Shown here piece after piece: positions 1 through 29,324 of a DNA stretch of 29,324 nucleotides. The DNA comes from a virus: the IMG/VR virus record IMGVR_UViG_3300042691_003044, positions 1-29,324 of that record; one strand, written 5' to 3'. The notes below the pieces were generated by a model. That model was not told the DNA's origin, ran no database searches, and saw only the letters and a list, made by a program, of their open reading frames with translations. Made by a program: the position numbers and the translations under genes. Each line of letters starts with the position of its first letter. Positions within the stretch are counted from its first letter, which is position 1.

Positions 1-63
1 CATCGTCTTTTGCTAATAACATCTTCTCTTCGTACCACGCAGCAAGGTCGTCAAGTTCTTTTT
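1..63. repeat. Terminal direct repeat, left copy (contig closure)
   Basis: The first 63 bases are identical to 29262-29324. The repeat lies inside the tape-measure gene and the reading frame runs through it without a break. It is therefore best read as the overlap of a circular assembly, from a circularly permuted or circular replicating genome, and not as a biological terminal repeat. Unique length is then 29261 bases. Confidence 0.95.
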
Positions 64-1660
64 GTCTTGCAGCATCCTCTTCAGTCATTAAAGTATAAGC
101 TACTTCGCTGCGTAAATCCGCAAGGTCTTTTTCTTTCTCGTCTCTTAGTTCTTTGTCTTCGTCGAAAAACTTTTGTTCTAAAGCTAACTGGTCTGTAAGT
201 TGTTGGTCTTGTAGTTTCTTAACTAATTCAGCATTGTTTTCGTTTAGTAAAATCTTTTCATCATACCAATCGTTTAAAGCGTCTCTTTCCATTTGTCGAG
301 AAGCCTCAGTTTCTGAAAGTGTTTTATAATTTAACTCACGTAGAAGAGTGTCCATTTCTGCGGCTTTCTCTTCAGCCGTCTTTCTTTCCTCTTCGTCAAA
401 CTTATCATTAACCGCTTTGCGTTCTGCGTTGTAATTGGCTAACAACGTGCTGGTATCTTGACCGTATTTTTTAGCAAGTGTGAAAGCCTCTTTATAATTC
501 TTATCGATGTCTTCTAATTCTTGCTTTCGTTCGCTTAGTTGACTGTATCTGTATTTCTCCTCGACCTCCTGAATCTTTTCTAAAGCCTCAAGTCTTTCTT
601 CTGCTGCCTTTGCTCTGTCTTCTGCGGTCTTTTGTATTTCTTCTTGCTGTGACTTTTCATAGTTAATCGTTAAAATCTTCATTTGGTTAGCAGCATCAAG
701 CCCTAAATTCAAAGAGTCGTTTACTTGTTTTTTAAAATCGTCTCGTCTTTTTGCAGCCTCTTTCCCCACTTCAGTATTGGCATAGCCTCTAAGTTCCATC
801 TCAGCGGCTATCGCTTCGTAGATTTTATATTGAAGTTGTAATTGGTTAACTAATTGTTTTTGATATTGAACAGTTGCATTTAATTTCTGCATCTCTAAAA
901 GGTAAGTGTCTTTACCTTCAGCTTTCTTTAAATCAATGGTTCGTTGTAGTGCGCTTTGTTCGTTGTTGTATAGAAGTTCACGCTGCGCTTTTAGTTCTTC
1001 GTTCCGCTTCATTTCTGCGGCGTGTCGTTCTTTGGCGTTTTCTTCGCCCTCTTCAGCGGCTCCCTCACTTAAACCAAACCAAGATAAGAACTCTTTTATT
1101 GCATCAATTACAATTTGAATGAGGTCACCTATAAAACCGAACACCGCACCGACAGCGTCCATAATTGGCTGTAATATTCCGAGTGCATTCATTAGGGCAA
1201 TGATACCAGCAACGATAGCAGTAATTGCAGCGACCAGCAAAAAGATAGGGTTCGTTAATAACATAACCCCAAATTGAATAAACGTCTTTCCTAACGTGGT
1301 AACCGTACTTGTTAAGCCTTGAATACCTTTTGATATTGTCTCAGGATTTATAGAAGTTACAGTTGATTGAAATATTTTCGCTTTGTTTGCAGCCTCTTCA
1401 AAGTCAAGGTTCATTATTGAATCCTTAAGGCTACCGAAAGAGTTGTTTATTTGTTCGAATTTAGAGCCACTTGCAAAGACCGTGATTTGTTCGTTTGCGT
1501 CTCCTATTCTGTCCTTTAGTTCACCAGCTGCGGTTGCGAGTTCTTGCATTCTTTTCGGGTCGGTCGCATTTAGTAACTCATCACGAACCGCTTTGAGTTC
1601 GGCTTTCAGTTCTTTTAAACCTCCAACTTGAATTGTGCCTACGTTAATCGTTCCCGCCAT
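1..1660 (-). CDS. Tape measure protein, N-terminal part (continues at right end)
   Basis: The ATG at 1660 opens a frame with no stop to the contig edge. It continues in frame at 29261-28645, giving one 758-residue protein. This part holds about the first 553 residues. A short coiled N-terminus is followed at roughly residues 110-170 by long hydrophobic stretches (FIQFGVMLLTNPIFLLVAAI and a following I/A/G-rich segment), as in tape measure proteins. A very long Lys/Glu/Gln-rich coiled coil comes next. Two related blocks, EASRQMERDALNDWYDEK and DAARQKELDDLAAWYEEK, are spaced 77 residues apart. In siphoviruses this protein sets tail length and is delivered with the DNA; 758 residues would suggest a tail of roughly 110 nm. 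Promoter-like element 1667-1693 ends 6 bases before the ATG. The gene is easily missed because the contig ends cut it. Confidence 0.9.
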   Translation of the reverse strand, partial: MAGTINVGTIQVGGLKELKAELKAVRDELLNATDPKRMQELATAAGELKDRIGDANEQITVFASGSKFEQINNSFGSLKDSIMNLDFEEAANKAKIFQSTVTSINPETISKGIQGLTSTVTTLGKTFIQFGVMLLTNPIFLLVAAITAIVAGIIALMNALGILQPIMDAVGAVFGFIGDLIQIVIDAIKEFLSWFGLSEGAAEEGEENAKERHAAEMKRNEELKAQRELLYNNEQSALQRTIDLKKAEGKDTYLLEMQKLNATVQYQKQLVNQLQLQYKIYEAIAAEMELRGYANTEVGKEAAKRRDDFKKQVNDSLNLGLDAANQMKILTINYEKSQQEEIQKTAEDRAKAAEERLEALEKIQEVEEKYRYSQLSERKQELEDIDKNYKEAFTLAKKYGQDTSTLLANYNAERKAVNDKFDEEERKTAEEKAAEMDTLLRELNYKTLSETEASRQMERDALNDWYDEKILLNENNAELVKKLQDQQLTDQLALEQKFFDEDKELRDEKEKDLADLRSEVAYTLMTEEDAARQKELDDLAAWYEEKMLLAKDD

Positions 1661-1666
1661 ATCTTA

Positions 1667-1693
1667 ATAATAGTAAAATTTTAATCGTGTTTT
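1667..1693 (-). promoter_or_regulatory. Late promoter-like element, copy 1 (tape measure)
   Basis: On the minus strand the element reads AAAACACG-N12-CTATTAT, followed after 6 bases by the tape-measure ATG. The same two-part motif occurs at 6307-6333, 8477-8504, 14382-14409, 22632-22655 and 25203-25230. Position and conservation suggest a phage-specific late promoter. If so, the mRNA would have almost no leader. The upstream half overlaps the stop codon of the tail-fibre gene. Confidence 0.6.
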
Positions 1694-2174
1694 AATAGAT
1701 ACCGTAAACCCTCAAGGCGAATACTTTCCAACTTGCGTTAGAAACACTTGTTGTTGTTATTGAAATAGTCCCGCCACCCGTCAAAGGCTCTGAATATTTT
1801 GCAGTACCACCGCTTTGAAATTGGTCACCCGTTCCCGTGGCATCACCTGACAAGACTAAAGTTCTTTTTGTAACCGAGTTTATAACGATGTTAAAAGAAG
1901 TATTACCGTTACTGTTTGCGTTGTTTATGAATTCAACTTCCGCTTCAACCATTATTCGTGAGTAGGTGTTTGCTGCAAGTGTGTATGTTTTTGCGGTTGT
2001 TGCTGTGCTCCCTGAAGTTTCGGTTTCTTGAGTATAAATTAAAACCATTGTTCCCGCTGGTAAAGTTGCTGACAAAGTTAAATTTCCATTACCAAGAATT
2101 GAACTCCCGTTAATGGTTTTTATGTTTGTTCCGCTAACTAAAGCGTTTTGTTTTTTACTGTTTAAATAACTCAT
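1692..2174 (-). CDS. Tail fibre / receptor-binding protein
   Basis: A 160-residue protein. Residues about 8-36 carry the tail-fibre motif (KTINGSSILGNGNLTLS), which in many fibres is a short trimerisation or connector segment of the type I-N-G-x-S-[IL]-L-G-x-G-N. The remainder is Thr/Ser/Gly-rich and predicted all-beta, ending with a compact domain (SWKVFALRVYGIY) resembling jelly-roll receptor-binding heads. It probably sits at the tail tip or on the 905-residue tail protein encoded just upstream with a 1-base gap. It is the last gene before the tape measure's own promoter-like element. Family assignment rests on motif and position. The receptor is unknown. Confidence 0.65.
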   Translation of the reverse strand: MSYLNSKKQNALVSGTNIKTINGSSILGNGNLTLSATLPAGTMVLIYTQETETSGSTATTAKTYTLAANTYSRIMVEAEVEFINNANSNGNTSFNIVINSVTKRTLVLSGDATGTGDQFQSGGTAKYSEPLTGGGTISITTTSVSNASWKVFALRVYGIY

Positions 2175-2175
2175 A

Positions 2176-4893
2176 TTAAATAATTAACCATTCTGTACCA
2201 CTATCAACTACCGTTAAAGCATCGTATTGAGATAAGCTTATTGTCAACGCACCGTCAATTAAATTGCCTCCAGTTCCTTGAACATCTACATTAAAAGTTG
2301 AAATATTTTTGATTATAAACGTGCGCCCGAAATCACCAACTGCTGGAAGTGTAACATTAACTAAAGCAGCTCCGTTTGAAATTATAAGCGTGTCGTCAGT
2401 GGTTGCTGTGTAATCTTGGTCGATTAAAGTTGGTATGTAAATAACACCGTAAGGAAAAGGGTTACTTGCTGACTTACCGTTTATTGTGTCTGTCCAAATT
2501 CCTGAGTCACCAGCTCCGACAATCTTGTTATTACCTACGACAACACCTTGAAAACCTTGTTGAATTACGTTACCTTGACCGTAAACCATTGCGTTGCTGC
2601 CTAAACTTATAACGTTGTTGTTTTCGTTGTTCGTGTTTATAATAGGTTCGGTAATTGTTCCAAGTTCTCCCGCCGTTGGTATTATTGGTCTTCCCGTTTG
2701 GAACTGTGCGAAGTCGATTTCTTCGTCGATGCTTAAAAGTTCAACAGTTGTTAACCGTGGGTTGTTGCAGTCGTAGTCAATTACCTTATTAATATTCCAC
2801 CAAGAATTATCAATCCTAATCTTATCGTTTAGCTTCAACGTAGCGATGTCAGTTTCTCGAAGGTTAAACTTAGCGGTCAACATTTTACCGTTGTTAATCT
2901 GTCCTATCGTACGTCTCCAGTAAAGGTTAAACAGATTGTTGTTGGTTAGTATGCTTTGTTGATAGTAATAATAATCACACACTCCGAAATTTAAATCAAA
3001 ACTTGGAACGTACGGGTTGTTGAAGTGGCTTATTGACGGGTATTGAGTTAGGTTAGTTTGTCCCGTTGTACCGTAGTCGTAAATGTTAAACGGGTTGCAG
3101 TTAAACATTCCGCCGTCGAATAAGATTCTTATGTTCGTCTTTGGCGCAGCACCAGCAAGTAAAGGAACAACCGCATTGAACACCGTTTTTGACATTGGAG
3201 TTGGACTAAACAGAATCTCTTTTTTGTCGATGTTCTTGACATACTCATTGTCGTAAATGTATTCTACTTGACCGTATATTTCACCCGTTGCCTCAAAATA
3301 GTTTTTATTAGGTTGGTCTGTGTCTTGTTTATAAGTTAAGATTAATCTCTTTGAAGTAATCTCAGGTAAGAATTTAAGGTCTTGGTCTTTGTCTTTAGCG
3401 AGTTTATAAGTCCAGTCCTTTTCAAGCCCAGCGTCGTAATAATCGTCACGGTGCGACAAGATAAGTTTATTCGGGTTATCGGGGTCAATCTCAGTATACA
3501 GATTGTACATTGTGAAAATCGACTTAACAAAGTCCGATTGTTTAATCTTTTTAGGAACGTAGTTATTTACTATCAACGTACCGCCTGAACCCGTTATATT
3601 AGTTGAGGCGACTACTGACATATCAACGCTCGTTAAATCAAGCTGAGTGTCAATTAATACGTTTGTGCCTCCTACGTTTTGCCATCTTAAAAAACCGTTA
3701 CCACCAGCGCCTAAATATTCTTGGACTTGAAGACCCGCATAGATTTCGATAGTGTCACCGCTTGAAAGGTTTGAAACTGGTATAGTAAAGTTTCTTGTGA
3801 ATGTTCCAAGGTTCGTACTTCCGTTCGGTATGTTTGTGCCTTCGTCTTGTTCACCGTCAAAAGTTCCGATTGTTGCAAAGTTACTCGAAGAGTTAAATAC
3901 CCCGTTAACGTAAATCTGAAAACGTAAAGTATAGCGATAAGCTGCAAACGGTGTAAAGTTACCAAAGCCGTTTAAATAAGCTGTCGCACCCGTTGAATTT
4001 AGTAAATTAATATCGTAATCACAAGCAAAGTTAAAGTTTATTGATTCGCCTGAGTTAACTGTGAACGTGTTTGTGTAGACACCCGTTAAAGGTGTGAATA
4101 GGTTAAATGCGTCAAGTGTTTCAGTCCATCCGACTAACTGCTCACTAAATGAGTTATTCTGTCCCGCTGTTGTTTGGTAGCCGTCTATTGTTTCGGTATT
4201 GTTTGCCTCAACATTGTACGCTGAATAGTCTACGTTCTCAAGTTCACCATTATAAGGAATCAACAACTTGTCAAAGTAAGCATCTTGTAAAGTTGACCAA
4301 TCGTAACTAAACCCAGCCGTTGCGAAAATCCTATCGAAATAAGTCTGCGCATAAATAGCGGGTTTCATTTCTTTGAGTGGGTAAAAGTTATCACCCGAAT
4401 AAGGTAATACATACTTATAACCATCGGCAACCGTATTCGACCAACTTGAAACAACCGTAGCACTATCGTAAGTGTGGTTTAAATCTGAGAAGTCTAAGTC
4501 TGTTAACTCAGCACCGCCTAACGTAGTAAAGAAATCGGACTGGCTATCTTTAACCAATACTTCATATTCAACACCTTGTTCGTGTGCGTCGTTTGTTTGA
4601 ACTTTCTTAACAGCGATTAACTGAAGCGATGCGTCTTCCATTACAGGAATACCGTTTTGAATTACACTACATTTAGTAATCGTGTTTATGTTGAACGTCC
4701 CCGCCTGGATATTTACGTCGTAATAATGGTTTAATAAGTCGTGGTTGTTCTTCGTGTTTTCGAGGACTATCGTTTTACTAAACGCTCCCTTTCGTGTGGA
4801 TAAATCTCGAATGTCACCAACCTGAAAACTAATAGGGAAAGCTGTGTTATCCTTTACGTCTAAATATCCGTTTTGTAGTTGTATTCTAACCAT
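2176..4893 (-). CDS. Large distal tail / baseplate protein with fibre-like C-terminus
   Basis: A 905-residue protein. The N-terminal 80 or so residues (DNTAFPISFQVGDIRDLST, then KGAFSKTIVLENTKNNHDLL) match a structural protein type that is common near the tape measure in Flavobacteriia siphophages. The middle is beta-rich and Asn/Thr-rich. From about residue 760 there are short repeats such as NVISLGSNAMVYGQGNVIQ and GVVVGNNKIVGAG, like the stacked left-handed beta-roll heads of trimeric adhesins. A globular C-terminal domain follows (about 825-905). The likely role is tail-tip hub or spike that carries the fibre encoded next. The start overlaps the upstream gene by 8 bases. No enzymatic motif was seen. 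Confidence 0.68.
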   Translation of the reverse strand: MVRIQLQNGYLDVKDNTAFPISFQVGDIRDLSTRKGAFSKTIVLENTKNNHDLLNHYYDVNIQAGTFNINTITKCSVIQNGIPVMEDASLQLIAVKKVQTNDAHEQGVEYEVLVKDSQSDFFTTLGGAELTDLDFSDLNHTYDSATVVSSWSNTVADGYKYVLPYSGDNFYPLKEMKPAIYAQTYFDRIFATAGFSYDWSTLQDAYFDKLLIPYNGELENVDYSAYNVEANNTETIDGYQTTAGQNNSFSEQLVGWTETLDAFNLFTPLTGVYTNTFTVNSGESINFNFACDYDINLLNSTGATAYLNGFGNFTPFAAYRYTLRFQIYVNGVFNSSSNFATIGTFDGEQDEGTNIPNGSTNLGTFTRNFTIPVSNLSSGDTIEIYAGLQVQEYLGAGGNGFLRWQNVGGTNVLIDTQLDLTSVDMSVVASTNITGSGGTLIVNNYVPKKIKQSDFVKSIFTMYNLYTEIDPDNPNKLILSHRDDYYDAGLEKDWTYKLAKDKDQDLKFLPEITSKRLILTYKQDTDQPNKNYFEATGEIYGQVEYIYDNEYVKNIDKKEILFSPTPMSKTVFNAVVPLLAGAAPKTNIRILFDGGMFNCNPFNIYDYGTTGQTNLTQYPSISHFNNPYVPSFDLNFGVCDYYYYQQSILTNNNLFNLYWRRTIGQINNGKMLTAKFNLRETDIATLKLNDKIRIDNSWWNINKVIDYDCNNPRLTTVELLSIDEEIDFAQFQTGRPIIPTAGELGTITEPIINTNNENNNVISLGSNAMVYGQGNVIQQGFQGVVVGNNKIVGAGDSGIWTDTINGKSASNPFPYGVIYIPTLIDQDYTATTDDTLIISNGAALVNVTLPAVGDFGRTFIIKNISTFNVDVQGTGGNLIDGALTISLSQYDALTVVDSGTEWLII

Positions 4894-6301
4894 TGATTGA
4901 ATCTTGATTTGCTAACATTACGTTCACGCTTCGCATTATTAAATTCTTGTTCTTTTGTCTTGCTACCTCGAAAGATGTTTCTTGAACGATACAAGCGTAA
5001 TAATTACCGCCTATTTTTATATAAACTTGAGGACTGCTAATAAGTTCTTGGTAATAAGCGTCCATTTCAACTGTAAGCCAATTGGTATTTAATTGATACG
5101 TCTTTTGAACGGTTGGATTAATTACCCGACTTCCATAATCTTGAGTGTCGTAAGTCCACATTCCTGAATTCGTGTAACCTTGAACGTCTTGTTTATAAAC
5201 ATCTTTATCAACAGTCCCTTGTTCATAAGCCCTAAGTTGAAAAGCGAAAGAACCGAAAGAACCTAACCTATCCAAGAACACAAGTTCAAAATCTTCAATC
5301 TTGCAACGTGTGTCTAAGTCTATTCTATAAATCAAAGACTGGTCGTTATAACTTCCATCTGTATAAACGAATTCGTACCACGTTGTTGTGGGTTTTAAAA
5401 GTGGTAAAGTTCCAACCAAAGCGGTTAACGTTCCTAAATTATTTATACCTACTCCCACTTGAGTTATTAAAGCGTTATCAGTTACAGCTTTTGCAAACAC
5501 ATCGCCGTCCGAGTTTCCGAAGACCATATAACCAGTCGTATCGAAGTTGTTCATTATGTTGACAAACAAGTCTTGAGTTCTTGTGACCCTAAAACCACTT
5601 TGAGGTATTGTTGTTAATAACCTATCTGTTGCACCGTCTAAAATGAAAACATCTTGGTCATAGATTCTAAACTCAGACCACGGAAGCGCTCCGTTAAAAA
5701 CATATTTGTTTAAAGTGGTTACAATGTCTCGTGTTATCGTCTTTCGGTTGTCCGCATAGTTAACCGTCCCGTTTGCAGTAGGGTCGTTTACATTTGCAAA
5801 TAAAGCGTTTATTGTAAAGTTAGTTGTTCCGCTTATTGCAATCACCGTCCAAAGACCGTTCACCGCTGAGTTAGCCACTCCAGCAAATAAAACTATTTGG
5901 TCGCCTACCTGGAACGTGTGTGCGGTTGTTGGTGTTATTTGAATGTTGCCCCCGTTGTTTACTAAGTTAGCCGTGTAACTGTACGTAACGACGTACTCTT
6001 CGCCAACCTTTAAATCGTATTTGTAATAACTGTTTGTTGCGGGGTCGCTTTCGCTTAACGCTGGGTCGAAGTCAAACGTAACTTTGTTTTGAAGTAACTT
6101 ACTTAAGTCTATTTCACCATAGCCATCTGAGTATCTTGGGAACACTCTATATTCAGCTATCTTGTTTGCAGTCCCCGATTCGTATACGTCGAATATATAC
6201 TTGAATCCAAGGTTGTTCTTATTAGTTGAATCGTACAAGAACTTAATCGGATTGTAAGCGGGTGTTCTGTCGTAAGGTTCGTTTATTGTTGTTATTGCCA
6301 T
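4886..6301 (-). CDS. Distal tail structural protein
   Basis: A 471-residue protein, first gene after the terminase and after promoter-like element 6307-6333. The N-terminus (TINEPYDRTPAYNPIKFLYDS) resembles tail proteins of Bacteroidota phages. Residues about 115-185 form an inserted beta domain with a motif of the type HTFQVGDQIVLFAG...VNGLWTVIAIS, like the small beta-barrel (E1 FCCH-like) modules seen in phage tail and head proteins. The rest is beta-rich with no catalytic motif. Position immediately before the 905-residue tail-tip protein suggests a distal tail or hub component. This is inferred from context. Confidence 0.6.
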   Translation of the reverse strand: MAITTINEPYDRTPAYNPIKFLYDSTNKNNLGFKYIFDVYESGTANKIAEYRVFPRYSDGYGEIDLSKLLQNKVTFDFDPALSESDPATNSYYKYDLKVGEEYVVTYSYTANLVNNGGNIQITPTTAHTFQVGDQIVLFAGVANSAVNGLWTVIAISGTTNFTINALFANVNDPTANGTVNYADNRKTITRDIVTTLNKYVFNGALPWSEFRIYDQDVFILDGATDRLLTTIPQSGFRVTRTQDLFVNIMNNFDTTGYMVFGNSDGDVFAKAVTDNALITQVGVGINNLGTLTALVGTLPLLKPTTTWYEFVYTDGSYNDQSLIYRIDLDTRCKIEDFELVFLDRLGSFGSFAFQLRAYEQGTVDKDVYKQDVQGYTNSGMWTYDTQDYGSRVINPTVQKTYQLNTNWLTVEMDAYYQELISSPQVYIKIGGNYYACIVQETSFEVARQKNKNLIMRSVNVMLANQDSING

Positions 6302-6306
6302 ATCTT

Positions 6307-6333
6307 ATAATAGTAAATAAGGTTTCGTGTTTT
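6307..6333 (-). promoter_or_regulatory. Late promoter-like element, copy 2 (distal tail operon)
   Basis: The minus strand reads AAAACACG-N12-CTATTAT, then 5 bases to the ATG at 6301. Spacing and sequence match copy 1. Its upstream half overlaps the terminase stop codon, so the motif sits at a gene junction with only about 30 bases available. Confidence 0.6.
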
Positions 6334-7489
6334 AGAAGGCTAAATAACTGTCCTCGGTAAAATACATTTCTTTAATGAACATCACCGCATACCTCACAGC
6401 GTCCATTGCATCGTCGTAAAGTTTCACGGGTTCATCGGTTATTGTGTCGCCGATTTTTTTCCACTTATAATTTTCGTATTCCTTCTTAAGGTTCTCGTCT
6501 TGTTTACACCACACCTTAAAAGTTTTAACTGCGTTTAGTCCTGACTTTACGTTCTTGTTTGCGTTGTTCACGTTAAACCCTGAGTTTTGCATCTCGGCAA
6601 TTATTTCAGGTCTTGAGTAGTCCGCGAGAATATCAACCGTGTTTTCAATGTTTAGTTGTTTAAAGCGCTCAATTAATTCGCTTGTTGTTAGATAGGATTC
6701 GTAAAGAACGGGTTCAATGTAAACGTCACCTTCGCACCAATAAACACGCATTAACGCAGTCGGGTGGTTGTAACCGAAGTCAAGGCCGTAAACATAGTTT
6801 TTAAAGCGCTCAGGCTTTTGAGTTATGAACTCCCAAGTGTTGAAAATGTTTGTCTTGCTAATAGCCTTTTCACCTAAAGCATAGATTTGATACAGCGCTT
6901 CGTCTGTTCGTGCAAGGTCTTCTATTTGTCTTATAATTGACTCAGGTAAAAACGGGTTGTCCTTATACGTGGATTTGATTAAGATGCTTTCGTTTTTTGG
7001 TAGTTCGTACAACCAACTTGAACTATCGGAAGGGTTATAGTCGAAAATCATTTTTGTTTCAGTCCTCATATTGAGCTGTTGAAAGTCTTCGAACCAAAGT
7101 TCGTTAGCCTCATTGCACCAACCGATATCACGTTTACGACCTCTGACTTTTTGCTCGTCGTCAACGCTGAAGAACTCAACTATTGACCCGTTGGAAAAGC
7201 GGTAAATATTTTCTGACATATTGTGACTACTCTTTTCGTAAATCTCCAAGTCTTTAAGCACCTCAAAGAAATCACGCATTACCGTAGCCCTCAAAGCTGG
7301 GAACGTCTTTCTAACGATTGACACAACCTTGTTCGAATTCTGCAAGCAATAGACTATTAACACCTGACAAAGTGAATAAGTCTTGGAACTACGTGAGCCA
7401 CCTTGGTTGATGATGAATCTAATCGACGGGTCTTGTAACGCATCGAAGTTTTCTTCAAAGATTTTAGTTGCCTGTATTTCCAGTCCCAC
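6332..7489 (-). CDS. terL: Terminase large subunit
   Basis: A 385-residue packaging motor and nuclease. The N-terminal ATPase shows the Walker A motif GGSRSSKT at residues 30-37 and a Walker B-like segment DIGWCNEANE at about 121-130, ending with the catalytic acidic residue. The RNase H-like nuclease domain shows the three expected acidic positions: GLDFGYNHPT (about 235-244), DILADYSRP (about 286-294) and YDDAMDAVRYA (about 359-369). Length and motifs fit the PBSX/XtmB-type terminase family. It cuts concatemeric DNA and pumps it into the prohead through the portal. Its start overlaps the small-subunit gene by 26 bases, as in many terminase pairs. Confidence 0.93.
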   Translation of the reverse strand: MGLEIQATKIFEENFDALQDPSIRFIINQGGSRSSKTYSLCQVLIVYCLQNSNKVVSIVRKTFPALRATVMRDFFEVLKDLEIYEKSSHNMSENIYRFSNGSIVEFFSVDDEQKVRGRKRDIGWCNEANELWFEDFQQLNMRTETKMIFDYNPSDSSSWLYELPKNESILIKSTYKDNPFLPESIIRQIEDLARTDEALYQIYALGEKAISKTNIFNTWEFITQKPERFKNYVYGLDFGYNHPTALMRVYWCEGDVYIEPVLYESYLTTSELIERFKQLNIENTVDILADYSRPEIIAEMQNSGFNVNNANKNVKSGLNAVKTFKVWCKQDENLKKEYENYKWKKIGDTITDEPVKLYDDAMDAVRYAVMFIKEMYFTEDSYLAF

Positions 7490-7901
7490 CCCTTACGATG
7501 TTTACTTTTATTTCGTTTATCTCTTTGCCGTTTGTGGTTACGTCCGTCTTTTCAGTGAGTCCGTTTAAGCGCTGAGTAATTGACGGATTAAATTGTCCAA
7601 CCATACCACCTTGGATTTGGTCGTTTCTGATTTCTTTCTTTATGCGATTGCAGATACCTACGAACGCCGAATATCTACCCTCTCTATTTGAGAAATATTG
7701 TTCAACTCCTTTCGATTCTATTCCTTCGTAGTTCATCACAAAAATGTCAAAACCCTCCATTGTAAGTGGTGGAGTATGCCATTCGGACTTTACTCCTGTG
7801 GCGGTTGCTTTTTGAATCTCTCGAGGTTTTAAGTTCTTCTTATACTCTTCGAATAGTTCCCACATTTTCTCTGGGGTTTCTATGTATTTGTGTTTTGGCA
7901 T
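7464..7901 (-). CDS. terS: Terminase small subunit
   Basis: A 145-residue protein directly upstream of and overlapping terL. The pattern (TPEKMWELFEEYK near the N-terminus, then HTPPLTMEGFDIFVM and a helical region with FSNREGRYSAFVGICNRIK) is that of small terminase subunits of Bacteroidota phages. The C-terminal tail (NEIKVNIVRGG) resembles the portal- or terL-interacting beta strand at the end of many TerS proteins. It would recognise the packaging site and form a ring on DNA. The 12-base gap to the previous gene contains only an AAAACACG half-motif, so it is probably transcribed from element 8477-8504. Confidence 0.85.
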   Translation of the reverse strand: MPKHKYIETPEKMWELFEEYKKNLKPREIQKATATGVKSEWHTPPLTMEGFDIFVMNYEGIESKGVEQYFSNREGRYSAFVGICNRIKKEIRNDQIQGGMVGQFNPSITQRLNGLTEKTDVTTNGKEINEIKVNIVRGGTGNTGN

Positions 7902-7913
7902 ATGTTCGTGTTT

Positions 7914-8114
7914 TTATAGTTCGTGTTGTTTTGCTTTTTTAAAGTGGTTTAGGAATTCATCCTCGTCTATTTCTTCTACTGCGAGATAATGGTCTTGGCT
8001 TGTCAGGTAACTAACGTAGTGGTATTCATTTTTCTTCATTGTGTCCTCTATTGTTTCAGCAATGGAGAGCATTTTTTCACCTACGTCTATTATAAAGAAT
8101 CTATTTTTTTGCAT
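7914..8114 (-). CDS. Small acidic protein of unknown function
   Basis: I place the start at the ATG at 8114 (66 residues, MQKNRFFIIDVGEK...). The longer frame to 8159 would overlap the upstream gene by 59 bases; this start overlaps it by only 14. The protein has an Asp/Glu-rich C-terminal half (EEIDEDEFLNHF). No family was recognised. It lies between small middle genes and the terminase pair, in the unit that would begin at promoter-like element 8477-8504. Confidence 0.6.
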   Translation of the reverse strand: MQKNRFFIIDVGEKMLSIAETIEDTMKKNEYHYVSYLTSQDHYLAVEEIDEDEFLNHFKKAKQHEL

Positions 8115-8334
8115 TGGTTCGTCTTTTTCTTGGTTTCTTTGGCTTAACTTCTTGTTCAACTGGTTGCGGTTCTTGGATTACCTCAAAAATAAAACTGAAG
8201 CCGTATTTTTTAAGCTGTGGAATTTGCTCGGGTTTAATTCGGTCAACTTCGATAGTTCGAACTCCGAGTATTGGGTCAGTAATGCTAACTACACAACCTT
8301 TGTACTCAGCTTTTATTTGTTCATTTTGTGCCAT
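8101..8334 (-). CDS. Small protein with basic C-terminal tail
   Basis: A 77-residue protein. The first 55 residues look like a small beta-rich domain (GCVVSITDPILGVRTIEVDRI). The last 15 (KPKKPRKRRTNAKK) are strongly basic, so nucleic-acid contact is possible. Proteins of this shape are common just upstream of terminases in Flavobacteriia phages, but no function is known to me. The ATG lies inside the end of the preceding membrane-protein gene (22-base overlap). Confidence 0.6.
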   Translation of the reverse strand: MAQNEQIKAEYKGCVVSITDPILGVRTIEVDRIKPEQIPQLKKYGFSFIFEVIQEPQPVEQEVKPKKPRKRRTNAKK

Positions 8335-8471
8335 TCGTTTAAAAATAAGTAAGTAATGTAAGAAATCAAAGCCACTGCGCCAAATTTATTCGTTAAATCT
8401 GAATCGTTAAATAAACCAACTGCGAAGCCTACCGTACTAATTAAGGTAATTAAGCTTATAAAGTCTTTCAT
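8313..8471 (-). CDS. Small two-helix membrane protein
   Basis: A 52-residue frame starting MKDFISLITL. Two hydrophobic segments (about residues 4-20 and 31-45) are separated by a short polar turn containing NDSDLTNKF, so a two-pass membrane protein is predicted. It is the first gene after promoter-like element 8477-8504 and its ATG lies 5 bases from that element, which supports this start. It overlaps the next gene by 22 bases. The function is unknown; a membrane or lysis-related role is possible but not shown. Confidence 0.6.
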   Translation of the reverse strand: MKDFISLITLISTVGFAVGLFNDSDLTNKFGAVALISYITYLFLNEWHKMNK

Positions 8472-8476
8472 AATTG

Positions 8477-8504
8477 ATAATAGATTTAATTTAGTTCGTG
8501 TTTT
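8477..8504 (-). promoter_or_regulatory. Late promoter-like element, copy 3 (terminase operon)
   Basis: The minus strand reads AAAACACG-N13-CTATTAT, then 5 bases to the ATG at 8471. It overlaps the last codons of the sigma-like gene. The candidate regulator's gene thus ends in a copy of its proposed target, which heads the unit carrying the terminase genes. Confidence 0.6.
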
Positions 8505-9013
8505 TCTAAGATTTGCCGAATATCTTGCTTCATCTCGGTGATTAATCCGTGAGAACTAAACTCCGAAATATCAAAATGCTTTGCTATTGACCTTACCGTA
8601 TTGTAACCCTTGTCGAAATAGGTCTCAAAGAATATCTTTTTTACTCTATCCTTTTGGGTGTTTCTGTAAATCTCAATTGCGACCCGTTGGTTTTGTAGTT
8701 TGAATTCGTGTTCGAGTTTGATTAGAAAGTCGTCAGGTTCTTCTTTTTGTAGGTAATCGTCTATTGCGTTTGTGAGTTCCTTTTTGCTTTCGGTGTCACG
8801 CCAAATAATCTCCGTTTTGATTAGGTGGAATAAGTAACCTTTCGCTTCGTAATCGTGTTTAACTTCAGGGTTTATATTGAGGTATCTAAGATAAGCGTTT
8901 GAAATTACCGTTTGAACTGAGAGCTTAAGTTTAGAGCGTTTAATAAAATAGGACGTGTATTTTTCGACCTCTTTGTAATTACATTGTATGTACGTATCAA
9001 TTAAGATTTTCAT
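8486..9013 (-). CDS. Sigma-factor-like transcription regulator (candidate late activator)
   Basis: A 175-residue protein with the layout of a small (ECF-size) sigma factor. A helical N-terminal part around residues 60-75 (YLFHLIKTEIIW) resembles sigma region 2, with a charged linker. A C-terminal helix-turn-helix at about 125-170 (IFFETYFDKGYNTVRSIAKH, then FDISEFSSHGLI) resembles sigma region 4. It is the last gene of the early/middle block, directly upstream of the terminase operon. Position and domain layout suggest that it redirects host RNA polymerase to the six AAAACAC(G/T)-N-CTATTAT elements. It could instead be a terminase-type or other HTH regulator. The region 4 resemblance is moderate and region 2 is weak. 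Confidence 0.55.
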   Translation of the reverse strand: MKILIDTYIQCNYKEVEKYTSYFIKRSKLKLSVQTVISNAYLRYLNINPEVKHDYEAKGYLFHLIKTEIIWRDTESKKELTNAIDDYLQKEEPDDFLIKLEHEFKLQNQRVAIEIYRNTQKDRVKKIFFETYFDKGYNTVRSIAKHFDISEFSSHGLITEMKQDIRQILEKHELN

Positions 9014-9200
9014 ACCACGTCAAAAAGTCCTTTATATAGATTTTTCGGTAAACCATTCCACACATACAATTGTCCTCTGACCCATTTAAAACCCTATTCC
9101 TAATCTTTTGAAACTGCTTTGCAACCGATTTCGAATAACGTGTTGTTTCAGGTAATCCCTTAACCAATTCTATAAACTTGATTTCAGCCTCTGTAAACAT
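8997..9200 (-). CDS. Small protein of unknown function
   Basis: I use the ATG at 9200 (67 residues, MFTEAEIKFIELVKGLPETT...) because the longer frame to 9287 runs through the membrane-protein gene. It is helical and has a CxC pair (NCMCGM) near residue 45 and a Trp/Tyr-rich end (DFLTWYENLN). No family was recognised. It overlaps the preceding membrane-protein gene by 31 bases and the sigma-like gene by 17, so it is tightly packed in the same transcript. Confidence 0.6.
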   Translation of the reverse strand: MFTEAEIKFIELVKGLPETTRYSKSVAKQFQKIRNRVLNGSEDNCMCGMVYRKIYIKDFLTWYENLN

Positions 9201-9427
9201 ATATTTAAGATGTAAGTGAGTAAAGATACCAAACAAGCAGTGAAAACGTCTCCAGTGTACGCAAAAGCACTCCAAAACGCAACGCACTTAATACAAGATA
9301 ATCCTCCGTGAATCCAATTAAGATAAAAAGACGGTTTAAAACGCCCGAAAAGGTAATCAATAAAATAGTGTATTGGTTCAAATTCGCACCACCACCAAGC
9401 AAAGGATAATAAATATACTATTGTCAT
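9170..9427 (-). CDS. Small membrane protein
   Basis: An 85-residue, very hydrophobic and aromatic protein (IVYLLSFAWWWCEFEPIHYF at the start). Three hydrophobic segments are visible: about residues 3-15, 45-57 (KCVAFWSAFAY) and 60-78. A CxxC motif (SCIKC) lies at about 44-48. It is coupled by a 4-base ATGA overlap to the preceding gene. Membrane proteins of this type occur in Flavobacteriia phages without known function. It could alter the host envelope or assist lysis. Confidence 0.6.
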   Translation of the reverse strand: MTIVYLLSFAWWWCEFEPIHYFIDYLFGRFKPSFYLNWIHGGLSCIKCVAFWSAFAYTGDVFTACLVSLLTYILNICLQRLKSSL

Positions 9428-9633
9428 AAATTTTCTATTTCTTGTTTAATTTCTTGCCAGTAATTAATTTCAGCCTGTGATAAAAATATTAACCCTAATA
9501 TCTCATCTACTGCAATTAAAGCGCATTGTTTGGCATTATATTCATTAATAACATAACCATCTAATTCACTCCATTCTTGTGTGTGTTCAATAAATTTCTT
9601 AACTAATTCTTCGGCTTTCTCTCTTGGTGTCAT
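9424..9633 (-). CDS. Small conserved phage protein
   Basis: A 69-residue, helical, acidic protein. The pattern (REKAEELVKKF near the start, YNAKQCALIAVDEIL in the middle, YWQEIKQEIENL at the end) is a common small phage protein in Bacteroidota, of unknown role. It overlaps both neighbours by 4 bases (ATGA), so it is translationally coupled on both sides. Confidence 0.7.
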   Translation of the reverse strand: MTPREKAEELVKKFIEHTQEWSELDGYVINEYNAKQCALIAVDEILGLIFLSQAEINYWQEIKQEIENL

Positions 9634-9746
9634 TCGTCAGGGTTTAGTTCACGTTCAATTTTTTTCGTTTTCTTTACACGTTTTCGTCTTCGTATATCAT
9701 TTTGACGAAAATTTATACATAAAAGTTTTTTAAGTAATCGGTTCAT
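9630..9746 (-). CDS. Very basic 38-residue peptide
   Basis: A short frame, MNRLLKKLLCINF..., with a run of Arg/Lys (DIRRRKRVKKTKKIER). Its TGA overlaps the next ATG (ATGA). It starts 5 bases after the ninG-like gene's stop and fills the gap between two coupled genes. Gene packing and coupling argue that it is translated. Charge suggests nucleic-acid binding. No homologue was recognised. Confidence 0.5.
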   Translation of the reverse strand: MNRLLKKLLCINFRQNDIRRRKRVKKTKKIERELNPDE

Positions 9747-9750
9747 TGGT

Positions 9751-10302
9751 TCAAATATACAACTTTTTTAATTCTTTTAACTTTTCCTTGTAAACCGTGT
9801 TTATTTCTTGAAGTTCTTCGATAGTCCATTTCTTTGTTACGTGTGCGAGTTCGTGTAATTTAAGCAACCTTTCGCCACCTATTCGTTTTTCTATACCTAT
9901 TTGATAATTTAATAAGTTCCCGCTTAAGAACTGGTTACATTTTTCACACTGAAGGTGTACGTTGTCTTCGTTGAACCTAACGTTTGAATGACCTCCAGCG
10001 CTGAAATAATGTCCCGCGTTTATTTTCTTCGGTTTTTGTTCGCACGAAATACACATTTTACCCTTATCGCGTTCCCTTATAAACTTATTGAAAGTCTGTT
10101 GCGCTATCTTGAGCCAGTCGGACGCAGTCATTAAGTCCTTTTTTAACTTCGTCTTTTTCTTGTTCCACGTTTTCAATTCAGCATCTTTAACGGCTTGTTT
10201 AATACATTCGTAATTATAACAGCATTTTTGTAGTGTTGTCTTTGAGAAGTATTCTTCTTGGCAGTATTTGCATTTTTTATTTTTTATAGTTTGCTTAACC
10301 AT
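9751..10302 (-). CDS. ninG: NinG/Rap-like recombination nuclease
   Basis: A 183-residue protein with the NinG layout. An N-terminal zinc cluster (C11, C14, C27/C28, C33) is followed by a Lys-rich linker. A second metal site sits in an HNH-like core: C84 and C87, then NAGHYF with H98, then C119 and C122, followed by NQFLSG. Lambda NinG/Rap is a Holliday-junction nuclease that acts with phage recombination. Here it fits the Erf and YqaJ-like genes upstream. The ATG overlaps the end of the methyltransferase gene by 19 bases. The function is inferred from the lambda family. Confidence 0.75.
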   Translation of the reverse strand: MVKQTIKNKKCKYCQEEYFSKTTLQKCCYNYECIKQAVKDAELKTWNKKKTKLKKDLMTASDWLKIAQQTFNKFIRERDKGKMCISCEQKPKKINAGHYFSAGGHSNVRFNEDNVHLQCEKCNQFLSGNLLNYQIGIEKRIGGERLLKLHELAHVTKKWTIEELQEINTVYKEKLKELKKLYI

Positions 10303-11351
10303 TGCTCGTATATTTTAGTTGCTATTTGTGCAGTCATTACTGGAGGTACTGACATACCTATTAAATAATTTAACTTAACATTTAAAAAATTATAATCTAA
10401 TGGATAACTACCTGCTTTTTTAATTTCAAGATTATTTATAGGCCTTTTTATATTATAATGCCAAACACCTCTTGTTCCACCAGGATTTGCAGTAAGTGTA
10501 GGTAAAGCTCTATCTTTATCTGATTTAGAACCATTAAAAAAACTACCTTTTTCATGTACTGTGCTAAATGAATTACCAGGTAAACATAAATCCCATAATT
10601 TAGAAACGGCTAAATGATTTAAAGTATTAAAATCTGTTTTATCTTCAATTTCTTTAAATGGTATTTCTTTCTCATTAAATTCCATTTCAATCTTTGGTAC
10701 TTCTGTGAACATATCTTGCCAATGTAAAAATTTACTTGCTAAATCTTTGCGTAAACAAATAAAAAATACTCGTTCACGTCTTTGAGGTACACCCATTTTT
10801 GAAGCGTCCAATAAAAAGTGTTGGCAATAATAACCAGCTTCATCAAATGCGTTGTAAATTTTACGAACGTATTCTTTAGCAGCACCTAACAAAAGACCTT
10901 TTACATTTTCAGCAACGACAACTTTAGGTTGCAACTCTTTAGCTAAATTAATAAAATCAAAAAACAATGTATCTAAAACCTGCATTTCTTGACCTTCTCG
11001 AAATTTCTTTTCTTTTCCCCAGTCTTTCTCTCGATTACCAGCCATTGAAAAGCTGCTACAAGGTGGAGAACCGTCTAAAATATCAAGTTCATAAAGTTCT
11101 TTTGGTAGGTCTTTTCGTTGTGCAAACGTTGTAATTGATTCGTGAAAACTAAATTTAGGATTATGGTTTTCCTTATAAACCTCAATCATTTTTTTATCAA
11201 TGTCATTGTGTCCAATTACATCAAACCCGGCTAACTTATAACCCATTGTTGACCCGCCACCACAAGCAAAACAAGAAAACACTTTTCCTTTGTCTTTTGT
11301 AAACACTGCGTCTTTGAGCGTCCAGTTGTAGTTAAATTTATGTTTATTCAT
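10284..11351 (-). CDS. C5-cytosine DNA methyltransferase
   Basis: A 355-residue enzyme transferring a methyl group from S-adenosylmethionine to cytosine in a specific DNA sequence. The motifs appear in the canonical order: motif I (SCFACGGGSTMGYKLAG, about 26-42), motif IV with the catalytic Cys (GSPPCSSFS, C98), motif VI (AENVKG, about 147-152), motif VIII (QRRERVFF, 190-197), a target-recognition region at about 200-300, and motif X near the end (YLIGMSVPPVMTAQIA). No partner restriction enzyme is visible, so it is likely a protective orphan methyltransferase. The gene looks more AT-rich than its neighbours and contains the only CATG I found, consistent with recent acquisition. Confidence 0.92.
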   Translation of the reverse strand: MNKHKFNYNWTLKDAVFTKDKGKVFSCFACGGGSTMGYKLAGFDVIGHNDIDKKMIEVYKENHNPKFSFHESITTFAQRKDLPKELYELDILDGSPPCSSFSMAGNREKDWGKEKKFREGQEMQVLDTLFFDFINLAKELQPKVVVAENVKGLLLGAAKEYVRKIYNAFDEAGYYCQHFLLDASKMGVPQRRERVFFICLRKDLASKFLHWQDMFTEVPKIEMEFNEKEIPFKEIEDKTDFNTLNHLAVSKLWDLCLPGNSFSTVHEKGSFFNGSKSDKDRALPTLTANPGGTRGVWHYNIKRPINNLEIKKAGSYPLDYNFLNVKLNYLIGMSVPPVMTAQIATKIYEQWLSKL

Positions 11352-11601
11352 ATATTAGTTTTAAATCTGTTAGTTTTTTCTGTGTTTCAAGTAGTTCAAT
11401 CTGCATCGACATTAACTTGTTGGACAACGCTCGGTTTTCTTTTACAACCGTGTTTAAAACGGCTTTAATCTGTTCAAGTTCGTCTTGCTGTTGTGCGATA
11501 CCTTCCGCTCGTTTAGGTTCGAGACGCTTTCGAAACTCGAATTTATTCCAAAGTGAGTTAAGGTTAATATATGCGAGTTGTATTCTTATTTCTTTATCCA
11601 T
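11344..11601 (-). CDS. Coiled-coil protein of unknown function
   Basis: I choose the ATG at 11601 (85 residues, MDKEIRIQLAYINL...). The longer frame to 11712 overlaps the upstream PP-loop gene by 101 bases. From about residue 35 the protein is a continuous heptad-like coiled coil (DELEQIKAVLNTVVKENRAL). It overlaps the methyltransferase start by 8 bases. No family was recognised. Confidence 0.6.
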   Translation of the reverse strand: MDKEIRIQLAYINLNSLWNKFEFRKRLEPKRAEGIAQQQDELEQIKAVLNTVVKENRALSNKLMSMQIELLETQKKLTDLKLIYE

Positions 11602-11611
11602 AGTTAAAAGT

Positions 11612-12466
11612 TTAAAGTCCGCAGTATCCTGAATCGCATTCGTTGAAATCGTCTTCAAATAGTTCAAGTTGTAATTTATGATTTTTAATCTTTTCGTAAG
11701 TAATATGTCCATTACTCTTCCAAGTATCTTTTAAGTTTCTTCCTTTTTCTTGGTCAATAAACCAATTAAATTTATTTGGGTGTTTTTCTGACATTAACTT
11801 TAAAAGTAATTCGTTACGATGAAAACAACCTACGCAATTATTCATATAAGCAAAACGAACTGGTTTACTTTTCCAAAACTCCTCAATTTTGTCTTTAAAA
11901 ATTCCGTCTTCTATTAGTGGAAAAATAGGTTTTTGCCATTCAACAATACCCCATTTATTTCTGTTTCCGTTTTTTGATTTACCAATTATCGCTTTTTGCT
12001 CTAAAAATCCATTTTCATTTAACTTTTCATTTAAAGACTTTGCTCTTCTCATTTCATTTGCTCTAAAGCCAATTCTAAATTCACAAGGGACATTTACATT
12101 TTCTCTCCAAAAATCAAACATAGGTTGCATTTTAACGTGAGCTGTGCAATAACGATGGAGTTTATTTGGTAACCACCCAGCTTCCTTTTTTATAGCTTCG
12201 TCAAATGTAATACCAGTCACCCAGTCTATTTTTTGACCAATAAATTGTTCTAAATCTAAAATTGTGTAAATAATAGTATCTTCCTCTAAAGTTCCAATAA
12301 ATTCAACGCCTAATTTGTCACTAACAATTTGACGGACTTTTGCATCAGGGAATAAACAATTTTTGTCGTTTGTCCGAACCAAAGCAAATACGTTGTAATC
12401 TGCTAAGTAATTTGCAGCAATATAAGCCGAAGTTTTTCCGCCACTAATTGTGTTTATTGTTTTCAT
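11612..12466 (-). CDS. PP-loop ATPase (PAPS reductase / N-type ATP pyrophosphatase-like)
   Basis: A 284-residue protein with the PP-loop SGGKTSAYIA at residues 8-17, which binds and cleaves ATP to AMP and pyrophosphate in the adenine-nucleotide alpha-hydrolase family. A central YCTAHVKMQP and a C-terminal NCVGCFHR with a late Cys pair (ECDSGYC) could hold a metal or Fe-S cluster. Similar proteins in phages are annotated as phosphoadenosine phosphosulfate reductase-like. Related enzymes (DndC, QueC, TilS) modify DNA or RNA. It lies two genes upstream of the DNA methyltransferase and shares its AT-rich composition, so a role in nucleic-acid modification is possible. The substrate cannot be told from sequence. 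Confidence 0.75.
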   Translation of the reverse strand: MKTINTISGGKTSAYIAANYLADYNVFALVRTNDKNCLFPDAKVRQIVSDKLGVEFIGTLEEDTIIYTILDLEQFIGQKIDWVTGITFDEAIKKEAGWLPNKLHRYCTAHVKMQPMFDFWRENVNVPCEFRIGFRANEMRRAKSLNEKLNENGFLEQKAIIGKSKNGNRNKWGIVEWQKPIFPLIEDGIFKDKIEEFWKSKPVRFAYMNNCVGCFHRNELLLKLMSEKHPNKFNWFIDQEKGRNLKDTWKSNGHITYEKIKNHKLQLELFEDDFNECDSGYCGL

Positions 12467-12469
12467 AGT

Positions 12470-13375
12470 TTAAAAGGGTAAATCAAAATTAGTATTTCTT
12501 TTTAAATCAAATCGTTCGTCTTTTAGTTCGAGTGGATTAACACCAGCGCAAGTGAAGCCCGTTCCGTATTCATACTTAAAACGTACCGCATCGTTTAACG
12601 GTGTCGGCTTACCACCCGTCTCAGTTTCTTTAACTTTCTTAACGTGTACGTGTGTATACATCCAGTTTAAAGAGTCTGCTACGTAACGATGAATTACAAT
12701 AAAATCGTCGGCTCTATTTCCCCACTTACCACCGCCTTCAGCGTCTGCCATATTTGGAGGCATTGGGTGTCCTTCGAAGTCGCCTTCTTTGTGAGTTTTT
12801 CTTAGTGCTTCAGTTGCTGCGTGAACGCATAGGTAAATTGTTGTATTCGTCTTTTTGGCAAATAACCTTAGTTTAGTTGCAATTGTATAGTCGTAATCGT
12901 GAGCGTTAAACCCTTGAGGCCTTACAAAACTATTGTGAGGGTCAATCATTAACACGTCGTAGTTACCTAATCTTTGAACCTCTTGCATAAACTTCTCAAT
13001 TGCCCAAGCTTCAGAGGTGTCTATAAAGTCAAAGTGTAATTCGATGAATAGTTTAGCCGTCTCAAGTTCTTGCTTATCCATCTCGGTTATCTTTTTACCT
13101 AAGTACAACTCTATTAAGTTACGTTTCATACCAGTAACCGTGTTTTCAGCACTATAAATTAGGTGTTTAAGAGAGTGTTTCACACTCAAACAAAGAAGGT
13201 AGTACAAAACAAAGTAAGTTTTACCCGTGTTAGCGTGTCCAAGAACGATATTAAAAGACGCTTCCTTAAACCTAAGGTAAGTATCTAAGTCTGTACCTAT
13301 ACCTTTACCAATAGGAACTTCGTTCCGCCTAAGCAACTCTAAGAAGTCATCGTTGTTTCTGTGGTTAATTAACAT
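12470..13375 (-). CDS. RecA/DnaB-fold ATPase (replicative helicase or loader-like)
   Basis: A 301-residue P-loop ATPase. Walker A is GHANTGKT at residues 46-53, followed by YFVLYYLL. Walker B is VLMIDPHN at about 141-148. A conserved MADAEGGGKWGNRADDFIVI segment at about 215-235 and a later RYVADSLNWMYTHVHVKK strand fit RepA/KaiC/DnaB-like ATPases. The protein ends in NFDLPF, matching the C-terminal tail of Bacteroidota SSB. No polymerase is encoded, so this protein may recruit host replication machinery. The ATG overlaps the DUF6291-like gene's stop (TAATG). Confidence 0.78.
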   Translation of the reverse strand: MLINHRNNDDFLELLRRNEVPIGKGIGTDLDTYLRFKEASFNIVLGHANTGKTYFVLYYLLCLSVKHSLKHLIYSAENTVTGMKRNLIELYLGKKITEMDKQELETAKLFIELHFDFIDTSEAWAIEKFMQEVQRLGNYDVLMIDPHNSFVRPQGFNAHDYDYTIATKLRLFAKKTNTTIYLCVHAATEALRKTHKEGDFEGHPMPPNMADAEGGGKWGNRADDFIVIHRYVADSLNWMYTHVHVKKVKETETGGKPTPLNDAVRFKYEYGTGFTCAGVNPLELKDERFDLKRNTNFDLPF

Positions 13376-13770
13376 TAGTCAAGTATTACGTATCCGTTAA
13401 TATCGATTTTAGGTTGTCTAAGTGGTTGTTCTTCTATATTTATTACACTATCACTTACACTAACACTTACAGCTTCGTTTGCTTCATTTTGCTTCGTTTT
13501 GCTTCGTCTTGTTTCACCGCTTTTAATACCGCCTTTTTTACCAGCTTCAGAACGGGCTAACTTAGTCTTTTCCCATTTGCATAAATCACGCTTTAAAGTC
13601 TGTTTAAAAGGCTCAAAAAGTAATTCTGTAATCCTGTCCGAGTTAGGTTCTAAATCGTTGACGTAGCGAAATAAATGCTTAACTAATTTACCAGCTTCCT
13701 CGTCTGTTAATTTTTCAAATGTAGTAATCCAATCCGCATAAATTACTACTCCGTTTTTGTCTGTTGCCAT
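13375..13770 (-). CDS. DUF6291-like replication-region protein
   Basis: A 131-residue protein. The first 75 residues (GVVIYADWITTFEKLTDEEAG, LVKHLFRYVNDLEP, LLFEPFKQTLKRDL) form the pattern known as DUF6291, frequent beside replication ATPases in Bacteroidota phages and prophages. The rest is disordered and Ser/Val-rich (AVSVSVSDSV). A replisome-organiser-like role is inferred from position, immediately upstream of and coupled to the ATPase. It could instead be a regulatory DNA-binding protein. Confidence 0.65.
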   Translation of the reverse strand: MATDKNGVVIYADWITTFEKLTDEEAGKLVKHLFRYVNDLEPNSDRITELLFEPFKQTLKRDLCKWEKTKLARSEAGKKGGIKSGETRRSKTKQNEANEAVSVSVSDSVINIEEQPLRQPKIDINGYVILD

Positions 13771-13771
13771 T

Positions 13772-14266
13772 TTAAAAAATTCTTTTAATATTATGTTCTT
13801 TCATATAAGATAAAACTTTTAAATGTGCATCGTATTCATTTACAAATCGTCCTAAATAAACTTTTTTTTTATTTACAAATAATCCTGCTGTAAATCTGTC
13901 TTTACTCTTCCAAACTCCATAATAATTAGAACCAATACCTTTTTTAATATTGTTTTCTCTACTTGATAACAATTGTAAATTATTTACATTATTATTTAAT
14001 TTATTATCATCAATATGGTCAACAACTAATCCAATATTTCCATTAGGCTGATGATTTAGAAATGACATAGCAACCAAAACGTGACAACCATAAGTTCTTT
14101 GTAATCCTTTTTCTTTCCAATTTAAAGTAAATTGTTTATAACCTCTACTGCTAATTGAACCTTTTAATTTTTTGATTTTTCCATTTTTTATAGAAATTAA
14201 ATTACCGTAATTGGATATTTTATAACGTCCATCATAACCAATTACATCCTTCCAAATTTCATTCAT
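13772..14266 (-). CDS. HNH homing endonuclease (NUMOD4 + HNH + AP2-like)
   Basis: A 164-residue free-standing endonuclease. The NUMOD4 motif is at residues 1-25 (IWKDVIGYDGRYKISNYGN). The HNH core runs at about 60-105 (CHVLVAMSFLNHQP, VVDHIDDNKLNNN, NLQLLSSRENN). A C-terminal AP2-like DNA-binding segment is at about 115-160 (YYGVWKSKDRFTAG, YLGRF). Such genes are mobile and spread by cutting gene copies that lack them. The gene is visibly more AT-rich than its neighbours and sits between the predicted small RNA and the DUF6291-like gene. No intron or intein was recognised around it. Confidence 0.88.
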   Translation of the reverse strand: MNEIWKDVIGYDGRYKISNYGNLISIKNGKIKKLKGSISSRGYKQFTLNWKEKGLQRTYGCHVLVAMSFLNHQPNGNIGLVVDHIDDNKLNNNVNNLQLLSSRENNIKKGIGSNYYGVWKSKDRFTAGLFVNKKKVYLGRFVNEYDAHLKVLSYMKEHNIKRIF

Positions 14267-14283
14267 ACTAATTTATTTAAATT

Positions 14284-14336
14284 AAAAAGCCTCTATTCTC
14301 CCTACGGCTCTGACCTCGCAGTTCAAATAAAGGCTC
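14284..14336 (-). terminator. Terminator formed by hairpin 2 of the predicted small RNA
   Basis: A 10-11 bp stem (GAGCCTTTATT with AATAGAGGCTT) is followed directly by TTTT on the minus strand. It would end the small RNA and attenuate read-through into the HNH gene. The loop is unusually long (28 bases) but is itself structured by an inner 5 bp stem. Confidence 0.5.
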
Positions 14337-14376
14337 AAATAATCCTTTTAAGGTTCTATAGTGTCAGAGCGAACCT
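14284..14376 (-). ncRNA. Predicted small RNA with complementary hairpin loops
   Basis: No open frame fills this interval. On the minus strand hairpin 1 has the stem AGGTTC/GAACCT (14376-14371 with 14356-14351) and a 14-base loop showing GCTCTGAC (14370-14363). Hairpin 2 has an outer stem AGCCTTTATT/AATAGAGGCT (14335-14326 with 14297-14288, one G-U pair), an inner stem CTGCG/CGTAG (14321-14317 with 14306-14302) and an apical loop containing GTCAGAGC (14314-14307). The two loop octamers are perfectly complementary. They could form an intramolecular kissing loop or link RNA molecules in trans. Element 14382-14409 would start transcription near 14376 and the T-run after hairpin 2 would end it, giving an RNA of about 90 bases. 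The function is unknown. Confidence 0.55.
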
Positions 14377-14381
14377 ACTAA

Positions 14382-14409
14382 ATAATAGTAAAATTTATCA
14401 AAGTGTTTT
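14382..14409 (-). promoter_or_regulatory. Late promoter-like element, copy 4 (predicted small RNA)
   Basis: The minus strand reads AAAACACT-N13-CTATTAT. This copy has no ATG within 10 bases. The structured non-coding stretch 14376-14284 follows instead. It overlaps the end of the 81-residue gene and lies inside the early block, so it would give a late RNA from an early region. Confidence 0.5.
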
Positions 14410-14643
14410 TTTTCTATCGCAATATTTTCTCCATTCGTCCATCGTCCACACTTCAAAGACTAATTTTGGATGAAGGTCTAATCGTTTAACCGCGTCTTCT
14501 TTAGAGTAGGCTTGGACGATAAAGTAGTCAACTTTGTTTTCAATCCAAGTGTAAACCCTATATGGACGCTTAAAAGGGTACGTCGAACACGCTTTCTTCT
14601 TTCTTAAAAGGCTCTGATAGTTTAGCGCTGAAGAATTTTCCAT
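14398..14643 (-). CDS. Small protein of unknown function, with unusual overlap
   Basis: An 81-residue frame. Residues from about 28 onward (YRVYTWIENKVDYFIVQAYS, then KEDAVKRLDLHPKLVFEVWT) look like a real small domain. The first 27 residues lie in the overlap with the upstream gene and look like an out-of-frame read. The 74-base overlap is much longer than others here. No ATG, GTG or TTG was found between the upstream stop at 14570 and the domain, so the start at 14643 is kept with doubt. Frameshift fusion from the upstream gene is an alternative. Confidence 0.5.
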   Translation of the reverse strand: MENSSALNYQSLLRKKKACSTYPFKRPYRVYTWIENKVDYFIVQAYSKEDAVKRLDLHPKLVFEVWTMDEWRKYCDRKKTL

Positions 14644-14776
14644 TTTTTCCGTCTTTTACCCATAAAGCAATTTCGATTTCTTGACCTTTCCAGTTAAGCT
14701 TTCCCTTATATTCGGGGTGATTATCCGCTTTTTTGTCGTTCTTGAATATTGCTCCCGTGTTTTCTCTTTGTTCCAT
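14570..14776 (-). CDS. Small DUF736/OB-like protein with SSB-type tail
   Basis: A 68-residue protein. The core (ENTGAIFKNDKKADNHPEYK, then GKLNWKGQEIEIALWVKDGK, KFFSAKLSEPF) is a small beta-barrel-like domain similar to DUF736-type phage proteins. It ends in ESVFDVPF, a short acidic then D-x-P-F tail like that by which SSB proteins recruit partners. Set after the YqaJ-like exonuclease and Erf genes, it may be a mini single-strand-binding or accessory protein of recombination. This is inferred from tail and context. Confidence 0.6.
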   Translation of the reverse strand: MEQRENTGAIFKNDKKADNHPEYKGKLNWKGQEIEIALWVKDGKNGKFFSAKLSEPFKKEESVFDVPF

Positions 14777-14801
14777 TTTTTTTGTTTTAAATTTAAGTAA
14801 A

Positions 14802-15479
14802 TTATTTTATAAGTTCGTTAAAATATGTTCGACAATGTTCGATTCGTGTTTTCATCTCATTAACAACCGCTTCGTTATATTCAACGTGAAAAGCTTTTAC
14901 TCGTCTATCTTTCGGTATATGGTCGAAATTATGTAAAGCCACAACATCTCGAATAGTTTCTTCAGAGGGTTCGATTTCGTATTTTCCCCAAGCGGTTCGT
15001 CGTATTTCATCGTTTACAATTTCTTCAGGTGTATTAATTAAACAATAACTAATTAAAGCGTTTTTCTTTCCAGTGAGCCACATATAGCCCATTACTTGAT
15101 AATAGTAGTCTTTGTTTGGTAATTCGCTTTCAAAAAACGGGAAGGTATCACCTGACCAGCTACTTTTCACGTCAATAACTAAAGAGTGAGTAATTATGTC
15201 GGGTGTTCCTTTGATGTAGTCGTTCTCAAAATAATCTTCGTTCTTGGTTAAAAACTCGAAACCTAAAACGTCCTCAGCGAGTTCGATTGCTTTGTCTTCG
15301 ACTTCGTTACCTTTGTCAGTGTAACGGCTTTTAAACACCTTTTTAATACCGAACAAGTGTTCTTTTGCAAGTTCTTCGACGTAGGTCTTTGCGGTTTGAC
15401 TTAACACCTCAGATTTATTCCGAGGCGCTGTCATTATGCGTCCTAATTGTGAGCAACGTATTTTAAAATTATTTTTCAT
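14802..15479 (-). CDS. YqaJ-like (lambda exonuclease-type) viral recombinase
   Basis: A 225-residue nuclease of the PD-(D/E)xK fold. The catalytic signature is GTPD (D94) followed by the strand VIDVK (D103, K105), with an earlier acidic helix (KGNEVEDKAIEL) where family members place another acidic residue. A downstream YYYQVMGYMWLTGK matches the conserved Q-containing helix of YqaJ/lambda Exo. It resects double-stranded ends to give single strands for the Erf annealing protein, encoded two genes upstream. Together they form a phage recombination pair. The N-terminus (CSQLGRIMTAPR) is typical of the family in Bacteroidota phages. Confidence 0.85.
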   Translation of the reverse strand: MKNNFKIRCSQLGRIMTAPRNKSEVLSQTAKTYVEELAKEHLFGIKKVFKSRYTDKGNEVEDKAIELAEDVLGFEFLTKNEDYFENDYIKGTPDIITHSLVIDVKSSWSGDTFPFFESELPNKDYYYQVMGYMWLTGKKNALISYCLINTPEEIVNDEIRRTAWGKYEIEPSEETIRDVVALHNFDHIPKDRRVKAFHVEYNEAVVNEMKTRIEHCRTYFNELIK

Positions 15480-15627
15480 TACAATTGTCTTTTAAATAGT
15501 TTTCAATTAATTCTTGTATATTCCAGTAATCTTCAACGGATATTTGTTTAAAATTTTGAACTTCAAAACTTATAGACCAATAAGAAAAACCGTTTTCAAC
15601 GCTAATTATTTGTTCTTGAATCTTCAT
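15469..15627 (-). CDS. Small protein between the recombinase genes
   Basis: A 52-residue frame starting MKIQEQIISV. Its ATG overlaps the Erf stop (ATGA) and its end overlaps the nuclease start by 11 bases, so it is translationally coupled on both sides. It is acidic and aromatic (NGFSYWSISFEV, EDYWNIQELIENY). No family was recognised. Confidence 0.6.
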   Translation of the reverse strand: MKIQEQIISVENGFSYWSISFEVQNFKQISVEDYWNIQELIENYLKDNCNEK

Positions 15628-16151
15628 AATTCGTTTAATTTAGTTAATTGTTCTTTAGTTAGTTCAAACTTGGATAAGTCTTGTTTTGACACAGTGCCGT
15701 TTTTAATGCCCTCTAACGCTTTTAAAAATCTTTCTTGGCTTAATCCTTGTTTTTGACTTTTAACAGCCTCAGAAGCTAAATTACTATCATCATCGATTGA
15801 CTGCAACGACATAAGCGATTGCAATGTGTAACGACGGTAGTAGGTCACAGCCGACCCAATGCGCTGGGGGTCTTGTATTTCGGGTAACTTCATACAACTT
15901 ATCGTTCTATCATTCGAATCTATACAAATAATTTTCGTATAAACGTAACCATCCTCAATAGGCTGTAATAATAGAAGTCTGTTTTCAAGCAAGATAGGTT
16001 CAACTTCTTCAATTAATGCGTTAATGTCTGCGTAATTGTTTTTAAAGTGTGGATTCTTAGCGTTCTTCGCTATCTTTTTAATTGATTGTTTTGCGTTGTG
16101 CAACTTTTGTAGAAAGGTCGCAACCTCAACTGTTTCTTCTTGTTTTTTCAT
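15624..16151 (-). CDS. erf: Erf-family single-strand annealing protein
   Basis: A 175-residue protein. The ERF signature is clear: NPHFKNNYADINALIEEVEP at about 33-52, RIGSAVTYYRRYTLQSLMSL at about 97-116, then an acidic DDDSNLAS. Erf proteins form rings on single-stranded DNA and anneal complementary strands, allowing recombination or genome circularisation without RecA. The C-terminal 50 residues are a helical tail. It pairs with the YqaJ-like exonuclease downstream. The spacer before its start is of the A-rich type used throughout this early operon. Confidence 0.88.
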   Translation of the reverse strand: MKKQEETVEVATFLQKLHNAKQSIKKIAKNAKNPHFKNNYADINALIEEVEPILLENRLLLLQPIEDGYVYTKIICIDSNDRTISCMKLPEIQDPQRIGSAVTYYRRYTLQSLMSLQSIDDDSNLASEAVKSQKQGLSQERFLKALEGIKNGTVSKQDLSKFELTKEQLTKLNEL

Positions 16152-16163
16152 TTTATTTTGTTT

Positions 16164-16580
16164 TTAGATTTCTGCTAATTTAAGTAATTTACTTATTCGA
16201 TTTTCCAAAAGGACTAAATTTTTTAACTCGTTTACGTTAATATCGTCGACGGGCTTAATGTGGCAACGGGATTTTTCTTTAATCAACTCAATGTTTTCTT
16301 TTATTTCTTGGTAACCGTAACCTTCATACGTTGTTAAGACTTGTTTTATAGCGTGTATTACCGTTGAGTGGTCTCTACCGAAGTCTTTACCAGCATCTTG
16401 TAAGCATTTTCCGCTCATCCAGTTCCACACCATACCGATGTTACGCCAAATTACGACTTCTTGTTTTCGTGTTTTCAACAGTTCACCTTCAAAAATGTAA
16501 GGACAAGCTTCGTAAAAGTCGACCATTTCAAAAGACGATACCTCTATAATCTTTGCTATCTTACCTCGTTTGTATTTCAT
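16164..16580 (-). CDS. DnaA domain IV-like DNA-binding protein
   Basis: A 138-residue protein lacking an ATPase domain but carrying the DnaA C-terminal helix-turn-helix signature. KQEVVIWRNIGMVWNWMSG at about 39-57 takes the place of the R-H-I-A-M-Y helix, and DFGRDHSTVIHAIKQV (about 66-81) is nearly the DnaA box-binding motif GRDHTTVLHA. A charged helical C-terminus follows. In DnaA this domain binds DnaA boxes. As a stand-alone phage protein it may mark the phage origin, compete with host DnaA, or act as a repressor. It lies just before the Erf gene. The motif is clear; the role is inferred. Confidence 0.8.
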   Translation of the reverse strand: MKYKRGKIAKIIEVSSFEMVDFYEACPYIFEGELLKTRKQEVVIWRNIGMVWNWMSGKCLQDAGKDFGRDHSTVIHAIKQVLTTYEGYGYQEIKENIELIKEKSRCHIKPVDDINVNELKNLVLLENRISKLLKLAEI

Positions 16581-16698
16581 TTGATTTCGCTTTTAAGATT
16601 TGTAAATAAAGTTGCACATTGAAAGTTCCGCCTTTGTCGCCTTCGTGTTTCTTTTTAGTCCAATATTCGATTATTGTGTTTAAGTCTATGTAATTCAT
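16561..16698 (-). CDS. Small protein of unknown function
   Basis: I use the ATG at 16698 (45 residues, MNYIDLNTIIEYWTKKKHEG...). It lies one base after the upstream stop (TAG-A-ATG); the longer frame to 16770 would overlap the upstream gene by 71 bases. The C-terminus (GGTFNVQLYLQILKAKSNE) is a helix resembling short proteins common in Flavobacteriia phages. It overlaps the DnaA-like gene by 20 bases. The function is unknown. Confidence 0.55.
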   Translation of the reverse strand: MNYIDLNTIIEYWTKKKHEGDKGGTFNVQLYLQILKAKSNEIQTR

Positions 16699-16699
16699 T

Positions 16700-16927
16700 C
16701 TATTCTGATTTAAAGGTTTCGTTGTAGTATTGTTCAAAATTATACTCTTCTGTGTCTTCTCCCCATTCATTAGCCATTACACTTCCTGAACCATAACGAA
16801 CCCCAGCATTAAAAAAATCTTCTTTCTGCTCTTTCTCCATTTCTTTGGCTGCTTGTATATCTAAATCTACTAATCCTTTTTCTTTAAGGATTTGTTCAAC
16901 TAACCATTCTACTGCTGTTTGTTTCAT
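16700..16927 (-). CDS. Small acidic phage protein
   Basis: A 75-residue acidic protein. The N-terminus TAVEWLVEQI followed by KEMEKEQ...DFFNAG is a very common small phage protein pattern in Bacteroidota, of unknown function. The ATG overlaps the upstream stop (ATGA), showing coupling. Its base composition looks more AT-rich and CpG-poor than its neighbours. Confidence 0.68.
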   Translation of the reverse strand: MKQTAVEWLVEQILKEKGLVDLDIQAAKEMEKEQKEDFFNAGVRYGSGSVMANEWGEDTEEYNFEQYYNETFKSE

Positions 16928-17130
16928 AAGTCTATTTTATAATGGTTTAATGTATCGTTGAATTGCTCGTAAATTTTATCGAGCATCTCAAATTGATATT
17001 GTTCATAGTCTCCGTGTTTCCATTCGCTGCGAATCCAAGTTTTAAAGTAATTCAACGCTTCAAAATAGTCACTGCCTTTTAAATAGTGTTCTGCTTCGTC
17101 AAGGTCTTCAAATTCAAGTGTAATTTTCAT
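16924..17130 (-). CDS. Small acidic protein of unknown function
   Basis: A 68-residue, helical and strongly acidic/aromatic protein (EFEDLDEAEHYLKGSDYFEA, YEQYQFEMLDKIYEQF). Such negatively charged early proteins sometimes mimic DNA or bind host polymerase, but nothing here proves it. It sits 3 bases after the upstream stop and is coupled by ATGA to the next gene. Confidence 0.6.
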   Translation of the reverse strand: MKITLEFEDLDEAEHYLKGSDYFEALNYFKTWIRSEWKHGDYEQYQFEMLDKIYEQFNDTLNHYKIDL

Positions 17131-17133
17131 AGC

Positions 17134-17469
17134 TTAATAATTAATTGATTTTTGTTTTCTTTCTAAATAGTCGTCAATATATTCGTCGGGGTCGTGTTCG
17201 TAGTTTTCGTAGTACCAATTCTCAATCTCTTTGTTAATTTCGTCGTGTAAACTATCGTAAATGTCTGAAGTGATTCCGTGTTTTTCTAGGTCTTTCGGTT
17301 CAATAGCTATAAATTCCCCGAGGTCATCATCTAAAAACTCAAATCTCATTGAGTCGTATTCGCAAACGTAATCGTAAACTTGAAACTTTATATTAAAGTT
17401 GATGTTGTTAACAACGCATTCCGCCTGTTCTTCCCTCAAGTCGATGCTAAAATCTGTATACTTTTCCAT
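17134..17469 (-). CDS. Acidic early protein of unknown function
   Basis: A 111-residue, very acidic protein (runs such as FEFLDDDLGEFIAIEPKDLE and EHDPDEYIDDYLE). No known domain was recognised. The high Asp/Glu/Tyr content and early position would fit a host-takeover or DNA-mimic protein, as speculation only. The 11-base spacer before its ATG (AAACAAGAAAA after a TAA stop) is identical to the spacer before the gene at 17651. Confidence 0.6.
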   Translation of the reverse strand: MEKYTDFSIDLREEQAECVVNNINFNIKFQVYDYVCEYDSMRFEFLDDDLGEFIAIEPKDLEKHGITSDIYDSLHDEINKEIENWYYENYEHDPDEYIDDYLERKQKSINY

Positions 17470-17480
17470 TTTTCTTGTTT

Positions 17481-17651
17481 TTAAAGGTTATTATTAATAA
17501 GGTCAATTAGTTTGTTATATTGGTCGCGCAATTCAGTGTAAGCGTCAACTAATATTTGTTCGTTATCTTTTTTAGCCTGTTCAATTAATTGAGTGTACTC
17601 GTTTGCTTTTAATTGATAACCGATAAGTTTGTTTGATAGTTCTTGATTCAT
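17481..17651 (-). CDS. Small helical early protein
   Basis: A 56-residue frame (MNQELSNKLIGYQLKANEYT...), predicted almost entirely alpha-helical with Gln/Glu/Asn heptads. It is flanked on both sides by identical 11-base spacers, which supports translation. No family was recognised. Confidence 0.6.
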   Translation of the reverse strand: MNQELSNKLIGYQLKANEYTQLIEQAKKDNEQILVDAYTELRDQYNKLIDLINNNL

Positions 17652-17662
17652 TTTTCTTGTTT

Positions 17663-17737
17663 TTAAAGTGATTCAATGATTCCGATAATTAAACCGAGTA
17701 AATAAACTGCGAGTGCGAATTTTAAGAAGTTTTTCAT
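17663..17737 (-). CDS. 24-residue single-pass membrane peptide
   Basis: A short frame, MKNFLKFALAVYLLGLIIGI plus four residues. It has a basic N-terminus followed by one hydrophobic helix. It keeps the conserved 11-base spacer on both sides, which argues for real translation despite its size. The function is unknown; it may modify the membrane or be a small toxin-like peptide. Confidence 0.5.
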   Translation of the reverse strand: MKNFLKFALAVYLLGLIIGIIESL

Positions 17738-17748
17738 TATTCTTGTTT

Positions 17749-17982
17749 TTATTTTGATAAAAATTCAACTACTTGATTGATGCTTCTTGCTGTTCTGTTC
17801 CAAAATGAAACATTTAATTCGTTTGAGTAATTGTGTACTAAAAATTTAGCTCTTGAATCAAAACCAGAATTTTTGCTATCCAATGCTATTAACTTAAGCA
17901 CTAACACACCGTTAACGTATACACTTGTAAATTTGTCGTTTGTAAATTCGCAAACTTGTTTTTTTGTAGTTACTGTTTTCAT
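17749..17982 (-). CDS. First early gene, unknown function
   Basis: A 77-residue protein with a mixed beta/alpha pattern (FTSVYVNGVLVLKLIALDSK, ELNVSFWNRTARSINQVVEF). It is the first gene downstream of the host-type promoter 18015-18045, with a leader of roughly 25 bases that is A-rich just before the ATG. The position suggests expression at once after infection. No family was recognised. Confidence 0.62.
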   Translation of the reverse strand: MKTVTTKKQVCEFTNDKFTSVYVNGVLVLKLIALDSKNSGFDSRAKFLVHNYSNELNVSFWNRTARSINQVVEFLSK

Positions 17983-18014
17983 AATTCTTATTTTTTTCGT
18001 TGTTGATTACCTTA

Positions 18015-18045
18015 CAAATGTACATAACTTTTTTAAACGTGCAAA
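18015..18045 (-). promoter_or_regulatory. Host-type (Bacteroidota sigma-A) early promoter
   Basis: On the minus strand the -33 element TTTG (18045-18042) is separated by exactly 19 bases from the -7 element TACATTTG (18022-18015). This matches the Bacteroidota consensus TTTG-N19-TAnnTTTG. It directs transcription leftward into the gene at 17982 and the whole early block. It is the only place where I found both halves with the correct spacing in an intergenic region. Confidence 0.8.
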
Positions 18046-18107
18046 ACTTTTTTAATATTTTTTTCAATTATTTTTAGTTTTTCAATGTTTATGGGACTTT
18101 CGGGCAT

Positions 18108-18130
18108 AAAAAAAGCGGTGTTGCCACCGC
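18108..18130 (-). terminator. Rho-independent terminator after the exonuclease gene
   Basis: The minus strand forms GCGGTG-GCAA-CACCGC (a 6 bp GC-rich stem with a GNRA tetraloop) followed by seven T. It ends the leftward transcript that has gone around the genome and insulates the early promoter 60 bases further on. The remaining bases between 17983 and 18173 hold only the promoter and AT-rich sequence. Confidence 0.85.
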
Positions 18131-18173
18131 CTCTTTGCCTCAAACCTAACCGAAAAAACAAGATATTGCTAAT

Positions 18174-18950
18174 TTAACAAATATTTTTCTGTTTAATCTG
18201 AAATGTTAATAAGTCTGTGTAGGTCTTTTGATTGAAAATAAATGTTCCACCTCTGCAACTTTTACAACGCATTTGATATTTAATAGTTCCCGCTGCGGTT
18301 GCATACATTGCGTGACGTCTTATATTATAACTTGAGCAGTGAGGACACGAAAACTTTTCTTCGCCAAATACCACCCCGTAATGTTGAGTAGGTTTAATAT
18401 AAGGCTCTAATTTATGGTAAACTTGTTCTAAAATTTGAACGTCTTTTTTACAATAGTTAACCATCCGTTCTAAAGCTTCTTCATCTTTGTCTAAAACTAT
18501 CTTTCGCCAGGTATCGAACCCTCCGTTTTCAAGCTTACCTTGACCAAGTAAAACCTTACCCAAGTAATCGAGTTTATTAGAATTAAAATAGAAGCCATTT
18601 TTAGCCTTTTTAAGCGTGTCAATTGATACGTAGTGAGCTAACATATCAACGCCTTGCATAATCGCTCTTGTACGCAGCCATTTAGTATCAAAACGGTCTG
18701 AATTGTGTCCGACTATTTCGTGTGCTGAGTTTAGTACTTTAATAAAGTCCTTTAAAAGCTTCTTATCGTTTTGCTTTTTGTCCCACGTTAAAGAGTGAAC
18801 TTCGTCTTCGCCTTCCCACTTCCAACAAACACAGATAATTTTACGCTCTTCGATAATGTTGTCAGGGTCAATGTTTAAATTATATCCACTACGCCACGAA
18901 AAGACAATATTCGGGCTCACTTCGATGTCAAAGAATAAGCGTCTACGCAT
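18174..18950 (-). CDS. DnaQ-like 3'-5' exonuclease with C-terminal zinc ribbon
   Basis: A 258-residue DEDDy-type exonuclease. Exo I is FFDIE (D8, E10), Exo II is GHNSDRFD (81-88) and Exo III is YCKKD (Y166, D170). C202 and C205 with C229 and C232 make a four-cysteine zinc ribbon in the C-terminal 60 residues. Enzymes of this fold remove nucleotides from 3' ends in proofreading or repair. Here no polymerase is attached, so it is a free-standing nuclease. It lies between two terminators (18970-18994 and 18108-18130), separated from the lysis genes. Confidence 0.83.
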   Translation of the reverse strand: MRRRLFFDIEVSPNIVFSWRSGYNLNIDPDNIIEERKIICVCWKWEGEDEVHSLTWDKKQNDKKLLKDFIKVLNSAHEIVGHNSDRFDTKWLRTRAIMQGVDMLAHYVSIDTLKKAKNGFYFNSNKLDYLGKVLLGQGKLENGGFDTWRKIVLDKDEEALERMVNYCKKDVQILEQVYHKLEPYIKPTQHYGVVFGEEKFSCPHCSSYNIRRHAMYATAAGTIKYQMRCKSCRGGTFIFNQKTYTDLLTFQIKQKNIC

Positions 18951-18969
18951 AAAAAAAGGTTAGGTAAAT

Positions 18970-18994
18970 AAAAAAAGCGGTTGTTATTCCGCTT
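18970..18994 (-). terminator. Terminator embedded in the end of the lysin gene
   Basis: The minus strand forms AAGCGG-AATAACAA-CCGCTT followed by a T-run. The 5' arm and loop contain the final codons and the TAA stop of the L,D-transpeptidase-like gene. Ribosomes finishing that gene would cover the hairpin, so termination could depend on translation. It would end the lysis transcript and limit expression of the exonuclease gene. Confidence 0.72.
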
Positions 18995-19541
18995 CAAACT
19001 CGTCTACAATTACGAAAGACCAAGTTCGCTGTGGTTTAAATAGATTAAGAATCTTAACGTAGTCAGGCGTGTTATTGAATACAAGACAACCTTCTGACCA
19101 ACCACCTATCTCACTAACTACAATTGAAGATTTAAGATTGTGTGTTGCAGCGTGAAAGTTAAACCCTCTAATATCGTTCTTTATTTCGGTAGTTGGGTTC
19201 GTTTTTCCGTCTACGGTGAAGTCTCTACGATAAGGAAAACCTTTTACTTGAATTCCCGCTGGAGTTTTACCACGGTGCAACCCTAATTTATAGCCGTCGT
19301 AATTCCATAAGTTAGCCTCAACAACTCCCGAACCTTTGTGTCCTTTGTTTGTGGTGCAAGTTGTAACCGTCACGAATTTCGACCCGTTAAAAATGTAACA
19401 TTTATCGTCGAATAGGTTCGCAGCATCTTCGTTTGAGCGTACAAATAAAGCCCAATAATTAGAAGGTATACTTTCGAAGGTATCTAAGGATTTAACCTTT
19501 TCCAAAAGTTGTTTGTCGGTGTATTTTCTTACGTTGTTCAT
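18984..19541 (-). CDS. L,D-transpeptidase-like lysin (YkuD-type)
   Basis: A 185-residue protein. Residues about 128-158 contain the YkuD-like catalytic pattern: FNFHAATHN (H130 or H134) followed by GWSEGCLVF with the candidate nucleophile C152. The preceding LGLHRGKTPAGIQVKG strand fits the same fold. L,D-transpeptidase-fold proteins act on peptidoglycan stem peptides. Next to a holin and a candidate spanin this protein most likely serves as the endolysin. No signal peptide is visible, so export would need the holin. No canonical lysozyme, amidase or CHAP gene was found, which supports this reading. Confidence 0.68.
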   Translation of the reverse strand: MNNVRKYTDKQLLEKVKSLDTFESIPSNYWALFVRSNEDAANLFDDKCYIFNGSKFVTVTTCTTNKGHKGSGVVEANLWNYDGYKLGLHRGKTPAGIQVKGFPYRRDFTVDGKTNPTTEIKNDIRGFNFHAATHNLKSSIVVSEIGGWSEGCLVFNNTPDYVKILNLFKPQRTWSFVIVDEFEAE

Positions 19542-20005
19542 AACCCTATTTTTTTATTTGCTCTTAAAAGTAAAACAATTAACAATACAAGTCCAAGAAT
19601 AACAGCTAAAACTTTAAGAGTTGAGCTTAATGAAGTCTTTTTTTCCGCTTGTATTTCTTTGCGGTCTGTCTTTGCGTCTTGTTTTAATTGTAGTCTGTCC
19701 GTCTTTGCGTCTTGCTGAATCTGTTCTTTGATTATTTTATATTCAGTCTTGGTTTGATAGCGTGTTTTTGGAACGTAAACCGTGTTATTTTGAACAATAG
19801 TGTCTCGATAGTTGTAAAAGTATTCTTTGAATCCGTCTTTTATTACTGAGTCTCTAAAGTAAACTCGAACCGTGTCTATTCTTGTTTCAATCTTAGCACC
19901 TTTTTTAATCGCTTTGTTTATATGGTAGGAAGCTGAACACCTAAATAGTAAAACATAAGCTAAAACAAGCGCTAAAATAAACGTGAATTTATTTGTGTTT
20001 ATCAT
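19538..20005 (-). CDS. Candidate unimolecular spanin (u-spanin)
   Basis: A 155-residue protein with two membrane signals. An N-terminal hydrophobic segment (residues about 8-22, FTFILALVLAYVLLF) ends at a single Cys (C23). A C-terminal transmembrane helix is at about 130-147 (LKVLAVILGLVLLIVLLL). Between them lies a periplasm-sized coiled coil including two QDAKTDR repeats. A lipobox-like N-terminus plus C-terminal helix is the layout of u-spanins such as T1 gp11, which fuse inner and outer membranes at lysis. The Arg just before C23 departs from a good lipobox, so an Rz-like inner-membrane protein is an alternative. It is coupled by 4-base overlaps to the holin and lysin genes. Confidence 0.6.
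   Translation of the reverse strand: MINTNKFTFILALVLAYVLLFRCSASYHINKAIKKGAKIETRIDTVRVYFRDSVIKDGFKEYFYNYRDTIVQNNTVYVPKTRYQTKTEYKIIKEQIQQDAKTDRLQLKQDAKTDRKEIQAEKKTSLSSTLKVLAVILGLVLLIVLLLRANKKIGL
19664..19714. repeat. Short in-frame direct repeat in the candidate spanin
   Basis: An 18-base unit at 19664-19681 recurs at 19697-19714 with one mismatch, 33 bases apart. It encodes the 11-residue period containing QDAKTDR twice in the coiled coil. Such units can expand or contract and so adjust coil length. Confidence 0.7.
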
Positions 20006-20427
20006 TCTTGTAGTTCTTTTTTAACGTCTTTAACCTTTCGAACTAAGTTGGTAATCTTGGTTATAAACGAATACCCTTTAACCTTGGTGAAACTTTCATC
20101 CATTGACTTGACCTCTATTGAAATAAGAACCAATGCAAGTAACTTTGTGCTGAGGTGGTCAACAGCTACGACTGTCTGAGTTAAGTCGTTAAGAATATAA
20201 TAATCCGTGGCGTAAGTAATGATAACCGCAGCACAATAAGTTATAAGTTTAGGTACGAATCCGTGACGTAACTTTTTAGACTGGATGCTTTCGCCTACAT
20301 TGTGCGCTTTCCAAACACCGAAAAAAGTGTCTATAATCGTAGATAAGGCGACAAGTAAAACGATAAATTTAATCGGACTTAAAAAGACCAGCAACGAATT
20401 AAATAAAGTAATAAAATAAGTTTTCAA
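20002..20427 (-). CDS. Holin (phage holin family 4)
   Basis: A 141-residue membrane protein. Three hydrophobic segments are at about 15-38 (IKFIVLLVALSTIIDTFFGV), 60-78 (LITYCAAVIITYATDYYI) and 93-106. The signature TIIDTFFGVWKAH followed by SIQSKKLRHGFVPKL is that of holin family 4, common in Bacteroidota and Firmicutes phages. The C-terminus is basic. Holins form holes in the inner membrane at a set time and release or activate the lysin. It is coupled to the connector gene upstream and the spanin-like gene downstream by 4-base overlaps, forming one lysis cassette. Confidence 0.85.
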   Translation of the reverse strand: MKTYFITLFNSLLVFLSPIKFIVLLVALSTIIDTFFGVWKAHNVGESIQSKKLRHGFVPKLITYCAAVIITYATDYYILNDLTQTVVAVDHLSTKLLALVLISIEVKSMDESFTKVKGYSFITKITNLVRKVKDVKKELQE

Positions 20428-20933
20428 AGTACTAAAATTTGAGTTGTGTAACCTGTGTCTTCTTTTCGACTTGGTCTGATATCCGAGTCTTTATTTAACT
20501 CTGAAATAAATTCAGGAAATAAGTCTTTATTTTCCTTTAAATATCTGAATAATCTTGCTTCGTAGAAACTTGCTTTCTGCCCGTAGTGTTCCATTGAAAA
20601 AGCGACTTCGTTTTGAGTAACTGCGTTTGAATAGTCGCCAAATTGCTGTTGGATTCCTTTGTTTTTAAGTTGGTACGATAAGCCGAAAACAGCATCTTCA
20701 GCCGAACGCCACGCTACGACTGGTTGAATATAAGTGACAAGTGTTTCTTCGTCGTTATTTAAAGTCTGCGCATTGTAACCAGTTAGCATATAATTGTAAA
20801 AATACGTTCCGAGAATTGGTTGAACACGCATATCGCTTTGAGTTCGAATATACGGGGTTACGTCGTTAACGTCTACGTTTGCCGTTATAGGTGTTTGCGT
20901 CTTTAAGTAGTTTTCAGTTATAAAGTAAATCAT
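20424..20933 (-). CDS. Head-tail connector (DUF6712-like)
   Basis: A 169-residue, mostly helical protein. The pattern (FITENYLKTQTPITANVDVN, YIRTQSDMRVQPILGTYFYN, PVVAWRSAEDAVFGLSYQLK) matches DUF6712-type proteins that follow the portal in Bacteroidota phages and are thought to be head-completion adaptors below the portal ring. It is coupled by ATGA to portal and holin genes. Assignment as connector is from family and position. Confidence 0.72.
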   Translation of the reverse strand: MIYFITENYLKTQTPITANVDVNDVTPYIRTQSDMRVQPILGTYFYNYMLTGYNAQTLNNDEETLVTYIQPVVAWRSAEDAVFGLSYQLKNKGIQQQFGDYSNAVTQNEVAFSMEHYGQKASFYEARLFRYLKENKDLFPEFISELNKDSDIRPSRKEDTGYTTQILVL

Positions 20934-22270
20934 AATGTCGGTGTTTGCGTTGCTTGTTGCGCTTGTTGGTCTCGAGTAACGTCCCCTCCTTGAACGGGTG
21001 GTAAAGAAGCCATTGCACGAATTTCATTGATTGTCATTGACTCAAGTACTTTCGTAGCAAGTAATGGACTCATTGTGTTTAAAGCGTCGCTTACTGCGTT
21101 TGTATCTTCGTCAAGTTCAACGATTGTTTCGTTTACGATTTGGAAATTATTTATAGTAAAGTCCGCTTTAACGTCTGCAATTTTTAACAAGTCATTTACG
21201 ATGTCCTCGATAATATTTCGTAAAGGAATAATCGTGTTTTTTTCAAATATAATGTAAGCCTGTTTTATGTCACTACCCGAACCAAGTTTACCACTTACAC
21301 GAATACCCATCAAGATAGGGTCGATAATGTGAGCTTGACAAATCTTTGAATCTATTGACTCAGTCGTGTTTTGGAATAAGTTATCGTTTGAATTTGTCGG
21401 TATGCTTTCGATTTTAGGTAGGCTTTCCGCGTTGTTAGCAAAGAATGCTATCGCTTTGCCACCGTTTTGAGCGCCTTTAGCCTTGTCAATAGTGTTTTTG
21501 ATTGCAATTTTTTCCTCTTCGCTCTGAGGCTTTTTCGGAAACATCATTGCGAACGATGGGAAAATAGAGTTTATTATGTTACTCTTTTGCAAGTAACTCA
21601 TTTCACCGTCTAAAAACGCCCAATTCATAGCGCTCGAATACTGAGGAAGCGGGTAAACGTCTTGACCTACTGACTTGTTTTCGTAAACATATAAGCATTC
21701 ACGTTGTTTTAAGTTCCATTTGTAAGGCTTTATTTCTTTAATGTCTATTTGACTGCTCCAATCCTCGCAAATAAAGTATGTTTCTCCGTATTTGTCACGT
21801 CGAATCTTTTCAGCACCTATGTGTTTGATTTTAATTAGGTCGCCTGACTGGTTGAAACATAGGTAAAAATACGCTCTATTATGGATTATTACGTCTTTCG
21901 TTAGTACGGGAACAAGCTGTTTTAAGTTAGTTCGCTTGTCGAATGTATAAACGTCTACTTTTTCCGTCGCAGTTGCTTGAGAATCTACCGTTAATTCAAA
22001 CCCACCACCAACCGCAGCGTTTGTTTTGTAGTCAACTATTGCACCGTGCAAAGGTGACGTGTAATACATTTGGTTTAATAGCTGTGGATAGAGGTCGTCG
22101 CTTCCGAATCTTATTCTACCGTTTACAACTTGTCGTGAGTTTACATAAGGCAGTGAAAGATTACCTTCGCCTACTCTTAAAAAAGGAGTGCTGAACGCTT
22201 GGTAGTTATTACCTTGAACAACTTCAACGCTGTCTTTTTTACCTCCGATTTCTATTCCGAATATTTTCAT
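20930..22270 (-). CDS. Portal protein
   Basis: A 446-residue protein. Features shared with portals of HK97/SPP1-type phages in Bacteroidota include an N-terminal GRIRFGSDDLYPQLLNQMYYTSPLHGAIVD-type segment (about residues 50-82), a beta wing region, a long helical stem (about 330-370, GSDIKQAYIIFEKNTIIPLR) and a disordered Gln/Thr-rich C-terminus (QQAQQATQTP). Twelve copies form the vertex through which TerL pumps DNA and to which the connector binds. The gene lies downstream of the capsid genes and far from the terminase, an unusual order. The start follows the small structural gene by 2 bases. Confidence 0.85.
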   Translation of the reverse strand: MKIFGIEIGGKKDSVEVVQGNNYQAFSTPFLRVGEGNLSLPYVNSRQVVNGRIRFGSDDLYPQLLNQMYYTSPLHGAIVDYKTNAAVGGGFELTVDSQATATEKVDVYTFDKRTNLKQLVPVLTKDVIIHNRAYFYLCFNQSGDLIKIKHIGAEKIRRDKYGETYFICEDWSSQIDIKEIKPYKWNLKQRECLYVYENKSVGQDVYPLPQYSSAMNWAFLDGEMSYLQKSNIINSIFPSFAMMFPKKPQSEEEKIAIKNTIDKAKGAQNGGKAIAFFANNAESLPKIESIPTNSNDNLFQNTTESIDSKICQAHIIDPILMGIRVSGKLGSGSDIKQAYIIFEKNTIIPLRNIIEDIVNDLLKIADVKADFTINNFQIVNETIVELDEDTNAVSDALNTMSPLLATKVLESMTINEIRAMASLPPVQGGDVTRDQQAQQATQTPTL

Positions 22271-22272
22271 AA

Positions 22273-22623
22273 TTAATCATAAATTGAACTTGGTGCGTTA
22301 CCATTAACCACCATTCGACCCTCCTCAACTAAATTCAAACCGTTTGCGTTTGTGTTTGGGTCTACTTTTATAGGCACGGGGCTTTCGTAAACCTTGTAAG
22401 TGTATTGACCGATTATTAAAGTCAAGTCGCTACCTTCCTCTAAAGTGAATAAATTGTATCGATAAGTGTAAGGTGACGTGTCAACACCTACCCAATAAAT
22501 TGGTTGCGATTCCGTGTTAAATTCGTTCTCAAACTCAAACAACCAAACGGGTGCGGTTAGCGTTGCGCTTTCACTTAAAGTTAACACAAACGTGTTTATT
22601 TCGCCTTTGTTTAAGTAAATCAT
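22273..22623 (-). CDS. Small beta-rich structural protein
   Basis: A 116-residue, beta-rich protein. The N-terminus IYLNKGEINTFVLTLSES and the WLFEFENEF strand match a small protein common in structural modules of Bacteroidota phages. The role is unknown; it may be a neck or decoration protein. It is the first gene after terminator 22665-22690 and promoter-like element 22632-22655, and so would open the portal/lysis unit. Confidence 0.6.
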   Translation of the reverse strand: MIYLNKGEINTFVLTLSESATLTAPVWLFEFENEFNTESQPIYWVGVDTSPYTYRYNLFTLEEGSDLTLIIGQYTYKVYESPVPIKVDPNTNANGLNLVEEGRMVVNGNAPSSIYD

Positions 22624-22631
22624 CTTATTTA

Positions 22632-22655
22632 ATAATAGGGTTAATTACGTGTTTG
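22632..22655 (-). promoter_or_regulatory. Late promoter-like element, copy 5 (portal/lysis operon)
   Basis: The minus strand reads CAAACACG-N9-CTATTAT, then 8 bases to the ATG at 22623. The spacer is shorter than in the other copies (9 instead of 12-13). It lies directly downstream of a strong terminator, as expected for a promoter that restarts transcription. Confidence 0.55.
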
Positions 22656-22664
22656 TTATAAAAC

Positions 22665-22690
22665 AAAAAACCCCCGACATAAATCGAGGG
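22665..22690 (-). terminator. Terminator after the tail tube gene
   Basis: The minus strand forms CCCTCGA-TTTATG-TCGGGGG (7 bp with one G-U pair) followed by six T. It separates the abundant tail tube unit from the connector/lysis unit. Confidence 0.82.
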
Positions 22691-22711
22691 CTTAACGTGT
22701 TTGCGTAATCG

Positions 22712-23227
22712 TTAGATAATAGTTGGAATCACGTCAGGGTCTACTTCGAACGCAAGGTTTTCAGCTTCCGCAGTCAATACTAAAGAGTATTTAGAACCGT
22801 CAGCTTTCGCTGTTCCTGAGCCTTCTCCGTAAGCTGTTACTTGAACTTTATCAAAGTACCAATACTTACCGTTTCCGTCAAGAACGATAACCGCCAAATC
22901 TCTTTGACCTTCTCCTAAGATTTTAATTGCTCTCGACTTAGCGCCCTCTCTTCTATGGAACATTAAGTTGATAGTTTGAGTAACGAAAGACGAACCGTTG
23001 ATTAAATCAATTGCAGCCTCTTCGGTGTAGTTTGAAGTGTTTCTTCTAAACTCGAACTCTTCGAAGTCAGCAGTTACAGTTATTGCTGTAATTGTCCAAG
23101 TTGCCAAGTCGATATCTGTTGCAGGGTCAACTGTTACGTTGTCTTGGTCGTTAATATAAATTTTGGTAATCGAACCGATGTTATTATCACATCCTTTTAC
23201 GATTGCCTCTAAAGTTGTACAAGCCAT
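22712..23227 (-). CDS. Major tail tube protein
   Basis: A 171-residue protein. The N-terminus (MACTTLEAIVKGCDNNIGSI) and beta-rich pattern with a central INLMFHRREGAK loop and a C-terminal KYSLVLTAEAENLAFEVDPD are typical of tail tube subunits in Flavobacteriia siphophages. Hexameric rings of such proteins stack to form the tail tube around the tape measure. The gene is set apart by terminators on both sides (23241-23270 and 22665-22690), suggesting separately adjusted, high expression. It lies between the capsid gene and the portal gene. Confidence 0.75.
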   Translation of the reverse strand: MACTTLEAIVKGCDNNIGSITKIYINDQDNVTVDPATDIDLATWTITAITVTADFEEFEFRRNTSNYTEEAAIDLINGSSFVTQTINLMFHRREGAKSRAIKILGEGQRDLAVIVLDGNGKYWYFDKVQVTAYGEGSGTAKADGSKYSLVLTAEAENLAFEVDPDVIPTII

Positions 23228-23240
23228 TTTTATAAGTATT

Positions 23241-23270
23241 AAAAAAGGGGTAAGGGCGAACCCGAACCCC
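23241..23270 (-). terminator. Terminator after the major capsid gene
   Basis: The minus strand forms an outer GGGG/CCCC stem and an inner GGG-TTCG-CCC hairpin, followed by six T. Part of the transcripts starting before the protease would end here, leaving capsid mRNA highest. Confidence 0.75.
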
Positions 23271-23293
23271 CTTCAAGTTATTAATTAAATTAA

Positions 23294-24229
23294 TTAGTCA
23301 AAACAAACTGAATAAACTACTATCTCAGCTGGGTTAGTATAGTAGAAACCAACCTTCATATTTGCACGAGTTCTCAAGTAAGGCTCTGCAACAGTATCAG
23401 TAAGGTTAACAGCTTTCAACGCTTTAGAATCTCCCTCTCCGTCGAATGCGTAGATAAGGTTAGATTTCAAAGTCAACACCATTGTTGAAGTAGGCATACC
23501 GTCAGCAACAACAACTTTAACACCTAAGAAAGTCAATCCTAAAGGAAGAGTAACATAAGTCTGAGTGTTACCCGTAGCAGCAGCCAATTCGTAAGCAGCA
23601 GCAACGTCAGCAGAAACGTAGAATCTTAAGTCAGATTTTCTACGGATAACCGCAGCTGGTAAAGCAGTATAAACCGCAGTCATTTTAGCAATTACGTTAG
23701 TAGAATCAACAGCACCGCTATAAAGACCAGCAGCCAAGTTAGCACCGTCAGCACAAAGTTTTTTCAAATAACCATCACACAAACCAAGAACAGCATCTTC
23801 GCTTTCTGTGTCACCTTGCCATCTGATTAACTCAAGGTCTTCTTGAATTTTTAAACTCATTTCATTCCAGTAGTAGTTCATAAAAGAAGCTACCGTAAAA
23901 TCACCGTTAGAACCTTGAGCCATTTGCAAAGAAACAAAAGACTGCTCCAAATCAAATTGACAAATTTGAGCCATTGCAGACAACGCGCAAACGTCGATGT
24001 CAATTGCATCCAAAGAATCGTTAGGTGCTGTAAAGTTACAGTTTGAAGCTGCAAGGATGTTACCGAAAGCAACGTTTGCTAATTTAGTAGCTGACTTAAT
24101 TCCAGGCAAAGTTCTATAATTGTCTACAAGGTCTTCAGTCAAATAAGCACGAGAGTAAAACTCATCAGGGTTAGCACAAAGTAGTGCGTTTGTTTCGATA
24201 TCCAAATCGAATTTTAATTTTCTGTTCAT
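23294..24229 (-). CDS. Major capsid protein (HK97 fold)
   Basis: A 311-residue protein. It follows the protease/scaffold gene by 1 base and precedes a terminator, the usual place of the capsid gene. It has an N-terminal helical arm, an acidic central region (NEMSLKIQEDLELIRWQGDT, about 120-140) resembling the spine helix and loop, an A-domain-like end with DLRFYVSADVAAAYELA, and a C-terminal TRANMKVGFYYTNPAEIVVY strand seen in many HK97-fold capsids of Bacteroidota phages. Several hundred copies build the icosahedral head. The gene uses a noticeably GCA/GCT-rich codon set, as for a highly expressed product. Confidence 0.85.
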   Translation of the reverse strand: MNRKLKFDLDIETNALLCANPDEFYSRAYLTEDLVDNYRTLPGIKSATKLANVAFGNILAASNCNFTAPNDSLDAIDIDVCALSAMAQICQFDLEQSFVSLQMAQGSNGDFTVASFMNYYWNEMSLKIQEDLELIRWQGDTESEDAVLGLCDGYLKKLCADGANLAAGLYSGAVDSTNVIAKMTAVYTALPAAVIRRKSDLRFYVSADVAAAYELAAATGNTQTYVTLPLGLTFLGVKVVVADGMPTSTMVLTLKSNLIYAFDGEGDSKALKAVNLTDTVAEPYLRTRANMKVGFYYTNPAEIVVYSVCFD

Positions 24230-24230
24230 T

Positions 24231-25196
24231 TTAGTTTTCTTTAAATAATTGTCTGTATTTTTTTAATCTGTCAATTGCAGTGAATTTTTGCTCACTCAAT
24301 TCAACTTCTTCTGTTTCCGTTTCTTCTACAACGGGTATTAATGCTTTTACTTCTGCAATAGCTTTCATTAACTCAGTAGCCATTGCATCTAAAACAGGTT
24401 GCACGATAGCAAGAACCGCTTCAGAATCTGTTTGAGGGTCAATTGCCATTGCAATTTCTTCTTCAACTGTTTCTTCAACTTCCGCTGCCGCAACCTCTTC
24501 GGCTTCAACTTCAGCTTCAACAACTTCTTCAGCCATTTCAGCTTCCATTTCCGCTGGAACTTCTTCTTTAATCTCGATAACTTCTCCGTCTTTTACAACG
24601 TAGATTTTGCCCTCGATTAAGTGTTCACCGTCAGGTAACTTCATACTTAATTTATTTAATTGATTACTTAATTTAAGACCTAAAAAACCCTCTATCGAGA
24701 AGCCTACTTGGTCTTTATTTACCAACTCTTGGTAATATTCTTTATCTGTAATTTGAGCTGTTAACATTAACGTCCCTTTTGGAACTTCAATACCGTATGT
24801 TGAATAACTCTTATCCTCTTTCGGGTTGTCAACAATCCAAGCCTCAAGAATGTAAGCTGGAACTTTCTTTTCTGTATGCTCAAGGTTGAACAGATTTTGA
24901 TTGTTTAGGTCTTGCATAAACTTAGAGTAAATGTTCTCGATTTCTTGTTCGGTAAATTGAACGAAATACTCTTCGCCCTCGTCGTTTCTATATATATTCA
25001 TCGGAATCATCGCGGGTGCAACAATTCGCATTTTCGGTTCGTCTTTAAAAAAGAAATTCTCGACAGCTTTAAAAGCCATTCCTTTCACCATAACGGCGGG
25101 TTTTGACGTGAATGCAATCATATCGATACCGAGTTCTTCGCCTTCGCTGTACTCTTCGTCGATAGTTATTTTATAAAGTGGTAACTCCTCTTTCAT
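24231..25196 (-). CDS. Prohead protease fused to scaffold (XkdF-like)
   Basis: A 321-residue protein. The first 175 residues resemble XkdF-type prohead serine proteases: FNLEHTEKK carries the candidate catalytic His (H107), TLMLTAQITD forms the core strand, and QVGFSIEGFL carries the candidate Ser (S167). From about residue 205 to 305 the sequence is Glu/Ala/Val-rich and coiled (EVVEAEVEAEEVAAAEVEET), like a scaffolding delta domain. It ends in a basic, amphipathic tail (AIDRLKKYRQLFKEN), as in scaffold proteins that bind the capsid. Fusion lets the scaffold bring the protease into the prohead and be digested afterwards. It is the first gene after promoter-like element 25203-25230. Confidence 0.82.
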   Translation of the reverse strand: MKEELPLYKITIDEEYSEGEELGIDMIAFTSKPAVMVKGMAFKAVENFFFKDEPKMRIVAPAMIPMNIYRNDEGEEYFVQFTEQEIENIYSKFMQDLNNQNLFNLEHTEKKVPAYILEAWIVDNPKEDKSYSTYGIEVPKGTLMLTAQITDKEYYQELVNKDQVGFSIEGFLGLKLSNQLNKLSMKLPDGEHLIEGKIYVVKDGEVIEIKEEVPAEMEAEMAEEVVEAEVEAEEVAAAEVEETVEEEIAMAIDPQTDSEAVLAIVQPVLDAMATELMKAIAEVKALIPVVEETETEEVELSEQKFTAIDRLKKYRQLFKEN

Positions 25197-25202
25197 TACT
25201 AA

Positions 25203-25230
25203 ATAATAGGTGTTATTTTATAAGTGTTAT
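25203..25230 (-). promoter_or_regulatory. Late promoter-like element, copy 6 (protease/capsid operon)
   Basis: The minus strand reads ATAACACT-N13-CTATTAT, then 6 bases to the ATG at 25196. The upstream half is the most degenerate of the six, while the CTATTAT half is intact. It lies back to back with the plus-strand promoter-like element at 25238-25245. Confidence 0.5.
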
Positions 25231-25237
25231 TTTTTTT

Positions 25238-25245
25238 TATATTTG
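25238..25245 (+). promoter_or_regulatory. Host-type -7 element for the plus-strand gene pair
   Basis: TATATTTG matches the Bacteroidota -7 consensus TAnnTTTG and lies 13 bases before the ATG at 25259. No clear TTTG is found 19 bases upstream; the region is T-rich. The expected transcript start leaves a leader of only a few bases. Confidence 0.5.
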
Positions 25246-25258
25246 TTGAAAAAAAGCT

Positions 25259-25825
25259 ATGTTAAAAATCGGAACGAAAGAAGTGCCAAACGTAATTAAC
25301 GAACTGACAATTGAACAGTTCGAAAAGATTTCAGAAATAACCAGCCAAGAACTAGACGCCTTTGAAAAGTGGGTAAATATATTCGTGTTTTTGGGCGCGG
25401 ATGAAACAGAAGTTAACGAACTTGAGTTTACTGAGTTTAAAGAAAAGGTAAAAGAATTTAACTCAATTACTTATAAAGCCTCAAAGAAGTTTTTAAAGTC
25501 GTTTGAACTTGAAGGGTATACGTACAAAAGCCACGATAAGAAACTAACTATTTCGGTTCGTGAAATGAAACACATCGAAAAAATAATCAAGAACAATCCG
25601 AATAGCTATATTTCGAAAGTTATTGCGGTCCTATTTAAACGAACGGATTTAAAAGACCAAGAACACTACGCAGACGCACATATCAAACACAAAGCAAACC
25701 TATTTAAGAAACTAAACGCTGAATTTACATTGCCTTATATTGCTTTTATAGGTGAGAAAATGAAAGACACCGCTAAACAAATCAACGATGAAGTTGCCAA
25801 AGAGTTGGAATCAAATAACGGTTAA
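25259..25825 (+). CDS. Chaperone-like protein A, plus-strand paralogue
   Basis: A 188-residue protein on the strand opposite to almost all other genes. It shares an ordered set of features with the next gene: an N-terminal L-T-x-x-Q-F motif (ELTIEQFEKISEI), a V/L-rich helix (WVNIFVFLGADE), an E-L-E-V/F-x-E region, an F-x-K/Y segment (FELEGYTYKSHDKKLTI) and a conserved IxxVIAVLFKRT helix. The two genes appear to be diverged tandem duplicates. Proteins with this layout occur beside tail genes in Bacteroidota phages and could be tail assembly chaperones. That is inferred from position, size and pairing. It overlaps the next gene by 38 bases in another frame. Confidence 0.6.
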   Translation: MLKIGTKEVPNVINELTIEQFEKISEITSQELDAFEKWVNIFVFLGADETEVNELEFTEFKEKVKEFNSITYKASKKFLKSFELEGYTYKSHDKKLTISVREMKHIEKIIKNNPNSYISKVIAVLFKRTDLKDQEHYADAHIKHKANLFKKLNAEFTLPYIAFIGEKMKDTAKQINDEVAKELESNNG

Positions 25826-26519
25826 TCAATTCACGGAGTTAGCAAGTTTAGAAGAAAAGGATTTTGAGAGCGTCTTTGAAATGCAAGTAGAGACGCTTTC
25901 TATTCTACTTGATGAAGACCCTGAAGACCTTTATGACCTCGAAGTTGATGAACTAAACAATGTATTAAAGGATTTAATTTGGCTAAGGTCAGAACCCCGT
26001 GTTAAAATCAATGAACAAATAGACAAATTTACGTTTAAACCCTTCGATAAAATTACGCTTGGTGAGTTTATTGACGCAGATTATTTCACGGTTAAAGACA
26101 AAATCGGAAATATACCGATTATTACAGCAATATTTTACAGACAAACTAAACAAGACGAGTGGGGAAACCGTGTTTATGAACCTTATAATTACAATCTATT
26201 CGAGCGTTCTGAACTGTTTAAAGAAATACCCGTGACTGCGGTGTTCGGTTTAGTGTCTGAGTACCTTAAATTTCGAGACAGTTTCACAAAGCAATACGAG
26301 AATTTATTTGCACCTCAGTTTGAAGGTGAAGAGGACACCGAAGAATTAACACCTGAAGAAAAAAAGGAAGTTGAAAACGAAAAGAAACGCAGCAAGTACG
26401 CTTGGGAAAGTTTAGTTTATAACTTAGCCGGTGAAGACGTTACAAAGGTAGACCAAGTTACCGACCTACCTTTAACGTTCGTGTTCAATATGCTTTCAAT
26501 GAAGCACGTTTTAAGTTAA
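25788..26519 (+). CDS. Chaperone-like protein B, plus-strand paralogue
   Basis: A 243-residue protein, a diverged copy of the preceding gene: SWNQITVNQFTELASL near the start, then VETLSILLDEDPEDL, DLEVDELNNVL, DKFTFKPFDKITLGEFI, IPIITAIFYRQTK and VFGLVSEYLK. It carries an added acidic C-terminus (EDTEELTPEEKKEVENEKKR). The pair may act like the G/GT tail assembly chaperones that guide tail tube polymerisation. No slippery heptamer was seen in the overlap, and fusion would need a +1 shift, so separate translation is more likely. The stop codon shares the TTAA at 26516-26519 with the converging minus-strand gene. Confidence 0.6.
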   Translation: MKLPKSWNQITVNQFTELASLEEKDFESVFEMQVETLSILLDEDPEDLYDLEVDELNNVLKDLIWLRSEPRVKINEQIDKFTFKPFDKITLGEFIDADYFTVKDKIGNIPIITAIFYRQTKQDEWGNRVYEPYNYNLFERSELFKEIPVTAVFGLVSEYLKFRDSFTKQYENLFAPQFEGEEDTEELTPEEKKEVENEKKRSKYAWESLVYNLAGEDVTKVDQVTDLPLTFVFNMLSMKHVLS

Positions 26520-26941
26520 AATGCTGTTGTTGGTTCAGTAGGTAAATTTTTATAAGGAGAATCAATCCAATTAAATTGTATTTTAACCTTTGGTGCATTT
26601 AAAATGGTAGCCATTTTTAGGAAAGGATAGTTCTCAAATTGCCAAGCAATATACTCGTTTACTATTTCACCTATTATTGATTGTGTATCTGAGCGCTGAA
26701 GCCATTTATCCGTTATTGAATAAGGAGGTATTCCTCTTGACGTGCCTTCATCTAAAAACAAATAATAGTACATTGCGTTAATTGTTAGGTTAATCTCGTT
26801 TAATTTACTTCCAGTCATTGCTGAAATTTTAATCGAATCGTAAAGCGTTCCTTCGTCAATCAAACCAAGCGCACGAATCTCTTTTTGTAGAGACCTTGCA
26901 AGTTTGTTTCGTGTTGCGTATTTTACTTTAAACTTAGCCAT
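26516..26941 (-). CDS. Neck / head-tail joining protein (HK97 gp10-like)
   Basis: A 141-residue protein. A basic N-terminal helix (KFKVKYATRNKLARSLQKEI), then GTLYDSIKISAM and YYLFLDEGTSRGIPPYSI, gives the pattern of gp10-like head-closure or tail-component proteins: a Y-x-x-F-L-D/N-x-G-T-x-x-x-P-P motif. It lies among the tail genes, between the tail terminator-like gene and the plus-strand pair. It seems more AT-rich than its neighbours. Its stop overlaps the converging plus-strand stop in TTAA. Confidence 0.7.
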   Translation of the reverse strand: MAKFKVKYATRNKLARSLQKEIRALGLIDEGTLYDSIKISAMTGSKLNEINLTINAMYYYLFLDEGTSRGIPPYSITDKWLQRSDTQSIIGEIVNEYIAWQFENYPFLKMATILNAPKVKIQFNWIDSPYKNLPTEPTTAF

Positions 26942-27169
26942 TTACACTTCATATTTTTGTAGTTCTATTTCAACCCACGCTCGAACTTCAGAATCTGACC
27001 AATCGTTTACATAGGTAAAGCCGTCTAAAGTTACTCCAAATATAGCGTTTTCAGTTACAAGGTGAATTTCAACAGAACAAGTTTTTTCGTTTATAAAATC
27101 GTTTACATTAACCACTACAATAGTAGGGTTCGTTATTTCAACATTGAATTGTGAAAATTTATAAGTCAT
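26942..27169 (-). CDS. Small beta-rich structural-region protein
   Basis: A 75-residue protein made mostly of predicted beta strands (FNVEITNPTIVVVNVNDFIN, CSVEIHLVTENAIFGVTLDG), with a C-terminal amphipathic helix (SEVRAWVEIELQKYEV). It is tightly placed between tail terminator and neck genes, with no gap to the latter. Small tail or neck proteins of this type are common here. No family was named. Confidence 0.6.
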   Translation of the reverse strand: MTYKFSQFNVEITNPTIVVVNVNDFINEKTCSVEIHLVTENAIFGVTLDGFTYVNDWSDSEVRAWVEIELQKYEV

Positions 27170-27175
27170 AGTTTA

Positions 27176-28648
27176 TTAAGTTAAAGTTGTTCCAGTTACT
27201 GTAAATGTTCGACAAGATATCCATCTACCACTCAACCCCGATTTACTCGAAAGATTTACCCAAGAGAACGCGAGTGTGTAGGCTAGAGTAGTTGATGCAA
27301 GGTAAGTTGTTGAAGTCCAAATAGTGAACCCTCCTAAATTGAAAGGTGAGTAGTTTAAAAGTGCTGTTAATTGATAGTTGCAAATGTTTTCCATTTCACG
27401 TTTATTTGGTAGTCTCCAGCCAGTTGTAAATCCTGTAATCGATAAAGCTAAAGCGCTATCTATTGCTGTGTTCCAAGTTACATCCGAAGCGTTGACTAAT
27501 CTATAATAACCGAGAACGCTTGAGCCGTTGTAAGTAGACCAATCAATCACAATGTTTTTAGTGTACGTTTGACCGCCTAACTCGTCTGTAAAGCGGTTCG
27601 TGTTTCCGAAAGGATTATTTGAAGCAAGTACCGTGAACGATGTTGCACGACCCGCCTCAATGTCTCCGTCGTCTCCCGTTCTATAAGACGTTGTTTGTCC
27701 TGACTTCATTAAGGTTGCACCAACGGGAGCAAAAGACGAAGTATTTATAACGGCTGTTACGTGGTTTGAATTACCGTTATAAGTTACCGAAGTTGGGTTT
27801 AAGTTGCTTCCGTTTTGGTCGTGAATTCTAATATCAAGTGGGTTGGTGGCGTGAATTGAAAACGGAAACGCTTGGTTAACGGTTAAATCATTATCAGCTA
27901 CAAAATAAGTTTCAGTTGCACCGCTTGGTATAGCTTCAACGTGAATAGTACCGTCGTTTTCTTTTTTAATTTGTAGCGTTGCGTCAGGTGCTATAATTTG
28001 CTCGGTTGTTCCGCAGTCTACTGACTCAGTAAGTAAAAGAGTCGAAGCCGTGTTTACAAGGTTAACCGTAGCGGGTTCGCATTCAATAGGATTAGGGACT
28101 TGAATTGTTAAACTACCACCGCTTGGAATTGTACCTTCTTGAATATCCGTTCCGTTTTCGTATTCTACTAAATAACTTGCGGGTTCACAACTTGGTGTTG
28201 AAGGCGTAATTGGTTCGACTGGAATAGCGCACACACTGTATTGGTCGACCTCAAATGTAAATGTACCAACCCACCCAGCAACATAATCTAAATCGAAGTT
28301 ATTTAACGGTGTCATTGTCGGGTCAGTAATTACCGTAACGCTTAAATCTGTCCCGTCTGTGTAATATAAATAAAGGTCGTTTAAGATTAACTGGGTATCG
28401 CTTAGAATCGTGTTTATATTGGCTCGGTCTTTCTGAATAATATCCACACAATAAACCTCAAGTGTGAAAACATTCGTATTCATTCCGCTTATCTCAGACG
28501 TAGGAACAACATAAACCAAAGGATAACGCTCGTCCATCGTGGAAAAGTTCGGCATTTGCTCTCTAAATTCACCGCCAAATTTTTTTACCTGAAGGTGAGC
28601 GTTAAAGAACGTTTCTAATTTATTTAATAATGCATAGTAGCTTGTCAT
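27176..28648 (-). CDS. Tail terminator-like protein fused to adhesin domains (C-type lectin / DUF1566-like end)
   Basis: A 490-residue protein. Residues 1-150 (YYALLNKLETFFNAHLQVKK, YPLVYVVPTSEI, FTLEVYCVDI, WVGTFTFEVDQYSVCAIPV) look like the tail-completion protein that caps the tail tube in Bacteroidota siphophages, usually a protein of about 150 residues. Two or more Ser/Thr/Cys-rich beta modules (about 155-330) follow. The C-terminal domain (about 360-490), with TGWRLPNKREMENICNYQ, FTIWTSTTY and GRWISCRTF, fits DUF1566/C-type-lectin-like folds used for ligand binding. The fusion would place adhesins at the tail or neck. No reverse transcriptase or template repeat was seen nearby. Confidence 0.65.
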   Translation of the reverse strand: MTSYYALLNKLETFFNAHLQVKKFGGEFREQMPNFSTMDERYPLVYVVPTSEISGMNTNVFTLEVYCVDIIQKDRANINTILSDTQLILNDLYLYYTDGTDLSVTVITDPTMTPLNNFDLDYVAGWVGTFTFEVDQYSVCAIPVEPITPSTPSCEPASYLVEYENGTDIQEGTIPSGGSLTIQVPNPIECEPATVNLVNTASTLLLTESVDCGTTEQIIAPDATLQIKKENDGTIHVEAIPSGATETYFVADNDLTVNQAFPFSIHATNPLDIRIHDQNGSNLNPTSVTYNGNSNHVTAVINTSSFAPVGATLMKSGQTTSYRTGDDGDIEAGRATSFTVLASNNPFGNTNRFTDELGGQTYTKNIVIDWSTYNGSSVLGYYRLVNASDVTWNTAIDSALALSITGFTTGWRLPNKREMENICNYQLTALLNYSPFNLGGFTIWTSTTYLASTTLAYTLAFSWVNLSSKSGLSGRWISCRTFTVTGTTLT

Positions 28649-29324
28649 AGTGTTGCGTTTTCTTCCATTCGTTTAACCCTTGATTGACTGTTTGTTATGT
28701 CGCTTTCAACAACAACCGCCTTAATTACTTGCTGACTTTCTACACTTTGTGCGCTTGTAACCGTGTTCATATTGTTGGACTGTCCAAAGAGGTTTGTTTG
28801 TGGGGTTGCTGGTTGAACACCGCCACCACCACCACTTGCACCAGCACCGCCTGAAGCGTTCGAAGCAGTTGCTCCTTTGAACTGTGTTGCAGATATCTTT
28901 TTAATGTTTGCAATACCAGCAGCAGTAACCATTGCCGCAGCAATAGCACCCCTTACAACCGATGTAGGGTCGTTAGGTAATATTTGAGAAGTAAACGCAG
29001 TTACAGCACCTTTTAAAGTATCGATTACAGCCATTGCAATATTTGCCGCCTTATTAACTTTAAATGCTTTCTCTTGCTGTTTCTCGCTTTCTCCAGCGAA
29101 TGCGCTTACAATGTCGTTAACTGCGCTTAAACCGTCTTTTGTTAAGTCTGCAATTACAGTCCCTTTATCGATAATCGCTTGAATCTCGTCGGCTTTCGCT
29201 TGGTCGTTTATTGCTTTTACTTGTTCCGTTAAAGATTTTTGTAGTTGAACTTGCAAAGCTGCATCGTCTTTTGCTAATAACATCTTCTCTTCGTACCACG
29301 CAGCAAGGTCGTCAAGTTCTTTTT
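28645..29324 (-). CDS. Tape measure protein, C-terminal part
   Basis: This is the carboxyl part of the 758-residue tape measure, continuing the frame that starts at 1660. The Met at 29283 (residue 547 of the whole protein) is internal and is not the real start. It contains the end of the coiled coil, an Ala/Ile-rich hydrophobic segment (AAIAAAMVTAAGIANI), a Gly/Ala/Ser-rich linker (GGAGASGGGGG) and a short C-terminal tail. Such low-complexity and hydrophobic C-termini are usual in tape measures of Bacteroidota phages. The stop overlaps the ATG of the downstream tail-terminator-like gene by 4 bases, indicating translational coupling. Confidence 0.88.
   Translation of the reverse strand, partial: KELDDLAAWYEEKMLLAKDDAALQVQLQKSLTEQVKAINDQAKADEIQAIIDKGTVIADLTKDGLSAVNDIVSAFAGESEKQQEKAFKVNKAANIAMAVIDTLKGAVTAFTSQILPNDPTSVVRGAIAAAMVTAAGIANIKKISATQFKGATASNASGGAGASGGGGGVQPATPQTNLFGQSNNMNTVTSAQSVESQQVIKAVVVESDITNSQSRVKRMEENATL
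29262..29324. repeat. Terminal direct repeat, right copy (contig closure)
   Basis: This is an identical copy of bases 1-63. Removing one copy joins the two halves of the tape-measure gene in frame and closes the genome. Confidence 0.95.

Follow-up and report, generated by a model that had tools for sequence, protein, structure and literature searches.

We report a structured RNA of about 90 nt at the head of a phage replication operon, which comparative analysis indicates to be real and previously uncatalogued. Its place ahead of the replication genes is a point absent from the original prediction, made on the same DNA without database searches. The window referred to here is the whole 29,324-nt stretch of IMG/VR virus record IMGVR_UViG_3300042691_003044. 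Comparison of relatives supports two stems, a loop-loop (kissing) helix, the shape of a terminator, a -7 box, a single copy per genome and a fixed genomic place. All of this evidence is comparative, without RNA data, and the relatives are metagenomic. The RNA probably controls when the phage begins copying its DNA. We give even chances to the fuller reading that we prefer, a new family of phage structured RNAs of about 90 nt, with their own promoter, kissing loops and a terminator, that would exert attenuator-type control of replication.

The family is compact, single-copy, widespread in environmental phages and absent from Rfam, and the covariation that supports its loop-loop contact is unusually clear, with about 30 alleles. 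It keeps its place at the beginning of the replication operon also where the replication proteins belong to an unrelated type. Our results suggest that these phages control their DNA replication through an RNA, in a phylum where gene regulation by phages has been little studied. For RNA engineering the octamer alleles offer a natural collection of orthogonal kissing-loop pairs, and the family lends itself to simple predictions with compensatory mutations.

The element is encoded by minus-strand positions 14376-14284, in a 131-nt gap flanked by orf81 and a gene for an HNH endonuclease (Table 1). We regard its two-hairpin fold as near certain. Both hairpins are retained in the minimum-energy structure predicted for the minus strand (-28 kcal/mol, z = -2.5, with 1 of 200 shuffles equal). 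The inner stem of hairpin 2 has 5 bp, one of them G-U. The octamers had been given as the loops of the two hairpins; they do sit in the loops but fill only part of them, hairpin 1 having a loop of 14 nt and hairpin 2 one of 10 nt. Octamer 1 directly follows the 5' strand of stem 1, and octamer 2 directly precedes the 3' strand of stem 2. A scan written for this analysis, which looks for a pair of kissing hairpins followed by a terminator, was applied to the window, the genomes and the loci. The element scored 33, versus 23 for the runner-up in the window, and the top background score over all genomes and loci scanned was 27, obtained by a probable member of the subtype B described below. Rfam (release 15) gave no match at the gathering score for the whole window and 15 related loci, and only a chance-level, unrelated match (E = 9.1) for the element itself; no description of this RNA was found in the open-licence literature.

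Table 1. Positions in the window of the RNA element, its parts and the neighbouring genes.
Feature	Position	Strand	Basis or annotation
orf81, co-directional upstream gene ending just before the promoter	14398..14643	-	
Promoter-like element TTTTACTATTATTTAG	14378..14393	-	exact copy at 1663-1678 (-); -7 box conservation
Hairpin 1, 5' strand AGGTTC	14371..14376	-	predicted fold and covariation
Loop 1 octamer GCTCTGAC, kissing strand 1	14363..14370	-	covaries with octamer 2 in 52 homologues
Loop 1, 3' part ACTATA	14357..14362	-	conserved unpaired columns
Hairpin 1, 3' strand GAACCT	14351..14356	-	predicted fold and covariation
A/T-rich linker between hairpins, 15 nt, with conserved TTATT	14336..14350	-	column conservation
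Hairpin 2 outer stem, 5' strand AGCCTTTATT, 10 bp	14326..14335	-	covariation
Hairpin 2 internal loop TGAA/GGAG, 4x4, purine-rich	14325-14322 / 14301-14298	-	
Hairpin 2 inner stem, 5' strand CTGCG	14317..14321	-	covariation
Loop 2 octamer GTCAGAGC, kissing strand 2, preceded by AG	14307..14314	-	cell pairing across homologues
Hairpin 2 inner stem, 3' strand CGTAG	14302..14306	-	covariation
Hairpin 2 outer stem, 3' strand AATAGAGGCT (14297-14288) with T-run 14288-14284, putative intrinsic terminator	14284..14297	-	fold, covariation and T-run conservation
NUMOD4/HNH endonuclease gene between RNA and replication operon	13772..14266	-	PF07463, PF13392
DUF6291 protein, replisome-organiser-like, first core operon gene	13375..13770	-	PF19808; weak phrog_6451 primosomal match
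DnaB/RecA-like helicase, second core operon gene	12470..13375	-	phrog_18375 DNA primase/helicase 2.5e-30; AAA_25

Relatives were drawn from IMG/VR using the proteins of the neighbourhood as queries. In diverged relatives the spacer at the equivalent place has a similar element, whose octamers differ yet remain complementary. A covariance model of the stems only (R1), built from the window and nine relatives, located the element in dozens of additional loci, and 52 distinct sequences were aligned on the two stems alone (alignment A5). Since the model holds no octamer pairs, this alignment is not fitted to the octamers. It contains about 30 different octamer pairs, and standard pairs occupy 98.6% of the 416 cells of the kissing helix, compared with 70% in shuffles and 31-40% with slid partners. 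The covariation score of the kissing helix is 0.775 (0.22 shuffled, 0.03-0.14 slid), with both-sided changes at six of its eight pairs. Over the structure as a whole, pairing holds in 97% of cells, and compensatory changes are seen at 24 of 26 pairs. Both-sided changes occur in all five modelled pairs of stem 1, where 100% of cells pair, and likewise in all nine modelled pairs of the outer stem and all four of the inner stem of hairpin 2. Folded singly, every one of the 52 homologues forms both hairpins, and its loop octamers stay mostly unpaired.

The shuffles preserve column make-up but not relatedness, which is addressed by the slid controls, by a set of loci found with a pattern, and by compensated changes in near-identical RNAs. 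The pattern was an independent DNA pattern, run on viral contigs, that fixed hairpin 2 only and left octamer 1 free. It returned at least 80 loci, 79 of them usable and a few shared with the earlier set. Among the matches listed, 72 of the 79 usable ones have a perfect 8-nt upstream complement and the remaining 7 have one of at least 6 nt; by our own estimate, the chance of such a complement is roughly 0.1% per match. Three pairs of near-identical RNAs (L084/L096, L005/L009 and L024/L025) differ by compensated octamer changes.

The pairing of the octamers is thus kept by compensatory change in relatives, far beyond chance. The original prediction, a small phage RNA in which two hairpins have complementary 8-nt loops, had named octamers that change without keeping complementarity as its refutation and compensatory octamer changes as its support; the homologues provide the latter, and the pattern matches add to it. 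Covariation, the complements of the pattern scan and the structural scan rule out a chance inverted repeat. An ordinary nested helix of the octamers would cross both conserved stems and costs about 6 kcal/mol when forced. Against a dyad acting at the DNA level stand the many G-U pairs of the stems and the terminal T-run, while the kissing helix is almost free of G-U.

The promoter-like element and the terminator that had been assigned to the unit are likewise borne out by the homologues, whereas the transcript itself is inferred. In 42 of the 52, versus 10% of background windows, stem 1 is preceded at a distance of a few nucleotides by a Bacteroidetes-type -7 box, either TAnnTTTG or a looser form of it, and a T-run follows hairpin 2 in 96-100% of the homologues. 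TAnnTTTG is the Bacteroidetes -7 consensus and has been reported from Bacteroides fragilis and Flavobacterium johnsoniae (PMC7366714). In the window, an AAAACAC box is located about 17 nt upstream of the promoter-like element TTTTACTATTATTTAG, and the T-run of the hairpin 2 terminator is the probable, predicted 3' end of the RNA. Generic sigma-70 and terminator scans stayed at chance level and did not recognise the element. Further copies of the motif (AAAACAC, about 17 nt, TTTTACTATTATTAAG) occur in the window at 1663-1678, 6303-6318, 22628-22643 and 25199-25214, always on the minus strand, with 0-5 core mismatches and directly before genes, structural ones included. These copies end about 2-5 nt ahead of the ATG, so that, if they are promoters, the corresponding mRNAs would be nearly leaderless.

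Downstream of the element in the window, the ATG of the HNH gene is 22 nt past the end of stem 2. This homing-type NUMOD4/HNH gene is an insertion between the RNA and the DUF6291 gene and is missing in most relatives; for the DUF6291 protein, a clustered relative matches a DnaD-like helicase loader (phrog_2514, 5e-33). An ATG start codon is found 17-30 nt past stem 2 in 48 of the 52 homologues. In almost all loci found through proteins, the RNA is followed first by 0-4 accessory genes, which include HNH and ParB/methyltransferase genes and ORFs of roughly 60 aa, then by a gene for a replisome organiser or helicase loader, and finally by one for a helicase. Two of the first-gene clusters were identified, one as helicase loader phrog_2514 (5e-33) and the other as replisome organiser phrog_6251 (3e-44). 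For the pattern-found loci, among the matches listed, a helicase lies no more than six genes downstream in 64 of 67 and a recognised organiser lies downstream in 55 of 67. The gene upstream of the RNA varies widely in both protein-found and pattern-found loci. Two exceptions, L248 and L282, carry an 800-aa protein instead, that of L282 with BT4734-like_N and PriCT_1 primase domains, which links the RNA to replication as such.

Tiny, diverse ORFs (54-69 aa) are often the first after the RNA (L031:4158, L047, L076, L025, L037, L090 and L095), many of them with a C-terminal helix pattern (LIxxL); they are possibly accessory or counter-defence genes at a hotspot. A stand-alone HTH protein with a DnaA C-terminal domain (Bac_DnaA_C) is encoded near recombination genes of the window (16164-16580, minus strand). 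Relatives commonly encode similar, related HTH proteins, which in other clades often stand immediately upstream of the RNA.

Conservation of the RNA extends to unpaired positions. The 3' part of loop 1 (family consensus ATTATA, 3-6 nt) has columns conserved at A 86, A 94, T 86 and A 92%, and the consecutive columns of the linker TTATT at T 96, T 98, A 90, T 80 and T 98%. The tandem-GA internal loop of hairpin 2 is swapped for GAGTA/GAAA in L024, L025, L051 and L123. As RNA, GAGUA/GAAA resembles the sarcin-ricin (loop E) motif and may represent a three-dimensional docking site kept by motif exchange.

Weak matches to the model (L038, L039, L040, L042, L053, L058 and L062, and further L089, L093, L094, L097, L101 and L136) make up subtype B, assigned by eye and without a covariation count. 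Its stems differ from those of the main type and its complementary loops are 6-7 nt long, as in CCC-GATGCAG-GGG with GGG-CTGCATC-CCC and in AGTAGCGG with CCCGCTAC. It lies at the equivalent genomic place in all the neighbourhoods examined (L038, L040, L042 and L136). Given these differences in stems and loops, the conserved idea is two hairpins with complementary loops, not one sequence.

Under the attenuator-type reading, transcription would start at hairpin 1 from the RNA's own promoter, and most transcripts would stop at hairpin 2 and its T-run, releasing an sRNA of about 90 nt in which hairpins 1 and 2 are predicted to form the 8-bp kissing helix. Transcripts that read through would express the replication genes, for which no other obvious promoter is apparent in the gap of about 20 nt. 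The kissing fold would set the termination efficiency of hairpin 2 and the stability of the sRNA, and the element would act as a timer or dose control of phage DNA replication. All three helices could form together, within one molecule or between two, an inference from reasoning without a three-dimensional model: the 2 nt beside octamer 2 and the 3-6 nt after octamer 1 are like the short loops that cross pseudoknot grooves. Against this explanation, no transcript, read-through or termination data stand behind it, and what defines a leader attenuator (a promoter, a hairpin terminator and a gene start without a further promoter) is met at the level of sequence only. The upstream genes run in the same direction, so that the replication genes could also be expressed from a long early transcript. 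Inspection by eye revealed no antiterminator sequence common to all members. The RNA is, moreover, exchanged independently of initiator type, as described below.

Phage P4 CI RNA and the c4 RNA of P1/P7 are short, leader-derived RNAs that lie before a phage operon, are complementary to their own leader and control lysogeny; that of P4 precedes the replication operon. The element is similar to P4 CI RNA in its place in the leader of a replication operon and in its self-complementarity, but it differs from both in having its two complementary segments inside one short RNA, in apical loops. An immunity RNA of this type was rejected on the absence of an integrase in 15 genomes, whose records may be incomplete, and of a partner for the octamer elsewhere in 13 of 16 genomes, longer or gapped targets being outside the scope of that search. 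Among the described cases that we found, the nearest in which a phage sRNA occurs in both a read-through and a terminated form is IsrK of the Salmonella prophage Gifsy-1, for which a longer mRNA form by read-through, a short sRNA form by termination, and action on an antiterminator circuit are reported (PMC4825925). Like the element, IsrK is a phage sRNA that heads phage genes and comes with a promoter and a terminator of its own (PMC4825925). The two have no evident gene context in common, the element heading a replication operon and having covarying loop-loop pairing, and read-through in the element would be by analogy only.

The alternative that survives best, although we consider it unlikely, is an autonomous trans-acting phage sRNA, whose kissing fold would serve as a stable scaffold, either for binding a protein of host or phage or as a means of escaping RNases, and whose place before the replication operon would merely give early expression. 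Such an sRNA is compatible with one copy per genome, an own promoter and terminator, a fold kept better than its sequence, and unpaired blocks (ATTATA, TTATT and the GA-rich internal loop) that could be protein contacts. It is also compatible with RNA alleles that move independently of both neighbours. In phages with 85-98% identical flanks the RNA is either the same or quite different, as in L122/L124 (flanks 94 and 96% identical, RNA 57%) and L116/L122 (flanks 90 and 98%, RNA 54%). L117 and L122 have one RNA in common but different initiators, and L122 and L124 have the initiator type in common but different RNAs; because it is swapped independently of initiator type, the RNA is not tuned to one initiator protein. 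However, a trans-acting sRNA has no need to stay locked to the replication operon while the upstream genes change completely. Unlike seeds for phage mRNAs, moreover, the octamers do not recur: in 13 of 16 own genomes an octamer search, with longer or gapped targets outside its scope, found none outside the RNA, and a role as seeds for other phage genes was discarded for want of additional copies in most genomes. Avoidance of the octamers, initially striking, was gone when compared with the Markov expectation (249 observed, 262 expected).

Doubtful, yet the most interesting open reading if true, is pairing in trans between copies, in which a free sRNA would kiss a nascent leader of the same allele and raise termination, with copy-dependent feedback or exclusion of a co-infecting phage with the same octamers as the outcome, much as plasmid copy-control RNAs or P4 CI RNA work. 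Copies of the same RNA are complementary to one another, octamer alleles are many, and the exchanges between phages of nearly identical flanks often leave them with quite different RNAs. Nonetheless, intramolecular kissing accounts equally well for the covariation, which cannot separate intra- from intermolecular loop pairing. RNA swaps alone are no proof of selection for diversity, because the RNA region is a recombination hotspot. Among close relatives the octamers change at 7.5%, versus 7.9% for unpaired bases, about twice the rate of the stems; with a rate so near that of other unpaired bases, strong diversifying selection on the octamers is unsupported. Classic lysogenic immunity is unlikely with no integrase in the 15 genomes. 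If anything less credible is an RNA-only specificity system of integrase-less phages, in which an allele-matched sRNA would shut the replication operon in trans, set copy number and exclude a co-infector of the same allele.

Plasmid copy control relies on kissing RNAs that are opposite-strand antisense pairs, such as ColE1 RNAI/RNAII, R1 CopA/CopT and pMV158 RNAII. The loops of subtype B (6-7 nt) are similar in size to those of ColE1. Judged by loop positions only, an antisense RNA of this class was excluded, both complementary loops being on one strand and in one RNA. In such plasmid systems loop-loop pairing is reported to be tied to replication control (PMC4485353). Kissing loops that covary are also found in the phage RNAs GOLLD and ROOL, where they are intermolecular in cryo-EM structures; GOLLD often exceeds 800 nt, ROOL is also large, and both are often near tRNA islands (PMC12286853). 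In contrast, the element has about 90 nt and is linked to replication.

We find it improbable that the element is a promoter-terminator cassette for modular recombination, with kissing loops that only strengthen the terminator. The model for such a cassette is the PeSL (promoter early stem-loop) of T4-type phages, an intergenic promoter and stem-loop at a gene-exchange hotspot. The intergenic place with promoter and hairpin-terminator, the frequent exchange of the accessory genes directly downstream and the mosaic neighbours all suit it. However, many junction copies would be expected, whereas the element is in a fixed place and usually present once per genome, the probably chimeric G001 apart, and its hairpin 1 and covarying loop complementarity are strictly kept though needless for recombination or termination.

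The phi29 packaging RNA (pRNA) has two loops with reciprocal complementarity, and two complementary loops on one RNA can in principle drive rings, so that the comparison with it in the original prediction stands as a physical principle. Membership of the pRNA family is unsupported: the element is shorter, has no Rfam match and hence no pRNA match, and lies at the replication operon, about 6 kb from the packaging genes. Because terminase-type packaging genes are present in the window (a Terminase_3 large subunit, TerL, and a GP3_package small-subunit-like protein, along with a portal), we do not file it as a pRNA, and we give hardly any credence to a packaging or assembly RNA ringed by loop-loop contacts. 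As little credence goes to a replication-origin RNA or primer precursor beside the initiator gene, since the element, though adjoining the replication operon in nearly all loci, ends in a terminator and shows no GC-skew switch at 14.3 kb.

Regarding its carriers, the structural scan detected a single element in nearly all near-complete phage genomes of about 30 kb, and whole-record searches agreed on one copy per phage. The exception, G001, has two RNA copies and a replication region doubled in opposite orientation, and is probably chimeric. Positions 1-9204 of IMGVR_UViG_3300020043_001641 (L004) similarly hold two opposite-orientation replication regions with two different RNA alleles, probably through chimeric assembly of two phages. 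The covariance model gave no match in some related records, a few of which carry subtype B.

Integrase and serine recombinase families (PF00589, PF00239) are absent from 15 genomes of the group, whose records may be incomplete, and prokaryote genomes, when scanned, yielded a single distant locus, which lacks the RNA; the phages are therefore probably virulent. A blastn search of deposited phage records, which diverged copies could escape, gave no convincing match to the RNA and no cultured carrier. From their sequences, the carriers are environmental phages with Bacteroidetes-type promoters, the host itself not being shown; the HNH gene of the window resembles Flavobacterium phage genes. Across 21 related genomes, short palindromes are strongly rare (CCGG, 136 versus 1242 expected; GATC, 326 versus 2565; GGCC, 174 versus 778; CATG, 812 versus 2661), an under-representation that suggests host restriction pressure.
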